Assembly: GCF_014250675.1 (NCBI RefSeq)
Contig: NZ_JACHTG010000004.1
Coordinates: 1,427,501-1,491,500 of the forward strand
DNA length: 64,000 nt
Direction of reading: 5' to 3'
Source of the DNA: Cetobacterium sp. 8H
GTDB lineage: Bacteria; Fusobacteriota; Fusobacteriia; Fusobacteriales; Fusobacteriaceae
Below the pieces are notes generated by a model. That model ran no database searches and had not been told where the DNA came from. It saw nothing but the letters and a program-made list of their open reading frames with translations. Positions 1 to 64,000 of this stretch are shown here, in pieces. The position numbers were made by a program, and so were the translations under genes. The stretch's first letter is position 1; each line of letters starts with the position of its first letter.

Positions 1-29
1 GAAATAAAAATTAAAATTAGGAGGGAAAA

Positions 30-1094
30 GTGTTAAAAAAAATATTGATGCTTTCAATGACAATACTACTGTTTTCTTGTGGAACTAGTAAAGAAAAATC
101 AGAAGGGAAAATAATTCTGGGAAAAAATATAAAAGTTATAGATATTTTACCTGAAAATATTACTAAATTAAATGTTTCAAGTGGAATAATAGAGCCACTT
201 AATGAGGTTATAGAAATAACTAAAACTGGGGGAACAGTAACAAAAGTAAACTTTAAAAATGGGGATAGAGTAAAAAAAGGGGATACAATAGTAGTTTTAA
301 CAGATCAAGATGTCCATTCAGCTTATTTAAAATCTCAAGCCACATATAACTTAAATAAATCGGATTATTCAATTAGAAAAAATAACTATAATAAATTCAA
401 GCAACTGTATGATAAACAATTGATATCTGAAGATGAGTATTTAGTAAAAAAAACAAACTTTGTTCAAGGGGAAAGTAATCTAAAAAACTCTGAAGCTGCT
501 TATCTTTCAGCTAAGAAAGATTATGAAGATCTTGTGATAAAGGCTAAAATAGATGGGGTTATTACAGACTTAGATATAAAAAAGTATGAAAAAATTAGTG
601 CTAATACAGAAATAGTAACAGTAGTAAATGATAGTAAAATGCTTGTTAGAACAGGAGTTTCTGTTCATGAGATAGAGGAACTTTCTATTGGGAATAAGGC
701 TAAAGTGGAGATAGAAGGGTTAAGAAATAATTATCTGGGTAGTGTCTACGAAATAAACCCAGTAGCAAATAAAGAAAGTAAAAAATATCAAGTTAAAATA
801 GAGTTAGATAATGATGAAGGTAAAATAAAAAAAGGGATGTATTCAAAAGTATTAGTAGAGACCGGAGTAAAAAATGGGTACTTAGTTCCTAAAAATGCGA
901 TAGTAATAAAAGAGTTATATTCTTATATATTTGTAGTAGAGGATGGGGTAGCTAGAAGAATAAAAGTAGAGAGAGGATATTCTAATAATGAAAAACAAGA
1001 AATTTTGAGCGATGAACTATACTCAGCTATGAAGTTAGTTATAGATGGGCAGTTCATGTTAGAAGATAGAGATAAAGTAAATATTCTAAATTAG
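30..1094 (+). CDS. RND efflux periplasmic adaptor (membrane fusion protein), lipoprotein
   Basis: Adaptor that links an inner-membrane RND pump to an outer-membrane channel. The start is GTG with AGGAGGG eight bases upstream. The N-terminus is a lipoprotein signal (LLFSCG, lipidated Cys about residue 17). Two half-lipoyl segments are visible, around residues 64-95 (TGGTVTKVNFKNGD) and 170-200 (AKIDGVITDLDI), separated by an alpha-helical hairpin (about 98-165), followed by a beta-barrel and a GMYSKVLVE strand, the normal HlyD/AcrA order. The pump gene begins 10 bases downstream, so the two form an operon; no TolC gene is in view, it may lie before the window. It is a paralogue of the adaptor at 49101-50162. 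Function is family-based, substrate unknown. Confidence 0.93.
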   Translation: MLKKILMLSMTILLFSCGTSKEKSEGKIILGKNIKVIDILPENITKLNVSSGIIEPLNEVIEITKTGGTVTKVNFKNGDRVKKGDTIVVLTDQDVHSAYLKSQATYNLNKSDYSIRKNNYNKFKQLYDKQLISEDEYLVKKTNFVQGESNLKNSEAAYLSAKKDYEDLVIKAKIDGVITDLDIKKYEKISANTEIVTVVNDSKMLVRTGVSVHEIEELSIGNKAKVEIEGLRNNYLGSVYEINPVANKESKKYQVKIELDNDEGKIKKGMYSKVLVETGVKNGYLVPKNAIVIKELYSYIFVVEDGVARRIKVERGYSNNEKQEILSDELYSAMKLVIDGQFMLEDRDKVNILN

Positions 1095-1104
1095 GGGGAC
1101 ATAA

Positions 1105-4100
1105 ATGAACATAGCACAATTTTCTATAAAACGTCCTGTTGTTACTATGATGATTATTATCTCAATGGTAATACTGGGAATACTTACTCTTGTAAACTTA
1201 AAAACACAGTTAATGCCAAACTATAACATGCCAATGGCAGCGATTAGAGTTAGTTGGAAAGGAGCATCTCCAGATGATATGGAAAAGCTTGTAACCAAAG
1301 AGATTGAAAAAGGATTGACTAGCGTAGAAGGGATAAAAAGAATAACAACTAAATCAACGATGGGAAAAACAGCGATAACTGTTGAGTTTGAGTATGGTGT
1401 AATTATAGACAATAAAGTAAATGATTTAGTAACTGCAGTTAGTAGAATAAGAAATGATTTACCAGAAGATATAGACGAGCCAGTTATAAGAAAAACATCA
1501 TCTTTTGGTGATAGAGTTATGCTTTTAGGGATAAGAGGGAATGATCTTATAAATTTAAAAAGCTTTGCAGACAATGTTGTTATTCCAAGATTTGAAAGAA
1601 TTGATGGTGTTGGAACAGTTAGTATATTTGGTGGATTAGAAAAAGAGATCAGTATAAATATAGATCCAGAAAAACTTGAAGCATACGGTATGACAGTAAT
1701 TGATCTGTATAGTACTTTGAAAAGTTCAAGTTTAAATTTTCCATCAGGATATATAAGAGAAGGGGATAAGGAATATCTTGTAAAAGTATCAGGAGAAATA
1801 AAAACGTTAGAGGAAATTCAAGAGATTGTTATAAAAAATGAAGATGGACAAACACTTTATTTAACTGATGTAGCTAATGTAAAAATGGGAATAAAAGATA
1901 GAAATAGCTATGGAAGAACAGACGGTCTTGAAAATATAATTATCAATATAGAAAAGAGTGATGTTGGAAATACTGTTGAAATATCAAAAGTAGTTCAAGA
2001 AGAGTTAAAAAAAATGGAGCCGCTTCTACCAAAAGGAGCTTCTTTTACAATTAATAGAGACTCCGCAAAAGATATAACAAAATCAATAAATACGGTAAAA
2101 AATAATGCTATAACAGGATTAGTTTTAGCAGGGATAATTTTATTTATATTTCTTAGAGATTGGAGAGCTACACTAGTTGTAACTGTAGCAATACCAGTTT
2201 CTATAATTGCTACATTTGGTTTTTTTGGAGCGAAAGGAATGACATTAAATATAATTTCATTAATGGGACTATCTCTAGGTGTGGGTATGCTTGTAGATAA
2301 CTCTATAGTTGTTTTAGATAATATATTTAGACATTTAACAGAGCTTGGGCAAGACAGAATGGAGGCATCTGAAAATGGAGCTACGGAAGTTATTATTCCA
2401 ATAATAGCATCTACAGCAACAACTATAGCTGTTTTTATTCCAATAGTTTTAAGAGAAGGAAGAGCAAAAGAGATATATAAGGATATGGCTTTTTCAATAA
2501 CATTTTCATTATTAGCATCTTTAATAATAGCTATAACATTCGTACCGATGGTTTCAAGTAGGATCTTAAAATCTAAGGATAGAGTGCATGAAGAAGGGAA
2601 AATTTTAAAGTTTATAAAAAAACATTATACTAAAATATTAGAAAGTTCTTTAAAGCACAAATTTATGGTAATTATGAGTATGATTATTCTATTTGTGGGA
2701 ATAGTTGGATATGGTTCTAAAAACATAGGTGGAGAGTTCATGCCTACAACAGATGATGGAGTATACAGTATCATAGCTGAACTACCTAGTGGAATGGAGA
2801 TTGAAAAGGCAAATAGAGTAGCAAAAACCTTAGAAAATATTGTGAAACAGGATCCTTTAACTCAGAAATACATAAGCTCAGTAGGAAAAGAAGCTGTTTC
2901 GATTGTTGTCGAGATTGGTGACAAAAGCGAAAGAAAACAAAAGGTTCAACAAATAATGGCAGATATGAGAAAAAAAATATCTCATATTCCAGATATTAAA
3001 ATAAATATGGTTCCTAGAATGGCTTTTGGAAGAGGAACAAATAGGGACATAACATTAATTTTAAAGTCAGATGACTTAAATCAGCTTAGCTATGCTTCTA
3101 AAATGATAACGGATAAAATATCTACAAATCCAGGATTTGCAGATATAAATAACTCTATGGTAAATGGAAATCCAGAGGTAAGAATTGTTTTAGATAGAAA
3201 AAAAATGGAATATTATGGAGTTAAAGTTAATGATTTAACATTTTCTGTGAGTTATCAGATTCTAGGAGGAGCTCCGATAAAAATAAAAACAGGAAATGAT
3301 GAAGTGGATGTAAGTCTTAGATTAAATGAGGATTTTAGAAATTCACCAGAAAAATTAAAAGAGATAAGAGTTAAGGGTAAAAATGGAAAGGCAGTTAAAT
3401 TAAAAGATATAGCTACTTTTGAAATAGGAGAGGGAGCTTATGGGATTGATAAAGAGGATAAAATAACTATGGTTACAATAGATGCAAATACCGTAGGGAA
3501 TATGGATTTAGTTATGGGGCAAAAATATATATCTGAAACAATTGACGAGTTGGGACTTCCTAAGACACTTACTTATACTTTTGGTGGAAGTGGAAGAAAT
3601 ATGGCGGAAGTAAATTCACAATTAAAGTTTGCTTTTATGGTTGCAATGTTCTTGATTTATTTTATACTAGCTGCACAGTTTGAATCTTATATTTTGCCAT
3701 TAATTGTAATGGGAACTGTTCCACTTTCAGTTATAGGCGTATATAGTGGACTTTTGATAACTGGTCAAAAAACTAACACAATGGTATTTGTAGGAATAAT
3801 AATGCTTGCAGGAATTGTTGTAAATAATGCAATAGTATTAATAGATTATATAAAGGTTTTGCTTGAGAGAGAGATGGAATTGAAAGCTGCAATAATAGAA
3901 GCTGGAAGGACAAGATTAAGACCGATATTTATGACAACTATGACAACGGTATTTGGAATGATACCTCTATCTTTGGGACTAGGACAAGGAAGTGAGATGT
4001 ATAAAGGTATGGCAATTTCTGTTATATTCGGACTTATATTTTCGACTCTATTGACATTGGTTTTAATCCCAATATTATTTTACTTATATGAAGTAGGAAA

Positions 4101-4125
4101 AACATATATTTCAAGGTATATCTAA
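1105..4125 (+). CDS. RND (HAE1-type) efflux pump, inner-membrane permease
   Basis: Proton-driven RND exporter of 1,006 residues, the usual length for AcrB/MexB relatives. TM1 is at about 10-32; the large porter loops follow; the central TM bundle contains GVGMLVDNSIVVLDN, the TM4 region holding the paired Asp residues of the proton relay. The second half repeats the plan, with AAQFESYILPL and GIVVNNAIVLIDYI near residues 860-930. ATG with GGGGGA upstream. It is translated directly after its adaptor. A second complete RND pump is encoded at 46072-49098, with the same motif set. Substrate cannot be told from sequence. Confidence 0.95.
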   Translation: MNIAQFSIKRPVVTMMIIISMVILGILTLVNLKTQLMPNYNMPMAAIRVSWKGASPDDMEKLVTKEIEKGLTSVEGIKRITTKSTMGKTAITVEFEYGVIIDNKVNDLVTAVSRIRNDLPEDIDEPVIRKTSSFGDRVMLLGIRGNDLINLKSFADNVVIPRFERIDGVGTVSIFGGLEKEISINIDPEKLEAYGMTVIDLYSTLKSSSLNFPSGYIREGDKEYLVKVSGEIKTLEEIQEIVIKNEDGQTLYLTDVANVKMGIKDRNSYGRTDGLENIIINIEKSDVGNTVEISKVVQEELKKMEPLLPKGASFTINRDSAKDITKSINTVKNNAITGLVLAGIILFIFLRDWRATLVVTVAIPVSIIATFGFFGAKGMTLNIISLMGLSLGVGMLVDNSIVVLDNIFRHLTELGQDRMEASENGATEVIIPIIASTATTIAVFIPIVLREGRAKEIYKDMAFSITFSLLASLIIAITFVPMVSSRILKSKDRVHEEGKILKFIKKHYTKILESSLKHKFMVIMSMIILFVGIVGYGSKNIGGEFMPTTDDGVYSIIAELPSGMEIEKANRVAKTLENIVKQDPLTQKYISSVGKEAVSIVVEIGDKSERKQKVQQIMADMRKKISHIPDIKINMVPRMAFGRGTNRDITLILKSDDLNQLSYASKMITDKISTNPGFADINNSMVNGNPEVRIVLDRKKMEYYGVKVNDLTFSVSYQILGGAPIKIKTGNDEVDVSLRLNEDFRNSPEKLKEIRVKGKNGKAVKLKDIATFEIGEGAYGIDKEDKITMVTIDANTVGNMDLVMGQKYISETIDELGLPKTLTYTFGGSGRNMAEVNSQLKFAFMVAMFLIYFILAAQFESYILPLIVMGTVPLSVIGVYSGLLITGQKTNTMVFVGIIMLAGIVVNNAIVLIDYIKVLLEREMELKAAIIEAGRTRLRPIFMTTMTTVFGMIPLSLGLGQGSEMYKGMAISVIFGLIFSTLLTLVLIPILFYLYEVGKTYISRYI

Positions 4126-4164
4126 CATATAGAATCAAAAATAAATTGAGTGGAGATGTATACT

Positions 4165-5097
4165 ATGGAAATAAGAAAATTATTTATAGGAATTGTATCA
4201 ATAATGTTCTTTACAACACTTAGTGCTGCAATAATAGAAAAAGATCTTACCTATAATAAATATACATTGCCTGATAGGTATAAGTATGGGAAAACAGAAC
4301 GTGAATTTCAGTGGGATAAAATATCAATTTTATTGGATGAGCTAGAAGAATTTGAAACACAAAATATAAGATTTGGAACTTTAAAGAATTATAAGAATGT
4401 TAATGGATTGCCTCCAGTTGCAAGACAGATAGGAATGGAAAAATATAGTGATGGTTCAAGACCAACAGTAAAAGATAAGTTTGGAAACAGAAGAAGTCAA
4501 GGTATTCCATTATATATTGAAGGTATGATGGATAGACCTGAAAGGTATGCACCTGATGGATCTTTAATATCTATAGTTTCAATAGGACCAGAATATGTTA
4601 AATTAAGAGTTGAAGCGTTTGATGGAGAGTGGTTAGTTCCGATTAGATATGTTAAAGAAATTGGAGCAAAAAGTTTTTCTAGGGTTGTAGTTATTGACAG
4701 AAAAAATCAAAATATAGCGACTTTAGAGGATGTTGGAAGCGTATGGAAAATTAGAAGTATGAATCCTGCATCTACAGGACTTGATAGACCACCATATCAA
4801 TTACCAACACCATTAGGAATTTTTGTTGTTCAAAGTAAGCTTAACAAGATGGACTATCTAAAAGATGGAAGCAGGACAGAGATAGAGGGGTATGCACCTT
4901 ATGCTACTAGATTTTCTGGTGGAGGATATATTCATGGAGTTCCGGTAAATCTTCCAAGAACACAGATGATTGAGTATTCACCAACATTAGGGACAGTTCC
5001 TAGATCGCATATGTGTGTTAGAAACGCTACATCTCATGCTAAATATGTATATGGATGGGCACAAGTTGGGAAAGGTTTAGTTTTTGTAATAGAATAA
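4165..5097 (+). CDS. L,D-transpeptidase (YkuD family), exported
   Basis: Predicted periplasmic peptidoglycan cross-linking enzyme. The chosen ATG at 4165 (MEIRKLFIGIVSIMFF) lies nine bases after GTGGAG and opens directly into a signal peptide; a GTG at 4150 would overlap that ribosome site and is unlikely. The YkuD catalytic signature is at the C-terminus: IHGVPVN, then SHMCVRN, giving the conserved His, Ser, His, Cys and Arg; the family usually has SHGC, so Met replaces Gly. The N-terminal 180 residues resemble an SH3-like or linker region (no firm assignment). It may be cotranscribed with the pump upstream (no terminator between) and is followed by a strong terminator. Confidence 0.85.
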   Translation: MEIRKLFIGIVSIMFFTTLSAAIIEKDLTYNKYTLPDRYKYGKTEREFQWDKISILLDELEEFETQNIRFGTLKNYKNVNGLPPVARQIGMEKYSDGSRPTVKDKFGNRRSQGIPLYIEGMMDRPERYAPDGSLISIVSIGPEYVKLRVEAFDGEWLVPIRYVKEIGAKSFSRVVVIDRKNQNIATLEDVGSVWKIRSMNPASTGLDRPPYQLPTPLGIFVVQSKLNKMDYLKDGSRTEIEGYAPYATRFSGGGYIHGVPVNLPRTQMIEYSPTLGTVPRSHMCVRNATSHAKYVYGWAQVGKGLVFVIE

Positions 5098-5107
5098 CGT
5101 CTTTAAG

Positions 5108-5140
5108 AAAGTCAAGAATTGAGCATTCTTGACTTTTTTT
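5108..5140 (+). terminator. intrinsic terminator after the first L,D-transpeptidase
   Basis: Twelve-base arms AAAGTCAAGAAT (5108-5119) and ATTCTTGACTTT (5125-5136) around a five-base loop, followed by a T run. Confidence 0.9.
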
Positions 5141-5157
5141 GTGTATCGTGTTAAAAT
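5129..5157 (+). promoter_or_regulatory. promoter for the second L,D-transpeptidase
   Basis: TTGACT at 5129-5134, 17-base spacer, TAAAAT at 5152-5157 with TGT directly before it (extended -10). The -35 lies in the descending arm of the preceding terminator. It is seen in sequence; activity is inferred. Confidence 0.6.
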
Positions 5158-5210
5158 ATATAAGGGTTTAATTGGGAAAAATGTAACAAGATTAATGGAG
5201 GTTATTTATT

Positions 5211-5906
5211 TTGAAAAAGAAATATTTATTATTAACTCTAATTTTAGGATCATTGTCAGTATCATCATTTGGATTTACATTTAAAGAACCAACAAAAATA
5301 GAGAAAGTAAAAATTGAAAGCAACAAAGAAAATAAAACAAAAGAACTATATAAAGAATTAGGATTAGAAAGCAAGTTAGACTACAATGTCTTTGAAAAAG
5401 CTTATAAAGGATACGAAAAAATTTCTGGTAAAAAGAAAGAGTTATTGACGATAGTCGATTATGCAAAGCCATCTACACAGGAAAGATTTTTTGTAGTAGA
5501 TCTGAGTAAGAAAAAAGTATTGATTTCATCTCACGTAGCTCATGGAAGAAATAGTGGTGGAAATATAGCAACCTCTTTTTCGAATAAGATGAGTTCATAT
5601 AAAAGTTCTTTGGGATTTTATCTTACAGAGAACACATACATGGGCGGAAATGGATACTCTTTAGTTTTAGATGGTTTAGAAAAAGGAATTAATGATAAGG
5701 CTAAAGAAAGATATATTGTTATTCATGGAGCGGATTATGCGAATCCTAAGATAGCAAAATCACAAGGTAGATTAGGAAGAAGTTTAGGTTGTCCAGCACT
5801 ACCTAGAAATATTTATAAAGAAGCGATAAACTTAATTAAAGGTGGATCGGTTGTTTTTGTTAATGGAAATGACCCTAGCTACTTAGATAAGAGCCAATAT
5901 GTATAA
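5211..5906 (+). CDS. murein L,D-transpeptidase catalytic-domain protein (YkuD_2-like), exported
   Basis: Predicted exported murein transpeptidase-fold enzyme of 231 residues. TTG start at 5211 with TGGAGG nine to ten bases before it; no ATG is as well placed. Signal peptide MKKKYLLLTLILGSLSVSSFG. The catalytic segment reads HGADYANP followed by GRSLGCPALP, the His and SxGC signature of the YkuD_2 subfamily, distinct from the neighbour at 4165 which has the classic YkuD signature. It has its own promoter and a shared terminator with the convergent channel gene. Role in cell-wall remodelling is inferred from family. Confidence 0.85.
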   Translation: MKKKYLLLTLILGSLSVSSFGFTFKEPTKIEKVKIESNKENKTKELYKELGLESKLDYNVFEKAYKGYEKISGKKKELLTIVDYAKPSTQERFFVVDLSKKKVLISSHVAHGRNSGGNIATSFSNKMSSYKSSLGFYLTENTYMGGNGYSLVLDGLEKGINDKAKERYIVIHGADYANPKIAKSQGRLGRSLGCPALPRNIYKEAINLIKGGSVVFVNGNDPSYLDKSQYV

Positions 5907-5910
5907 AAAA

Positions 5911-5934
5911 AAGAGATGTTTACATCTCTTTTTC
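5911..5934. terminator. bidirectional terminator between the transpeptidase and mscS
   Basis: AAGAGATG/CATCTCTT hairpin (5911-5918 with 5923-5930) flanked by A and T runs on the two sides, so it can stop transcripts from both directions; it overlaps the last codons of the minus-strand channel gene. Confidence 0.8.
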
Positions 5935-6783
5935 TTTTATATGGATATCCATCTGTGGGTATGGAATGGTTATATTAACGGAATCTAAAGTTGTTTTGAC
6001 TTCTTTCATGAGTTCAAAGTATGTGTCCCAATATACAATATTTTTAGTCCAAACTTTGATAGCTATATCAATAGAACTATTATTATATTTATCAATATTT
6101 AAAAATGGAGCTGGATTATTGAGTATATTTTTGTTTTTTTTAATCATATCATTCAAAACTTTAAAAGCTAAATCAATATCAGAGTCATATGATATTGAAA
6201 CAATAATTTTCATTCTTCTTGTTGGAGTTTTAGAATAGTTTATAATTTGAGAGGTAACAACATTTCCATTAGGAATAGTTACAAGATCACCACTGAAAGT
6301 CATGATTGTAGTAGAAAAAACATCAATAGAAGATACTATTCCATAAGAAGTATTTATTTCAACCTCATCATCCACAGAATAAGTCTTAAAAATAAGAATG
6401 ATAAGCCCACCTACAAAATTGGCTAAATTATCTTTTAAAGCTAATCCAACACCAATTCCAACACTTCCTAAAAATGCTATCAGAGAAGTATGATTAAAGC
6501 CAATTATAAGCAAAGAAGCTATAAGAAGAATAATGATAGTTCCTGTATCAATAATTGAAGACAAAAAAGTCTTAAAAGAAGAATCAATAGATTTAAAATA
6601 TTGAGTTTGATAATATTTCTGTAAAAAATTTCTTAAAATTTTTCGACCAATAAAGAAAAAAATTAAGGCGAAAGAAAATCTAAAGAAAAAAATAATTAAT
6701 CGATTAGTTAGATTCAGCAAAAATTCTTCGTTTGTATATGTGTATAAAATTTGAGATAAAAAAGTTTTGTACTCTGCTTCCAT
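5920..6783 (-). CDS. small-conductance mechanosensitive channel (MscS family)
   Basis: Inner-membrane channel that opens under membrane tension to release solutes. The start at 6783 (MEAEYKTF) has GAGGTGA correctly spaced; a longer reading from 6861 lacks a ribosome site. At 287 residues it matches the E. coli MscS length. TM1 is near residues 29-47, TM2 near 75-95, and the pore helix region contains GSVGIGVGLALKDNLANFVGG, the Gly/Ala-rich TM3. A beta domain follows (VDDEVEI, and TIPNGNVVTSQIINYS, the hallmark PNG segment) and a C-terminal alpha-beta domain. Monocistronic. Confidence 0.93.
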   Translation of the reverse strand: MEAEYKTFLSQILYTYTNEEFLLNLTNRLIIFFFRFSFALIFFFIGRKILRNFLQKYYQTQYFKSIDSSFKTFLSSIIDTGTIIILLIASLLIIGFNHTSLIAFLGSVGIGVGLALKDNLANFVGGLIILIFKTYSVDDEVEINTSYGIVSSIDVFSTTIMTFSGDLVTIPNGNVVTSQIINYSKTPTRRMKIIVSISYDSDIDLAFKVLNDMIKKNKNILNNPAPFLNIDKYNNSSIDIAIKVWTKNIVYWDTYFELMKEVKTTLDSVNITIPYPQMDIHIKEKEM

Positions 6784-6876
6784 AAAATCACCTCTATAAG
6801 ATAATTCTATAAAAAATATAGATTCCTTTTTTTTAAAATAAAAAATAAAAAATGCATACAATATAAAAAAAGAGAC

Positions 6877-6906
6877 TTGACATTTATATAGATAAGATGG
6901 TATTAA
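6877..6906 (+). promoter_or_regulatory. promoter of the sugar ABC transporter operon
   Basis: Consensus -35 TTGACA at 6877-6882, then an 18-base spacer and TATTAA at 6901-6906. It is followed by about 90 bases of leader holding a palindrome. Confidence 0.6.
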
Positions 6907-6953
6907 TATTAAGTACAGTGTGAATTAACGCATTTATTTCAAACAAAATAAAT

Positions 6954-6971
6954 AAATAGTGCACACTATTT
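6954..6971. promoter_or_regulatory. operator-like palindrome in the sugar operon leader
   Basis: AAATAGTG-CA-CACTATTT, eight-base arms with a two-base centre, about 50 bases downstream of the -10. Position suggests a repressor roadblock; the regulator is not in the window. Confidence 0.5.
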
Positions 6972-6998
6972 ACTAGGATTTGGAGGAAAATTTAGATT

Positions 6999-8489
6999 GT
7001 GAAAGTTGAAATGAGAGGTATTAAAAAAGCTTTTGGGAATGTTAAAGTTTTAAAAGATGTAAGGTTAGAAATACTAGATGGAGAGATACATGCTCTTATG
7101 GGAGAGAATGGGGCTGGAAAGTCAACTTTAATAAAAGTTCTAACAGGAGTTTACACAAAAGATTCTGGTGAGATATTAATAGATGATAAAAGTGTAGATA
7201 TAAAGGATATCAAAGATAGTGAAAAATATAGGATAGCATACGTTCATCAAGAATTGAATGTTGTGAATGAAATGTCTATTTATGATAACATGTTTTTGGG
7301 TAAAGAGATTAGAAAATTTGGAATCTTAGATAAAAATAGTATGAGAGCGATTTGTAGTGAAAAATTAAAAGACTTAGGGATAGAACATCTATCTCCAGAT
7401 ACTCTTATGAAAGATTTAAGTGTAGGATATCAACAGATGGTAGAGATTGCAAAAGCTTTATTGATTGATGCAAAACTAATCATTTTAGATGAACCAACAG
7501 CTGCTCTTACTGAAAAAGAGATAGAAAATTTATTTAAGATAGTTTTTAAATTAAAAGGGACAGGAGTAAGTTTCCTTTATGTATCTCATAGAATGGAAGA
7601 AATTTTTAATATTTGTGATAGAATAAGTATTTTAAGAGATGGAAGTTATATAGGAACAGAGATTATAAAAACTGTAGATCAAGAAAAGATCGTTGAAATG
7701 ATGACAGGAAAAAATATTGAGAATCTTTACTCTAAAGAGAAAGTAGAAGTAGGAGAAAAGATCATAGAGGTAATAGGTCTAAAAAAAGCTGGAGAGTTTG
7801 AAAATATAAATTTCGAAGTTAAAGCAGGTGAAGTTCTTGGATTTGCAGGACTTATGGGATCTGGAAGATCTGAGATTATGCATGGAATATTTGGAAGTAC
7901 TGGAATAGATTCTGGAGATATATATATAGAAAACAAAAAAGTTCAAATAAAGACTCCAATAGATGCTAAAAACCTAGGCATAGGATTTGTTACTGAAGAT
8001 AGAAAAGAAGAAGGATTAATATTAAACTTTAGTGTAAAAGATAATATACCTGTTCCTTCGTTAAAAAATATGAAAAAAGGTTTGTTAATAGATGAAAAGA
8101 AAATCGAATCTATTACTCAAAAATATATAGAGAAATTAAAAATAAAAGTTTTTAATGGAGATCAACTAGTTAAAAGCTTAAGTGGTGGAAATCAGCAAAA
8201 GATTGTTTTTGCTAAATGGTTGGAGATTGCTCCAAAAATTTTAATTCTAGATGAACCTACAAGAGGGGTTGATATAGGAGCCAAAAAAGAGATTTATGAA
8301 GTGATAAATGAGCTTAAAAAACAAGGGACAGCAATAATACTAGTTTCGAGTGAGTTATCAGAAGTAATAGGAATATCAGATAGAGTAGCAGTTATGCATA
8401 ATAAGACTATAGCTAAAATATTTGAAGGAGATAATATAGAACAAGAAAAGGTACTAAAAGTAGCTTTTTTAGGGGAGGAAGAAAATTAA
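6999..8489 (+). CDS. sugar ABC transporter ATP-binding protein (RbsA/MglA type)
   Basis: Double ATPase that energises a ribose/galactoside-type sugar importer. GTG start about 12 bases after TGGAGG, slightly long spacing; ATG at 7011 is an alternative. Length 496 is typical. First cassette: Walker A GENGAGKST (about residue 35), signature LSVGYQQMVEIAKAL, Walker B LIILDEPTAAL. Second cassette has the degenerate Walker A GLMGSGRSE, signature LSGGNQQKIVFAKWL and ILDEPTRGVD. Permease starts four bases after its stop, binding protein next. The sugar is not certain: the genes match the RbsABC/MglABC group and the operon ends with xylulokinase. Confidence 0.93.
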   Translation: MKVEMRGIKKAFGNVKVLKDVRLEILDGEIHALMGENGAGKSTLIKVLTGVYTKDSGEILIDDKSVDIKDIKDSEKYRIAYVHQELNVVNEMSIYDNMFLGKEIRKFGILDKNSMRAICSEKLKDLGIEHLSPDTLMKDLSVGYQQMVEIAKALLIDAKLIILDEPTAALTEKEIENLFKIVFKLKGTGVSFLYVSHRMEEIFNICDRISILRDGSYIGTEIIKTVDQEKIVEMMTGKNIENLYSKEKVEVGEKIIEVIGLKKAGEFENINFEVKAGEVLGFAGLMGSGRSEIMHGIFGSTGIDSGDIYIENKKVQIKTPIDAKNLGIGFVTEDRKEEGLILNFSVKDNIPVPSLKNMKKGLLIDEKKIESITQKYIEKLKIKVFNGDQLVKSLSGGNQQKIVFAKWLEIAPKILILDEPTRGVDIGAKKEIYEVINELKKQGTAIILVSSELSEVIGISDRVAVMHNKTIAKIFEGDNIEQEKVLKVAFLGEEEN

Positions 8490-8492
8490 TAA

Positions 8493-9461
8493 ATGGAAAC
8501 AAAAATGAACAAAAAGAAAGAGTTTAACGTAGGAAAGATGTATGAAAAATATGGATTAGTATTAATTCTAATGCTAATATCAGGATTTTTCGGAGCAATT
8601 AATGGGAATTTTTTCTCACTATATAATATTCAAAATATATTTAAGCAGTCTTCAATAAATGGACTTATAGCTTTTGGAATGACATTTGTTATCTTGATAG
8701 GGTGTATAGACTTAAGTGTGGGTTCAATACTAGCTTTTGTAGGTTATATTGCAGGAATTTTACTAGTTAATTATCAGTTGCCAATAGTAGTGGTTTTACC
8801 AGTAGCACTATTATTAGGAATGATATTGGGAGTTATAAATGGAGTTTTAGTTTCAAAAGTTAAATTACAGCCGTTTATAGCGACACTTGTAACAATGACT
8901 ATATACAGAGGAGTTACATTAATTTTATCAAATGGACTTCCTATAAGAAATATAAACAAAGCTTCAGAAGTTATGAAGTTTATAAATAGAGGAGAGATAG
9001 TAAATTTACCAATCTCAATGATTATATACTTAGTTGTATTTGTAATATTATGGTTTATTTTAGATAAAACATTATTTGGAAAATATCTATATGCTACAGG
9101 TGGAAATGAAGAAGCAGCAAGACTTTCAGCAGTTCCAGTAACAAAAATAAAGTTATCAGCATATGCAATAAGTGGTTTTTTATCAGCATTAGCAGCGATT
9201 TTATATATTTCGAGATATAACTCAATCTATCCAAATGCAGGACAAGGAGCAGAATTAGATGCTATAGCTGCAGTTGTAATAGGTGGAACATCTATGTCAG
9301 GTGGAAAAGGTAAAATAGTAGGAACTTTAATAGGAGCACTAATAATAGGAATATTAAACAATGGTCTTAATCTATTAGGAGTATCATCTTTTTATCAAGA
9401 AGTTATAAAAGGAATTGTAATTCTTATAGCTGTTGTAGCTGACAGAAAAAAATCAAACTAA
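8493..9461 (+). CDS. sugar ABC transporter permease (RbsC/MglC type)
   Basis: Inner-membrane permease of the importer, 322 residues with about eight to ten hydrophobic segments. Family hallmarks: FGMTFVILIGCIDLSVGSILAF near residue 65-85 and AAVVIGGTSMSGGKGKIVGTLIGA near 258-280, the EAA-like loop region of the ribose permease group. It is three bases downstream of the ATPase stop codon and 23 bases before the binding protein, so the three are translated as a unit. An in-frame ATG at 8508 is possible. Confidence 0.93.
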   Translation: METKMNKKKEFNVGKMYEKYGLVLILMLISGFFGAINGNFFSLYNIQNIFKQSSINGLIAFGMTFVILIGCIDLSVGSILAFVGYIAGILLVNYQLPIVVVLPVALLLGMILGVINGVLVSKVKLQPFIATLVTMTIYRGVTLILSNGLPIRNINKASEVMKFINRGEIVNLPISMIIYLVVFVILWFILDKTLFGKYLYATGGNEEAARLSAVPVTKIKLSAYAISGFLSALAAILYISRYNSIYPNAGQGAELDAIAAVVIGGTSMSGGKGKIVGTLIGALIIGILNNGLNLLGVSSFYQEVIKGIVILIAVVADRKKSN

Positions 9462-9484
9462 TTATAAAATAAGGTGGAGGAAAA

Positions 9485-10438
9485 ATGAAAAAATTAATTT
9501 TGTTATCTTTGATTTTGGGGAATATTGCTTTTGGAGCTGCAAACAAAAAAATAGCTCTTATGATGTCAAACAGATCAAATGAGTTTTTCGGAGTTTTAGA
9601 GCAATCATTTGTTGAGGAAGCAAAAAAATTAGGATATACAGTTGATGTATATGATGCAGCAAACGATGCAACAAAGCAACCAAGCCAAGTTGAAGATGCA
9701 ATAGTAAAAAAATCGGCAGCTATCGTAATAAATCCATTAAACAAGGATGCTACTGAAGGTGTTTTGAATGATGCAACATCAAGAGATATTCCAGTAGTTA
9801 CGGTTGATACGACTGTAGAAGGGGTAGATCTACTAGCAAAAATAGCAACAGATAACGAAGATGGTGGAAAATTTGCTGCTGAATGGATCGTAAAAAAATC
9901 AAATATTAATCCAGAAGAATTAACAGGTCTTATTCATATGAGAGGAATAGATGGGCACACTGCTCATATAGCTAGATACAAAGGTTTCAAAGATTACTTA
10001 GAGTCAGCAGAAGCAGGAGAGAAATGGAATGCATTAGTTGAAGATAATAAAAAGTATATTGAATTAACAGGAAATTTTGCTCAAGATGTGGCTCAAAACG
10101 TACTTGAATCTAAATTAAGTGCTTTAGATCCTAAAGGGAAATACATTGTTTATAATGAAAATGATGTTATGGCAATAGGAACAATAGGAGCAATTCAAAA
10201 TGATTCTAGATTTAACTTAGAAAACTTCACAATCATTGGTTTTGATGGATCTTCTGAAGGTAAAAAGTTAGTTGATGAAAAGAAAATGGCAATAACTGTT
10301 GTTCAAGATTTTAAATTTATAGGAAAACAAGCTGCAATAGTTGTAGATAAATATTTAAAAGATAATCAATCACCTGAAAATTCTGAGATGCCAATAGAAG
10401 TTATAATGTATCCAGAGAATCAAAATCCAAGAAACTAA
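9485..10438 (+). CDS. sugar ABC transporter periplasmic binding protein (RbsB-like)
   Basis: Periplasmic receptor of the importer, 317 residues. GGTGGAGG lies six bases before the ATG. Signal peptide MKKLILLSLILGNIAFG-AAN. Periplasmic-binding-protein type I fold: NKKIALMMSNRSNEFF at the N-terminus, VINPLNKDATEGVLNDA, DIPVVTVDTT, and the hinge/second lobe YNENDVMAIGTIGAI and IIGFDGS. The pattern is that of D-ribose/galactose-type receptors, not the longer XylF type. A terminator hairpin directly after the stop probably raises its level over xylB by stabilising the upstream message. Confidence 0.92.
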   Translation: MKKLILLSLILGNIAFGAANKKIALMMSNRSNEFFGVLEQSFVEEAKKLGYTVDVYDAANDATKQPSQVEDAIVKKSAAIVINPLNKDATEGVLNDATSRDIPVVTVDTTVEGVDLLAKIATDNEDGGKFAAEWIVKKSNINPEELTGLIHMRGIDGHTAHIARYKGFKDYLESAEAGEKWNALVEDNKKYIELTGNFAQDVAQNVLESKLSALDPKGKYIVYNENDVMAIGTIGAIQNDSRFNLENFTIIGFDGSSEGKKLVDEKKMAITVVQDFKFIGKQAAIVVDKYLKDNQSPENSEMPIEVIMYPENQNPRN

Positions 10439-10442
10439 AACT

Positions 10443-10467
10443 AATCCCGCTGAAATGCGGGATTTTT
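10443..10467 (+). terminator. internal terminator / processing hairpin between binding protein and xylB
   Basis: AATCCCGC (10443-10450), loop TGAAAT, GCGGGATT (10457-10464), then TTT. The GC-rich stem and T run make a partial terminator inside the operon. Confidence 0.75.
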
Positions 10468-10488
10468 GCTAAAAGGGGAGATATAAAA

Positions 10489-11949
10489 ATGTATTTAGGA
10501 ATAGACTTAGGAACATCATCAGTAAAATTACTTTTAATGGATAAAAAAGGTGTTGTAAAAAAAACAGTTTCAAAGGATTATCCAATAACTTATTTAAATG
10601 ATAACTGGGCTGAACAAAATCCAGAAGATTGGTGGAATGCAACACTTCAAGGAATAAAACAAATTTTAAAAGATGAGAATAGATCTTGTTTAAATGGAAT
10701 TTCTTTTTCTGGACAGATGCATGGACTTGTAATTTTAGATAAAAACGATGAAGTAATAAGACCAGCAATTCTGTGGTGTGATCAAAGAACAGAAGAGGAG
10801 TGTAAAGAATTAAATAGTTTAGAGTGGTTATATGATGTGACAGGAAATCAAGCTTTAACAGGATTTACAGCTCCTAAAATATTATGGATAAAAAAGAATG
10901 AACCAAATAACTTTAAAAAAATAAACAAAATAATGTTACCAAAAGATTATATAGCTTATAAACTTTCAGGAATTCATGGAATTGATGCTTCAGATGCGTC
11001 GGGAACTCTTATATTAAATGTAGAAAAAAGAAAATGGTCTAAAGAGGTTATAGAATTTTTAAATATTGATGAAAAATATTTAGGAAAAGTGTTTGAAAGT
11101 TATGAGGTTATAGGAAAAATAAAGGAAAATATATCGAATGAGTTAGAGATTTCAAAAGAAGTAAAAATTATTATGGGAGGTGGAGATCAAGCGGTAGGAG
11201 CAGTAGGAGTAGGTGCAATTGAAGAGGGAATTATATCATTAGCTTTAGGAACATCAGGAGTTATATTCTCACCAAGTAAGAGATATTTAAGAGATGAAAA
11301 TTGTAGACTTCATTCTTTTTGTGATTCTACAGGAAAATATCATCAGATGGGTGTAATACTTTCTGCATCAGGAGCCTTTAAGTGGTGGGTTGAAGAGGTT
11401 AATAGTTCTAAGAATTATGAGGAATTTAATAAGATGGCAGATGAGATTAAAGCAGGATCAGAAGGATTATATTTCTTACCATATCTTATAGGAGAAAGAA
11501 CACCACATAATGATTCTAATGCTAAGGGAAGTTTTATAGGTTTATCTTTAAATCATGGAAAAAACCATATGACGCGTAGTGTAATGGAAGGCGTTGCTTA
11601 CGCTTTAAGAGATTCATTTGAATTATTAAAAGATATGGGAATTGATTGTGAAAAAATTAGAGTAAGTGGTGGTGGAGCAAGAAGCCAAGTTTGGAAACAA
11701 ATTTTTGCAGACGTTTTAAATAAAGATATTATAACTATAAACACTGCTGAAGGACCTGCGCTAGGAGCAGCTATTTTAGCTTCGGTAGGATCAGGAGAGT
11801 ATAAATCAGTAGAAGAAGCTTGCGAGAAGATAATAAAAGAGGTTGAGGTTACAAAACCATGTTTAGAAAATGTAAAAATTTATGAAAAAAATTATAATAT
11901 TTTTAAAGAGATATATCCAGCACTAAAAAAAATATATAAAAAAATATAA
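10489..11949 (+). CDS. xylB: xylulokinase (FGGY family)
   Basis: Phosphorylates D-xylulose to xylulose 5-phosphate with ATP. ATG at 10489 with AGGGGAG upstream. 486 residues, the normal xylulokinase length. The N-terminal phosphate loop is YLGIDLGTSSVKLLLMD, followed by AEQNPEDWW and the xylulokinase hallmark SGQMHGLV; the second domain carries GGGDQAVGAVG, LGTSGVIFSP and RVSGGGARSQVWKQI, and the end has GPALGAAILA. Last gene of the sugar operon, after an internal terminator. No xylose isomerase or polyol dehydrogenase is adjacent, so the incoming sugar could be xylulose, xylitol, arabitol or xylose with the isomerase elsewhere. Confidence 0.92.
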   Translation: MYLGIDLGTSSVKLLLMDKKGVVKKTVSKDYPITYLNDNWAEQNPEDWWNATLQGIKQILKDENRSCLNGISFSGQMHGLVILDKNDEVIRPAILWCDQRTEEECKELNSLEWLYDVTGNQALTGFTAPKILWIKKNEPNNFKKINKIMLPKDYIAYKLSGIHGIDASDASGTLILNVEKRKWSKEVIEFLNIDEKYLGKVFESYEVIGKIKENISNELEISKEVKIIMGGGDQAVGAVGVGAIEEGIISLALGTSGVIFSPSKRYLRDENCRLHSFCDSTGKYHQMGVILSASGAFKWWVEEVNSSKNYEEFNKMADEIKAGSEGLYFLPYLIGERTPHNDSNAKGSFIGLSLNHGKNHMTRSVMEGVAYALRDSFELLKDMGIDCEKIRVSGGGARSQVWKQIFADVLNKDIITINTAEGPALGAAILASVGSGEYKSVEEACEKIIKEVEVTKPCLENVKIYEKNYNIFKEIYPALKKIYKKI

Positions 11950-11955
11950 AAAATA

Positions 11956-11984
11956 TTGTGAAAATATTAGTAGTATGTTATACT
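11956..11984 (+). promoter_or_regulatory. promoter for the small leader ORF and symporter
   Basis: TTGTGA at 11956-11961, 17-base spacer, TATACT at 11979-11984 preceded by TGT (extended -10). Separates the symporter unit from xylB. Confidence 0.7.
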
Positions 11985-12016
11985 AACAAAAGTGTAAAAA
12001 ATTAGGAGGGGATAGA

Positions 12017-12169
12017 ATGAGACTTAATGAAGCAAAAAAAAGAGTAAAGAAAAAATTTGAAAATCTATTTTTATCTTTATTTTCGTTTTTATTTTCATTG
12101 AACTTGCTATCTACTTCTATTAAAAAATTATATATATTGATAAATAGGAATGGTGACTATATTTTATAG
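12017..12169 (+). CDS. 50-residue basic/hydrophobic peptide, possible leader peptide
   Basis: ATG at 12017 with AGGAGGGG six to seven bases before it, its own promoter about 30 bases upstream, stop TAG at 12167-12169. The peptide begins MRLNEAKKRVKKKFE (seven Lys and two Arg in the first 15 or so), then a 17-residue hydrophobic stretch rich in Leu, Phe and Ser, then a short tail ending NRNGDYIL. The last nine codons lie within the 5' arm and loop of a 19-bp terminator hairpin. Not recognised as a known family. Readings: an attenuator leader peptide for the downstream symporter, or a free small membrane peptide (toxin-like). Neither is proven. Confidence 0.55.
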   Translation: MRLNEAKKRVKKKFENLFLSLFSFLFSLNLLSTSIKKLYILINRNGDYIL

Positions 12170-12189
12170 TTGCTATTCCTATTTTTTTT
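12143..12189 (+). terminator. long hairpin terminator / attenuator before the symporter
   Basis: A 19-base-pair stem with no unpaired base (counting G-U pairs): 5' arm 12143-12161, loop TTT, 3' arm 12165-12183, then a T run to about 12189. The leader ORF stop codon lies in the 3' arm, so a ribosome finishing that ORF would open the stem. The symporter starts 25 bases later. Confidence 0.8.
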
Positions 12190-12213
12190 ATCAAAAGGAG
12201 AATGAGGGGAAAA

Positions 12214-13572
12214 ATGAAAAAAATCAGTTTAACAAAAAGAATATTTATAGCTCTACTATCTGGAGTAACTATGGGTGTAATATTTTTATTCTTGAGAGAA
12301 AATTTAATGTCAAATGGAAAGCATGAACTTTGGAATACAATAAATTCGATTTTATTTCAAGATATTACAAGAATTGAGGGAAGTAAAGCAGTAGGATTAT
12401 TTTATATAATTGGACAACTTTTTATAAACTCTTTACAACTTGTAATTATTCCGATGGTGTTCACATCAATTATAATAGCTGTTACAAATATACAAGATGC
12501 TAAAAGATTAAAAAGAATCTCTTATAAAACTTTTTTAGGATTTGGAATGAGTTCAGTACTAGCTCTGATTTATGCTTCTATTATAGGAATGGTAGCTTAT
12601 AGAGCAAAATTATTTACGGTTACAATAAATCAAATATCAACTGTAACAACATCAACATCATCAAATCCACTAAATATACTTTTAAAAGCAATTCCACAAA
12701 ATATATTAGCGGGGTTATCAAATAATGGGAATGTACTAGTAGCAGTTTTCTTAGGTATAAGTATAGGAATTGTATTAAATAAAATGAATGATAAGGATTC
12801 TGTTTTAAAAAAGGGAATTTTAGAAGTAAATAAAATTTCACAAATATTTTTAACATTTATAATTGATAAATTTGCCCCTATTGCAATATTCTCACTACTT
12901 ATGAGAACATTTGCTATATATGGAATAAGTTATTTACAAATAGCAAGTATCTACTTTATTTTAACGGCAATTTCTCTTATAGTATTCTTAGTTTTAGGAT
13001 ATTCTTTCATAGTTTGGGTTTCAACGGGATTAAATCCTATTCCGTTTATGAAAAAAATATCGAATGTTGCAATGTTTGCTTTTTCAACATCGTCATCAGC
13101 TGCATCGTTACCAATAAATACAAAAACAACTACAGAAAAACTTGGAGTGGATGAAGTTACAGCATCGTTTGTTCTACCAATGGGAATGACAGTAAATATG
13201 AATGGAACAGCAATTATGCAAGTAATTGCAACAATGTTTATAGCAGGAGTAGCAGGGTATGAAATAACAGTCTTCAATTTAATAACGATTTCAGTACTAG
13301 CTTTACTAGCATCTGTAGGAACTCCAGCAGCACCAGGAAGTGGAGCAATAATATTATTTACAATATTAAATGGAATGGGATACAGTAATGAGATAGCAGT
13401 TTCTGCATATGCTATAATTTTAGGAATAAACAGACCTTTAGAGATGTTATTAACTTCTTTAAATGTTGTTGGTGATAGTGCTGTATCAATATATGTAGCA
13501 AAAAGTGAAGGTAAACTAGATTTAGAAAAGTATAATACATTAGATAGTAAAGAATCAATAGCACAAATATAA
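12214..13572 (+). CDS. dicarboxylate/amino acid:cation symporter (DAACS family)
   Basis: Sodium- or proton-coupled amino-acid importer, 452 residues. ATG at 12214 has GAGGGG before it; ATG at 12202 is only one base from its ribosome site and is not preferred. Family motifs: the serine-rich hairpin STSSSAASLP near residue 295, PMGMTVNMNGTA near 325, GTPAAPGSGAII near 370, and LTSLNVVGDSAVSIYVAKSE near 415-435. In GltPh the TM8 segment carries Asp394 and Arg397 that hold the substrate; here the aligned stretch is INRPLEMLLTSLN, with Glu and Leu. Loss of that Arg argues against an acidic amino-acid substrate. Preceded by the attenuator-like hairpin. Confidence 0.9.
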   Translation: MKKISLTKRIFIALLSGVTMGVIFLFLRENLMSNGKHELWNTINSILFQDITRIEGSKAVGLFYIIGQLFINSLQLVIIPMVFTSIIIAVTNIQDAKRLKRISYKTFLGFGMSSVLALIYASIIGMVAYRAKLFTVTINQISTVTTSTSSNPLNILLKAIPQNILAGLSNNGNVLVAVFLGISIGIVLNKMNDKDSVLKKGILEVNKISQIFLTFIIDKFAPIAIFSLLMRTFAIYGISYLQIASIYFILTAISLIVFLVLGYSFIVWVSTGLNPIPFMKKISNVAMFAFSTSSSAASLPINTKTTTEKLGVDEVTASFVLPMGMTVNMNGTAIMQVIATMFIAGVAGYEITVFNLITISVLALLASVGTPAAPGSGAIILFTILNGMGYSNEIAVSAYAIILGINRPLEMLLTSLNVVGDSAVSIYVAKSEGKLDLEKYNTLDSKESIAQI

Positions 13573-13649
13573 AAATATATAAATAAAAAAATGAAAGTAT
13601 GAATTTAAATGGTATTAACTTCTAAGTTTAATTAATTTAGGAGGTGTCT

Positions 13650-13976
13650 ATGAAAAGTAGTAAAATTATTGGATTATGTTTTCTTCTATCAAGTTTACTT
13701 TTTGGAAAAGAGATTAAGATTGAAGCTTATAATTGGGGCTATGAACCCAAAGAGATTGTCTTGAAAAAAGATGAACCAGTAAAACTAACTTTAGTTAGTA
13801 GAGAGGGCGAACATGGGTTAGGATCAAAAGATTTAAAGTTTGACTTGCAAGCAACTCCAGAAAAGCCAGAATCAGTTGAAATAACACCAACAAAAGCAGG
13901 AGAATTCACAGGGAAATGTACAGTTCCATGTGGAAAAGGGCATAAAAAAATGAATGTAAAAATAATAGTAAAATAA
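13650..13976 (+). CDS. stand-alone CuA-type cupredoxin, exported
   Basis: Small periplasmic copper protein of 108 residues. ATG at 13650 follows AGGAGG by five bases. Signal peptide MKSSKIIGLCFLLSSLLFG. Mature part is a cupredoxin beta-sandwich with a complete binuclear CuA ligand set: His55, Cys90, Cys94, His98 and Met101 in CTVPCGKGHKKM (C-x3-C-x3-H-x2-M). The 35-residue gap from the first His to the first Cys equals that in cytochrome oxidase subunit II. There is no oxidase or nitrous-oxide reductase gene nearby, so the partner is unknown: an electron carrier or copper carrier. Own unit, followed by a strong terminator. Confidence 0.85.
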   Translation: MKSSKIIGLCFLLSSLLFGKEIKIEAYNWGYEPKEIVLKKDEPVKLTLVSREGEHGLGSKDLKFDLQATPEKPESVEITPTKAGEFTGKCTVPCGKGHKKMNVKIIVK

Positions 13977-13987
13977 GTAAATTAAAA

Positions 13988-14025
13988 AAACGATAGAGAA
14001 ATTATATAGTTTCTCTATCGTTTTT
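13988..14025. terminator. bidirectional terminator between the cupredoxin and phnW
   Basis: Fourteen-base perfect arms, 13988-14001 and 14010-14023 (AAACGATAGAGAAA and its complement), loop TTATATAG, with A and T runs on the two sides. Confidence 0.9.
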
Positions 14026-14038
14026 AATTAATATATTT

Positions 14039-15151
14039 TTATTTCCAAAACATAGATTTTTCTACAGAGCTAATTAAAGTTTTGATATCTTCAAAATAAA
14101 CTTCTCCAATATTACCAATTCTAAAACTTTCTTCTTTTGTTAATTTCCCAGGATAAATAACAAATCCATGTTCTTTAAGTTTTGAATAAAAAGTTTCAAA
14201 ATTATACTCAGGATGCTTAGGAGCATAGAATGTAGTTATAATAGGCGACTGTTTTTCTAAAGGTATTATAGCTTTAAAACCAAGAGCGTCCATTCCTTTA
14301 ACAAGAGTATTTTGGTTTTCTTTATATCTAGATTCTCTAACTTTAACTCCTCCTTCAGCTTCTAACTCTAAAAGAGCTTGGTAAAAGGCTCTTACAACAT
14401 GGGTAGGAGAAGTGAATCGCCATTTCCCATTTCCATTTTCCATAACTTTCCATTGATCAAATATATCTAAAGAATGAGAACGTGCTTTTCCTTCACATTT
14501 TAAAAGTTCAGATTTTTTAGCAATTATAAAACCAAAACCTGGAACTCCTTGGATACACTTATTAGATGAACTAATCAAAAAGTCGATTTGATATTCAGGA
14601 ATACTAAAGTGTATTCCTCCAAAGCTAGACATAGCATCAACAATAAAAATTTTATTGTATTTTTTGGCTATTAATCCAATCTCTTTAATTGGATTTAAAA
14701 TTCCTGATGTAGTTTCACAATGAACAACAGCTAAATGAGTTATAGATTCATTCTTTTTTAAAAGTTCTTCAAGGTAATCTAGATTATATGTTTCTGTTTG
14801 GTCAATTTTATAGATTGAATTTGATATTTTAGCAGTGTTACAAATAGTTTTCATTCTATCTCCATAAGCTCCATTAGAAAGAATTAAAACATTTTCGTTT
14901 TCTCCTATAACAGAAGTTAAAACTGCTTCAACAGAAAAAGTACCGCTGCCTTGCATCGGAATCATTGTATATTCATCCCCAGCTTCAGCAACATTTAGAA
15001 CTCTTTTTCTCATATCTTGAACTAAAGAGTTATATTCATTATCCCAAGTACACCAGTCTTTAAGCATTGCAGATCTAACTCCTGAAGAAGTTGTAAGTGG
15101 ACCAGGTGTTAAAAGAATATATGGTTTATCAGTTGAATTATTGTTAATCAT
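14039..15151 (-). CDS. phnW: 2-aminoethylphosphonate:pyruvate aminotransferase
   Basis: PLP enzyme converting 2-aminoethylphosphonate and pyruvate to phosphonoacetaldehyde and L-alanine. 370 residues, the family length. N-terminal LLTPGPLTTS is the class-V aminotransferase opening for this family; GSGTFSVEAVL binds the PLP phosphate; VDAMSSFGG holds the cofactor Asp; LISSSNKCIQGVPGFGFI contains the Schiff-base Lys198. ATG follows the phnX stop codon directly, with GGAGG inside the end of phnX, so the two are translationally linked. Last gene of the phosphonate operon. Confidence 0.95.
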   Translation of the reverse strand: MINNNSTDKPYILLTPGPLTTSSGVRSAMLKDWCTWDNEYNSLVQDMRKRVLNVAEAGDEYTMIPMQGSGTFSVEAVLTSVIGENENVLILSNGAYGDRMKTICNTAKISNSIYKIDQTETYNLDYLEELLKKNESITHLAVVHCETTSGILNPIKEIGLIAKKYNKIFIVDAMSSFGGIHFSIPEYQIDFLISSSNKCIQGVPGFGFIIAKKSELLKCEGKARSHSLDIFDQWKVMENGNGKWRFTSPTHVVRAFYQALLELEAEGGVKVRESRYKENQNTLVKGMDALGFKAIIPLEKQSPIITTFYAPKHPEYNFETFYSKLKEHGFVIYPGKLTKEESFRIGNIGEVYFEDIKTLISSVEKSMFWK

Positions 15152-15961
15152 TTAAATTTCCTCCGAGTGTAAGTTCATTTTTTCGTTTATAACATCGATT
15201 ATGTGGATAAGATCCTTAACTTCATCTACAACATAATCTGCACCGGCAGCATAAAGTCTTCTAGCTGTTTTATCCATTAGCTTTTTTAATTCAGTAGGAT
15301 CCATAGTTTCTACCTCGTTTTGAGAAAGACCTAATTCACTTCCGCCTTTTAGAATTCCAACAGCCCAAACACCAGCATTTTTTCCCTCTTTCATATCGAC
15401 AGTTGTATCACCAATTTTAATAACAGAGTATCTATTTGGAATAGCCAAAGTGATCATATTTTCGTAAATCATATATGGATATGGTCTACCCGCAGGAACT
15501 TCAGTCGATGTTATTCTAAAATCAGGACAGTATCCAAATGTTTTAGCCTTAGGGGCAACTATATCAAGCATTTCCTTAGTATAACCAGTAGTACTTCCAA
15601 TCTTAATTCCCTTTTCTCTAAGTTGTTTTTGAAGATCTAAAATTCCAGGAACTGGCTCGGCAAAATTTTCTAAAGATTTAAATAATACTTCTTCAAACCT
15701 TTCATATAAAGAGTTGATATCCTTTTCATTATAATCTCTTCCATACTTCTCAATCCAAAGAGCATTAATTCTTTCCATTTTTAATAAAGCTTTAATATGG
15801 TCTATTTTTAACATTCCCATTGGTTTTCTAGCTTCATCATAAGTAATATCAATTCCAGCTTCTTTAAAAACCTTAACAAAAACCTCTAAAGGTGCAAAAC
15901 ATCCATAATCTACTGTAGTACCTGCCCAATCAAATATAACTGCCTCAATTTTTTTTCTCAT
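15152..15961 (-). CDS. phnX: phosphonoacetaldehyde hydrolase
   Basis: HAD-superfamily enzyme that cleaves phosphonoacetaldehyde to acetaldehyde and phosphate. 269 residues. Nucleophile Asp11 in VIFDWAGTTVD, the typical phosphonatase opening; the cap-domain Schiff-base Lys52 in GMLKIDHIKAL; KIGDTTVDMKEGKNAG is the C-terminal HAD motif. Its ATG shares a base with the stop of the permease gene (TAATG). With phnW it forms the complete two-step 2-aminoethylphosphonate route, releasing phosphate and nitrogen as alanine. Confidence 0.95.
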   Translation of the reverse strand: MRKKIEAVIFDWAGTTVDYGCFAPLEVFVKVFKEAGIDITYDEARKPMGMLKIDHIKALLKMERINALWIEKYGRDYNEKDINSLYERFEEVLFKSLENFAEPVPGILDLQKQLREKGIKIGSTTGYTKEMLDIVAPKAKTFGYCPDFRITSTEVPAGRPYPYMIYENMITLAIPNRYSVIKIGDTTVDMKEGKNAGVWAVGILKGGSELGLSQNEVETMDPTELKKLMDKTARRLYAAGADYVVDEVKDLIHIIDVINEKMNLHSEEI

Positions 15962-17682
15962 TATTTATTCCTCCCAAAATATCTTTTTTTAATTATTTCG
16001 TATATAGCTTTCACAAAAAGGTTTGTTACAACGATTAAAATTCCCATTGCAGCCGCTTTAGCTTGATCTCCAACTTCATCTAAATTAACCATAGCGATGG
16101 AAGCTAAAGTTGTTTTTGAAGTATAAAGAAAAACTGCTGCTGAAACTGTAGTCATACAATTAACAAAATAGTATATGAAAATCTCTCCAATAGTGTGTTT
16201 TGTAAGAGGTAAAGTCACATTGAAAAATGTTTTATACCATGGAATTCCCATTGAAAGAGAAACAATTTCAAACTCTTTATCCAACTTTTTCAAAGATGTA
16301 GATGCTGTCATAAAAGCTACAGAGAAAAAGTGGACGATATTAACTAAAACCAAAATCCAAAGAGTCCCATATAAACCATTAAAAGGATTGTTTACTAATC
16401 CAATGAAAGGTATTTGAATATAATTCATATTAAAGAAGAAAATATATCCAAGTCCTAAAACCATTCCAGGCAGAGCTAAGGGAACAATTGCCAAAAACTT
16501 AATAGTATTTCTTATAGGTGTTAAAGTTTCTGTTTTTAAACAGGTGTAGGCTCCAAGATAGGAGATAATTGTTCCTAAAGTTGCTGAAAGCAAAGCTATA
16601 AGTATCGAATTTTTATAAAACTGTAATGCACCACCGTTAAAGTCAAAAAACTTATAATTATTTAAAGTAGCTTCAAAGTTATATGGCCACATTTTTACAA
16701 AAGATGCTATAGTCGCAATTAGAAAAATTCCTAAAATACTTAATGCAATTAACCAACAAAATCCATAAAAGAAAAGATCTCTAAATTTTGAGGTTTCAAT
16801 TCTATAATCCATTGATTTAGCATTAAAAGTATCTCTTTGCTTTTTCTCTAGAGATTTTTCTAAAAAGAAAGAGATAATAGCTGGAATAAGAAGTAGAATA
16901 CTTACAACCGCTCCTCTTCCGAGGTTTTGTTGACCAATAACTTGTTTATATATGTCCGTTGCTAAAACGTTATAATTCCCACCAACAACTTTAGGAGCTC
17001 CAAAGTCAGTAAAAGCCAAGATAAAAGAAACTGTTGCTGTAGAAAAAACAGCATATTTACAAGATGGAAGAGTTATTGTGAAAAACTGTTTCACTTTACT
17101 TGTTCCAAGAGTTTTAGCAGCTTCATATAATCTATAATCACTATTGGCAAGAGCCATAGATATGATCAAATAGGCTTGTGGAAGTGTGTAGATAACTTCA
17201 CTTATAACAATTCCAGTTGGGCCATAGAGGTTTATATCTGTTGCTAAAGATGGAAATTTACCGAAGAATCCAGTTGTGATAACTCCCATTCTTCCAAAAA
17301 GATAAACCAAGGATATACCATGTAACATAGTTGGTGCAAATATCGGTAAAAGAATTAGAAATTTTAAAATATTTTTTCCTTTTATATTTGATCTAGATAT
17401 TCCATATGAATAGATAAATCCAAGTAGTAAAGTTATGAACATCGTTGAACTAGCTACTTTAATTGTGTTAAAAAATGAACTTAAAACACCAGGGCTAGTT
17501 AAATATTCTATAAAGTTTCTAAATCCAATATAGGTTCCACTATTATCTTGAGTGGCCTTTACTCCTAAAGCCACCAGAGGAAATGCTAAGACAACAATAA
17601 AGAATATAGCAATTCCCCAAACAATAATATCTCTAACTCTTTCCGAAAAAAGTTTCTGAGATCTATTAAAAATTAGCTCCAT
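15961..17682 (-). CDS. 2-aminoethylphosphonate ABC transporter permease (fused, two-domain)
   Basis: Inner-membrane permease with two tandem permease domains, 573 residues, about twelve hydrophobic segments. Two EAA-type loops are visible: YEAAKTLGTSKVKQFFTITLP near residue 185 and EIVSLSMGIPWYKTFFNVTLP near 475, one per half. This fused form is the FbpB/ThiP-like type usually found with phnWX-linked phosphonate importers. ATG at 17682 has AGGAGGAG upstream and overlaps the ATPase gene by ten bases; its stop overlaps the phnX start. Confidence 0.9.
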   Translation of the reverse strand: MELIFNRSQKLFSERVRDIIVWGIAIFFIVVLAFPLVALGVKATQDNSGTYIGFRNFIEYLTSPGVLSSFFNTIKVASSTMFITLLLGFIYSYGISRSNIKGKNILKFLILLPIFAPTMLHGISLVYLFGRMGVITTGFFGKFPSLATDINLYGPTGIVISEVIYTLPQAYLIISMALANSDYRLYEAAKTLGTSKVKQFFTITLPSCKYAVFSTATVSFILAFTDFGAPKVVGGNYNVLATDIYKQVIGQQNLGRGAVVSILLLIPAIISFFLEKSLEKKQRDTFNAKSMDYRIETSKFRDLFFYGFCWLIALSILGIFLIATIASFVKMWPYNFEATLNNYKFFDFNGGALQFYKNSILIALLSATLGTIISYLGAYTCLKTETLTPIRNTIKFLAIVPLALPGMVLGLGYIFFFNMNYIQIPFIGLVNNPFNGLYGTLWILVLVNIVHFFSVAFMTASTSLKKLDKEFEIVSLSMGIPWYKTFFNVTLPLTKHTIGEIFIYYFVNCMTTVSAAVFLYTSKTTLASIAMVNLDEVGDQAKAAAMGILIVVTNLFVKAIYEIIKKRYFGRNK

Positions 17683-18647
17683 CCAACTCCTCCTAAAGTT
17701 CTTTCAACCTTAAGAAAGATATTCTGATCTTTTTTTAGAGATATATTTTTTATTTTATTTCTACAGATATCAACTTCAATTAAAAAACCTTTTTTATCAA
17801 CTTTTAACCTATAATAAGAACCCATATATTCCCAAGAAACAAGCGTTCCTGCAAAAAAGTCATTACAGTTTTCACCAGCTAAAGAAATATCTTCAGGTCT
17901 AGCTGAAATTTTATTTCCATTAATTTCAAATTTATTAAGTTTACCAATAAAATCCCCTATAAAATTATTAGAAGGTCTTTCATAGATATCTTGAGGGGTT
18001 CCGACTTGAACAACTTTAGCATTATCCATAACAACTATTCTATCAGACATAGAAAGAGCTTCTTCTTGGTCATGGGTAACCATAATTGTTGTAATTCCAA
18101 GTTTTTTCTGTAAATCTTTAATATCATTTCTTAGTTTTTCCCTAACTTTAGCATCTAAAGCTGAAAGAGGCTCATCTAGTAGAAGAATATCAGGAGAGTA
18201 TGCAATGGCTCTAGCTAATGCAACTCTTTGTTGTTGTCCACCAGAAAGTTCGTTGGGATATTTACTTTCATTTCCTCTTAAACCAACTAATTCAAGAGAT
18301 TCATCAACTTTTTTCTGAATAATATGATTTGGTATTTTTTTATTTTTCATTCCATAGGCAATATTTTCTCCAACTGTTAGATTTGGAAAAAGAGCATAAG
18401 ATTGGAAAACAATAGACATATTTCTTTTAGAAGGATGTATTTTTGTAATATTTTCATTTTTTAAGAATATTTCACCTTTATCAACAGTTTCAAGTCCAGC
18501 AATAATTCTAAGAAGAGTGGTTTTTCCACAACCAGATGGTCCTAAGAAACAGATAAACTCTCCTTTCTCTATTTCAAAATTTATATCATTTAATGCTGTG
18601 AATTTTCCAAAACGTTTTTCAATATTTTGAATTTTTAAATAGCTCAT
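17673..18647 (-). CDS. phnT: 2-aminoethylphosphonate ABC transporter ATP-binding protein
   Basis: ATPase of the importer, 324 residues. Walker A FLGPSGCGKTTLLR at about residue 35, Q-loop VFQSYALFPNLTV, signature ELSGGQQQRVALARAIA, Walker B ILLLDEPLSALD, switch His in VTHDQEEAL. The C-terminal 90 residues form a short TOBE-like domain (ISARPEDISLAGENC). This is the PotA/FbpC group; the phosphonate role comes from the operon with phnX and phnW. Eighteen-base separation or less to both neighbours. Confidence 0.9.
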   Translation of the reverse strand: MSYLKIQNIEKRFGKFTALNDINFEIEKGEFICFLGPSGCGKTTLLRIIAGLETVDKGEIFLKNENITKIHPSKRNMSIVFQSYALFPNLTVGENIAYGMKNKKIPNHIIQKKVDESLELVGLRGNESKYPNELSGGQQQRVALARAIAYSPDILLLDEPLSALDAKVREKLRNDIKDLQKKLGITTIMVTHDQEEALSMSDRIVVMDNAKVVQVGTPQDIYERPSNNFIGDFIGKLNKFEINGNKISARPEDISLAGENCNDFFAGTLVSWEYMGSYYRLKVDKKGFLIEVDICRNKIKNISLKKDQNIFLKVERTLGGVGWS

Positions 18648-18659
18648 TAGTACTCCTTT

Positions 18660-19691
18660 TTATTTTTTTTCTGTTTTAGCTCCAAAATTAGTTTCCCAAG
18701 TTTTTAGAATACGATCTTTATTAGTAGCAGCCCAAGAAAAATCATTAGCAATCAGCTGAGTGATAGGATTTTTTGGAAATCCTTTAGGCGGAGCAACATT
18801 TACATCTCTAGAAACAATAGCGTAAGACTTAGCATACATCTTCATAGCATCTTCAGATATAGCCCAATCTAAAAATATTTTAGCTTCGTCTTTAATATCT
18901 TTTTTATTTATTAAAGCATTAGCTTCAGAATCCCAACCAGAACCTTCAACAGGAAAATAAACATTGATTGGAGCACCATCATTTTTAATTTTAATTCCAG
19001 GATATCCATAAGATATACCTATTGGATATTCACCTGAAGCTGCAGTTTTAGCAGGTTTAGAACCAGAGTGTGTATAAACTCCCATATTGCTATCTAAACT
19101 TTTCATATATTCCCAAGCTTTTTCTTCACCCAAAAGTTGAACTAAAGCAGAAATTGTTAAAAATCCAGTACCAGATGAGGCAGGACTAGGCATAGATATC
19201 AGACCTTTGTACTCAGGTTTGATAAGATCAGAAAAACTTTTAGGTTCTTCTAAACCAAGTTTTTTCATTTCGATTGTATTTACTGATATAGCTGTCATCC
19301 ATGCATTATTTCCAACCCATTTAGGGTCTTTTCCAGTGTTATCTTTAAATTTAGGATTTATTTTTTCAATATCTTTAGGAGAATATTCTTTTAAAAGATT
19401 AGCTTCATCTAAAGCTAAAAGACCAGTAGCAGCTGTTCCCCAAATAACATCAGCTTGAGGATTGCTTTTTTCTGCCAAGATTCTAGAGACAATTACTCCA
19501 GTAGATTCTCTAACGATATTAAGTTTAATATTAGGATATTGCTCTTTAAAAGATTCTAAGTATTCAGGAATCTGTTCATTTTCTAAGGCAGTGTAAACGG
19601 TAACCTCTTTTGTTTGACTTGTTTCATTAGTTCCACATCCCATTAAAAAAGTTGTAAAAATTAGTGAACTTATTATTTTTTTATTAAACAT
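18660..19691 (-). CDS. phnS: 2-aminoethylphosphonate ABC transporter binding lipoprotein
   Basis: First gene of the phosphonate operon: extracytoplasmic receptor of 343 residues. Lipoprotein signal FTTFLMGCGTNET with lipidated Cys at about 19. The fold is that of the iron/thiamine/phosphonate receptor group (EVTVYTALENEQIPEYLESF, SRILAEKSNPQADVIWG, SSGTGFL, INKKDIKDEAKIFLDW). Upstream on the minus strand a TATAAT is present (plus positions 19724-19729) without a clear -35. No regulator gene is adjacent. Confidence 0.9.
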   Translation of the reverse strand: MFNKKIISSLIFTTFLMGCGTNETSQTKEVTVYTALENEQIPEYLESFKEQYPNIKLNIVRESTGVIVSRILAEKSNPQADVIWGTAATGLLALDEANLLKEYSPKDIEKINPKFKDNTGKDPKWVGNNAWMTAISVNTIEMKKLGLEEPKSFSDLIKPEYKGLISMPSPASSGTGFLTISALVQLLGEEKAWEYMKSLDSNMGVYTHSGSKPAKTAASGEYPIGISYGYPGIKIKNDGAPINVYFPVEGSGWDSEANALINKKDIKDEAKIFLDWAISEDAMKMYAKSYAIVSRDVNVAPPKGFPKNPITQLIANDFSWAATNKDRILKTWETNFGAKTEKK

Positions 19692-19830
19692 TATATAATC
19701 ACCTCAATTTTATTTTCAACTGCATTATACTATCTGTATGTAAAGAGAAAATAAAAAAACAGTAAATAAAATGTCAAAGAAAAGTAAAATTTTTGTAAAA
19801 TGGGTTGAATTGTTAAAAATAAGTAAAGTA

Positions 19831-19876
19831 AGAAGAAGGTTAGCTATTTTAAATTCAAATAGCTTAACCTTCTTCT
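19831..19876 (-). terminator. hairpin after the START-like/coiled protein gene
   Basis: Arms 19831-19849 and 19857-19876 pair over 19 bases with one bulged base (AGAAGAAGGTTAGC side). The following minus-strand sequence is T-rich but broken, so it is a modest terminator. Confidence 0.6.
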
Positions 19877-19889
19877 ATTTTAAAAAGTA

Positions 19890-21422
19890 TTAGTTTTGTT
19901 TTTCATAAAAAGATTTATATCCATCTTTTAGTATTTTTTCAATCTCAGCTCTTATAGAGCTGATTTTTTCATCAGAAGTGCTTGGTGCAATAATCTTTAA
20001 TGCCTTAGAATATCTATCAAGAATATCTTCTATTTTTTTATCTGCAATTTCCTCATTTTGAGATAAATTCTCAGGTGTAAGTGAAGCTAATATTTTTGTC
20101 ATAACCTTATAACTTTCCTGTGTATTAGATGAAATTAAAGACTTAGTACTTTCAATTTTTTCAGCAGTTAAATTACTAGAAATAGTTTTTAGAGATTCCA
20201 TAAATTTATTTAAGGATGCTTCTGACATATTTAAAGTTGCGATGTATGCTTGACTATCTCTTTTATTAACAAGAGTTTCATAATTTTCTACTATAGTTTT
20301 TAATTTAGAAAGGATTTGCTTTTCTTTTTCTGTAAGAACATTATTATTAGGAGTGAATTTCTCTAAAAGAGTTTTTGATGAATCAAGATCTGTTTTTAAT
20401 ATATTTACAAATCCAAGTTCTAGATTTTTTAAATGTTGAGGTGGAACTTTGCTTCTAATTTCTTCAATTATATCGTTAATGTCTTTCATTGTAGTAGATA
20501 AAAATTGGGTTAAAGATATTTGAATTTCTTCAATTTTATTAGAATCAACATCTTTTAATAATTTAGGAACTAAGAAGTTAATATTTTCAAGCTGTAGTTT
20601 AGTAACTTCATTTATATTCATTAAAGCTTCAGAACGAGATACATTTGTAATTCCTTTTAAAATAAAAATATGATCTTTAATAAATTGAAGGATTTTACCA
20701 TTTATTAAATCTATATCTGCAGCGGGAATGATAGTTAAAAGCGATGTAAATAATTGTCCTAATTTACTAGAAGAATCAGAAATGAGAGTTCTTAGTTTTT
20801 GCTGAAGATGCTCGTATTCTTCTGGACCTAAATCATTTTTTAAAGGTTCAATTAAATTTCTTGCTTGTTTTAGATTTTCTTGATAATAAGAAAACAATGT
20901 AGCTTCTATTGTTTTATTCTCAGTTTCAAGAGTTTCATAACTTTTTTCACATTCATCAATAAAATTAGATAAACTTTTTCTAAAAAAATATCTTATCTCA
21001 AAGGAAGTAATAGGATGGAAAGCATGTTTGGCTTCTAAGAGTTTTATTTCAAGGTGAATTTTAGTTTGAGAATCTCCTAAAGGTGTTAGAATAACATTAG
21101 TCTCAACTTTGAACTTATCGCTTTCTGTTAAGATAAAATCTAAACCAGTGTCTTGAGTTGGTTTTTTTATTAAAAGTTTATGAGTATCTTTACCAAAAGC
21201 AACATCTAATAAAAAAGCACTTTCATTGATACTAGTATTTACTTTTGTATTAAGGATATCTTTAACTTTAAGTTCATCAAATTTACTTTTTGAACTTTTT
21301 AATCCAACAACCCATTTTTTTAGATTTGCCGGATTTAAAGCAAAAACCTCAACAAAAGCAAGAGGAATATCTAGAGTTCTTTCTTCTACAAATAAAGGTT
21401 TATTAAGTTTAACTTCCATCAT
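19890..21422 (-). CDS. START-like (SRPBCC) domain protein with long helical tail
   Basis: Unrecognised protein of 510 residues. Start at 21422 (MMEVKLNK) is eight bases after AAGGAG; a GTG at 21431 overlaps that site. Residues 1-160 look like an SRPBCC/START-type domain: FVEERTLDIPLAFVEVF, WVVGLKSSKS, and a C-terminal helix FFRKSLSNFIDEC, similar in layout to the 155-residue protein at 31548-32015. Residues 165-510 are nearly all predicted helix, rich in Lys, Glu, Leu and Ser with little Gly or Pro, suggesting a coiled or helical-bundle tail. No signal peptide. Function unknown. Single-gene unit. Confidence 0.75.
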   Translation of the reverse strand: MMEVKLNKPLFVEERTLDIPLAFVEVFALNPANLKKWVVGLKSSKSKFDELKVKDILNTKVNTSINESAFLLDVAFGKDTHKLLIKKPTQDTGLDFILTESDKFKVETNVILTPLGDSQTKIHLEIKLLEAKHAFHPITSFEIRYFFRKSLSNFIDECEKSYETLETENKTIEATLFSYYQENLKQARNLIEPLKNDLGPEEYEHLQQKLRTLISDSSSKLGQLFTSLLTIIPAADIDLINGKILQFIKDHIFILKGITNVSRSEALMNINEVTKLQLENINFLVPKLLKDVDSNKIEEIQISLTQFLSTTMKDINDIIEEIRSKVPPQHLKNLELGFVNILKTDLDSSKTLLEKFTPNNNVLTEKEKQILSKLKTIVENYETLVNKRDSQAYIATLNMSEASLNKFMESLKTISSNLTAEKIESTKSLISSNTQESYKVMTKILASLTPENLSQNEEIADKKIEDILDRYSKALKIIAPSTSDEKISSIRAEIEKILKDGYKSFYEKQN

Positions 21423-21584
21423 AATTATCACTCCTTATTTATTTCTTCTTTAATTACTTTACGAGTTATTAAAAGTCTTTCTTTTTTTTATTATAAAAAA
21501 ATGATAATACTTTAAAAATATGTTAATATATTGCTAGAATAATAGTAAAAATAAAAAGATATATTTATTTTTAAGGGGGCTAAT

Positions 21585-22355
21585 ATGGAGAAGCTAGATT
21601 ATTTATTAAATAGAAAATCAGTCAGAGCATTTGAGGAGGATGAAATCTCAGTAGAGGTAAAGAATAAACTGTATGAAGCAACTTTAAGAGCTCCAACAGC
21701 AGGCAATATGATGATGTATTCAATAATTGAAATAGAAGATCAAGAATTAAAAAATAAGTTATCAATAAGTTGTGACAATCAAAATTTTATAGCTAAAGCT
21801 CCATTGGTACTAGTTTTTTTAGCTGATTTTCAGAGATGGATGGATTATTTAAAGGCTTCAGGAGTTCAGGAATACAATAAAGAAAACAATTTAAAAGATT
21901 ATTATCCTAATGAAGGAGATTTGATGTTAGCTATAAATGATGCACTGATAGCAGCACAAAATTCAGTTATTGCAGGAGAAATTTTAGGATTAGGAAGTTG
22001 CTATATAGGTGATATTATGGAGAATTTCGAAATACATAGAGAACTCTTAAAACTTCCTAAATATACTTTTCCAATAACGATGCTTTGTTTTGGTTATCCA
22101 ACACAGCAGCAAAAAAATAGAGTTATGACATCTAGATACCCTAAAGATTTTATAATCTATAAAAATAATTACAGACATTTAAAAGAAGAGGAGTTTGAAT
22201 ATTTAAACTCAAAAGCAGCAATTTTAAAAAATAATAAGTTTTTACCTGGATGTAATAATGAAGCCCTACATATGTATAAAAGGAAAATAACATCAGAATT
22301 TATGCAAGAAATGGGAAGAAGTATAAGAGTTGCAATAGATTCATGGTTGAGATAA
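21585..22355 (+). CDS. nitroreductase family NAD(P)H-flavin oxidoreductase (NfrA-like)
   Basis: FMN-dependent reductase of 256 residues. ATG follows AAGGGGGC. N-terminal LLNRKSVRAFEEDEIS and LRAPTAGNMMMYSII are the FMN-binding opening (R-S-x-R-x-F and the S/A-P-T-A-x-N segment). AQNSVIAGEILGLGSCYIGDI is the second flavin-binding region. The C-terminal 60 residues (KDFIIYKNNYRHL onward) extend past the core as in NfrA-type enzymes. The ferredoxin-nitroreductase gene begins 40 bases later. Substrate cannot be told. Confidence 0.88.
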   Translation: MEKLDYLLNRKSVRAFEEDEISVEVKNKLYEATLRAPTAGNMMMYSIIEIEDQELKNKLSISCDNQNFIAKAPLVLVFLADFQRWMDYLKASGVQEYNKENNLKDYYPNEGDLMLAINDALIAAQNSVIAGEILGLGSCYIGDIMENFEIHRELLKLPKYTFPITMLCFGYPTQQQKNRVMTSRYPKDFIIYKNNYRHLKEEEFEYLNSKAAILKNNKFLPGCNNEALHMYKRKITSEFMQEMGRSIRVAIDSWLR

Positions 22356-22395
22356 AAAACGAATATAAAAAATAAAAATGAAAGAAGGTAGAGTT

Positions 22396-23211
22396 ATGAT
22401 GTATGTTGATCCTAATAAATGTATAGGATGTGGGTTATGTGTAAAAGATTGTTTTGTAAAAGATATTGAAATGATAGATGGAAAAGCGCGAATAAAAAAT
22501 ATAACTTGTTTTAAGTGTGGGCATTGTATTGCTGTATGTCCCAAAAATGCGGTATCTACTGATGAATATGATATGAAAGATGTTATAGAATACAATAAGG
22601 AAAGTTTTGAAATAGAACCTGATACACTTTTAAATTTTATAAAATTTAGAAGAACAATTAGACATTTTATGGATAAAAAAATTGAAAGAGAAAAAATATT
22701 AAAGATAATAGAAGCCGGAAGATTTACAGAAACAGGAAGTAATAGTCAAAATGTATCTTATATTGTTGTAGAGAAGGATATTCAGAAGCTGAGAGAATTA
22801 ACTTTAAAAAGTTTGAATAATCTAGGAAAAACTATATTGGAAACTTCATCAAATACATTGTATAAAAGGTATGCAAAACGATGGATTAATATGTATGAAG
22901 AATATAAAAATAATCCTAATGGACAAGATGAATTATTCTTTAAAGCTCCCACAATTATTTTGGTGGTTTCAGAATCACCAATAAATGGAGGGTTAGCATC
23001 ATCAAACATGGAACTGATGATAAACGCATTGAAACTTGGAACTGTATTTAGTGGTTTCTTTGTTAGAGCAGCACAAGACAATGAAGAGATTAGAGAGTTT
23101 TTAGAGATAAAAGGTGAAAAACAAATAGTTACTTGCATGGTTATTGGGTATCCAAATATAAAATTTAAAAGAACAGTTCCTAGGAAAAAAGCTGAAATAA
23201 TATTTAAATAA
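22396..23211 (+). CDS. ferredoxin-nitroreductase fusion protein
   Basis: Two-domain redox enzyme of 271 residues. ATG at 22396 follows AAGG with normal spacing; the ATG at 22378 has none. Residues 1-55 hold two [4Fe-4S] motifs, CIGCGLCVKDC and CFKCGHCIAVCP. Residues 80-271 are a nitroreductase domain: FRRTIRHFMDKKIERE, AGRFTETGSNSQN (FMN binding), and FSGFFVRAAQDN. In known relatives the iron-sulfur part feeds electrons from ferredoxin-type donors to the flavin. Probably cotranscribed with the nitroreductase upstream. Confidence 0.9.
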   Translation: MMYVDPNKCIGCGLCVKDCFVKDIEMIDGKARIKNITCFKCGHCIAVCPKNAVSTDEYDMKDVIEYNKESFEIEPDTLLNFIKFRRTIRHFMDKKIEREKILKIIEAGRFTETGSNSQNVSYIVVEKDIQKLRELTLKSLNNLGKTILETSSNTLYKRYAKRWINMYEEYKNNPNGQDELFFKAPTIILVVSESPINGGLASSNMELMINALKLGTVFSGFFVRAAQDNEEIREFLEIKGEKQIVTCMVIGYPNIKFKRTVPRKKAEIIFK

Positions 23212-23320
23212 AAAATATTAGCTAAAATAAAGGAAGTCTTGAAAAAAATAGTATAACCATAGCACAAACGTTTGAGTAGATTCATTCTATAAAACGAAGC
23301 TCCAATTAATTTGGAAGCTA

Positions 23321-23348
23321 AAAAAACCTCCTATGTGGAGGTTTTTTT
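23321..23348. terminator. bidirectional terminator
   Basis: Eleven-base perfect arms AAAAAACCTCC (23321-23331) and complement (23337-23347), loop TATGT; serves the nitroreductase pair (plus) and the thioredoxin-like gene (minus). Confidence 0.9.
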
Positions 23349-23356
23349 GTTTTATA

Positions 23357-23611
23357 TTATTTGCACCCACAACAAGATTTTGATGCCATTTTTTCTTCTA
23401 CAAATTTCTCTATTCTATCAAGTCCAACGTATGTAGTTACACCATTACAGTCTTCAGCAACTAAAGTAGGTACAGATCTGATGCCATATTTTACACCTAA
23501 TTCTTCAGAATCATCTAAATTAATGATCTCAACTTCTTTTTTATCTTTTAATAATTCCTTAGCAGGTGTGCAATATTTGCAAGTAGGTAATGTAAATAAC
23601 ATAATTTTCAT
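23357..23611 (-). CDS. thioredoxin/glutaredoxin-like protein with Cys-rich tail
   Basis: Small redox protein of 84 residues. Start at 23611 (MKIMLFTLP) lies eight bases after GGAGG; a longer reading lacks a ribosome site. Thioredoxin fold: active site TCKYC near residues 11-14, cis-Pro segment RSVPTLV near 46. The tail ends MASKSCCGCK, with three Cys in four residues, an odd addition that could bind metal or take part in thiol transfer. It diverges from the deleted trxB at 23811, so the pair was probably once a thioredoxin plus its reductase. Confidence 0.82.
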   Translation of the reverse strand: MKIMLFTLPTCKYCTPAKELLKDKKEVEIINLDDSEELGVKYGIRSVPTLVAEDCNGVTTYVGLDRIEKFVEEKMASKSCCGCK

Positions 23612-23731
23612 AATTTGTTCCTCCATTAATTTAATTTTATTGTTCTTTTTCAAGATAAGTTTATATTATCATTAATTTTTTTTTTAAACAATTAGGCACT
23701 TTTTAGTAACCGGTAATTATTTTTTTAGGTG

Positions 23732-23747
23732 GTTACATTTTAGTAAC
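23732..23747. promoter_or_regulatory. GTTAC/GTAAC inverted repeat between trx-like gene and trxB remnant
   Basis: GTTAC (23732-23736), six bases, GTAAC (23743-23747). A further AGTAAC copy sits at 23705-23710. The GTTAC-GTAAC pattern is of the kind bound by HxlR-type thiol-sensing regulators; no such gene is in the window. Confidence 0.4.
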
Positions 23748-23810
23748 TAATTTACATTTTAAAAATAAAGTTGTATCCTAAGAAAATAAGAGAAAGTTTT
23801 AGGAGGGTAC

Positions 23811-24246
23811 ATGAAAAATAAAAAGTTTGATTTAATTATTGTAGGAGCAGGACCTGCTGGTTTAGCAGCTTACTAGTGATGATAAGAGTATTGATATAGA
23901 TTCTAAAATAAAAGTAGTTTTGAATGCAAAATTGGAAGAAATAAAAGGAAAGGAGTATGTGGAGAGCGTAGAAATAAATGAAAATGATGAAAGAAAAAAT
24001 TATAATTTAGATTACACTTTTTTATATCTAGGAACAAAAAATATGACAGAACTATACAGAGATGTCGCCACATTAAATACTCAAGGATATTTATTGACAG
24101 ATGATAGAATGAAAACTAATGTTGATGGTGTTTTTGCAGCAGGAGATATAAGAGGAAAAGGTACTAGGCAAGTAACGACTGCTGTTTCTGATGGGACAAT
24201 AGCAGCTATTGAAGCGATTAAATATATTACTCAAAATAGAATATAA
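23811..24246 (+). pseudogene. trxB: thioredoxin reductase (trxB), broken by internal deletion
   Basis: A good ribosome site (AGGAGGG) and ATG at 23811 start MKNKKFDLIIVGAGPAGLAAY, the FAD-binding opening of thioredoxin reductase, then TAG at 23874-23876. From about 23878, one frame over, the C-terminal third continues: DSKIKVVLNAKLEEIKGK, YTFLYLGTKN, then TNVDGVFAAGDIRGKGTRQV, the terminal FAD motif. About 160-170 residues, including the CxxC active site and NADPH-binding fold, are missing when compared with the usual 310-residue enzyme. The junction is sharp, so a deletion explains it better than point decay. The C-terminal fragment alone (TTG at 23920) is unlikely to be functional. Confidence 0.85.
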
Positions 24247-24272
24247 ATAATAAGAGTTAAAGGAGATTAGCT

Positions 24273-25817
24273 ATGAAATTTGATTATTTTGAAAATGGTA
24301 GAGGAAGTGCAAAAGTACAATTTAGTTCAAAAGCAATTGATGAAATGATATACGAGTTTATGGAAAGGGAAGGAATTCCAGGGATGTCTTTGGCAATAGT
24401 TCAAGCTCCGTATATTCCAAGAGTAGTTGGGTATGGAGTGACAGATATTGAGTCTAAAAAACTTGTTTCTAATAGAACTGTTTGGCCAATAGGACATATA
24501 TCTCAAGGGTTTACAGCGGTAGCTATTATGCAACTTTTCGAAAAAAATATGTTAAATTTGAATGATTTAATTTCAAAGTATTTAAAAAATATTCCAAATG
24601 AATGGAAAGATATAACTATATTCCAGTTATTACAACATAGTTCAGGAATTCAAGATTATATGAAAAGTGAATTGTATAATTTAGATAAAACATATAATGT
24701 AAAACAGTTAATAGAATTGATTGCGGATAAGAAGTTAAGTTTTATTTCAGGAACTAAAGTTGAAATGAGTGCTACAAATTTCTTACTATTAACAGAGGTT
24801 GTAGAAATAATTTCAGGATTAAGCTATCATGAGTTTGTAAAAAAATATCAAATTGACTATTTGCAGTTAAAAGAAACATTTTTTACAGAAGATTTAAAAA
24901 ATTTAAAACAAGAAGACTTATCTTTAAGTAATGGATTACATGAATTGTTTAAAAAAGATAGAGATTATATAAATCCTGCAGAGATTACAAAAGGATATAA
25001 AGAGGTAGATGGGGATTATATTTTAAGACCAAACCCTACTCAAAATAATGCAGCAGGAAGAGGATTTTCAGATGTTTGGGCATCTGCTGAAAATATAAGC
25101 TTCTGGGATATTGGTTTAGCAGGCTCAATTCTAATTTATAAACCAGAAAATAGAGATCTTATATATAAATCTACAAAACTTTCAAATGGAGATGTTGTTC
25201 CAGGAATGTCAGGATGGAGTTTTTATAATCATAAGGGATTGATGGATATAAAAGGAAGTATTCCAGGATATTCTACATTTTTAAGTAGATTTACAGACAA
25301 AAGTGAATTGGTTTGTGTGACTCTTATTGCAAATAAAGAAGGAATTGATTTAACAGAATTGGCAAGAAAAATAGCTGGAGGATTTGATAGAAATTTAGCA
25401 AAAATTAAAAATCCAGAAAAATTTTATACATATGAAAGTTCTTTTAATTTTAAAGAAACACTTGAAAGAGTTGAAAAGGAAATCGAGAAGTTAAATATTC
25501 CAATATTTACAAAATTTGACCATGCTTTAAATGCAAAAAATGTTGGATTAGATTTGAGAGAGTCAACAGTAGTTGTATTTGGGTCTCCTAAAGTAGGAAC
25601 ACTTTTAATGCAAGAAGATCAGACATTAGCTTTAGAATTACCTTTAAAAATTTTAGTTTTTGAAGATACCGAAGGAAGTGTTTTTATTGAATTTAAACGT
25701 TTAGAAGGTCTAGTAGAAGATTATAAAATAGATAATAAGAAAACTATCCAAAATATGAATAAACTACTGGAGAAAATAACTAGAAAATCTGCAAATATTT
25801 ATACTTCTATTGAATAA
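24273..25817 (+). CDS. beta-lactamase-fold pseudoenzyme fused to DUF302
   Basis: 514 residues. Residues 15-370 follow the serine beta-lactamase/class C esterase fold (AIMQLFEKNMLNLNDLI, LLQHSSGIQDYM, GSIPGYSTFLSRF). The catalytic residues are absent: the family S-x-x-K is H75-I-S-Q78 in WPIGHISQGFTA, the Y-x-N motif is M165-S-A167 (TKVEMSATNF), and the third motif is IKG at 326-328. Residues 385-510 match DUF302: VVVFGSPKVGTLLMQ, LALELPLKILVFED. No signal peptide, so cytoplasmic. ATG after AAAGGAG, 27 bases after the trxB remnant. Probably a binding or regulatory protein, not a hydrolase; function unknown. Confidence 0.85.
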   Translation: MKFDYFENGRGSAKVQFSSKAIDEMIYEFMEREGIPGMSLAIVQAPYIPRVVGYGVTDIESKKLVSNRTVWPIGHISQGFTAVAIMQLFEKNMLNLNDLISKYLKNIPNEWKDITIFQLLQHSSGIQDYMKSELYNLDKTYNVKQLIELIADKKLSFISGTKVEMSATNFLLLTEVVEIISGLSYHEFVKKYQIDYLQLKETFFTEDLKNLKQEDLSLSNGLHELFKKDRDYINPAEITKGYKEVDGDYILRPNPTQNNAAGRGFSDVWASAENISFWDIGLAGSILIYKPENRDLIYKSTKLSNGDVVPGMSGWSFYNHKGLMDIKGSIPGYSTFLSRFTDKSELVCVTLIANKEGIDLTELARKIAGGFDRNLAKIKNPEKFYTYESSFNFKETLERVEKEIEKLNIPIFTKFDHALNAKNVGLDLRESTVVVFGSPKVGTLLMQEDQTLALELPLKILVFEDTEGSVFIEFKRLEGLVEDYKIDNKKTIQNMNKLLEKITRKSANIYTSIE

Positions 25818-25888
25818 AAATGTAGGATTTAATTCTTATATTTGGTAGAAAGTAATATAAGTTTATTGACGTGAAGGAGGAAATAAAA

Positions 25889-26119
25889 ATGGAAATGAAT
25901 AAAACAGAGGCTTTAAATCTTTATAAACAATATTTTAATGATAATGAATTTACAGAATTTTTAGAATCTACTTATATTTTTGAAGATTCAGATGATTTTA
26001 AAGATTATTATCCTGAAGGAACACCTAATCTGTTTTCAAAAGAAAAAAATGAGTTTTTATTTACTGCTTACAAGCTAAACGAAAACATTCTGTCAATAAC
26101 TATAGAAAATAAAAAATAG
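25889..26119 (+). CDS. small acidic protein of unknown function
   Basis: 76 residues, start at 25889 (MEMNKTEALN) with AAGGAGG eight bases upstream; the GTG at 25871 precedes that site. Highly acidic, with many Asp, Glu and Phe (YIFEDSDDFKDYYPEG). No signal peptide or membrane segment, no family recognised. It lies 71 bases after the beta-lactamase-fold gene and 45 before a lipoprotein gene, all on the same strand. Confidence 0.7.
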   Translation: MEMNKTEALNLYKQYFNDNEFTEFLESTYIFEDSDDFKDYYPEGTPNLFSKEKNEFLFTAYKLNENILSITIENKK

Positions 26120-26164
26120 AGAGATGTTATCTATCTTTTAGGGTATAGCAGTAGGAGGGGTATT

Positions 26165-26590
26165 ATGAAAAAACTAGCATTAACTTTAGCAACTATCTTT
26201 TTACTAGTAGGGTGCAATAATGATAGTAAGGCACAAAAAATATCAATGGATCCTTCTAGTCCATACAAAGAATATTCTATAAATGATACTAAAGTATCAA
26301 ATCTTTTAGAAGAAAACATTTTAAAAATAGAAGCTGAAAAATATGGATTTGATTTAAAAACATCTTCTGCACATATGATTAGCTTAAAAAAAATTGGAAG
26401 TTATGGCTCTGGTGATATTAAAATAATTGCTTTTTTAAATTCTAAAGGCATTAAAGCGGCCGAAGATAAAGGGTATATTAATATAAATCGAGTTGTTTCT
26501 TATACCTGTAAATTTGAATATAGTTATAAAACTGATAGATATCTTTGGACATCTGATTACCCTTATGCATCCACAAGTAGTTTATTTTGA
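26165..26590 (+). CDS. small lipoprotein of unknown function
   Basis: 141 residues with a clear lipoprotein signal, MKKLALTLATIFLLVGCNND, lipidated Cys17. AGGAGGGG precedes the ATG. The mature part has no motif I can name; it contains SYGSGDIKIIAFLNSKG and an aromatic C-terminus (TSDYPYASTSSLF). It ends at a strong terminator. Confidence 0.8.
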   Translation: MKKLALTLATIFLLVGCNNDSKAQKISMDPSSPYKEYSINDTKVSNLLEENILKIEAEKYGFDLKTSSAHMISLKKIGSYGSGDIKIIAFLNSKGIKAAEDKGYININRVVSYTCKFEYSYKTDRYLWTSDYPYASTSSLF

Positions 26591-26596
26591 TGAATT

Positions 26597-26624
26597 AAAG
26601 TCTCTCATTAAGAGAGACTTTTTA
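26597..26624. terminator. bidirectional terminator between lipoprotein and rhodanese
   Basis: Ten-base arms AAAGTCTCTC (26597-26606) and complement (26612-26621), loop ATTAA, then T run; it abuts the stop of the minus-strand rhodanese. Confidence 0.85.
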
Positions 26625-26954
26625 TTTAGAAGTTTCTTTAAATTTATTAAAACCACCAATTAAGTTAAAAACAGAATAGTTATTTTTAAGAAGGATAGAT
26701 TGAGCTTTACTACCAGTATTACCACCATTGCAATATACAACTATCTTTTTATCCTTTGGGATTTCTGTAATTCTGCTTTCAATTTGGGAAAAAGGAATAT
26801 TAACTGCTCCAGGTATATGAGCTATCTTGTATTGATCTTCCGTTCTTGCATCAATAATAAAGTAAGAATTAATATTATTATTTAATTCTTCAGCAGATAT
26901 AAGAGGGGTTGTATCATTTTTAAAATTATGTAATAAACAAACTTTATTAGTCAT
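26622..26954 (-). CDS. single-domain rhodanese-like sulfurtransferase
   Basis: 110 residues. Rhodanese fold markers: LISAEELNNNINSYFIIDARTEDQY, HIPGAVNIPFSQIESR, and active Cys in VVYCNGGNTGSKA near residue 74, then NLIGGFNKF. The active-site loop has CNGGNTGS and lacks the Arg that many rhodaneses have, so substrate preference may differ. Starts ATG with AAGGAG upstream. Divergent from an ArsR-type regulator with shared operator sequence, which suggests it is the regulator's target. Confidence 0.9.
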   Translation of the reverse strand: MTNKVCLLHNFKNDTTPLISAEELNNNINSYFIIDARTEDQYKIAHIPGAVNIPFSQIESRITEIPKDKKIVVYCNGGNTGSKAQSILLKNNYSVFNLIGGFNKFKETSK

Positions 26955-26970
26955 AGTGAATCTCCTTTTA

Positions 26971-26998
26971 TATATTTAATATTATAATATTAAATATA
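26971..26998. promoter_or_regulatory. 28-bp perfect palindrome overlapping the rhodanese -10
   Basis: A perfect inverted repeat, all A/T, centred at 26984/26985; its right end (26993-26998) is the -10 of the minus-strand promoter. Long AT dyads of this type are typical ArsR-family operators. Confidence 0.6.
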
Positions 26999-27020
26999 CC
27001 ATAAAAAATAAATATGTCAA
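26993..27020 (-). promoter_or_regulatory. promoter of the rhodanese gene
   Basis: Minus-strand TTGACA (plus 27015-27020), 16-base spacer, TATATT (plus 26993-26998). Confidence 0.6.
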
Positions 27021-27027
27021 AACTAAT

Positions 27028-27041
27028 TTAGAAATTTCTAA
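27028..27041. promoter_or_regulatory. operator palindrome between the two divergent -35 boxes
   Basis: TTAGAAATTTCTAA, perfect 14-bp palindrome, seven bases from the rhodanese -35 and six from the regulator -35. Confidence 0.6.
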
Positions 27042-27047
27042 TATACT

Positions 27048-27076
27048 TTGACAAAAATATTAAAAAAATATATAAT
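27048..27076 (+). promoter_or_regulatory. consensus promoter of the ArsR-type regulator
   Basis: TTGACA (27048-27053), 17-base spacer, TATAAT (27071-27076): a perfect consensus promoter. Confidence 0.8.
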
Positions 27077-27124
27077 TATTTAGTATTTATATAGAAATAC
27101 ATCTTCATTATAAGAGGGAGGATT

Positions 27125-27397
27125 ATGAAAAAGCAATTACAAATTTTAAAAGCACTAAGTCATCCTGTTAGGCTAAACATAATTTATGGTTTAAAAGACT
27201 CAGAATTTAAGTGTGTTTGTCACTTGCAAGAGTTGGTAGAAAATCAAGAAAAAGTATCACAATCAAGTCTTTCCCAACACCTTAAAATTTTAAGAGATGC
27301 AAATATAGTGGAAACTAAAAAAGTTGGTGGCTGGGTACATTATAGCTTAAAAAATAAAAATGTAATTAAAATATTAGAAGAATTAAAAGAGTTATAA
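27125..27397 (+). CDS. ArsR/SmtB-family transcriptional regulator
   Basis: Winged-helix repressor of 90 residues. LKALSHPVRLNIIYGL is the ArsR opening helix; the recognition helix is SSLSQHLKILRDANIV, followed by the wing GGWVHYSLK. The helix that binds metal in ArsR carries FKCVCHL here (two Cys separated by one residue). This could bind a thiophilic metal or metalloid or be a persulfide switch; the divergent rhodanese favours sulfur sensing, by inference. AGGGAGG precedes ATG. It probably represses both divergent genes. Confidence 0.9.
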   Translation: MKKQLQILKALSHPVRLNIIYGLKDSEFKCVCHLQELVENQEKVSQSSLSQHLKILRDANIVETKKVGGWVHYSLKNKNVIKILEELKEL

Positions 27398-27419
27398 TTG
27401 ATAGAAAAGGGGTTCTTAT

Positions 27420-27461
27420 AAAAATACTAGAAAGCTTTATTTTTAGCTTTCTAGTATTTTT
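27420..27461. terminator. bidirectional terminator
   Basis: Seventeen-base perfect arms (27420-27436 and 27445-27461, AAAAATACTAGAAAGCT side), loop TTATTTTT; separates the ArsR gene from the convergent regulator and overlaps the latter's stop. Confidence 0.88.
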
Positions 27462-28860
27462 ATTTATTAATGATAGAGTTTAAAGAGTTTTCGAAAATGA
27501 TATTATTGATAGTTTCAAGAATTTGAACATAACTAAAATTATTAAGAACACCAATAGTAGAACTTAAATTATGTTCATCACTTAATATTAAGTCGTATTT
27601 ATTGTTATAGTTTTTGGGATTTAATTTATAAAAAAATGAAGGTTCAATATGAAAGTTGAATTTATTACTGATATTATTTAAATTTTCTTTCAAGTAACCA
27701 TCATCTAAGATAATAATTTCATTGAAAAGTAATAAAACATTTTTTATTTTATGTTGATTATGTTCAATAATTACTTTTTTTAAGATATATATAATAGATA
27801 CTTTATCACAAAAAAATAAATCAAATTCAAGTTTATTTAAGATTTTATCCAATATATCAAAAATTTTTCTTTCCTCATCATTTATATGAAGATTCTTTAT
27901 TTTGAAAATATGATTTTCATATTTAAAAATAGAAAAACAAATCTTTTTTAGAAGTATATCTTCTAAAGATTTTTCTAAAGTTTGTAAATCCAATTGCTGT
28001 TTTAGCTCATTAATTATTTGATAAGCTTTATCTAAGATTATAGGTTCAAAATTAACATGATTATTTTTTAAACGAATAATGAAATAAAAAATCTGATTTT
28101 GATAATCAGAATTCCATTCTTTTAAATATATTTTTATAGACTCTTTTATTTCTAAATAATCATCATAATTGTAATCTCCTTTAAAGTTAAATCCATTAAA
28201 AACTTTTACACAAACAATAAGAGAACATAAGAACGAAATAACAAAGTGTGTTATTGGCATAGATATTGATTTAAACAATCTGTAGAGATCATCTAAAAGT
28301 TTTTGAATGTTATAATTTTGTAAAAGCTCTGTCACAAAAATAGAGTGATTCAGAGAAAAGTCACTTTTAATAAAATATTTTATTAATTTTTTACAAAAAA
28401 GATTTTTGTCTTGTTCAGAGATATAAGTTATTTTTAGTCCTTTTCCTGGAATATATATATATTCAGAATGATTATTCTTTAGAATATCTTTTATATCATT
28501 GAAATATCTAATAATAGAACTTCTAGAAATATTTAAAATAGTTTTCTCGTGTTCTAGATTAATAAAACCATTATGAATAAACTTAATATACAAATAATCA
28601 ATAATTTCATCATTTGTTATAAAATCATTTCTACTAAAAAGGGAATTCCATTGCTCTTTAGTTAACTTTAAAGAATAGAGGTTATTATTTAAAGTTATAC
28701 TAGGAAGATTTTCATCTTTTAAAAAGGAGTTTATAGAATTTATATTTTTATAAATTGATTTTTTCTCTAAATTTAGATACAAGGAAAAATCATCTAAAGA
28801 AAAATCACCTTGTAATAAAAGTGTTAAAACATTTATGTTTGTAGTATTAATATAAATCAC
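27460..28860 (-). CDS. BglG/Mga-like helix-turn-helix regulator
   Basis: 466 residues, low-complexity AT-driven composition (Asn, Ile, Lys). Two N-terminal helix-turn-helix blocks: DFSLDDFSLYLNLEKKSIYKN (about 18-38) and HEKTILNISRSSIIRYFNDI (about 104-123), the layout of BglG/MtlR/Mga-type regulators. The middle is helical, PRD-like, but I see no clear phosphorylatable His pair; the C-terminal KYDLILSDEHNLSS resembles an EIIB-like fold. The start is unclear: the GTG at 28860 falls within AGAGGTGAT, the apparent ribosome site, so the true start may be a rare codon such as ATT at 28851. Convergent partner and target unknown; it lies next to selC. Confidence 0.7.
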   Translation of the reverse strand: MIYINTTNINVLTLLLQGDFSLDDFSLYLNLEKKSIYKNINSINSFLKDENLPSITLNNNLYSLKLTKEQWNSLFSRNDFITNDEIIDYLYIKFIHNGFINLEHEKTILNISRSSIIRYFNDIKDILKNNHSEYIYIPGKGLKITYISEQDKNLFCKKLIKYFIKSDFSLNHSIFVTELLQNYNIQKLLDDLYRLFKSISMPITHFVISFLCSLIVCVKVFNGFNFKGDYNYDDYLEIKESIKIYLKEWNSDYQNQIFYFIIRLKNNHVNFEPIILDKAYQIINELKQQLDLQTLEKSLEDILLKKICFSIFKYENHIFKIKNLHINDEERKIFDILDKILNKLEFDLFFCDKVSIIYILKKVIIEHNQHKIKNVLLLFNEIIILDDGYLKENLNNISNKFNFHIEPSFFYKLNPKNYNNKYDLILSDEHNLSSTIGVLNNFSYVQILETINNIIFENSLNSIINK

Positions 28861-28889
28861 CTCTTTATTATGAATATGTTATAAAAATA

Positions 28890-28914
28890 AAAAACCCCAC
28901 AAAAAGTGAGGTTG
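28890..28914 (-). terminator. terminator downstream of selC
   Basis: In minus orientation AACCTCAC-TTTTT-GTGGGGTT followed by TTTT; one pair is a U-G wobble, so it works only in this direction. Confidence 0.75.
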
Positions 28915-28927
28915 AATTGTTCAAAAT

Positions 28928-29021
28928 TGGCGGAAGCGTATAGGAATCGAACCTACCAGCGATTTGACTCGCCAAAACAGTTTTGAAGACTGCTGAGTAC
29001 ACCAGTAACTCATCCACTTCC
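28928..29021 (-). tRNA. selC: tRNA-Sec (anticodon UCA)
   Basis: A 94-base tRNA with encoded CCA (plus 28928-28930). Acceptor GGAAGTGG pairs with the 3' strand ending CGCTTCC; T-loop GGTTCGATTCC; long variable arm with GCGA/TCGC stem; anticodon loop CTTCAAA gives UCA (plus 28984-28986) on a six-pair stem. The extended acceptor and long extra arm with a UCA anticodon identify selenocysteine tRNA. It agrees with selA, selB, selD nearby and a UGA codon in selD. Confidence 0.95.
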
Positions 29022-29034
29022 AATTCACAAAATT

Positions 29035-29043
29035 ATTATATCA
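29035..29043 (-). promoter_or_regulatory. extended -10 promoter of selC
   Basis: Minus-strand TGATATAAT, about 14 bases before the tRNA 5' end, with no clear -35. Suggests selC has its own promoter just after the DUF3343 gene. Confidence 0.55.
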
Positions 29044-29050
29044 TATAAAT

Positions 29051-29326
29051 TTAAAAATTAAAAGTAGAAAAATGCTTTTTAAAGCCATTTTTTTCACAAA
29101 GATAAAAAGAATAAAGTGATTCTTCAATTTTATTATTTTTTAAAATGTTCAAAATAGTTGAACTATCTTCGATATTAGCTTTTATAGATAGACCACAGCT
29201 TGCTTTAAGTTCTCCAGGTAGTGGAATAATTCTAACCTCTAGATTAGATTCTAGTAAAAGTTTTTCAACTTTCATAACCAAATGAGTGGAATCAATTGTA
29301 ATAATTAAAAATTTTTCGATATTCAT
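29051..29326 (-). CDS. DUF3343 protein, putative Se/S carrier
   Basis: 91 residues. Contains STHLVMKVEKLLLESNLEVRIIPLPGELKASCGLSIKAN; the PLPGELKASCGLS stretch with its Cys is the DUF3343 signature (LP-x(4)-S-CG). Members are often found beside YedF and are thought to carry selenium or sulfur, but this is not proven biochemically. ATG overlaps the yedF stop (TAATG), so it is translationally coupled. Confidence 0.88.
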   Translation of the reverse strand: MNIEKFLIITIDSTHLVMKVEKLLLESNLEVRIIPLPGELKASCGLSIKANIEDSSTILNILKNNKIEESLYSFYLCEKNGFKKHFSTFNF

Positions 29327-29916
29327 TATGGTCTAATCACCTTAGTGGCCTTCATCTGTTTCTCAATTATACTATACATATTTGTTACAGATCCAACAGA
29401 TATATTATTTTCAAGATGGTAGAAATTAGCACAAGCACCACAAGAAAGTATTTCAACACCTCTAGCTTCAAGAGATTTTAAATCTTTAACAGAAGTATCA
29501 CAAGTTGACGTTAAAAAAACTCCTCTGTTATAAAACAAGATAGTTTTAGGTAACTCTTCCATTTCTGTAAGAGTATAAATAAATCCTTTCATCAGAGTTT
29601 CTCCTAATGCAGAATCTCCTTCTCCCATTTTATCGCTTGCGATAACGATAACTATGTTATCTTTTGAAGATTTCTCTATAGAATCAGAATTATTTTTAGA
29701 AGGTATACCTTTTACAATCTCTATCAAGTAAATTCCATTTTCTTCTTTTGTAGAAAAAGAAAACCCCATTTCTTTAGCAAATTTTTCAATATTTTCTTTT
29801 GAGATTTTATTATCAATAGAAACAACAATAGTTCCTTCTGAGATTTCTTTTAAGGCATTTTTCGTCATAATAACAGGCATAGGACATGTTTGCCCAATCG
29901 CATTAACTTTAATCAT
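29326..29916 (-). CDS. yedF: YedF, sulfurtransferase-like selenium metabolism protein
   Basis: 196 residues in two domains. Residues 1-72 are TusA-like (IKVNAIGQTCPMPVIMTKNAL with the CPxP Cys11). Residues 85-196 are DsrE-like, with SDKMGEGDSALGETLMKGFIYT and a Cys-pair SCGACANFYHL near 160. This two-domain form is the YedF group found in selenium-using bacteria. AAGGAAG precedes ATG. First gene of a yedF-DUF3343-selC stretch. Role in selenium trafficking is from genome association. Confidence 0.9.
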   Translation of the reverse strand: MIKVNAIGQTCPMPVIMTKNALKEISEGTIVVSIDNKISKENIEKFAKEMGFSFSTKEENGIYLIEIVKGIPSKNNSDSIEKSSKDNIVIVIASDKMGEGDSALGETLMKGFIYTLTEMEELPKTILFYNRGVFLTSTCDTSVKDLKSLEARGVEILSCGACANFYHLENNISVGSVTNMYSIIEKQMKATKVIRP

Positions 29917-29985
29917 AGATTTGTCACTTCCTTTAGATTTTATTTGATTATATTATACAGTATTTAAGTAGAAAATTATACTTTA

Positions 29986-30011
29986 AAATTTGTTAATTAA
30001 GTAACAAATTT
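29986..30011. promoter_or_regulatory. inverted repeat upstream of the amino-acid permease
   Basis: AAATTTGTTA (29986-29995), ATTAAG, TAACAAATTT (30002-30011); ends three bases before the -35. Possible operator in the divergent yedF/permease interval. Confidence 0.45.
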
Positions 30012-30013
30012 AA

Positions 30014-30042
30014 TTGCATTTTATTGTTAAAAGTGGTATTAT
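30014..30042 (+). promoter_or_regulatory. promoter of the amino-acid permease
   Basis: TTGCAT (30014-30019), 17-base spacer, TATTAT (30037-30042). Confidence 0.6.
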
Positions 30043-30083
30043 AAAAATTGTTTTTAAATACAACAATTGAAAGGGAGTTGAGA

Positions 30084-31508
30084 ATGAAAAGAAAGTATCT
30101 ATCTGTATCATCTTTAGTAATGATGATATTCTTAGGAGTGTTTGGATTTGGTAATATTGCCAATAACTTTAAAGAAGTAGGGTTACCTTCAGCCACGATG
30201 CTGGTAATAGGAATATTCTTTTACTTTTTACCACTATGTTTAATAATGGCTGAATTTGGAGCTTATGCGCAAGATAGAACGAGTGGAATATACTCTTGGA
30301 TAGAGATTGGACTTGGAAAAAAAATGGCTTATTTTGCCATCTGGTCTTACTTTATAGCGAATATATTTTATTTACCAACACTTGCAACAAGAGTACCAAC
30401 ATATTTAAGTTTTGGTTTACTTGGTGATGCAAATGTATCCAATGCTCAAACAGCAGTATTATCTTTAATTGCGTTAGTAATTTCACTTATAATAGGAGTT
30501 AAATATCAAAAAGCTATTGGGTCATTATCAAAACCAATAGGTTATATATCATTATTTACGGTAATGATATTTTTAATTGCAGGAATATACTTACATTTGA
30601 CAGGACAAGGGGCAACAACTTTAGCTGTTGAATCGTTTAAAATAAATATGAGCTCAAAATCTGATTTAGCAGGAGCACTTGGAAGTTTTTCATGGATATT
30701 GTTTGCATTTGGAGGAGGAGAGGTAGTAGGACCTTATGTAAATCAAGTAAAAAATCCAGAAAAAAACTTTGTAAAAGGATTACTTTTAGCATCATTATTA
30801 ATAGGTGTTTTATATGTTTTGGGAATTGTTGCAGTATCAGCATTTGGAACACAAGAAGATTTTTCAAAGATATCTTTAGTAAATGCAGTTTTAGCAGGGT
30901 TTAAGTTCATGGGAGATAAAATTGGATTAGGAATTTGGTTTGTAAAACTTATGGGTATTGCATATACACTAATAACTCTTGTTGCACTTATTCTTTGGGG
31001 AACATCTTTAGCAGCAGGTGTTTTTAGTGAAGCTCCAGAAGGAACTTTTCCAAAATGGTTAACAAAAAAAAGTGGATACAATGGAATTTTAAGAAATGCA
31101 CTTATATTTCAAACAATATTAGCTTTTTTGTTCATAGCTTTAAATACATTTGGAGGAGCTGCAGCAGAAGAACTTTACTATAGAGTTTATGATATGACAA
31201 CAATGGCTTTAATTGTTCCATATTTCTGTTTGGGAATTAGTTATATAGTTTTTAGATACAAAGGGTATGTAGCACCATTTCAAATTTCTAAAGGAAAATC
31301 AATTCCAATAATAGCAGGGATTTCAGTATCGCTTATGACTCTAATAGCTTTTATATTTGCGGGATATAATTTTACTATTCCTCTAGTTCAACAGATAGAG
31401 AAAATAAAACTATATTATGGCGGATTATTGATGTTCATGTTAATAGGGGTTGCAATTAAGTTTTTTAGTGAAAGAAATCATAAATCAAATATGACAAATA
31501 AAAAATGA
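30084..31508 (+). CDS. amino-acid permease, APC superfamily (YjeM-like)
   Basis: Inner-membrane transporter of 474 residues with about twelve membrane segments. ATG at 30084 follows AAGGGAG. TM1 reads SLVMMIFLGVFGFGNIANNF, the unwound substrate-binding region; FLPLCLIMAEFGAYAQDRTSGIYSWIEIGLG is the APC consensus of TM2 and loop; GGEVVGPYVNQVKNPEKNF fits TM6 to loop. The pattern is nearest the YjeM/glutamate-GABA antiporter group. Its substrate is unknown. Situated between yedF and the sel operon but on the other strand, with its own promoter and terminator. Confidence 0.88.
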   Translation: MKRKYLSVSSLVMMIFLGVFGFGNIANNFKEVGLPSATMLVIGIFFYFLPLCLIMAEFGAYAQDRTSGIYSWIEIGLGKKMAYFAIWSYFIANIFYLPTLATRVPTYLSFGLLGDANVSNAQTAVLSLIALVISLIIGVKYQKAIGSLSKPIGYISLFTVMIFLIAGIYLHLTGQGATTLAVESFKINMSSKSDLAGALGSFSWILFAFGGGEVVGPYVNQVKNPEKNFVKGLLLASLLIGVLYVLGIVAVSAFGTQEDFSKISLVNAVLAGFKFMGDKIGLGIWFVKLMGIAYTLITLVALILWGTSLAAGVFSEAPEGTFPKWLTKKSGYNGILRNALIFQTILAFLFIALNTFGGAAAEELYYRVYDMTTMALIVPYFCLGISYIVFRYKGYVAPFQISKGKSIPIIAGISVSLMTLIAFIFAGYNFTIPLVQQIEKIKLYYGGLLMFMLIGVAIKFFSERNHKSNMTNKK

Positions 31509-31539
31509 GGATAAGTCATAACTTATCCTCATTTTTTTC
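31505..31539 (+). terminator. terminator of the permease gene
   Basis: ATGAGGATAAGT (31505-31516), loop CATA, complement (31521-31532), then seven T. Overlaps the stop codon. Confidence 0.92.
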
Positions 31540-31547
31540 AAATAAAT

Positions 31548-32015
31548 TTATTTAATTTTTTTATACTCATCTTCTGCTGCTGCTTTTAATTTTTCCATTT
31601 GACTACGAAGAACTTTACGATTGAAAAAATTGAAAAGTTTGTGTAAAGATGTACCCTTAAGAGTCCAAGCAGTTTGAATAAGATGAGTTTTCTCAGAATC
31701 AATTTCTTCAACATCATATTCAATTTTGAAGTCAACCCATTTGTCACCAATTTCAATTTGGTACATTTTTCCATCTTCATAAGCTAAAATTTTACCAGAG
31801 TATTCATCCTCTATTCCGTATTTTTTAATTTTTTCAGTAAATGTAGAACCAACAAAACCTTCAACATCAGTGTGAGTTTCTTCCTTTAGACCTTCAATCC
31901 AAAGTCCATGTTTTTCATATTGTGATATAAATTTAAAAACAAAATCTTTAGGTGCATCAATATTAATTCCTTCTACAAAAAAAGGTGTTTTTTCATTAAT
32001 TTCTTTTAACTCCAT
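31548..32015 (-). CDS. START-like (SRPBCC) small protein in the sel operon
   Basis: 155 residues. ATG at 32015 (MELKEINEK) is preceded by AGGAGTGG; a GTG at 32024 lies in that site. FFVEGINIDAPKDFVFKFISQYEKHGLWIEGL, VGSTFTEKIKKYG and a C-terminal helix FNFFNRKVLRSQMEKLKAAAEDEY give the SRPBCC layout: beta sheet around a pocket closed by a long helix. It starts 28 bases after the selB stop, same strand, so it may belong to selDAB. Related in form to residues 1-160 of the protein at 19890-21422. Ligand unknown. Confidence 0.8.
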   Translation of the reverse strand: MELKEINEKTPFFVEGINIDAPKDFVFKFISQYEKHGLWIEGLKEETHTDVEGFVGSTFTEKIKKYGIEDEYSGKILAYEDGKMYQIEIGDKWVDFKIEYDVEEIDSEKTHLIQTAWTLKGTSLHKLFNFFNRKVLRSQMEKLKAAAEDEYKKIK

Positions 32016-32043
32016 AATCACCACTCCTAATTAATAATAACAG

Positions 32044-33936
32044 CTATAAACCTTTATTAATATAAAAATAAGATTTTCCTTTATTTTGGATTAAGATTTT
32101 TTTTGTAATGTAAACACCATCAAAATATTCTAAGTATACAAGAGCGGTTTCTCTGTTACACTCTAAAATATCTCTAAATTCACTCAAAGTTATTTGGGAA
32201 TTAGAGATAAAAAAAGTACTTAATCGTTTAAGAGCTTCTTTATAAAAACCTTTTAAAATATATCTATTGTTAGAGATTTCAATTATAAACTCTTCTGAAA
32301 GTAAATAGAAGAAGATATCTCTAAATCTATCTTTCTGTCTAAAGTTAGCTTCAATTTTATCAAAATTAAGACCTTTAAAGGAAGTTTGTTTTAGTAAAAC
32401 CAGTATTTTATCTTTAATCAACTTATCTTCTTTTGAAAGTTTTATTTTGAAATCCAAGAGAGATATAATTCCATCTTTAATTTCAAAAGTATCTTTTGAT
32501 AGAAAAATTAAAAATTCATTGAAAGTCTTTATAGTATTACTTGAAAAAAATTTACTTTTTAAAGTTGCAATAGGGATTCCTTTTTTTAAAGAATTCCTTT
32601 CATGAAATAGAGCCACAAATTTTAAAATTTCTTTTTTTATTGAAAGAAAAATATCTTTATGAATAAGAATTTCAGACTCTTTTATAATTAAAATATTCTC
32701 ATTAAAACTATTTAAATTATAATTATGACTAAGTTCTTGGTTAAGCTCAGTTAAAGTAATAAAAGTTTTTTTATGATTAAGGTAATCACTTATATCTATA
32801 GAATCTTTATTCAAAAGAAAATCTAACCTTCTCAAATATAGAGGATTATTTTTTTTAGTTGGAACAGCAAGAGTATTTAAAATACGAATACCACCTAAAA
32901 GAGTTGAATTACCAAGGCTTCTAAGAATACCAATGTCTCCAAAATTAACAGGAATTTCCCTATCGATTATAAGCTGAAAGAAAATATTTTTATCTATAGA
33001 GTCTTGAAGATATTTAATCTTTCCATAATATTCGCCAGTTCCAATATTTAAACGAAATTTAGTATTGTTTTTAGGAATTGATTCATTGCTAAGTGGAGTA
33101 AATAAAACATCTATTAGCCTACTGTTAAGAAGTGCTGGATGGTTTGTTAAAACATTTCCTCTTTCAATTTCTTTGGCAGTAACTCCAGAGATGTTAAAAG
33201 CACACCTTTGGTGCGAAACAATTGTGTCAACTGATTTACCATGAGTTTGGATTGCTTTTATTTTAACTTGTATTTTATGAGGATATAGAGTTAAAAAATC
33301 ACCTTTAGATATTGTTCCTTCAGATGTTCCACTAACAATAGTTCCCACACCTCTAGGAGAGTATATTTTATCAATATCTAACCTAAAGAATTTATTTTTT
33401 TCAGAAATCGTTTTAGAAATTTTTGAAGTTTCTTCAATGATTTTATTATAAAGAATCTTATATGAGTGTTTATCTTTATTTGAAACTTCAACTATTGGAA
33501 AAGATTTAAAAAAATTATCGTCAAAGAAACTAGAGATCTCTTTTTTTAATTCTTCAGCTTTTTCTGAAGAGACCAAATCTCGTTTTGATAAAACAACTAT
33601 TCCATGTTGGATTCCAAGAAGCTTAAGAATTTCTTTATGTTCAATAGTCTGAGGCATAATACCATCATCGCAAGCTATAAGGAATAGAACAAAGTCTATT
33701 CCTTTTGCACCAGCAACCATATTTTTAATAAACTTTTCATGTCCAGGAACATCTATAATACTAAAAGTTTGACCATCCGGAGTAATAAGAGGAGCAAATC
33801 CTAAGTCGATAGTCATTCCTCTTTCTTTTTCTTCCTTCATAGTGTCAGTATTTACATTAGTAAGATGTTTAACTAAAGTTGTTTTTCCATGATCAATATG
33901 ACCGGCAGTACCTATTATAATATTATTCATAGTCAT
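32044..33936 (-). CDS. selB: selenocysteine-specific elongation factor SelB
   Basis: 630 residues. GTPase that brings Sec-tRNA to UGA codons next to a SECIS hairpin. G1 GTAGHIDHGKTTL, G3 DVPGHEKF, G4-type VLSKRDLV; then domains II and III, and C-terminal winged helices that bind SECIS RNA (residues about 390-630). Start chosen at 33936 (MTMNNIII), whose ATGA overlaps the selA stop; the GTG at 33942 is not favoured. The N-terminus through GHIDHGKTTL is diagnostic of SelB among translation GTPases, with selA directly upstream. Confidence 0.95.
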   Translation of the reverse strand: MTMNNIIIGTAGHIDHGKTTLVKHLTNVNTDTMKEEKERGMTIDLGFAPLITPDGQTFSIIDVPGHEKFIKNMVAGAKGIDFVLFLIACDDGIMPQTIEHKEILKLLGIQHGIVVLSKRDLVSSEKAEELKKEISSFFDDNFFKSFPIVEVSNKDKHSYKILYNKIIEETSKISKTISEKNKFFRLDIDKIYSPRGVGTIVSGTSEGTISKGDFLTLYPHKIQVKIKAIQTHGKSVDTIVSHQRCAFNISGVTAKEIERGNVLTNHPALLNSRLIDVLFTPLSNESIPKNNTKFRLNIGTGEYYGKIKYLQDSIDKNIFFQLIIDREIPVNFGDIGILRSLGNSTLLGGIRILNTLAVPTKKNNPLYLRRLDFLLNKDSIDISDYLNHKKTFITLTELNQELSHNYNLNSFNENILIIKESEILIHKDIFLSIKKEILKFVALFHERNSLKKGIPIATLKSKFFSSNTIKTFNEFLIFLSKDTFEIKDGIISLLDFKIKLSKEDKLIKDKILVLLKQTSFKGLNFDKIEANFRQKDRFRDIFFYLLSEEFIIEISNNRYILKGFYKEALKRLSTFFISNSQITLSEFRDILECNRETALVYLEYFDGVYITKKILIQNKGKSYFYINKGL

Positions 33937-35318
33937 GCACACTCAATAATTCTTTTAAAACTATCAACAATAATTGAATATTCATCACTGTGTATAGTCT
34001 TTAAATCTATAAAGAATTGATTGTTTTGAATTCTACCTACAACAGGAATTGGTTGTTTTAAAAAAGATTTTTCAATAAGTGAAGCGTCAATATTTTTTAT
34101 TATAACTCCGTAACTGTCAATAGAGGCATCTGGCATTGAGCCACCACCAATTATAGCTTTAGTAGGAATAATTTCACAATCAATTCCAGAAGAGTTTAAA
34201 AGAGCTTTTAATATTTGAGCTCTTTCTAAAACAATATCAATATTTTCTAGAATCCTATTTAATGTAGGGTTATTTTTTATAGCAGTATTTTCATCAACAT
34301 ATTCTTTAAAAACAAACTCTAAAGCACTGATAGTCATTTTACATACCCTAAAAGCTCTTAAAAATTGATTTTTTTTCAATCTTTTTATAAGTTCTTTTTT
34401 TCCAATAATGATTCCACATTGAGGACCTCCTAAGAGTTTATCACCACTAAAAGTTATAAGATCCATACCAGAATTAAGTGATTCTAATATTGTAGGTTCT
34501 TTTTTCAATCCATATTTTGAGAAATCAACAAGAACTCCACTACCTAAATCTTCCATAGAGATAATACCATTTTGTTTAGCTAACTCCGCAATATCCTTAT
34601 TGTTTACCGATTTTGTGAAACCACTGATATGGTAGTTAGATGTATGAACTTTTAAAAGCATAGAAGTATTTTCAGTAATTGCTTTTTTATAATCTTCAAG
34701 ATGAGTTCTATTAGTTGTACCTATCTCTATAAGATTAGCACCTGAAAGTTCCATTATATCAGGAATTCTAAAAGAGCCACCCACTTCAACAAGCTCTCCT
34801 CTAGAAATAATGACATCAGTATTTTTACTAAATTCATTAAGACATAACATTACAGCGGCAGCGTTATTATTAACAACAAGAGCAGCCTCAGCACCAGTTA
34901 CTTTAGCAATAAGATCTTCGATATGTGAATATCTACTTCCTCTTTCCCCTGTATTTAAATCAAACTCTAAATTGCTATATCCAATAAGAGAGTTTTTTAG
35001 ATGCTCTACAAGACCTTCTGAGAAAAGAGCTCTTCCTAAATTTGTATGAAGAATAGTTCCTGTACCGTTAATAACTCTTTTAAAATTAAATTCTAAACTT
35101 TTATTTAATGAGTGTACAATTTCGTTTTCAATATCATCTATAGAAAAAGTTTTAATTGACTCGTTAAGAATACCTTTTCTAAAAAAATCGATACTATTAG
35201 CAACGGCATCATAGACTTCTTGATAAGGTTTGTCTTTAAAGAATTCTTTTTGACATAAAGAATCTATAATTTTATCTACTTTTGGTAAAGTTCTTAAAAG
35301 ATTTTGTTTATCTTTCAT
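33933..35318 (-). CDS. selA: L-seryl-tRNA(Sec) selenium transferase
   Basis: 461 residues. PLP enzyme that converts Ser-tRNA(Sec) to Sec-tRNA(Sec) using selenophosphate. Start at 35318 (MKDKQNLLR) after AAGGGGA; an upstream in-frame extension has no ribosome site. Family motifs: RVINGTGTILHTNLGRALF, NNNAAAVMLCLNEF, and the PLP Lys in LITFSGDKLLGGPQCGII near residue 295. Overlaps selB by four bases and starts 10 bases after the selD stop: a tight selD-selA-selB operon. Confidence 0.96.
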   Translation of the reverse strand: MKDKQNLLRTLPKVDKIIDSLCQKEFFKDKPYQEVYDAVANSIDFFRKGILNESIKTFSIDDIENEIVHSLNKSLEFNFKRVINGTGTILHTNLGRALFSEGLVEHLKNSLIGYSNLEFDLNTGERGSRYSHIEDLIAKVTGAEAALVVNNNAAAVMLCLNEFSKNTDVIISRGELVEVGGSFRIPDIMELSGANLIEIGTTNRTHLEDYKKAITENTSMLLKVHTSNYHISGFTKSVNNKDIAELAKQNGIISMEDLGSGVLVDFSKYGLKKEPTILESLNSGMDLITFSGDKLLGGPQCGIIIGKKELIKRLKKNQFLRAFRVCKMTISALEFVFKEYVDENTAIKNNPTLNRILENIDIVLERAQILKALLNSSGIDCEIIPTKAIIGGGSMPDASIDSYGVIIKNIDASLIEKSFLKQPIPVVGRIQNNQFFIDLKTIHSDEYSIIVDSFKRIIECA

Positions 35319-35328
35319 ATATTCCCCT

Positions 35329-36354
35329 TTATCTAACAACAATGTATTTACCGTTGAATTTATCAACAGTACCAATTATTGATGATTTAATTTTTAATTC
35401 ATTTAATTTTTCCATAACTTCAGAGCCATATTTAGCAGGAATAGAAAAAAGTAGTCCACCTGAAGTTTGAGGATCAAGCATAATCTCTTGTAGCCAAAAT
35501 GGAACAGACTCTATATCAACTTTATCATTTAGGTAATTTCTATTTTTTTGTCCCATAGAGTTTATATAGAATTCTTTAGCAAAATCTCTAGCAATATCAA
35601 TATATGGGATTAGCTCTTGCTCTAAGATAAAGGTTTTATCTGAAGCAACAGCCATCTCATAGGCATGACCTAAGAATCCAAATCCAGTTATATCAGTACA
35701 AGCTGAAACTGGATAGTTTTTAATGATTTCTGCAGAGTATTTATTTAAAGTAGTCATAACTTCAACCCACTCTTTTTTTACTTCTTCAGAAAGTGGTTCA
35801 ACTTTTGAACCAGTAGAGATGATACCAGTTCCTAGAGGTTTAGTAATAATTAAAATATCGCCTTCCTCAGAACCGTAATTTTTTAAAACCTTATCTGGAT
35901 GGATCAGTCCAGTAACAGAAAGTCCATACTTGATTTCAGGATCGTGAATAGAGTGTCCACCACTTAGAACAGCTCCAGATTCGGCTATTTTTTCAGCTCC
36001 ACCTCTTAAAATTTCACCTAAAATTTCAATATTTTCTTTTTCAGGGAAACAAACGATGTTCATAGCCGTTTTAGGTTCACCACCCATAGCATAAACATCA
36101 CTTAAAGAGTTAGCGGCCGCAATTTGACCAAATATATATGGATCCTCAATCATAGGAGTGAAAAAATCTAAAGTCTGAATAAGAGCTATATCATCAGTTA
36201 ATTTGTATATAGCTGCATCATCTGATTTTTCAAAACCAACAATTAAATTTTTATCTTCCACACTTGGAAGATTTTTTAATAAATTTGAAAGAACCTCCGG
36301 TCCTATTTTACTTGCTCAACCACCGATTGAGCATCTATCTAATAAAAGCTTCAT
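35329..36354 (-). CDS. selD: selenide, water dikinase, a selenoprotein with in-frame UGA at codon 13
   Basis: 341 residues including selenocysteine. Makes selenophosphate from selenide and ATP. Read from ATG 36354 (GGAGG nearby): MKLLLDRCSIGG-U-ASKIGPEVL, with TGA at 36316-36318. SelD enzymes have Cys or Sec here, followed two residues later by the essential Lys (U13, Lys16). The rest follows in the same frame without another stop: DDAAIYKL (Asp cluster), SGGHSIHDPEIKYGL, GFGFLGHAYEMA, QTSGGLL. A plain ORF search starts only at about 36261 and loses the active site. A SECIS-like hairpin lies just after the UGA. Confidence 0.95.
36290..36304 (-). promoter_or_regulatory. bacterial SECIS-like hairpin in selD
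   Basis: Minus strand AGGACC-GGA-GGTTCT: six base pairs (one G-U) and a G-bearing apical loop, starting 11 bases after the UGA codon, as expected for bacterial SECIS elements. It lies within the coding sequence. Confidence 0.7.
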
Positions 36355-36400
36355 TTTGTCCTCCTTCTACAATATTAATTTGTGAAAAATGAATACAAAA

Positions 36401-36409
36401 ATTATATCA
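36401..36409 (-). promoter_or_regulatory. extended -10 promoter of the selD operon
   Basis: Minus-strand TGATATAAT, about 47 bases before the selD start and just beyond the aroB-ppx stop; no strong -35. Identical to the element before selC. Confidence 0.5.
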
Positions 36410-36412
36410 TAT

Positions 36413-38392
36413 TTAAATAGTTAATACCATACCACCTTCTAAATTATCATTAGTAGATACCGTTATAAAGTCTTTACCAAGTACCTCTAATAAGGTTAAA
36501 AGTATCAAATTTCCGGCAATAATAACATCTGCCCTATTAGGTTCGAGTCCAATAATTTTTTTACGTTCTTCTAGACTTTTAGAAAGGAAAAGATTTAAAT
36601 TTTCTTCTAAAATAACTTTAGAAAGGGTATATTTGTTGATTTCATTTTCAATAAATTTAGAGAGTTTTTTAACAATCGAAACATTAGAAGTAACAGTTCC
36701 CGCAACTCCAATAATCTTAAAATTACTATTCTTAAATTTATCAAGTTCTGTAAAAAATCCTTTCAGGTAGTTACGAGATGATTTTAAAGTTTCCTCATTA
36801 TAATTTTCTTCAGAAAAGAACATTTCAGTCAATTTGACAACTCCAATAGGGAAACTTTTAATAAATTCAATATTTTCATAACTTCCGATTGTCACTTCAG
36901 TACTCCCACCACCAACATCGATTGTGGCTATTCTTTCGTGATAAAGAGCACTATTTCCATTGAAACTAAGTTTTGCTTCCATCTCTCCTGGAATTACTAG
37001 AGTCTTTATGTTAAATTTATTTTTAATATTTTCTACAAATGTGCTTCCATTAGTGGCTTCTCTAGTAGCCGAAGTAGCAAATGCTATAAGTTCAGTAACA
37101 CCCATAGAATCAGACTTTTTTTTGAATTTTTTTATTATAGAAAATGTTTTTTCAATAGATTCTTCAGAAAGAACTCCTGTTTGATTTAAGTTTTTTCCTA
37201 GTCTAGAAACATCTAAATCTTTAAAAAGGGGAGTTATAATCTCAATTTGATTATCTTTTTTTATAATTTCAGCAATAAATAGACGGCATGAATTAGTTCC
37301 TATATCAATGACTCCTTTTAAAATATGATTTTTAAAAAGAGAATTGACTTCTAAAATCATCTCTTGAGAAATAGACATATTTTCCAAAAAATTAATTTTA
37401 TCAAGAATAAAGTTAATAGAGTCATTCGAATTTTTCTTATCTTTTTTCATGTTTTGAATTAAAAGATTTTCTTCTAAGTATATTGGATGACAATCAATGG
37501 TATACATTTCAAAAAGTTCGGATATTTTAGAAATATAGTTATCATCAACAAAACCTAATCTTTTAGAAAGATAAAGCTCAAAGATAATACCTTTTGCCAC
37601 AGCTTTTCCATGTGAAATATTTTCATAGTTTAAAAGTGTCTCAAGAGCATGGGCATAAGTATGACCGAGATTTAAAAAAGCTCTATCTCCTTTTTCGAAT
37701 TCATCATTTTCAACAAACTGTTTTTTTATTTTACAAGATTCAAAAATCATTTCAATTAAAAAGATAGGTTCTAAATTTAGGATTTCTTTATAATGGTTTT
37801 TTAAGAAATCAAAATAATTTGAATTTTTTAAGATGATAGCATGTTTAATTATTTCACCCATTCCAGATTTAAACTCTTCAAAAGGAAGAGTTTTTAAAAA
37901 ATTAATATCAATAATAACACCAATAGGTTGTTTGAAAGATCCTATCAAATTTTTACCTAATTGATGATTGATAGCTACTTTCCCTCCAATACTAGCATCC
38001 ACTTGAGCAAGTAGAGATGTAGGAACTTGTAAAAAATCAATGCCTCGCATAAAAGTCGAGGCTACAAATCCGCCCAAATCACAAACAACACCTCCACCAA
38101 CACAAATTATAAGAGATTTTCTAGAAAAGTTATGTTCGATTAGAAATGAAATAATATCCATAGCAGTATCGATATTTTTAAAATTTTCACCGTCATTCAT
38201 TTTGTAAGTAAATGTTTTGTTTTTAGGAAGAATATCTGAAATTTGTTGATGATAAATTTCACCAATAGTTTTATTAGTTAAAAATAGAATTTTATCGTAA
38301 CCATTAGTAAAATCATTTATTTTTAAAAAAGAATTTTGTCCGATAATTATATCGTATGAATTTATAGAAGTCTTTATATTTAAATTTTTCAT
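36413..38392 (-). CDS. aroB: 3-dehydroquinate synthase fused to a Ppx/GppA phosphatase domain
   Basis: 659 residues, about twice the size of AroB. Residues 1-345 are 3-dehydroquinate synthase (second step of the shikimate path): GGGVVCDLGGFVASTFMRG binds NAD, PTSLLAQVDASIGGKVAIN, and the zinc ligands are in GMGEIIKHAII, NLGHTYAHALE and ISHGKAVAKG. Residues 355-659 are a Ppx/GppA phosphatase N-terminal core: GVIDIGTNSCRLFIAEI (phosphate loop), AFATSATREATN, ATIDVGGGSTEVTIGS and GVAGTVTSN. No stop or internal ribosome site separates them. Both halves keep active-site residues, so both activities are plausible. ATG after AGGAGAC. It is just upstream of selD on the same strand. Confidence 0.93.
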   Translation of the reverse strand: MKNLNIKTSINSYDIIIGQNSFLKINDFTNGYDKILFLTNKTIGEIYHQQISDILPKNKTFTYKMNDGENFKNIDTAMDIISFLIEHNFSRKSLIICVGGGVVCDLGGFVASTFMRGIDFLQVPTSLLAQVDASIGGKVAINHQLGKNLIGSFKQPIGVIIDINFLKTLPFEEFKSGMGEIIKHAIILKNSNYFDFLKNHYKEILNLEPIFLIEMIFESCKIKKQFVENDEFEKGDRAFLNLGHTYAHALETLLNYENISHGKAVAKGIIFELYLSKRLGFVDDNYISKISELFEMYTIDCHPIYLEENLLIQNMKKDKKNSNDSINFILDKINFLENMSISQEMILEVNSLFKNHILKGVIDIGTNSCRLFIAEIIKKDNQIEIITPLFKDLDVSRLGKNLNQTGVLSEESIEKTFSIIKKFKKKSDSMGVTELIAFATSATREATNGSTFVENIKNKFNIKTLVIPGEMEAKLSFNGNSALYHERIATIDVGGGSTEVTIGSYENIEFIKSFPIGVVKLTEMFFSEENYNEETLKSSRNYLKGFFTELDKFKNSNFKIIGVAGTVTSNVSIVKKLSKFIENEINKYTLSKVILEENLNLFLSKSLEERKKIIGLEPNRADVIIAGNLILLTLLEVLGKDFITVSTNDNLEGGMVLTI

Positions 38393-38471
38393 AATTGGTC
38401 TCCTTAATATTATTCTTTATATTTAAAGTATAATGTTTTTGAAGAAAAAAATCAAATTTACTAAAAAAACG

Positions 38472-38500
38472 TTTACATAACATAACTAATCGTTTATAAT
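38472..38500 (+). promoter_or_regulatory. promoter of the flavoprotein gene
   Basis: TTTACA (38472-38477), 17-base spacer, TATAAT (38495-38500). CGTTTA occurs twice, 21 bases apart, across this promoter. Confidence 0.75.
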
Positions 38501-38532
38501 TTAAACACAACAATAGGAAAATGGAGGGGAAC

Positions 38533-40125
38533 ATGAAAAAAATATTATTACTACTTACAATTTTGAGTAGTTTAGCATTTGGAAATAATGAAAAATCATT
38601 TATAGGTAAAGGAAATGGATATGGTGGGGAATTAAAAGTAAATGTAACAACTAAGGATGGAAAAATAACAGATATAGAGTTAGTATCTCAAAACGAGACT
38701 TCTCCAGTTATAAAAAGAGCATTCCCACTACTAAAAGATAGAATTTTAGAAGCACAAAGTCCAATAGTAGATAGCGTTTCGGGTGCAACATATTCATCTT
38801 TTGGAATAAAAAGAGCAGTAGCAGAAGCATTAAAAGCTGGTGGAAAAGATTTTGGTAGAATAACCATGAAAACGAAGGCTCCTGAGCAACCAGTAGCTAA
38901 TTTACCAGCAATTGATACAGATTTAGTAATTGTAGGTGGAGGACCAGCAGGATTAGCTGCAGCTATATCAGCAAGAGAAAATGGGATAAAAAATATAATT
39001 TTAATTGAAAAATTAGATATATTAAGTGGAAATGGAAAGTTTGATATGAACTTTTTTGATATCATAAATACAGAAGCTCAAAAGAAAAATGGAACATTTG
39101 ATACCGTTGAAGCTTTTGTAAAAGAAAAAGCAAATAAAATGGATACGATTGAAAGAACAAGAGCTCAAGCTGAAGGAGCATTTAAGTTAGATACTTGGCT
39201 TAGAAAAATGGGAATAGAATTAAATTATAACTATGGATTAAGAAATCATATGGCTGAAAAAGATGCATATGCAGGAGAAGAAATTCAAGATGGCTTAGAG
39301 AAAAAAGTAGCAGAACTTGGAATAGACGTTAGAACAGGAACTAAGGGATTAGATCTATTAATTAATAATAATGTTGTTACAGGAGTAAAAGTACAAAATA
39401 AAAATAATTTTTATGATATTAATGCAAAGGCAGTAATTCTTGCAACAGGAGGATTTTCTCACAATAAAGAATTGTTAGCAAAATATGCACCTGGATCAGA
39501 AACGATAGAGACTTCAAATCAGATGTCAGCAACAGGAGATTTTTTACCAATATTTGAAAAGCATGGACTGAAAGTTGAAAATTTAGATGTTTTAAGTATC
39601 TTCTCATTTATAATGGTTCCAAGCAGAGATTTAACAGGAGGAGGAAGTGACTATATCCTTTTAAATCAAGAAGGAGAAACATTCTTAAAAGAAAATCCTA
39701 CAAGTATGGAAAGAGCAAAAGCTATAGAAGCTCAAACAGGAGGATATGCATATTATATTTATGACCAAGATCTTTATAATTCATACTATCGTTTACAAAA
39801 ACATAATAAGTTAGGATTACATATAAAAGCAGATACTTTAGAAGAGTTAGCTAAAAAAATAAATGTTCCTTACAACAAGTTAAAGGCAGCAACAAAGACT
39901 CTAAAAGAAGAAGGACCTTATTATGGAGCAAAAGTTCAATCGGCAATACATATGACAAAAGGTGGAGTTGTAGCTGATGAGAATGCTCAAGTTATAAATA
40001 ATAAAGGTGAAAAAGTTAAAGGGCTATATGCAGCAGGAGAAGTTACAAATACTAGTGCGGCTTATAGTGCAGCAGTTGTATTTGGACGTATAGCTGGAGA
40101 AAAAGCAGCATCAGAGATAAAATAA
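38533..40125 (+). CDS. exported FAD/FMN flavoprotein, fumarate-reductase-like
   Basis: 530 residues. Start 38533 (MKKILLLLTILSSLAFGNN, signal peptide) after GGAGGGG. Residues 20-105 are an FMN-binding domain; DSVSGATYSS fits the site where ApbE attaches FMN through a Thr/Ser ester. Residues 120-530 are the FAD domain of flavocytochrome c/fumarate reductase: LVIVGGGPAGLAAAISA, VILATGGFSHNKELL, HMTKGGVVADENAQV and GLYAAGEVT near the end. No heme motif. Likely reduces an extracytoplasmic electron acceptor (fumarate, urocanate or similar); acceptor unknown. Single gene with own promoter and terminator. Confidence 0.92.
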   Translation: MKKILLLLTILSSLAFGNNEKSFIGKGNGYGGELKVNVTTKDGKITDIELVSQNETSPVIKRAFPLLKDRILEAQSPIVDSVSGATYSSFGIKRAVAEALKAGGKDFGRITMKTKAPEQPVANLPAIDTDLVIVGGGPAGLAAAISARENGIKNIILIEKLDILSGNGKFDMNFFDIINTEAQKKNGTFDTVEAFVKEKANKMDTIERTRAQAEGAFKLDTWLRKMGIELNYNYGLRNHMAEKDAYAGEEIQDGLEKKVAELGIDVRTGTKGLDLLINNNVVTGVKVQNKNNFYDINAKAVILATGGFSHNKELLAKYAPGSETIETSNQMSATGDFLPIFEKHGLKVENLDVLSIFSFIMVPSRDLTGGGSDYILLNQEGETFLKENPTSMERAKAIEAQTGGYAYYIYDQDLYNSYYRLQKHNKLGLHIKADTLEELAKKINVPYNKLKAATKTLKEEGPYYGAKVQSAIHMTKGGVVADENAQVINNKGEKVKGLYAAGEVTNTSAAYSAAVVFGRIAGEKAASEIK

Positions 40126-40129
40126 CTAG

Positions 40130-40155
40130 AAAAAAGGGAGAATGCTCCCTTTTTT
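40130..40155 (+). terminator. terminator of the flavoprotein gene
   Basis: AAAAAAGGGAG, loop AATG, CTCCCTTTTTT. Confidence 0.9.
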
Positions 40156-40220
40156 CATTTACATCTTATTAGAAATATGGTATTTTATAAAAAATGGGAA
40201 ATTTAATTAGGAGGGTATTT

Positions 40221-41057
40221 ATGGAAGGAATAAAGACATTTATATTAATGCTAGTAATGACTCTGTTGTTAATGTTTATAGGTGGAGCTGTCGGTGGAAA
40301 AACAGGAATGACAATAGCTTTGGTAATTGCTGGAGTTATGAATTTTGTTTCGTATTGGTTTAGTGACAAAATAGTACTATCAATGTACAGAGCACAAGAG
40401 CTGCCTCAAAACCATAAAGTTTATTGGATTACTAAAAAGCTTACTGAAAGTGCAGGGTTACCAATGCCAAAAGTATATATGATAAATGAAAGTCAACCAA
40501 ATGCATTTGCAACAGGAAGAAATCCTAAGCATGCAGCTGTGGCTGTAACAAGAGGATTAGTAGAACTTATGGATGATAATGAATTAGCTGGAGTAATAGG
40601 GCATGAGTTAGGACATGTTTCTCATAGGGATATATTGATTCAAACTGTAGCTGCAACACTTGCAGGAGCAATAGCATATCTTGCGAATATGGCTAAATGG
40701 GCAGCAATTTTTGGTGGTGGAAGAAGAGATGAAGACGATAATCACGGAGGTATTTTCGGACTTTTAGCAATAACTATTTTTGCACCATTAGCAGCTATGC
40801 TAATACAGATGGCAATTTCAAGAAGTAGAGAGTACAAAGCAGATAATTTTGGAGCAAAAGTTAGTGGTCATCCAAGATACTTAGCAAGTGCTTTAAGAAA
40901 ATTAGAAACTTATTCAACAAGAATACCTATGGATGCAGTGCCAGCTACTGAAAATATGTTTATAGTTTCACCGCTAGCAGGAAGTAAAATGGCAAGTCTA
41001 TTTAGTACACATCCAAGCACAGCAGAAAGAATAAAAAAATTAGAAGAAATTTATTAA
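40221..41057 (+). CDS. htpX: membrane zinc metalloprotease HtpX
   Basis: 278 residues; ATG at 40221 after TAGGAGGGTATTT; an in-frame ATG at 40194 lies before that site. Two N-terminal membrane segments (residues 5-22 and 30-50), catalytic GVIGHELGHVSHRD near 130-143 (HExxH), two further hydrophobic helices near 150-205, then SRSREYKADNFGA with the third zinc-ligand Glu, and STHPSTAERIKKL at the end. Quality-control protease for membrane proteins. Single-gene unit. Confidence 0.95.
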   Translation: MEGIKTFILMLVMTLLLMFIGGAVGGKTGMTIALVIAGVMNFVSYWFSDKIVLSMYRAQELPQNHKVYWITKKLTESAGLPMPKVYMINESQPNAFATGRNPKHAAVAVTRGLVELMDDNELAGVIGHELGHVSHRDILIQTVAATLAGAIAYLANMAKWAAIFGGGRRDEDDNHGGIFGLLAITIFAPLAAMLIQMAISRSREYKADNFGAKVSGHPRYLASALRKLETYSTRIPMDAVPATENMFIVSPLAGSKMASLFSTHPSTAERIKKLEEIY

Positions 41058-41069
41058 TAACATCAAATC

Positions 41070-41114
41070 ATGTATCTATTCACTTATTTAATTAAGGGAT
41101 AGGTACATTTTTTT
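41070..41114 (+). terminator. terminator after htpX
   Basis: Arms 41070-41081 (ATGTATCTATTC) and 41097-41108 pair with some G-U, loop of 15 bases, followed by a T run. Confidence 0.7.
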
Positions 41115-41139
41115 ATAATTTTAAAAGAAGTAGAAAAAT

Positions 41140-41168
41140 TTGACAGTATTTTAGAATTGGTATATACT
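41140..41168 (+). promoter_or_regulatory. promoter of the DUF2156/pepA unit
   Basis: TTGACA (41140-41145), 17-base spacer, TATACT (41163-41168): near-consensus. Confidence 0.8.
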
Positions 41169-41199
41169 TGCAATAGTATATTAAGGTGGTGTAGAATAG

Positions 41200-42048
41200 A
41201 TGGACTGGAAAAAATTAGAACTAGAAGATAGAGAAATTATTCAAAATTATTTAGATGGGAAATTCGAAACATCAGATTTAAATTTTGGGAATATTTTTTT
41301 ATGGAGTATTAGCGAAAATATGGAGTATAAAGTGAAAAAGAATATACTTTATATAAGAGGAAATTATGAAGGAAACAACTATTATTTTTCTCCTGTGTCT
41401 AAAGAGGATAAAAAAGAAGATATAATAAAAGCTGTTAAAGAGATAAAAGATGAAAATAAGGAAATTGTTTTTATTCCTGAAAAGTATGCTGAATTTTTAA
41501 AAGAAGAATTTGAACTGGTTGAAAAAAGAGATTCTTTTGATTATATATACTTGCAAGAAGATTTAGCAGAGTTAAAAGGAAGAAAGTTTTCTTCTAAAAA
41601 AAATAAAATTAATAAATTTGTAAGAAGTTATGATTACACATATGAAAAAATTTCTAAAGAGAATATTGAAGAGGTTAGAGCTTTTCAAAATGAATGGATA
41701 AAAAATAGAATGCAAGACAGAATAATAATATCAGAGAATATGGGGATTCAATCTCTTTTAGATAACTATGAAATGCTAAACTTAAGAGGTGGAATAATAA
41801 AAGTTAAAGGTAAAATTGTAGCCTATGCTTTTGGAGAAAAACTTACTTCAGATGTAGGGGTTATACATATAGAAAAAGGTGATAGTGAGTATCAAGGAAG
41901 CTATCAAATGATAAACAAGTATGTAGCAAAAGAGGAATTCTTTGATGTAAAATATATAAATAGAGAAGATGATTTTGGAAGTGAAGGTTTAAGAGAAGCA
42001 AAACTATCTTATCAACCAATAAAACTATTAAAAAAATACAATATCTAG
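41200..42048 (+). CDS. DUF2156 family protein
   Basis: 282 residues. The family resembles the aminoacyl-transferase (GNAT-like) half of phosphatidylglycerol lysyltransferases, without the membrane part. Visible features: LNFGNIFLWSISENMEYKV, IPEKYAEFLKEEFELVEKRDSFDYIY, RKFSSKKNKINKFVR (the KxR-x segment common in the family), VAYAFGEKL and HIEKGDSEYQGSYQMINKY. ATG with AAGGTGG upstream. Ten bases before pepA and probably cotranscribed. Substrate unknown. Confidence 0.85.
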   Translation: MDWKKLELEDREIIQNYLDGKFETSDLNFGNIFLWSISENMEYKVKKNILYIRGNYEGNNYYFSPVSKEDKKEDIIKAVKEIKDENKEIVFIPEKYAEFLKEEFELVEKRDSFDYIYLQEDLAELKGRKFSSKKNKINKFVRSYDYTYEKISKENIEEVRAFQNEWIKNRMQDRIIISENMGIQSLLDNYEMLNLRGGIIKVKGKIVAYAFGEKLTSDVGVIHIEKGDSEYQGSYQMINKYVAKEEFFDVKYINREDDFGSEGLREAKLSYQPIKLLKKYNI

Positions 42049-42058
42049 GAGGAATTAC

Positions 42059-43483
42059 ATGTTTAAAGTTATTAGTAAAATAGAGCAAGCATATGATCTT
42101 AATGTGGTTATGTATTTCGAAAATCAAATAAAAATTTGTGAGCATATATCAGATGTTAATAAAAAACTGATAGAAAAATTAATAGCTAAAAAAGAGTTTA
42201 CTGCAAAAAAAGGTGAGGTTTTAAAAGTAGAATTTTTAGAAGGTGAATACCTAATTTCAATGTTGTTTTTAGGGATGGGAAAAGAAGAAGATTTTAATGA
42301 TAATATATATAGGGAAGTAATTTTTGAAAATCTTTCAAAAGAGAAGGGTTCGGTATTACTATCATCAGATAGTGCTAAACTTTCAAATTATAAAATTTTA
42401 GCAGAGATAGTTGGAAATGTAAATTATAATTTTGATGATTTCAAAATAAAAAAAGAGGTAGAAAAAATACTAGAAGTACATCTTTTTTTTACTGAACAGG
42501 TTGAAGATTTTAATGAAAGCATAATTTTAGCAAATTCAACGGATATAGCTAGAAAATTGGTAGATCTACCAGCTAATATAATTAATCCAGAGAGTTTATC
42601 TAAAAGAAGTATTGAATTGGGAAAAGAATATGGTTTTGAAGTTGAAGTTATTGATGAAAAGGGTGCTGAAGAGTTAGGAATGAATTTACTTTTAGCAGTT
42701 GGAAGAGCATCAATAACAAAATCAAAATTAATAATTATGAGATATATGGGAAATAGTTCTTCAGAAGAAATAATAGGTCTTGTTGGAAAAGGGCTAACTT
42801 ATGACACAGGTGGGCTTTGTATTAAGTCTCCAGATTCAATGTTTGATATGAAAACAGATATGGCAGGTGCAGCTTCAGTAATAGGTGCTATGTGTGCTAT
42901 TTCAAAGAATAAATTAAAAAAGAATGTAATAGCTGTTATTCCAGCATGTGAAAATGCAATAGATGGAAATGCATATAGACCAGGAGATATAATAAAATCT
43001 ATGAATGGGAAAAGTGTTGAAATCATAAATACAGATGCAGAAGGAAGATTGGTTTTAGCGGATGCAATAACGTACATTGTGAGAAATGAGAAGGTTACTG
43101 AGATAATTGACTTAGCAACATTAACAGGAGCTATTATGGTAGCATTAGGAACAATAGCGACAGGAGTATTTTCAACTTGTGATGAAAGATATAATTGTTT
43201 AGAAAAAGCTAGTTCAGAGCATGGAGAGAAAGTTTGGAGAATGCCTCTATTTGATGAGTATGAAGAGCTTTTAAAATCGACTGTAGCAGATGTAAAACAC
43301 ACAGGTGGAAGAATGGGTGGATCAATAACGGCAGCGAAATTTTTACAAGGATTCACAGAAGGATTACCATGGATACATATGGATATAGCAGGGACATCTT
43401 ATGACTCAGGAGTAAAATGGAACAAAAAGGGAGCTACTGGAGTTGGAGTGAAATCATTATACACATATATAAAAAATAGATAA
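42059..43483 (+). CDS. pepA: leucyl aminopeptidase (M17 family)
   Basis: 474 residues, cytoplasmic dizinc peptidase that removes N-terminal residues from peptides. ATG after AGGAGG. The catalytic domain has VGKGLTYDTGGLCIKS with the metal-binding Lys and Asp, DMAGAASVIGA, and NTDAEGRLVLADA with the Asp and Glu ligands plus catalytic Arg. The N-terminal 160 residues are the divergent macro-like domain. Last gene of the DUF2156-pepA unit. Confidence 0.95.
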   Translation: MFKVISKIEQAYDLNVVMYFENQIKICEHISDVNKKLIEKLIAKKEFTAKKGEVLKVEFLEGEYLISMLFLGMGKEEDFNDNIYREVIFENLSKEKGSVLLSSDSAKLSNYKILAEIVGNVNYNFDDFKIKKEVEKILEVHLFFTEQVEDFNESIILANSTDIARKLVDLPANIINPESLSKRSIELGKEYGFEVEVIDEKGAEELGMNLLLAVGRASITKSKLIIMRYMGNSSSEEIIGLVGKGLTYDTGGLCIKSPDSMFDMKTDMAGAASVIGAMCAISKNKLKKNVIAVIPACENAIDGNAYRPGDIIKSMNGKSVEIINTDAEGRLVLADAITYIVRNEKVTEIIDLATLTGAIMVALGTIATGVFSTCDERYNCLEKASSEHGEKVWRMPLFDEYEELLKSTVADVKHTGGRMGGSITAAKFLQGFTEGLPWIHMDIAGTSYDSGVKWNKKGATGVGVKSLYTYIKNR

Positions 43484-43484
43484 A

Positions 43485-43517
43485 ATAAAAGGTGAGAATT
43501 TCTCGCCTTTTATTTTT
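43485..43517 (+). terminator. terminator after pepA
   Basis: Arms 43485-43497 and 43501-43513 (ATAAAAGGTGAGA side, one G-U), loop ATT, T run. Confidence 0.88.
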
Positions 43518-43541
43518 AAATATAGGAGTGGGATATAATTT

Positions 43542-44684
43542 ATGGAAGAAAAACATCAGTTAAAAAATTTATGGAAAGAGTTATTTAATGATGATTTAGA
43601 ATATATAAACTGGTATTTTGAAAATATATATCGTGAAAATACAACAAGAATTTTAAAAGAAGAAGAAATTTTAGGAATGATATTTGAAAATAAATACGAT
43701 ATATTAGTTGATCAAAGTGAATTTAGAAGTAGATATCTTGTGGGTGTTGGAGTTGCTCCTCATAGAAGAGGAGAGGGAATTATGCAAAAATTACTTCTGG
43801 AGTCATTAGAAGATTCTAAAAGAAAGAAAGAAGAATTTGTTTATTTAACACCTATAGATAGTGAAATTTATAAGAAATTTGGATTTGGTTATATTTCATC
43901 AATTTCTGAGTATAAACTGGAATTTGAAAAATTAAAAGAGTTTAAAAAAAGTTATAAGATTCAAAATATTTCAAAAGAGAATTATTCTGTAGAAATATTA
44001 GATGAAATTGCAGATTTTTATAAAAATATAACTAAAAATTATTTTATTAAGGTGAAAAGAGATAAAGATGTGTATAATCAAATATTTTCTGAGCTATTTT
44101 GTGAGGATGGTATGGTATATATATCTAGAAATAAGAACAATGAAATAAATGGGTATATGTTTATTTTGAAGAGTGAAGATATTCTTATAAAAGAGATTTT
44201 ATTTCAAAATAAAGAAGTTTTAAGTAGCTTATTTTCGATAGTATATGGCTATAAAAATTATTATACAAAAGTAAAGGTAATATGTGCAGAAGATAGCTAT
44301 TTAGAAGATTATTTTAAAAGTGATAAAGGAGTCATAAAAACTATAAAGAATAAGATTCAAGCAAGAATTATAAGTCCAGAATTAGCTTTAATGAGAATAT
44401 CTGAAAAACTTGAAGATGATGAAGTTTTAAATATATATATATTTGATGATGTAATAAATGATAATGAAGGTGGCTATCAGATCAACAAAAATTCAATAAA
44501 AAAAATAGATCAAAAATGTGATTTAGAAATAACTATATCAAACTTAGTAACTTTGACTTACGGATTTAGAGATGTTACTTGTGCAATAAAAAGTGGCTGT
44601 TTAAAAATTAATAACAGAAATATTTATAAAATTTTAGACAAAATTTTTGTGAAAAAAATCAATTATTTTAATCAAGATTTTTAA
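43542..44684 (+). CDS. GNAT acetyltransferase, Eis-like
   Basis: 380 residues. The first 120 residues form a GNAT domain with VGVAPHRRGEGIMQKLL, the acetyl-CoA pyrophosphate loop (RRGEG), then TPIDSEIYKKFGFGYI. A second GNAT-like fold (about 150-280) and a C-terminal SCP2-like sterol-carrier-fold domain (about 285-380, CDLEITISNLVTLTYG) complete the tripartite Eis layout. Eis enzymes acetylate amines such as aminoglycosides, but the substrate of this one is unknown. ATG with AGGAGTGGG upstream. Confidence 0.85.
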   Translation: MEEKHQLKNLWKELFNDDLEYINWYFENIYRENTTRILKEEEILGMIFENKYDILVDQSEFRSRYLVGVGVAPHRRGEGIMQKLLLESLEDSKRKKEEFVYLTPIDSEIYKKFGFGYISSISEYKLEFEKLKEFKKSYKIQNISKENYSVEILDEIADFYKNITKNYFIKVKRDKDVYNQIFSELFCEDGMVYISRNKNNEINGYMFILKSEDILIKEILFQNKEVLSSLFSIVYGYKNYYTKVKVICAEDSYLEDYFKSDKGVIKTIKNKIQARIISPELALMRISEKLEDDEVLNIYIFDDVINDNEGGYQINKNSIKKIDQKCDLEITISNLVTLTYGFRDVTCAIKSGCLKINNRNIYKILDKIFVKKINYFNQDF

Positions 44685-44751
44685 TAAGGAAACCTTAAAA
44701 AAAAGTTGTATAACTATATATAAGATATATTTTTTAAGGAGGCGAGCAAAA

Positions 44752-45219
44752 ATGGAAAGTAGGATAGAATTTGTTGAAAAACATTTTGGAAGTTTAGAAG
44801 ATTTTGTAAGAAAAAATCCAAATTATTATTTGGAGAACTGGCAAAGTGGAAAAATTAAATTTAATTTTGCAGCCTTTTTATTTGAAGCATATTGGTTTGC
44901 CTATAGAAAAATGTATTTTATAGCATCACTACTTATAGGAATCAATTTTTTTATAAATATTTTAACAATTTATATTTTAGTAAATACTAAATTTTTAGGA
45001 ATAGGAGCTACACTTCTATTATGTATTAGAATTTACATAGGATTTAAAGCTAATGAAATCTATTTTAATAGAGCTAAAAAAATCTTAGAAAAAACAAACT
45101 ATGATCCAACAGATGAAGAATGTGGAACAAGTTTATTAGGTGTGGTAATTGCAGTATTTACATTTTTTTTAATTCAAACACTAATAGATCTATATTTACA
45201 TAGAGTATTAAATATATAA
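44752..45219 (+). CDS. DUF2628 membrane protein
   Basis: 155 residues; ATG after AAGGAGG. The DUF2628 plan is visible: NWQSGKIKFNFAAFLFEAYWFAYRKMY, two hydrophobic helices (about 60-77 and 80-95), YFNRAKKILEKT, then a third helix near the end (LGVVIAVFTFFLIQTLIDLYL). Integral membrane protein of unknown role. Follows the GNAT gene by 67 bases. Confidence 0.85.
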   Translation: MESRIEFVEKHFGSLEDFVRKNPNYYLENWQSGKIKFNFAAFLFEAYWFAYRKMYFIASLLIGINFFINILTIYILVNTKFLGIGATLLLCIRIYIGFKANEIYFNRAKKILEKTNYDPTDEECGTSLLGVVIAVFTFFLIQTLIDLYLHRVLNI

Positions 45220-45232
45220 AGTGATTAAAAAG

Positions 45233-45262
45233 TTCTAAGGTGCTAATAGTAGCACCTTAGAA
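45233..45262. terminator. hairpin between DUF2628 gene and the efflux operon
   Basis: Thirteen-base perfect arms TTCTAAGGTGCTA (45233-45245) and complement (45250-45262), loop ATAG. The T run follows only in minus orientation, so it mainly ends the efflux operon. Confidence 0.82.
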
Positions 45263-45263
45263 G

Positions 45264-46070
45264 TTAATTTACAAGAACTTTAATAAGATATAAAAAATCT
45301 TTTTTACCTTTAAACATCAGAGTATAATCTGAAAATGTTATAAAAAAATTGTCATCTGCTTTAAGATTATTATTTTTAATCCATTTAGTTAGAGATTCAA
45401 TTAAATCTTGTCTTTCAAATTCACCTTTTCCATATACACAAGCATATTTACCAGCACTTGAAATAAGGGAATTATTGTAATTTTCCTCTTTCATAACAGC
45501 AATAAGTTCATCTTTTACCTCTCTATTTTGTTCAAAACATTTAAAAGAGACCTTAAACCCTCGTAAAGTAGGATGAAGATTATTTGAAGTTTCAAAATTA
45601 TCAATTAACTTTATAGTTTTATGAAGCTCTTTTCTTGTGTTGATAGGACCTGTAAATCGAACACCTTTAATTTCAGGAAATTCTTTTAAAAAAGGCACTC
45701 CAATTTGTTTTTCAAGCTCAAAATTTTCTTTGAGTTTTTTACAACCATTCAAAAGTTCAATTTCTATCTCTTGTAATTTTTGTATTTCTTTTCTATTCTC
45801 AATAATTATTTTTTCAAAAAGCTCTAAAGTATGATCATATGACATATTTTTAAAATGACTTTTTATATATTCTATAGAAAATCCTATTTTTCTCATATGA
45901 CTTATTGCTTTTAAAATGATTATTTGCATGGGATTATAATATCTGTAATTTGTATCAGTATTTTTTAATGCTGGAGAAAGCAATCCAACTTTGTCATAAT
46001 ATCTTAAGGTTGAAATAGGAATTTTAGTTGATTTAGATACCTCTCCGATTGTAAAAAATTCTTCAGTCAT
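45264..46070 (-). CDS. MerR-family regulator with GyrI-like effector domain
   Basis: 268 residues. N-terminal MerR winged helix: FFTIGEVSKSTKIPISTLRYYDKVGLLSPA, RYYNPMQIIILKAISHMRKIGFSIEYIK, then a coiled linker helix (about 75-125), and a C-terminal 140-residue GyrI/AraC-effector-like domain (IKGVRFTGPINTRKEL, AGKYACVYGKGEF). This is the BmrR/TipA type that senses drug-like ligands. The gene starts two bases after the RND pump stop, last in the efflux operon, so it is likely an autoregulating sensor of that pump. The matching 19-bp spacer promoter is at 51454-51484. Confidence 0.92.
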   Translation of the reverse strand: MTEEFFTIGEVSKSTKIPISTLRYYDKVGLLSPALKNTDTNYRYYNPMQIIILKAISHMRKIGFSIEYIKSHFKNMSYDHTLELFEKIIIENRKEIQKLQEIEIELLNGCKKLKENFELEKQIGVPFLKEFPEIKGVRFTGPINTRKELHKTIKLIDNFETSNNLHPTLRGFKVSFKCFEQNREVKDELIAVMKEENYNNSLISSAGKYACVYGKGEFERQDLIESLTKWIKNNNLKADDNFFITFSDYTLMFKGKKDFLYLIKVLVN

Positions 46071-46071
46071 A

Positions 46072-49000
46072 TTATCTCCTAATGATTTTTTTTATAATTT
46101 TTTTTATGTCATCAATAATATAGTAGAATACGGGAATAAGTACTAATGTAAATAAAGTAGCAGTAGATAACCCGAAGATAACAACAAATGCCATACCTTT
46201 ATACATTTCTGATCCTTCACCATTACTAAGAGCAAGAGGAACCATTCCCAAAACTGTAGTTAATGTAGTCATAAGAATCGGTCTAAGTCTAGTTTTTCCA
46301 GATACAATAAGAGATCTATTGATACTATCTCCATTTATTCTTCTAATATTTATGAAATCAATTAATACAATTGCATTATTAACAACAATTCCAGCAAGCA
46401 TTACAAATCCAACTGCAACCATAGCATCAATGTCTATTCTAAATAGAGCTAGACTATAAAGTGCTCCCATAGTAGAAAGAGGAATTGAAAGTATTATAAT
46501 AAAAGGAAGTATGAAGGATTCAAACTGCCAAACTAGAATAAAATAAACTAAGAATATTGCAACTAAAAAACTGATTAAAAGTTGTTCTCCAACTTCAGCC
46601 ATATCAGCACTTTCTCCCCCAAAACCGTAGGTTATAGTATTGGGAGCATTAATCTCTTCGAATGCTTTAGTTACTGAAGTTTTGGCTCCTTGTAAATCGA
46701 ATCCATTTTTTATATTAGCATAAAGTACTATTTTTTTCTTCTTATCCTTTTTTTCAATTTTAGAAGGACCTTCTTCTAAAACAAGTTTAGAAATATCAGA
46801 TATTTTTATATTTTTACCGTTTTGTAAAGTTATTCTAGAATCCATAAGTAGGTCAATAGATTGTCTATATTTCTTTTGTAATTGAACAGTAACATCAATT
46901 TCTTGATTATCACTATTTATTGTAATTGGCTGACCACCTAAAACTTGAGTTTTTAACATGAGAGCTAGATCGGAGATATCAACTCCGTAGGCTTTAGCCT
47001 TCTCTCTATCCACAATAATTTTACCTTCAGGTTTTCCACCTTCAAAAGAAGAAGAAACATCGGTAATACCTTCTATATTATACATTTTATTTTTTAAATT
47101 TTCAGATATTTCTCTCAGTTGATTTTCATTGTCAGAGTATAGTTCAAATTCTAGATCATATATTCCGTCTGATCCAAAGACAAAAGATGGAATAATAGTT
47201 AAAACAACATCAGGAATTCCAACAAAGGTTGCTCTTAATTTTGATAAGATTTCTTGTAAATTTTGGTCTCTAGAAGTTTTTAGACCAGCATTAATATTTA
47301 AAATAGCATTATTTGTGTCACCAGATATAGTGAAAGACTCTGCAATATCTGTAGTCTTGATTTTATCTTCTAAAATAAAACCTATTCTATCACTCATATT
47401 TATATCGGCACTAGATGGAAGTTTTGCAACGACAGCATATCTTCCTTCATCAACTGTAGGAATAAATCCACCACCAAGAGTTGATGCAGCAAAAATAGAA
47501 CCAATAAAAAGTAATGTAGTTATTAAAATAGTTAAACCTCTATTTTTAATAGCACATCTTAAAATTGATAAATAGATTTTTTTCAACTTTTTCATATATT
47601 TACCTTCGATACTAATATTTTTCTTATCATTTAGAATTTTACTAGAAATCATAGGAACAAAAATAAGAGAAACAATCAGTGAAGCTAAAAGAGAGTATGA
47701 GATTGAATAAGAAAGATCTTGAAACTGTTCTTTTGCCATTCCTTCTTGAAAAACAATAGGTAAAAATACAGATACTGTTGTCAAAGTAGATGCAAGAACA
47801 GGAACTCCCATCTCAGCGGCACCATCTCTTGCAGCATCGATTTTATTTTTTCCTAACTCATTCATATGTCGATAGATATTGTCTAGAACAACAACAGAGT
47901 TATCAACAAGCATTCCTATTCCTAGAGAAAGTCCCATAAGAGAAACAAGATTCAATGTTAATCCTTGAGAATTAAGAAGGAAAAATGTAAAAATTATAGA
48001 TATTGGGATAGCAACCGCTATTATAATTGTAGCAGAAATACTTTTTAAAAATAAAAATAAAATTAAAGAAGCAAGTCCAAGACCTAATATTCCAGTGTTT
48101 TTAACATTGTTTATAGAATTCATAATTGTAACTGAAGAATCGAAGTCATAATTAATTTCAGAATTTAAAGGAGTTGTTCCTTTTAGGTTTTCAAGCACCT
48201 TATCAACTGATTTAACAATTTCAATAGCATTTCCTTCATCAGTTTTAGCAATAATGATAACAAGTCCATCTTTAGAGTTTTTTCTAAATAAACTTGAAAC
48301 ATCTTTTGTATCAATTCTAACGTTTGCAACATCTTTTAATTTGAGAAGATTTCCATCATTATTTTTTAATATAATATTTGCAATCTCTTCAGGTGTTTCA
48401 AGCTCACCTTTAACTTTTATAAAGAATTCTTTTTCTCCTTCTCTAACTTGTCCACCAGGGATAGTTGTACTTGCCTTAGAAATAATATTATATAAATCTA
48501 AAATGTTAAGATTATAGTTTTCTAATTTTTCAGGGTCAATTTCAACAAGAATTTCTTGTTCTTTTCCTCCAAATATTAATATTTGAGAAACACCTTCAAT
48601 TCTTTCTAATAAAGGTTTTAAAGTATTTTCAGCATAACTTCTAACTTCCATAGAGTCTCCACCCGACATAGCCAGAACTGCAGCGGGTGCCGATCCCATA
48701 GATTGCTCTCTAATTGAAGGTTCTTCTATATCTGATGGAAGTTTTCCTTTTATTTGATTTATTTCATTTTGAATAAGAGTAATTTTAGTTTCAATATCAG
48801 TTCCATATTTAAATTTAACATTTATTTTTGAAACTTCAGGTGTAGATGAAGATGAGTATTCTTTGATACCATCAACATTTGGAAGAATGTCTTCAATTTT
48901 TTTTGTAACCATTTTATCGATATCTTCAGGAGTGGCTCCTTTCCACTCAATAGTTATTCTAACTGTTGGATTAGCGGTATTAGGAAGTAGTTCTATAGGC

Positions 49001-49098
49001 ATTTTATATAGTCCTAGAAACCCAAAGAATATCATTGAAATAATTATCATTATTGCAGTGGAAGGTTTTTTTATAGAAAATTCCGATAATATTCTCAT
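46072..49098 (-). CDS. RND efflux pump, inner-membrane permease (second system)
   Basis: 1,008 residues. Starts MRILSEFSIKKPSTAIMIIIS, TM1; the TM4 relay motif is GIGMLVDNSVVVLDN; the second half has WQFESFILPFII and AGIVVNNAIVLIDFINI. All parts of an HAE1-type exporter are present. Three bases after the adaptor stop. Paralogue of the pump at 1105-4125 but with its own outer-membrane component and regulator. Overall function is export; the ligand is unknown. Confidence 0.95.
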   Translation of the reverse strand: MRILSEFSIKKPSTAIMIIISMIFFGFLGLYKMPIELLPNTANPTVRITIEWKGATPEDIDKMVTKKIEDILPNVDGIKEYSSSSTPEVSKINVKFKYGTDIETKITLIQNEINQIKGKLPSDIEEPSIREQSMGSAPAAVLAMSGGDSMEVRSYAENTLKPLLERIEGVSQILIFGGKEQEILVEIDPEKLENYNLNILDLYNIISKASTTIPGGQVREGEKEFFIKVKGELETPEEIANIILKNNDGNLLKLKDVANVRIDTKDVSSLFRKNSKDGLVIIIAKTDEGNAIEIVKSVDKVLENLKGTTPLNSEINYDFDSSVTIMNSINNVKNTGILGLGLASLILFLFLKSISATIIIAVAIPISIIFTFFLLNSQGLTLNLVSLMGLSLGIGMLVDNSVVVLDNIYRHMNELGKNKIDAARDGAAEMGVPVLASTLTTVSVFLPIVFQEGMAKEQFQDLSYSISYSLLASLIVSLIFVPMISSKILNDKKNISIEGKYMKKLKKIYLSILRCAIKNRGLTILITTLLFIGSIFAASTLGGGFIPTVDEGRYAVVAKLPSSADINMSDRIGFILEDKIKTTDIAESFTISGDTNNAILNINAGLKTSRDQNLQEILSKLRATFVGIPDVVLTIIPSFVFGSDGIYDLEFELYSDNENQLREISENLKNKMYNIEGITDVSSSFEGGKPEGKIIVDREKAKAYGVDISDLALMLKTQVLGGQPITINSDNQEIDVTVQLQKKYRQSIDLLMDSRITLQNGKNIKISDISKLVLEEGPSKIEKKDKKKKIVLYANIKNGFDLQGAKTSVTKAFEEINAPNTITYGFGGESADMAEVGEQLLISFLVAIFLVYFILVWQFESFILPFIIILSIPLSTMGALYSLALFRIDIDAMVAVGFVMLAGIVVNNAIVLIDFINIRRINGDSINRSLIVSGKTRLRPILMTTLTTVLGMVPLALSNGEGSEMYKGMAFVVIFGLSTATLFTLVLIPVFYYIIDDIKKIIKKIIRR

Positions 49099-49100
49099 AC

Positions 49101-50162
49101 TTAAATCGCCCTCACTTTGTCATTGTTATTTAATAAATACTGTCCTTGAATAACAATTTTGTCACCAGGCTTATAATCATTAAACTTAATTTCTTGTAAA
49201 TTATTCTGAGATATTCCACGATCTACTTTATAAATAATAGCTTTATTGTTTCTGACAATGGCTACATATGAATATAAATCTTTTATCATTATAGATTCTT
49301 TAGGAACAAAAATACCCTCAATATTTCCTTGTTCTATAGTAACTTTACCATACATTCCCTTTAAAATAGTTTGATTTGTATTGGGAATAATTATTTTAAC
49401 ACTATATTTTTTTGTATCAGTATTAGCTGATAGGTTTATTTCTGATATTTTTCCTATAAATGTTTCATTTAAATCGGGAACATGTATTTTTGCTTCTTTT
49501 CCTATAAAAATATTTTTAATATCCTCTCCAGAAATAGATATTTTTATTTCCATTGAACTATTGTCAATGATAGTTAATATTTTTTCAGAAGCAGACACTT
49601 TCTCTAAATTTTTTAAATTTAGATCACTAACTATTCCAGAGATATTGGCAGTGACTTTAAGTCTTTTATAGTTATCATTTGCTCTTATAAAGCTAGATTC
49701 AGCAATTTTTAAATCTCCAAAACTCTGTTGCAGTTTATTTTTGTATTCAAGATAGATCTCTTCTGAAATTAATTTTTTTTTGTAAAGAGTCTCATATTTA
49801 TCAAAAGAAGTTTTAGAAGTATTATAATTAGATTTAGCTTTTATAAGATTTCCTTCAGATTCAAAAAAACTAGCTTCTGTTGAAGCATCTGTAAGACTTA
49901 AAATAATATTTTGACTATAAACATTATCGCCATTTTTAAAATTTATATTTTTTACATATCCTCCAGTAGGAGTTATGATAGAAACTTCATTTAGGGGTTT
50001 TAAATCTCCATTATAGTTTTTTACATTTTTAATTGTTTGTTTTTCTAGTTCTTTAAGTTTAACATCTTTTACCACCTCAATCTTGTTTTGGTTAGTTGAA
50101 TCATTTTTATCACAACCAATTAATGTAAGTGATAGTAAAAGAATTGATACAAATTTTTTCAT
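49101..50162 (-). CDS. RND efflux periplasmic adaptor, lipoprotein (second system)
   Basis: 353 residues. Lipoprotein signal LLLSLTLIGCDKND. Lipoyl halves: TPTGGYVKNINFKNGDNV near 65 and TANISGIVSDLNLKNLEKV near 170, with helical hairpin between (YETLYKKKLISEEIYLEYKN). Very similar in order and motifs to the adaptor at 30-1094. AGGAGG before the ATG; ten bases after the TolC-like gene. Confidence 0.93.
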   Translation of the reverse strand: MKKFVSILLLSLTLIGCDKNDSTNQNKIEVVKDVKLKELEKQTIKNVKNYNGDLKPLNEVSIITPTGGYVKNINFKNGDNVYSQNIILSLTDASTEASFFESEGNLIKAKSNYNTSKTSFDKYETLYKKKLISEEIYLEYKNKLQQSFGDLKIAESSFIRANDNYKRLKVTANISGIVSDLNLKNLEKVSASEKILTIIDNSSMEIKISISGEDIKNIFIGKEAKIHVPDLNETFIGKISEINLSANTDTKKYSVKIIIPNTNQTILKGMYGKVTIEQGNIEGIFVPKESIMIKDLYSYVAIVRNNKAIIYKVDRGISQNNLQEIKFNDYKPGDKIVIQGQYLLNNNDKVRAI

Positions 50163-50171
50163 TTAGTCCTC

Positions 50172-51410
50172 CTATTGTAATAAAGATAAGTATTGTTCAT
50201 AATATAAATACGAATCAAGTTGAGAGTTGATATAAGCTATTTGAGACTCTCTAAGTGATGATTCAGTTTTTAAAAAATCAATAGCATCTATTAATCTATT
50301 TGCAAATTTTTCTTTATCTATTGAATAACTTTCTTGAGATGCAATTAAAGTTTTTTTATTCGTTTTTATAGTCTCTAGTGATGTTATTAAATTTAAATAA
50401 GAAATATTAATCTCTTTTTTTAATATTTCAAGTTCATCAGTCTTAGATATTTGTTGTTTTTCAATTTCAAGATTAGATTCGTTGAAGGTATCTAATCCAC
50501 TTCCAAAATTGAAAATGTCCCATTTTAAATTAACACCAACTCTCCATTGCCAATCATCATTTGTTTTTGAAAAACTACTATTTTCAAGGGATTCATAACC
50601 ATATTCTAGATTTACTTTTGGAAGAAGAGAACTTCTAGATGATTTGGCATTAACATTACTAATTTCAATATTTTTATCAAGTTTTTTTGTAAGAATTCCA
50701 TTATTTATAGCATTCTTAATGTCTTTGGCTAAATCGATATTATTTATACTTGAAGAGTTAAAATTGATTTCTTTTAAAGATATATTTTCATTTAAGTCAA
50801 TTCCTAATAAAGTTTTTAAATTTAACTTTTGTGCATCAATATTGTTTTGTATTTTTAAAATAGCAGTTTCAGTTTGATATAGGGAGGCTTCTATTTTTAA
50901 TAGCTCACTTCTATCAATCAAATTTAATTTGAAAAATTCATTTTGTTTTTTTAATTCATTCGTTTTTTCAACTTTAGAAGTTTCATAAACCTCTAGTTCT
51001 CTTTCTAATTGAAGACAATTTATATAGGCTTGAATGACATTTAGCTTCAGTTGAACTTCTAAATTCGAATAGTCATTTTCTTCTAACTCTTTTTGCAATT
51101 TGGCATTTTTAGCATTATAATAAATTTCACCTCCGTTAAATAATGGTTGTGCTATATAAAGACCATTTTGAAATGAACTTTCAATATTTTTAGAATTATC
51201 ATGATCGATATAATTATTTTCTAATCGCAACGCTGGAAGACCAGCTTTAACTTTAGAGTTTCTAATTAAGTTTTTTTGTTCAATACTCACTTGTTTTTCT
51301 CGCAATTTTCTATTGTTCTGTTTAAAAAGTTCAATAGATTTTTCTAAACTCAGTTCTACTGCAGAAGAAATAGAGACTAAAGTGAAATATAATAGTAGAA
51401 TTTTTTTCAT
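50172..51410 (-). CDS. TolC-like outer-membrane efflux protein
   Basis: 412 residues with signal peptide MKKILLLYFTLVSISSAVE. Shows the duplicated plan of the outer-membrane efflux protein family: LSLEKSIELFKQNNRKLREK, KVKAGLPALRLENNY near the first half; KSSRSSLLPKVNLEYGYESL and WRVGVNLKWDIFNFGSGLD in the second, with long helices. First gene of the operon and start of the tripartite pump. AAAGGAGAG before the ATG. Confidence 0.93.
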   Translation of the reverse strand: MKKILLLYFTLVSISSAVELSLEKSIELFKQNNRKLREKQVSIEQKNLIRNSKVKAGLPALRLENNYIDHDNSKNIESSFQNGLYIAQPLFNGGEIYYNAKNAKLQKELEENDYSNLEVQLKLNVIQAYINCLQLERELEVYETSKVEKTNELKKQNEFFKLNLIDRSELLKIEASLYQTETAILKIQNNIDAQKLNLKTLLGIDLNENISLKEINFNSSSINNIDLAKDIKNAINNGILTKKLDKNIEISNVNAKSSRSSLLPKVNLEYGYESLENSSFSKTNDDWQWRVGVNLKWDIFNFGSGLDTFNESNLEIEKQQISKTDELEILKKEINISYLNLITSLETIKTNKKTLIASQESYSIDKEKFANRLIDAIDFLKTESSLRESQIAYINSQLDSYLYYEQYLSLLQ

Positions 51411-51453
51411 GTGCTCTCCTTTAATTTATAATCTAGTTTCTTAACAAAATAAA

Positions 51454-51484
51454 ATTATAAACTATCAAGTTGGTTTAGAGTCAA
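51454..51484 (-). promoter_or_regulatory. MerR-type promoter of the efflux operon (19-bp spacer with dyad)
   Basis: Minus-strand TTGACT (plus 51479-51484) and TATAAT (plus 51454-51459) are separated by 19 bases instead of 17. Within the spacer lies a dyad, ACTATCAA (51461-51468) and TTTAGAGT (51474-51481), with 6 of 8 pairs matching. Long spacers with a dyad are characteristic of promoters activated by MerR proteins; the operon encodes one. Confidence 0.75.
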
Positions 51485-51489
51485 AGTAT

Positions 51490-51520
51490 TTTTTCTTTTA
51501 TTTTATAAATAAAAGAAAAA
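51490..51520. repeat. AT-rich inverted repeat upstream of the methyltransferase
   Basis: Fourteen-base perfect arms (51490-51503 and 51507-51520, TTTTTCTTTTATTT side) around TAT. It could form a hairpin in either transcript; a TATAAT at 51534-51539 follows. Confidence 0.6.
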
Positions 51521-51573
51521 GTCTTAATAAGAGTATAATTTATTAATAGAATTTGAAAAGGAGGCTTTAAAGA

Positions 51574-52212
51574 GTGAATTTTAATAAAACTAAAGGTTAT
51601 AAAGAAAATAGTATAAATTTTTTTAATAGAATGGCTGAAAAAAATCATGGTGATTCCTATAAGCATTATAAAACGGTATTATCTTGGATAGATTATAAGA
51701 CTGAGAGAGATATATTAGATTTGGGATGTGGAAAAGGAGAGCTGTTAAAACAGATAGAAGTCAGATTAAATAGTTACAAAATTGATAAAAAATTTAAAAT
51801 TAGTGGACTAGATATATCACCTAATATGATTGAGAAGGCTAAAAATAATAGTGAGATAGAATTTAAAGTTGGAGATTCTGAAGATATACCTTTTGCTGAA
51901 AATACATTTCAAGTAATAACTTGTTTAAATTCTTTTCATCATTATGAAAATCCTGAGAAAGTTTTAAAAGAGATTCATAGAGTTCTTAAAAATGAAGGAA
52001 AAATAATTATAGGTGAGATTAATATAAATGATTTTTTTAAAAAATTAATAAATAGAATACTACCATATACTAGCAATGGAGATGTAAGAATTTACTCTTC
52101 AAATGAAATAAAAGAGATTTTTAGTCAAGAAGGTTTTGTATTTATAAAAGAAAAATTTATTTTTCCAAGTCTTAAAGTATATCTTTTTAAAAAACAAAAG
52201 AGGTCATCATAA
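51574..52212 (+). CDS. class I SAM-dependent methyltransferase
   Basis: 212 residues. GTG start nine bases after AAGGAGG. Motif I DILDLGCGKGELLKQIE binds SAM; motif II region FKVGDSEDIPFAENTFQVITCLNSFHHYENPEKVLKE and the ILKNEGKIIIGEI strand follow the Methyltransf_11 pattern. Substrate cannot be told. A TATAAT lies at 51534-51539. Divergent from the efflux operon. Confidence 0.9.
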   Translation: MNFNKTKGYKENSINFFNRMAEKNHGDSYKHYKTVLSWIDYKTERDILDLGCGKGELLKQIEVRLNSYKIDKKFKISGLDISPNMIEKAKNNSEIEFKVGDSEDIPFAENTFQVITCLNSFHHYENPEKVLKEIHRVLKNEGKIIIGEININDFFKKLINRILPYTSNGDVRIYSSNEIKEIFSQEGFVFIKEKFIFPSLKVYLFKKQKRSS

Positions 52213-52239
52213 ATATAAATTATTTATGACGACCTCTTT
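52197..52239. terminator. bidirectional terminator
   Basis: Eighteen-base arms 52197-52214 and 52222-52239 with one A-C mismatch, loop ATAAATT; flanked by A and T runs. Ends the methyltransferase and the large outer-membrane gene. Confidence 0.85.
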
Positions 52240-52244
52240 ACATT

Positions 52245-55200
52245 TTAGATACTTCCAATTATATTTAAAAACCAACCAGATGTTTTATAATCTTCTTCAT
52301 TTAAAGAATCTTTAAAACCAGAAAAATTATAACCACCACCTAATTTCATATTTTTATCTAAATTTTTATAAATGCCAAAAATAGCTCCACTTAAAACATC
52401 TTCATTAGCTCTATCTATAAGCCATTGATATTGACCATAAACTTCCCAACTATGCATAACAGTATAGTTAGCCTTAAATCCAAGCATGTAAAGATCATTT
52501 AAATATGTATTTTTTTCTCTTCTATAACCATTTTTTAAAGAAACATCTAAAGAATCATTATATGAATAGACTGTCTCAAATTCCAAGATATGAGCGCTAA
52601 AATCCTTTAAAAGCTTTCTATCTTTATCTAGAATTAGAGAGTATCTAGATAGAAAATTTAAATTATCATTATATATAGGTCTGTAAGCTAAACCAATACT
52701 GTTTTCTAAATAACTATATCGATAACTATCATCGGTAAAAGAATAGTTTATTTTTCCAGCAAAGGTATACTCACTGCTATATTTATAGGTAAAAGAGTTA
52801 GTAGTTAGATATTGATAAATTTCTTCTTCGCCAACCTCTTCCCGGTACTCAAGTCTATTTTTTAAAATTAATTTTTTAAGTTCACTTCTTAAGTATAGAG
52901 ATGCACTCTTTCTTCTACTTTTTTTATTATTTGGAAGAATAATATTTCCGTATTGGATAGATCCGCCGACAGTTATACCTTTTTTTAAATCATAATCAAT
53001 ACCATAACCTTCAAGAGATGCATTTTTACCATTTTCTTTTATAAATTGGCTTTCTTGATAGAGGTTTGTTCTTTCACCTACTCTAAGTCTTTGGCCAAAA
53101 GTATATTTATTTCTATCTATTTCACCATCTGAGCTATAACCAGAATAAAGGCTATAGTTATCAAAGAGTTGATAGTCACTACTTATTTCAAAATAATTTC
53201 CAAGATCTCCAAATGCTGTTTTTGAGTTTATTTTTAATCGATCATTTATCCTTTTTTCAACTCCTAGAGCTAAAACATTTGTAATACCAGCTTTTATTTC
53301 ACCATAAAGTTTAGTGCTTTCATTTAAGAGATATTCTACTTTTGAACTGATGATATTTCCGGCTGCTTTTTCTTCACCCCATCTCATCTCATCAATATAT
53401 TGAAATTTTAAATAACCTGTTAAATTTTCAGAATAATTATACTCTAATTGAGCTCCAAAAGTTTCTAGGAATCGTCCTTCTAAATCTGAAGCAAAAGAAT
53501 ATCCAGCTTCTTTTCGTTCATACCAAGCTTTTAATTCAGCTTCTTCTAAAAGTTTTACAGCGCCAGTTATTCTATAGGCATTTCCTGAAATAGAATTGTC
53601 ATCAACGTTAAGTTGTTGAAAGGTTAATCCACCATCGAAAGATAAATGATTGCTTATATTAGAGATCCCCTTACTAGAACTAAATTCTCCTCTGAGATAA
53701 TTCCCGTTTTTATCTTTAATTGTACTTTCAACTCCGATTAAATCATAACTATTCTTGCCTCTACTCTCATGAAGAGTTGTCATTCCAACATCTAAATTTT
53801 CATTGATCTTTTTTAATGTTTTGAGTCCATAATTACTTGAATCTACAAGGTCGCTCTCTTTGGGCATATAACTATAATCTACGACTAGATATGCATAGTA
53901 ATCGACTGAACTACCACCATTTAATGGAGTGGTTAATAGAATTCTACCTAAGAATGGATCAATTTCATAATCTCTTCCTTCTTGAAGATAAATTATTTTT
54001 TCTAAAACATAAGTATTTGAATCTACAATTTTTATCCAAACTTTTTGACTATCTTTTAAAATATTTCCATTGTTTAAAAAATATAGACTTCCACCAGTTC
54101 CGAGAAATTCATCGTGAGCATACATCGTGTCTGGTGTACTCATAAAAACTTTGACATTAATGTCGTCAGTTTTATATTCACCTTTTAACCCGTAAAGTTC
54201 TTTGTTATAATCCATAAATTTTGTTCCTAAAAATTCGGTCTCATAATTTCCCCAAAGAATATAAGAGGAATTTTGTTCTAATTTCAAATAGAGTTTTCCT
54301 TTACTATTGACCTCTTTTTTTATTTTGGATTCATCTCCATAAGTTGGATAATATACATACTCATCATCAGTTAACCTTTCAAGAAGAGTTTGATTTTTTT
54401 TATCCCGTGTATCAAATTGTAAAGTTAGTTTAAGGTCTTTATAGTTTCCTTTACCAAAGTATGTTGCTCTAGGATTATCAGCATTTTTTCCTATATAAGC
54501 ATCTATAAAACCAGTACTTTTATAGGAAAAGTCAGCTTCATTGGCAACAGAATCTTTTTGCTGAACAATGAAATTAAATTTAGTTAAAGAATAAGGTGAT
54601 ATTCTTTTAATCAGCGGATTTTCACTAACTATTTTGCTGCCTTGTGGCAGACTGTTTTCATCTAATTTAACAGAAAAATTTTCTCCGAAAGCTTTTTCAA
54701 CCCATTGATCTGGTAAATGGAAACGACCATATTCATCTGCTTGAACAACAACACCACTAGGAGTGTATACAACAGCATTAGGAATACCAAGTTTAGTTTT
54801 TTCATCCATAACTTTCCCGATGATTGTAGCGGTATTTAAAAGAGAATCCCCTTTGACATCAACGGAAGTTTCTCCTATGTTAGAGAGCTTTTTATTTTGG
54901 TTAATAACAAAACTTTGGAAAATATTTTTACCTATACTAGCCCCAACAGTAGCTTTCATATAAAAAGTTTTAGAATATTTTTCTCCAGGCTTTAAACTAA
55001 ATTTATCAAAATCCTCTTCAAGATATCTAAATCCATTAGGAGTTTTATTTTTCAAACTCAAGTTTTCATAAGGTGTTAAATTTCTATTTTCAACATTTAC
55101 AGTAAAACCGACAACTTCACCCAATTTTATTTCACTTTTTGTAGAACTTAGTGTAACTCTAACCCCTTGTTCCCTTTTTTCCTCTTCTGAATATTCAGAT

Positions 55201-57896
55201 ATTGGTTTTAAAAATACAGTTTGATTATCATTTGTTCCACCAGAAATACGAGCTTTACTTTCGATAGTTCCTATAGCATCTTTATCAATATCAGCTTCAA
55301 TTAGAAATTCAATAGCTACTTTAGGTCCAATATCAACTTTTGTTTTTAGATCTTCTTTCCCAAAAGTTTCATTTTTTAAATATGTATATTTTTTAAACTT
55401 ACTAGAATTAGCTTTAGTTCCAAGATAGGTAACCTTCCAATTTGAAAAAGCCTTTCCGTAGCGTTTACCTTCTTTTTCTGTGGTTACTTCAGAAAGAAGA
55501 TCTTCAATGGGAATAGAATGTCCATATCCTTCACCAGTATTTTCGATTGTCAAAGTATATTTTAATTTATCTCCAGGCTTATACCTCCCATTTAAAGGTT
55601 CTAAAAGTATTTTTTCTCCTGTAATAATCGCGCCGACACTAGATATTTCATCAGAAATTTTTTCAAGATTATTAACTTTAAATTTAAGTCCACTTAGATT
55701 CCCAAGTGCTTTATTTGAAACTATTCCTGAAATTTCAAAAGTAATCGTGCTTTTAGGAGCAAAATCAATATTTTTTCGAATAAAAGTTATAGTATCTCCC
55801 ATTTTAGAAGATATAACCGTTCTAGGATCGCTACTTTTTATGCTTATGTTTATTCCTTCTAAAACAGGTTCTTTTTTATCTGAACCAGAAACTAAAGCAT
55901 TAATATCATTTAAGTTACTTTCAATAGCTAAGTTGTTTAAAAAACCTTCACCAATATTTTTTAAGACTATTTCATATGTAATCATATCTCCAGGTTTATA
56001 CTTTAAATTTTTAGTAATGATTTTTCCATTTACACTTTTTAAGATGTTAGAAAACTCCAGATGACCTGGGAGTGAATTAATTGCAATATTTTTTTTATTT
56101 TCACCATAGATTGAATCAACTTTAATAGAATCAAAAATATTACTTTTAGTGATTCCTTTGAAAGTGTAATTGATCTCTTCACCGGGATATATAATAGGTA
56201 TTTTTTCTATTTTTGAACTATTTTTAAAAGGATTTACCTTTCTATTTTTTATACCTGATTGTGAGACAGAAGCCTTATCAATAGCAAGAGTATATCTATT
56301 TAAATACGCAGTTCCTTTTCCAATATTCTTTAAAGTGACGGTGTAATCAATTTCGTCACCAGGTTTATAGTTGGTCTTAGAGGCTTTAAATGTATGGATT
56401 ATATTTTCTGGAGCCATATGTGCGGAGCTATTATCTTTTATAATATCTCCAACAGCTTCTTTAGCAACTTTTCCTATAACTTTATATTCGATATAACCAT
56501 TTGGAAAAATATCTATACTATTTTCATTCTGGAAAACCTTATCACTATTAATAGTTTTTTCGCTAGAAGAAAAAGCTGAAATCTCTTTTTTATTAACTCC
56601 AATTGTTTTTAAAGAATCTATATCACTATTAAAAGTATAGTTATTTAAAATTCCTAAACCTTCATTTCTTATTTGAAAGTAGTATTCAATATATCCTTCT
56701 GGAGTATATCCATCCAAGCTTTGGGTTTTGTTTTTATCTAAATATCTATCTATCCTTTTAATAATTTTCAGTTCAGGTTTAGCTGAAAGAATTTTATTGG
56801 TATAAGTAAAATTATTTACTGATAAATTTGTTTCAATATCTCCAACTGCTAAGTCATCAATATAAATATCGAAAGTTTTGATTATTTTTTTTGATTTCCC
56901 TATATTAAGATTTTCTTTAAAATTTTCAGGATTTTTAGGAAAAGCTTTGACAACCTGTTCTTTAGAATTTGCTACAAAACTTTTTTCTAAAAATAGCTCT
57001 ATTGGAATATTACCCGCATTTCCTTGACCGCTATTAGCTATCTCTATCTGAAAAGAATAGGGTTTACCAGGAATATAAGCAGAATTATTCAGAAAATTTA
57101 CATTCAATTTATATGGTTTGCTTTTAGTAAGAAGCTCTTTGTAAAGGATATCTCCTAAAATATTATCATTTATTTTTCCTTTAACTTCATAGACCAAACT
57201 CTCTTTTGCAGGGATATCTATAATATCTTTAAAATTTTTCCTATTAGAAGTTACCTCTATTTCAGATAAAAGTGGTTCACTTTTACCGGATAAGGTAGGT
57301 ATTAATAGGTTCTCAATATTTTCATCTAGTTTATAATTATTGAGATAACCACTGCTATCTGGCTCAATTGTAACTTTATAAGTTATAAAGTCTCCAGGTG
57401 AATAATTTTTTAAGCTAACTTCTCTTGTTATTTTAGGATTTGAACCTAAAACATTGTTTTTATAAATTCTTTTTTCAAAGAGTTGATTGTCCTCATATAT
57501 ATAGACTATATTTTTAACAGTTTGTGGTAAAATTTTATTGTTGGGGGTTGCAACAATTTTATATTCTAAACTTGTTTCAGGTAATAACTCAAGAATTGTG
57601 TAATCTAAAATATCATTACTACCAACGCTAATTTTTTTTCCGTTCATATAAATATCCCAAGATGTAAAAAGATTACCTTCAGTATCTAAAAAATTTTTAC
57701 CATTATTAGATAGCACCCCTTTTATTTCATTTAAGTCATTAAAAATTCGAATATTTCTTTTTGGAATATTTTCATAATTTGAAATAATTATATTATATGT
57801 AAATTTTTTTAAAGGTTCTATATCTTTTCCGTAAAGAGTTTCGAGTAAAATTATTAAGATTATTAACACTTTAAATATAAATAGTGTTCTTTTCAT
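52245..57896 (-). CDS. giant outer-membrane protein with DUF11-type repeats and C-terminal barrel
   Basis: 1,883 residues. Start at 57896 (MKRTLFIFKVLIILIILLE) after GGGAG, signal peptide follows. Residues about 20-1010 contain at least six copies of an Ig-like DUF11 repeat, seen as NYSPGDFITYKVTI, NYKPGDEIDYTVTLKNIGKG, KYKPGDMITYEIVLKNIGEG and RYKPGDKLKYTLTIENTGEG. A carboxypeptidase-regulatory-like fold (TIIGKVMDEKTKLGIPNAV, ADEYGRFHLP) follows near 1045. The final 700 residues are alternating beta strands ending FLNIIGSI, an outer-membrane barrel. Possibly an adhesin or export platform; no close family is certain. Confidence 0.8.
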   Translation of the reverse strand: MKRTLFIFKVLIILIILLETLYGKDIEPLKKFTYNIIISNYENIPKRNIRIFNDLNEIKGVLSNNGKNFLDTEGNLFTSWDIYMNGKKISVGSNDILDYTILELLPETSLEYKIVATPNNKILPQTVKNIVYIYEDNQLFEKRIYKNNVLGSNPKITREVSLKNYSPGDFITYKVTIEPDSSGYLNNYKLDENIENLLIPTLSGKSEPLLSEIEVTSNRKNFKDIIDIPAKESLVYEVKGKINDNILGDILYKELLTKSKPYKLNVNFLNNSAYIPGKPYSFQIEIANSGQGNAGNIPIELFLEKSFVANSKEQVVKAFPKNPENFKENLNIGKSKKIIKTFDIYIDDLAVGDIETNLSVNNFTYTNKILSAKPELKIIKRIDRYLDKNKTQSLDGYTPEGYIEYYFQIRNEGLGILNNYTFNSDIDSLKTIGVNKKEISAFSSSEKTINSDKVFQNENSIDIFPNGYIEYKVIGKVAKEAVGDIIKDNSSAHMAPENIIHTFKASKTNYKPGDEIDYTVTLKNIGKGTAYLNRYTLAIDKASVSQSGIKNRKVNPFKNSSKIEKIPIIYPGEEINYTFKGITKSNIFDSIKVDSIYGENKKNIAINSLPGHLEFSNILKSVNGKIITKNLKYKPGDMITYEIVLKNIGEGFLNNLAIESNLNDINALVSGSDKKEPVLEGINISIKSSDPRTVISSKMGDTITFIRKNIDFAPKSTITFEISGIVSNKALGNLSGLKFKVNNLEKISDEISSVGAIITGEKILLEPLNGRYKPGDKLKYTLTIENTGEGYGHSIPIEDLLSEVTTEKEGKRYGKAFSNWKVTYLGTKANSSKFKKYTYLKNETFGKEDLKTKVDIGPKVAIEFLIEADIDKDAIGTIESKARISGGTNDNQTVFLKPISEYSEEEKREQGVRVTLSSTKSEIKLGEVVGFTVNVENRNLTPYENLSLKNKTPNGFRYLEEDFDKFSLKPGEKYSKTFYMKATVGASIGKNIFQSFVINQNKKLSNIGETSVDVKGDSLLNTATIIGKVMDEKTKLGIPNAVVYTPSGVVVQADEYGRFHLPDQWVEKAFGENFSVKLDENSLPQGSKIVSENPLIKRISPYSLTKFNFIVQQKDSVANEADFSYKSTGFIDAYIGKNADNPRATYFGKGNYKDLKLTLQFDTRDKKNQTLLERLTDDEYVYYPTYGDESKIKKEVNSKGKLYLKLEQNSSYILWGNYETEFLGTKFMDYNKELYGLKGEYKTDDINVKVFMSTPDTMYAHDEFLGTGGSLYFLNNGNILKDSQKVWIKIVDSNTYVLEKIIYLQEGRDYEIDPFLGRILLTTPLNGGSSVDYYAYLVVDYSYMPKESDLVDSSNYGLKTLKKINENLDVGMTTLHESRGKNSYDLIGVESTIKDKNGNYLRGEFSSSKGISNISNHLSFDGGLTFQQLNVDDNSISGNAYRITGAVKLLEEAELKAWYERKEAGYSFASDLEGRFLETFGAQLEYNYSENLTGYLKFQYIDEMRWGEEKAAGNIISSKVEYLLNESTKLYGEIKAGITNVLALGVEKRINDRLKINSKTAFGDLGNYFEISSDYQLFDNYSLYSGYSSDGEIDRNKYTFGQRLRVGERTNLYQESQFIKENGKNASLEGYGIDYDLKKGITVGGSIQYGNIILPNNKKSRRKSASLYLRSELKKLILKNRLEYREEVGEEEIYQYLTTNSFTYKYSSEYTFAGKINYSFTDDSYRYSYLENSIGLAYRPIYNDNLNFLSRYSLILDKDRKLLKDFSAHILEFETVYSYNDSLDVSLKNGYRREKNTYLNDLYMLGFKANYTVMHSWEVYGQYQWLIDRANEDVLSGAIFGIYKNLDKNMKLGGGYNFSGFKDSLNEEDYKTSGWFLNIIGSI

Positions 57897-57949
57897 AATG
57901 TACTCCCTTATATTTGTTAACAATCTTAGTATAACATTTTTTTAGTTTA

Positions 57950-59143
57950 TTAAAAATTTGTTTCTATAAGTTTTTTCATTTGTTCTTTATTCATAGCTCC
58001 GGGGATAGCTGCTTTAATCTCACCATCTTTTCCAATTATAAATGTTGTAGGATATGCTCTAATTTTAAAGTTTTCAAAATAATTTCCTGTTTTATCAAAT
58101 ATTGTAGGAAAAGTATAGTCTCCAGTTTTTATAAATTTTTTTATTTGATCTATACCTTTATCTTGCCCATGAGGATTTTCATCAGTTATAGGATTTGTTA
58201 TTCCAAGAATAACTACATCTTTTTCATTGTTTCCGTATTCTTTATAGAGCTCTTCAATATGAGGCATCTCCTCTTTGCAAGGAGGGCACCAAGTAGCCCA
58301 AAAATTTAAAAAGACAATTTTTCCTGCATATTCAGATAAAATATGTTCTTTTCCATACTGGTCAAATAGTTTATAACTATCAGAATCAAATATTACTTGC
58401 TTTTCAGTTGTCTGTATTTTTGTATTATTTGTATAAGAAACAAAATAATTTGAAATTTGATTGGTATATCCTAAAAAAGTCAGTAGCCCTATAACAATCA
58501 AAAGTATTCCTCCAAATTTAGATGTATATCTAAGGAAACTTTGTTTTGTTTTAAAAAAGTTTAATAATTTTGCCGTAAATGTTCCTATTAATAAGAAAGG
58601 GATTATGAATCCTATAGAATAAATCAATATTAAAAAATTTCCAATAATTTGATTGGGTATACTGCTAGATAAAATAAGTACAGAAGAAAGAATTGGCCCA
58701 ACACAAGGTGTCCACGCAAAACTAAAAGTAAATCCAGTTATAAAAGCAACAAATGGATTGATTGGTCTATCACCATAATCTATTCTCATATCTCTTTGTA
58801 AAAAATCTAATTTAAGTAAATTTAATTGAAATAATCCTAAAAGAATGATAATTATTCCTCCAATCTTAGCAAAGATTTCTTTTTGTGTAAAAATAATATC
58901 TCCTAATGTGGTAAACGATACTCCAAGAATGAAAAAAGATATTGAGATACCAAAAGTAAAAAATAATGTGTGAAGAAAAACTTTTTTTTGATCATAAAAA
59001 GTATTTCCATAACAATCTATTTTTTTTCCACTTCCAGCTAAATAACCAAAATAAATAGGAATTAATGGAAGTACACATGGAGAAAAAAATGATAAAATGC
59101 CGCCTAAAAAAGTTAGTATATAAAATATAAATCCTATTTCCAT
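57950..59143 (-). CDS. CcdA-TlpA fusion: membrane thiol transporter with thioredoxin domain
   Basis: 397 residues. N-terminal 235 residues are CcdA-like with six or more membrane segments and both conserved Cys motifs (SFFSPCVLPLIP and AWTPCVGPILSS). C-terminal residues 265-397 are a periplasmic thioredoxin-fold domain with FLNFWATWCPPCKEEMP and YPTTFIIGKDG. It passes reducing power from cytoplasmic thioredoxin across the membrane to periplasmic thiols. The fused layout means receiver and transporter are one chain. Located next to exported rhodanese and SIMPL genes. Confidence 0.94.
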   Translation of the reverse strand: MEIGFIFYILTFLGGILSFFSPCVLPLIPIYFGYLAGSGKKIDCYGNTFYDQKKVFLHTLFFTFGISISFFILGVSFTTLGDIIFTQKEIFAKIGGIIIILLGLFQLNLLKLDFLQRDMRIDYGDRPINPFVAFITGFTFSFAWTPCVGPILSSVLILSSSIPNQIIGNFLILIYSIGFIIPFLLIGTFTAKLLNFFKTKQSFLRYTSKFGGILLIVIGLLTFLGYTNQISNYFVSYTNNTKIQTTEKQVIFDSDSYKLFDQYGKEHILSEYAGKIVFLNFWATWCPPCKEEMPHIEELYKEYGNNEKDVVILGITNPITDENPHGQDKGIDQIKKFIKTGDYTFPTIFDKTGNYFENFKIRAYPTTFIIGKDGEIKAAIPGAMNKEQMKKLIETNF

Positions 59144-59259
59144 TTCACTTGTCTCCTTTTAACTTAAATATTTTTCTTTTAAATAAGAATACAATATATT
59201 TTTTATAAAATCAATTATAATTATTATACAAATAACTATAATATATATTTTTACTTCGT

Positions 59260-59268
59260 GATATAATA
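59260..59268 (+). promoter_or_regulatory. extended -10 promoter before the triple-rhodanese leader
   Basis: TGATATAAT with no clear -35; same element as before selC and selD. Transcription would begin near 59275, giving a leader of about 130 bases. Confidence 0.5.
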
Positions 59269-59284
59269 TGGCTAAATATTTTTT

Positions 59285-59382
59285 TGGAGGTGAAGTACTT
59301 TGAAATGAAATAATTGATCAATTATAACTTTTAGGTTAAAAGTTTATGAGATACAAAATAGTTTGGGCAAAGTGCTGCCTAA
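59285..59382 (+). ncRNA. structured 5' leader of the triple-rhodanese gene
   Basis: Three inverted repeats follow in order: ATAATTGATCAATTAT (59310-59325), AACTTTTA-GGT-TAAAAGTT (59326-59344), and TTGGGCA-AAGTGC-TGCCTAA (59363-59382). A GGAGGTG at 59286-59292 precedes only tiny ORFs. Not matched to a riboswitch class known to me. A regulatory leader is inferred; the type is unknown. Confidence 0.4.
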
Positions 59383-59405
59383 GAAAAATATACTAGGAGA
59401 TTTTA

Positions 59406-60692
59406 ATGAAAAAAATATTATTTTTAATGGTCACAATGTCTATGCTAGTTTTAGCTAAAGATATAAGTACAGAAGAAGTTTTAAAAATTTTAAATAATCC
59501 AAATTGGGTTATTGTAGATACAAGAGATACTAACGAGTACAATGGATGGGATCTTTCAAATCTGGGAGTAAACGGACATATAAAAGGTGCTACTGATTTT
59601 TCTTATAGATGGTTAGATAAAGAAGATTTAAATGAATCTAATAAGAAAATTTTAAAAGAAAGAGTCACATTAAAAAATATAAAAGCTGATAAAAATATAA
59701 TTTTATATAATACAAACAAAGAGAAATCTAAAATTGTTGCAAATTATTTAAAAAATTTAGGAATAGAAAATATTTATTTCTATAATTTAAATCAGAATGA
59801 AAATTATAAATCGTTGCCATTTGAAAGCTATAAAAATTATAAAATACTGGTTCCAGCGGCATGGGTAAAAGATGCTTTAGATAAAAAGAAAGCAAAAGTT
59901 TATGAGGTATCTTGGGGAAATATATTAAATGCCGCAATATATCTAGCGGGACATATACCAGGAGCACCCCATATAAATACTGATAGTATAGAACCACCAC
60001 CAAAATGGATGATAGACACAGATGAAAATCTAATAAAGTTTGCTGAAAGTATGGGTATATCTAAAGATGATACAATCGTTCTTTACGGAGATAATGTTAT
60101 GGCTTCGTATAGATTAGCGATTATATTAAAATATATTGGAGTTAAGGATGTCAGAGTATTAAATGGAGGATTATCTGCTTGGCAAAAAGAAGGATATGAG
60201 TTAGAGGTTGGAAATATAAAACCAATACCGATTAGAAATTTTGGCTCTAAGATACCTTTGAATAAAAAACTAATAGTTGATATTGATGAAGCTAAAAAAG
60301 TTTTGATTGATAATAAAAATAAAAATATTTTAGTGGATATAAGATCATACAATGAAAGAATAGGTAAAGAGTCAGGGTATTCTTATATGGATAGAAAAGG
60401 AAGAATTCCAGGAAGTATTTGGGGAAATTCTGGAACCTCTTCAGTAACATTGGAAAATTATAGAAATATAGATAATACAATGAGAAATGCAGATGAGATT
60501 GTAAATATGTGGCTGAATTTAGGAATCGATCCGAACAAGAATTTAACATTTTTCTGTGGTTCTGGTTGGAGAGCGGCAGAAGTACTTTTCTATTCAGAAG
60601 TTATGGGTAAAAATGGAAACTCTTTATATTCTAATGGTTGGATGGAATGGAGTGAAGATAAAAGTAATCCAGTAGAAAAAGGAATAGAATAA
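59406..60692 (+). CDS. exported triple-domain rhodanese, one active domain
   Basis: 428 residues with signal peptide MKKILFLMVTMSMLVLAK. Three rhodanese domains: residues 20-135 (WVIVDTRDTNEY; active Cys replaced in ILYNTNKEK by Asn), 145-265 (GHIPGAPHINTD; IVLYGDNVMASYR with Gly in place of Cys), and 275-425 (NILVDIRSYNERIG, GRIPGSIWGNSG, LTFFCGSGWRAAE with Cys and the loop Arg). Only the third can carry a persulfide. Domains one and two may bind partners. The downstream terminator and structured leader make a single-gene unit; it diverges from ccdA-tlpA. Substrate likely thiosulfate or thiols, inferred. Confidence 0.9.
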   Translation: MKKILFLMVTMSMLVLAKDISTEEVLKILNNPNWVIVDTRDTNEYNGWDLSNLGVNGHIKGATDFSYRWLDKEDLNESNKKILKERVTLKNIKADKNIILYNTNKEKSKIVANYLKNLGIENIYFYNLNQNENYKSLPFESYKNYKILVPAAWVKDALDKKKAKVYEVSWGNILNAAIYLAGHIPGAPHINTDSIEPPPKWMIDTDENLIKFAESMGISKDDTIVLYGDNVMASYRLAIILKYIGVKDVRVLNGGLSAWQKEGYELEVGNIKPIPIRNFGSKIPLNKKLIVDIDEAKKVLIDNKNKNILVDIRSYNERIGKESGYSYMDRKGRIPGSIWGNSGTSSVTLENYRNIDNTMRNADEIVNMWLNLGIDPNKNLTFFCGSGWRAAEVLFYSEVMGKNGNSLYSNGWMEWSEDKSNPVEKGIE

Positions 60693-60695
60693 AAT

Positions 60696-60745
60696 AAACC
60701 TCGGATTTATTGAAGTTAAAAAACTCAATAGATCGGAGGTTTTTA
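60696..60745 (+). terminator. terminator after the triple-rhodanese gene
   Basis: Long stem with AAACCTC and GAGGTTT outer arms and ATTGA/TCAAT inner arms, with mismatches between, followed by a T run. Confidence 0.7.
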
Positions 60746-60761
60746 TTTTAGGGATATAAAT

Positions 60762-61439
60762 TTATTTTTCCATATAGAATGTAACGTTCATACTTGCAGT
60801 TACATCAACATTATTAGGAACAGTTACAGGGATTGGAGCATCACCCATTTTAGAATTAGCAGACAACATATATCCAACAGGTCTTGGAGCTGAAAAACTA
60901 AGATTAATATCTTTTGGAGTTATCGTAAATTTATCAATACCAGCAATAAGTTGAGCTTTGGATTTTGCATCTTCATAAGCTAAAACATAGGCTTTGTCTT
61001 CAAGCTCCTTTCTATCTGCAACATAGAAATTAACTTCACCAATATTGTTAACACCGCCACTATTAAGAGCAGTTAATATTTTAGAAGTATTTTCTAAATC
61101 CTCACTTGTAATAACAATTTGATTTCTGACATAATATTTCATATCATTATCTTTATTATTATAGTCACTTCTATAATTAAGAGAATAGTTCTCAGTTTTA
61201 ATATTTTTATCTTTAAGGCCCTCTTTTTTTAAAAGTTTGATTGCATTGTTAATAATAGCTGTATTTTCACTAATAGCTTTTTCTGAATTTAGATTTATTG
61301 TTTCTACAGTAGCGATAATACTAAGGGTATCGGGCTTTGCAGAGATAGTTCCATTACCAACAACTGAGATTGTCGGAGCATCTTTTGCTAAACACATTGT
61401 AGATAAAAAAATAGAAATAGCTCCTATTGTTTTTTTCAT
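60762..61439 (-). CDS. SIMPL (DUF541) domain protein, exported
   Basis: 225 residues with a signal peptide (MKKTIGAISIFLSTMCLAK). The mature part starts PTISVVGNGTISAKPDTLSI, the SIMPL signature with its GxGxxxxxPD motif, and ends with DVTASMNVTFYMEK. The family forms ring-like oligomers in the periplasm or outer membrane; function in this genus is unknown. Its last codons face the terminator of the rhodanese gene. GGAGG before ATG. It may share a transcript with the nitroreductase upstream (gap nine bases). Confidence 0.9.
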   Translation of the reverse strand: MKKTIGAISIFLSTMCLAKDAPTISVVGNGTISAKPDTLSIIATVETINLNSEKAISENTAIINNAIKLLKKEGLKDKNIKTENYSLNYRSDYNNKDNDMKYYVRNQIVITSEDLENTSKILTALNSGGVNNIGEVNFYVADRKELEDKAYVLAYEDAKSKAQLIAGIDKFTITPKDINLSFSAPRPVGYMLSANSKMGDAPIPVTVPNNVDVTASMNVTFYMEK

Positions 61440-61448
61440 AATAACCTC

Positions 61449-62027
61449 CTAAAATTTTTTTAATATTAATGTACTAAGTGGTAATTTAGGTACATAATGA
61501 GTTTGAGTATCAATATCTCTATGATACTTTAAATTATTAGTATTTCCTTCTGTAATAATAACTTTATCAGTAGGTTTCCCCAAAGCTATTAAAATTTGAG
61601 GGTTATAAAGTTCTAAATCTAAATCAAGAGTTTTAGATACATCTGCTTTATTAAAAGAACCAATTAAGCAACCACCAAAACCAAGATCGGTAGCTTTTAA
61701 TAGAATGTTTTGAGCAGCTATACCAATATCAATTCCAAGAGTAACTGGAGAAAGAGGAGAATCTTTTAAAGTACTAATTAAGATGTAAGCTCTAGGACTT
61801 TCTTCTAGAGTTGGACTCCAAGGGATAGCACCCGCCCAAGCAGTATGTGGAAATATTTTATGACAAAGGCTTTCAGAGTCAACAAGAGTAAATCTAATAG
61901 TTTGACTATTTCTAGCAGATCCTCCTAAACGAGCTGCTTCAATCATACTTTCTAAATTTTCAAATCCTATTTTAGTAGAATCAAAACTTCTATAAGAACG
62001 AGTTTTCATTAATAGATCATTTAACAT
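61449..62027 (-). CDS. nitroreductase family protein
   Basis: 192 residues, single-domain flavoprotein. KTRSYRSFDSTKIGFE and AARLGGSARNSQTIRF form the FMN-binding part; GIDIGIAAQNILLKATDLGFGGCLIGSF is the second conserved region; the C-terminus has ILIALGKPTDKVIIT. Third nitroreductase-fold gene of this window, shorter than those at 21585 and 22396. GAGGTTG precedes ATG. Electron acceptor unknown. Confidence 0.88.
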   Translation of the reverse strand: MLNDLLMKTRSYRSFDSTKIGFENLESMIEAARLGGSARNSQTIRFTLVDSESLCHKIFPHTAWAGAIPWSPTLEESPRAYILISTLKDSPLSPVTLGIDIGIAAQNILLKATDLGFGGCLIGSFNKADVSKTLDLDLELYNPQILIALGKPTDKVIITEGNTNNLKYHRDIDTQTHYVPKLPLSTLILKKF

Positions 62028-62059
62028 ATTTTAACAACCTCCTCAATTGATTTAAGTAA

Positions 62060-62088
62060 ATACTACTTTATAAAAACTAAAAAGTCAA
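62060..62088 (-). promoter_or_regulatory. promoter of the nitroreductase-SIMPL pair
   Basis: Minus-strand TTGACT (plus 62083-62088), 17-base spacer, TAGTAT (plus 62060-62065). Faces the acyl-CoA synthetase gene. Confidence 0.65.
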
Positions 62089-62178
62089 CCTAAGTAAGAG
62101 GAAAAAGTAGACAATTGTTGTAACTTATTATAAAATAGGTTGTTAAACTAAAATATTTGAACAAAAAGGGAGGGTTGT

Positions 62179-64000
62179 ATGGAATTTATATACGATCGTA
62201 AAAAAACAGCAGTAATCTATAAAGATAGAGAGTATTCATATGCTGAAATAATAAAAATGGCAAAAATATACTCAAGTTTATTAAAAATAGAAAACGGTGA
62301 TAGAGTTTCTGTTTTTATGGAAAATAGAGTTGAATATATCGCTTCAGTTTTAGGTGTATGGAATAAAAAGGGAACATGTACAAACCTTGATGCAAGTTAT
62401 AGTGTAGATCAGTTGATATATGTATTTAAAGACTCATTCCCAAAATACATAATAACGTCAAATGAAAACATCGAAATCGTTAAAGAAGCCAAAAGAGTTT
62501 CTGGATCGGAAATACAGATATTAAACGTAGATGAGATAAATACAGATATTGATTTTATAGTAGATAAATATTCCATAGAAGTCCAAGATAAAGAGAGTGT
62601 TGCAGTTATGTTATATACATCCGGAACAACAGGAAACCCTAAAGGAGTAATGTTGACATTTGACAATTTAATGTCTAATGTAGAAGGGGTAAAAGAGATA
62701 AATCTAGTAACGCAAGAAGATAGTGTCCTTGCAATGTTACCATTTCATCATGTGCTACCTTTAGTATTGACAATGCTAATGCCATTACATTTTGGATGTT
62801 TAATTGTTATTTTAGAAGAGCTATCTTCAGAAGCTATAAAAAGAAATTTACAAAGATATAAAATAACTGTAGTTATTGGAGTTCCAAGAGTTTGGGAAAT
62901 GTTCCATAAAGGAATTATGGGGAAAATTAAAGCTAGTTCTTTAAGTTTAAAAATGTTTAAACTTTGTAAAAAAATAAATAGCAAAGGTCTAAGCAAAATT
63001 ATTTTCAAGAAAGTTCATGAAGGATTTGGTGGAAATATAAGAATCTTAGTTTCTGGTGGAGCAAAATTAGATCAAGAAATCTGTGAAGATTTTAAAACTT
63101 TTGGAATGGATATGTTAGAAGGATATGGACTTACAGAAACATCACCTATAATTTCTTTTAATAGACCAGGAGATATTATTCCAGGTACAGTAGGTGTTCC
63201 TCTTCCAGGAGTAGTAGTTAGATTGGGAGAAGATGGAGAGATTGTTGTAAAAGGTAGAAATGTAATGAAAGGCTATTATAATAAACCTGAAGCAACAGCA
63301 GAAGCAATAGATAAAGATGGATGGTTTCATACAGGGGACTTAGGTCAGTTTGATGGAGATCACATAAGAATAATTGGAAGAAAAAAAGAGATGATAGTTC
63401 TTTCTAATGGAAAAAATATAAACCCAGCAGATGTTGAAGCTGAAATTATGAAAGGGACAGATTTAATACAAGAAGTGGCTGTAGCTGAGCATGACAATCA
63501 CTTAGTAGCATTAGTTTATCCTAACTTTAAAGTGTTGGAAGAAAAGAAAATAGCAAATGCAAAGGAAGCTATCAAGTGGGAAGTTATTGATAAATATAAT
63601 GTAACTGCTCCAAAATATAGAAAAGTTTTAGATATAGTTATATTAAAAGAGGAACTTCCAAAAACAAAACTAGGAAAACTTAGAAGATTTATGTTAAAAG
63701 ATCTTCTAAAGGGAGTTTCATCAGTAGAAAGTGAGGTTGTTGAGAAAAAACCAGTTGAAAAGAAAGTTTCAACATCACCAGAAATAAATTCTTTAGAGTT
63801 TAAAGAGATAACAAAATATATATTAACACTTCATGATGAAATAGAAATAATTCCAGAATCTCATTTAGAAATTGATTTAGGATTAGATTCTTTAGATATC
63901 GTTGAAATTATAACTTTTGTTGAAAATACTTTTGGAGTAGAAATACATGAAGAAGATTTTGCAAAAATAAAAACTGTGGAAGCACTGTGCCAATATATAA
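62179..64000 (+). CDS. acyl-CoA/acyl-ACP synthetase with C-terminal carrier domain (partial, runs off the window)
   Basis: At least 607 residues, no stop before the window end. ATG after GGGAGGG. AMP-forming ligase: YTSGTTGNPKGVMLT (about 155-170) is the P-loop, MLEGYGLTETSP the acyl/AMP motif, FHTGDLG near 375, and GRKKEMIVLSNGKN the hinge. Residues about 535-607 form an acyl-carrier domain: EIDLGLDSLDIVEII, with phosphopantetheine Ser571. So one chain can adenylate a fatty acid and load it onto its own carrier. The end is lost; other domains may follow. Confidence 0.92.
   Translation, partial: MEFIYDRKKTAVIYKDREYSYAEIIKMAKIYSSLLKIENGDRVSVFMENRVEYIASVLGVWNKKGTCTNLDASYSVDQLIYVFKDSFPKYIITSNENIEIVKEAKRVSGSEIQILNVDEINTDIDFIVDKYSIEVQDKESVAVMLYTSGTTGNPKGVMLTFDNLMSNVEGVKEINLVTQEDSVLAMLPFHHVLPLVLTMLMPLHFGCLIVILEELSSEAIKRNLQRYKITVVIGVPRVWEMFHKGIMGKIKASSLSLKMFKLCKKINSKGLSKIIFKKVHEGFGGNIRILVSGGAKLDQEICEDFKTFGMDMLEGYGLTETSPIISFNRPGDIIPGTVGVPLPGVVVRLGEDGEIVVKGRNVMKGYYNKPEATAEAIDKDGWFHTGDLGQFDGDHIRIIGRKKEMIVLSNGKNINPADVEAEIMKGTDLIQEVAVAEHDNHLVALVYPNFKVLEEKKIANAKEAIKWEVIDKYNVTAPKYRKVLDIVILKEELPKTKLGKLRRFMLKDLLKGVSSVESEVVEKKPVEKKVSTSPEINSLEFKEITKYILTLHDEIEIIPESHLEIDLGLDSLDIVEIITFVENTFGVEIHEEDFAKIKTVEALCQYI

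What the first reader, a model, noticed from the sequence alone, without database searches (positions are those of the whole stretch)
24273..25817. Beta-lactamase-fold protein that lost all three catalytic motifs and is fused to DUF302
Fold-defining segments are intact, yet S-x-x-K is H-I-S-Q, Y-x-N is M-S-A, and the third motif is IKG. DUF302 is attached at the C-terminus, a combination I do not recognise. The pattern suggests a ligand-binding pseudoenzyme. The DUF302 half is well preserved, so the protein is not simply decaying.
Basis: partly seen in the sequence, partly recalled or inferred. Interest (0 to 1): 0.62.

Follow-up and report, generated by a model that had tools for sequence, protein, structure and literature searches.

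The report
Conserved dead beta-lactamase fused to DUF302
This gene belongs to an old, widespread bacterial protein family in which a beta-lactamase-shaped enzyme has permanently lost its catalytic residues and been joined to a small domain of unknown function; databases label it a 'serine hydrolase', but its gene neighbours in other bacteria point to sulfur chemistry instead.

Summary
Window 24273-25817 (+) encodes 514 aa with PF00144 (3.6e-32) and C-terminal DUF302 (2.4e-16), and all three catalytic motifs of serine beta-lactamases and DD-peptidases are gone. It is not a recent mutant: I found 82 homologues of (nearly) full length (40-58% identical) in ten other phyla, and none of the 83 sequences has SxxK, YxN or K/HxG. 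The nearest unfused relatives keep SxxK where a motif was found. In relatives the dead domain is under strong purifying selection (dN/dS about 0.04-0.13, like DUF302), and the beta-lactamase fold is predicted intact (Z 38). The letters HISQ are not conserved; the family motif is [PQ]-[IL]-[ST]-Q. Within Fusobacteriota only this genome has the gene. It sits in a 3.3-kb block that a congener lacks and groups with Bacteroidota copies, so it was probably acquired. Function is the open part. In 17 proteobacterial/acidobacterial loci the next gene is a Tat-signal thiosulfate dehydrogenase (NF052225), and DUF302 lies in published sox clusters, so I favour a non-hydrolytic role with reduced sulfur compounds. 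That is untested, and the window's genome gave no hit for this dehydrogenase. Verdict: a real, overlooked pseudoenzyme family; new variant of a known kind.

The parts
24273..25817 (+). pseudo-beta-lactamase (S12 fold) - DUF302 fusion gene, 514 aa, no signal peptide
   Evidence: (open frame only 518 codons, so no room for an upstream signal peptide)
24260..24265 (+). AAGGAG ribosome-binding site
   Evidence: read directly
24330..25397 (+). S12/class C beta-lactamase fold, residues 20-375
   Evidence: AlphaFold2 pLDDT 92, pTM 0.91; Z 38.8 to 2qmi, 38.2 to human LACTB
24393..24422 (+). family signature AIVQAPYIPR (residues 41-50), first beta-hairpin; lowest entropy of any segment, variable in catalytic S12 proteins
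   Evidence: partly inflated because [LM]AIVQAPY was one of the two search seeds
24495..24506 (+). SxxK position: HISQ (residues 75-78)
24765..24773 (+). YxN position: MSA (residues 165-167)
   Evidence: S166 and A167 invariant in 83 sequences
24909..24983 (+). family-specific insert (residues 213-237) with invariant H223, F226, E237
   Evidence: largely absent from the catalytic S12 relatives aligned
25248..25256 (+). K/HxG position: IKG (residues 326-328)
25314..25316 (+). C348, the only invariant cysteine
   Evidence: 57/57
25410..25814 (+). DUF302 domain with C-terminal helix (Pfam core 25515-25697)
   Evidence: pLDDT 92.8; Z 19.0 to 7tj1, 18.0 to 1q9u, 15.4 to 1j3m
23363..26639 (.). block present here and absent from congener G003 (flanks 3 bp apart there)
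23920..24246 (+). C-terminal remnant of a thioredoxin-reductase-like gene, 27 bp upstream; N-terminal half lost
26622..26954 (-). rhodanese-domain protein, nearby
27125..27397 (+). ArsR-family regulator, nearby

Best explanation
The protein belongs to a monophyletic pseudo-hydrolase family. A class C beta-lactamase/S12 fold lost all acyl-enzyme catalytic residues, most simply once in the family's ancestor, and was kept as a non-hydrolytic module joined to DUF302 (strongly supported by sequence and selection; no activity assay). Most likely mechanism (inferred): DUF302 is the working module, because it also exists alone. The dead cleft serves for recognition or docking of a ligand or partner. 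The pair handles reduced sulfur species (thiosulfate, polythionate or persulfide) alongside dehydrogenases such as the NF052225 thiosulfate dehydrogenase, in the periplasm of most Gram-negatives and, where the signal peptide is absent as here, in the cytoplasm.
For: No SxxK, YxN or K/HxG in 83 of 83 family members from 11 phyla; 100% SH-aLRT for the family against catalytic S12 proteins. dN/dS 0.04-0.13 in the dead domain versus 0.02-0.16 in DUF302. Intact fold, two-domain pTM 0.91. A 17-locus operon with thiosulfate dehydrogenase NF052225, always next gene on the same strand, score above curated cut-off in the four members tested. Other redox/sulfur neighbours: rhodanese directly upstream in L030, an ArsR-rhodanese protein in L055, Trx and TrxR in L039, rhodanese and ArsR near the window gene. 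DUF302 inside sox clusters in PMC5037610 and PMC11034169. Secreted DUF302 proteins without the dead domain in Fusobacteriota, 41-53% identical to the window's DUF302.
Against: The sulfur link comes from one clade (proteobacteria plus one acidobacterial MAG). Gut-type members, including those nearest the window gene, have no consistent partner, and the window's genome gave no NF052225 hit (whose control genomes were also negative). No ligand, activity or partner was measured. The function of DUF302 itself is unknown.
Confidence: 0.5

Rival explanations
1. The beta-lactamase fold is only a structural scaffold (dimerisation, stability, or placing DUF302); it binds no small molecule.
For: Several residues conserved at the old motifs (S/T77, S166, G328) are scaffold residues also found in catalytic S12 proteins; position 165 is variable; the most conserved segment is a beta-hairpin, as could be expected for a contact with another domain or subunit.
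Against: Q78, K327 and A167 are new states yet strongly conserved; a family-specific insert with invariant H223, F226 and E237 is hard to explain by scaffolding alone.
Confidence: 0.25
2. The fold has been given a new catalytic site made of family-specific invariant residues (for example H223, E237, H320, R339, C348), so it is an enzyme of another kind rather than a pseudoenzyme.
For: H223, E237, H320, R339 and C348 are invariant in 57 sequences; the insert bearing H223 and E237 is largely missing from catalytic relatives.
Against: No coordinates were available to show that these residues come together; invariance can have structural causes.
Confidence: 0.2
3. A decaying beta-lactamase gene, or a recent mutant copy in this species.
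For: The window copy sits on a long branch (0.88) and next to a real gene remnant.
Against: The same losses in 83 of 83 homologues; purifying selection on both domains in relatives; intact reading frame and ribosome-binding site. No close relative exists to measure selection on the window copy itself.
Confidence: 0.02

Closest known systems
Peptidase S12 / class C beta-lactamase fold, PF00144 (AmpC, R61 DD-peptidase, LACTB, P. abyssi PBP homologue 2qmi)
   Same: Fold; Pfam score 112 bits; Z 38 over about 330-345 residues
   Different: All catalytic motifs lost, an extra insert with invariant His and Glu, and a C-terminal DUF302
DUF302, PF03625 (7tj1, 1q9u, 1j3m; sox-cluster DUF302 proteins)
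   Same: Pfam score above cut-off, same fold over the whole domain, conserved DH and GTxLM...LPL blocks
   Different: Those are single-domain proteins; here DUF302 is covalently joined to a dead S12 domain
Secreted stand-alone DUF302 proteins of Fusobacteriota (L002, L003, L004, L010, L011)
   Same: 41-53% identical to the window's DUF302, including the C-terminal extension
   Different: No beta-lactamase domain; start with a signal-like segment

Membership tests
Serine beta-lactamase / DD-peptidase (S12) enzyme | S12 fold | tested here: met
Serine beta-lactamase / DD-peptidase (S12) enzyme | SxxK nucleophile motif | tested here: not met
   0 of 83; position 75 P62/Q18/E2/H1, position 78 Q72/N6/H3/C1/E1
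Serine beta-lactamase / DD-peptidase (S12) enzyme | YxN (YSN) motif | tested here: not met
   A167 in 83 of 83 where the Asn should be; the Tyr position is Q, L, M or other
Serine beta-lactamase / DD-peptidase (S12) enzyme | K/H-x-G third motif | tested here: not met
   position 326 I70/V12/S1
Serine beta-lactamase / DD-peptidase (S12) enzyme | beta-lactam or peptide hydrolysis | not testable with these tools
   needs purified protein
DUF302 (PF03625) | curated Pfam score | tested here: met
   59.8 bits against cut-off 23; 56 of 57 members match
DUF302 (PF03625) | DUF302 fold | tested here: met
   Z 19.0, 18.0 and 15.4 to the solved DUF302 structures 7tj1, 1q9u and 1j3m
Operon with NF052225 thiosulfate dehydrogenase | dehydrogenase gene directly downstream | tested here: inconclusive
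   present in 17 of 83 homologue loci; no hit in the window genome (control genomes also negative)

The most novel reading that the evidence does not exclude
A beta-lactamase fold repurposed for inorganic sulfur chemistry: the family-specific invariant residues and DUF302 form a new site that binds or processes thiosulfate, polythionate or protein-bound sulfane sulfur as partner of a thiosulfate dehydrogenase.
Probability: 0.2. Interest if true: 0.75.

Novelty: new variant of a known kind. Interest (0 to 1): 0.52.

Why it matters
Family members are annotated 'serine hydrolase' although they cannot use that mechanism, and they occur in gut, soil and environmental bacteria. The family also gives a concrete handle (a fusion, a defined operon and invariant residues) on DUF302, whose structures were released from 2004 on with no function assigned that I could find.

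Tried and rejected
Viral contigs: two scans, no relative. Conserved neighbourhood in the gut clade: none found; isochorismatase-like genes occur near five loci across the family. Search for fused proteins with SxxK: 294 Planctomycetota genomes gave one family member (767 bits) and then unfused S12 proteins at 141 bits or less, most with SxxK by regular expression; five of the best unfused ones were aligned to the profile and read as ordinary S12 proteins, but not all without a regex match were inspected. 247 genomes of the Bacteroides order gave only the starting genome. Pfam on the operon partner gave nothing; NCBIfam named it. A DUF302-only tree could not resolve whether stand-alone Fusobacteriota DUF302 proteins derive from the fusion. 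Papers holding both DUF302 and 'serine hydrolase': none. Several early DUF302 paper hits were DUF302x false matches. The tree has very long outgroup branches, so the root inside the family is unreliable.

Full report
Observation. The ORF 24273-25817 (+) is real: ATG, an AAGGAG seven bases upstream, 514 codons, TAA. Pfam gives PF00144 at residues 23-208 and DUF302 at 415-475, both far over cut-off. AlphaFold2 on an alignment of 57 homologues gives pLDDT 92 and pTM 0.91 for the whole chain. The first 375 residues match S12 enzymes (2qmi Z 38.8, rmsd 2.6 over 345; LACTB 7v21 Z 38.2, rmsd 2.4 over 327), so Pfam's short match hides a complete fold. The C-terminal 135 residues alone match three solved DUF302 proteins.

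Motifs. Against catalytic S12 proteins from plasmids and from Fusobacteriota the three motifs are replaced: SxxK by HISQ, YSN by MSA, H-x-G by IKG. A scan of one genome per species returned 493 relatives, of which the best 80 were kept; with three plasmid copies and the window copy, 83 usable sequences were aligned (one locus, L088, is frame-broken and was left out). None has SxxK: position 75 is P 62, Q 18, E 2, H 1; position 78 is Q 72, N 6, H 3, C 1, E 1. S166, A167 and G328 are invariant; K327 is present in 75. So HISQ as such is not conserved, but the loss is. The scan was seeded with [LM]AIVQAPY and FTAVA[IV]MQ. The second is a common S12 sequence directly after SxxK, so the scan was not biased against catalytic proteins; but the near-perfect conservation of residues 40-47 and 80-87 is partly by construction.

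Not decay. In pairs of relatives, where synonymous sites were not saturated, dN/dS is 0.04-0.13 in the dead domain and 0.02-0.16 in DUF302. The family is one group with 100% SH-aLRT against the catalytic proteins used. Profile searches show a wide gap: in the genomes searched, family members score 680-830 bits and everything else 141 or less, with only one of the two domains. The closest unfused relatives have SxxK where a motif was identified. The simplest reading is one ancestral loss, fixed along with the fusion; no intermediate was found.

Origin of this copy. None of 97 other Fusobacteriota genomes, 11 of the same genus among them, has the fusion. The window copy groups with Bacteroidota copies (SH-aLRT 95, but on a long branch with unusual composition). 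In congener G003 the sequences matching window 23210-23362 and 26640-26803 lie 3 bp apart, so the 3.3-kb block holding the gene is absent there. Gain by transfer is more economical than repeated loss, but the donor cannot be named.

Location in the cell. Most Gram-negative members begin with a hydrophobic signal-like segment; the Bacillota members, some Legionella, Oxalobacter and the window copy do not. This rests on a simple hydropathy scan with starts taken at the first possible codon, not a signal-peptide predictor. The window frame opens only four codons before the ATG.

Function. Seventeen loci (16 proteobacterial, including three plasmids, and one acidobacterial MAG) have the same Tat-signal protein as the next gene on the same strand. 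Four tested members match NF052225 'thiosulfate dehydrogenase' over its cut-off. I presume this is the tetrathionate-forming type described for A. ferrooxidans AFE_0042 (reviewed in PMC6335251); that identity was not tested. DUF302 genes also sit in sox clusters of Thermithiobacillus (PMC5037610) and Sulfitobacter, there with a 5-aminolevulinate synthase gene (PMC11034169); the Novosphingobium locus L018 also has hemA three genes downstream of the fusion. Scattered rhodanese, ArsR, thioredoxin and rubrerythrin-like neighbours fit a redox/sulfur theme (several of these names are read from sequence, not scored against a profile). Against this, the gut clade shows no stable partner and the window genome gave no NF052225 hit. 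I put about 0.95 on 'cannot work as a serine hydrolase', about 0.45 on a sulfur-related role, and less on any particular division of labour between the domains.

Novelty. Fold and DUF302 are both known; the fusion as a conserved, catalytically dead family is not described in the papers searched, a library that lacks most subscription journals. I file it as a new variant of a known kind.

Noticed in passing
window 23262-23352 (+): Candidate small RNA: three stem-loops ending in an intrinsic terminator (-31.5 kcal/mol, z -6.4); a 90-nt stretch of it is 97% identical in congener G003, with no Rfam match at gathering score. It adjoins the boundary of the block that carries the fusion gene.
   Followed up: partly
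window 23920-24246 (+): C-terminal half of a thioredoxin-reductase-like gene with stops upstream; a gene remnant 27 bp before the fusion gene.
   Followed up: partly
window 28932-29916 (-): tRNA-Sec beside a TusA/YedF-like gene and its small neighbour, so a selenium-related cluster lies about 3 kb downstream.
   Followed up: no
NCBIfam NF002454 and PDB 7tj1: A DUF302-only protein carries the name 'fluoride ion transporter CrcB', apparently because the CrcB model NF002454 includes a C-terminal DUF302-like stretch; the name looks misleading.
   Followed up: no
L003 1982-3215 and L004 1934-2545: Flavodoxin-like secreted proteins follow the stand-alone DUF302 gene in two Fusobacteriota genomes (named from sequence, not scored).
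   Followed up: no
L088 5917-7434: A Legionella copy of the fusion is frame-broken (131 aa, then a separate 302-aa frame), while other Legionella copies are intact.
   Followed up: no
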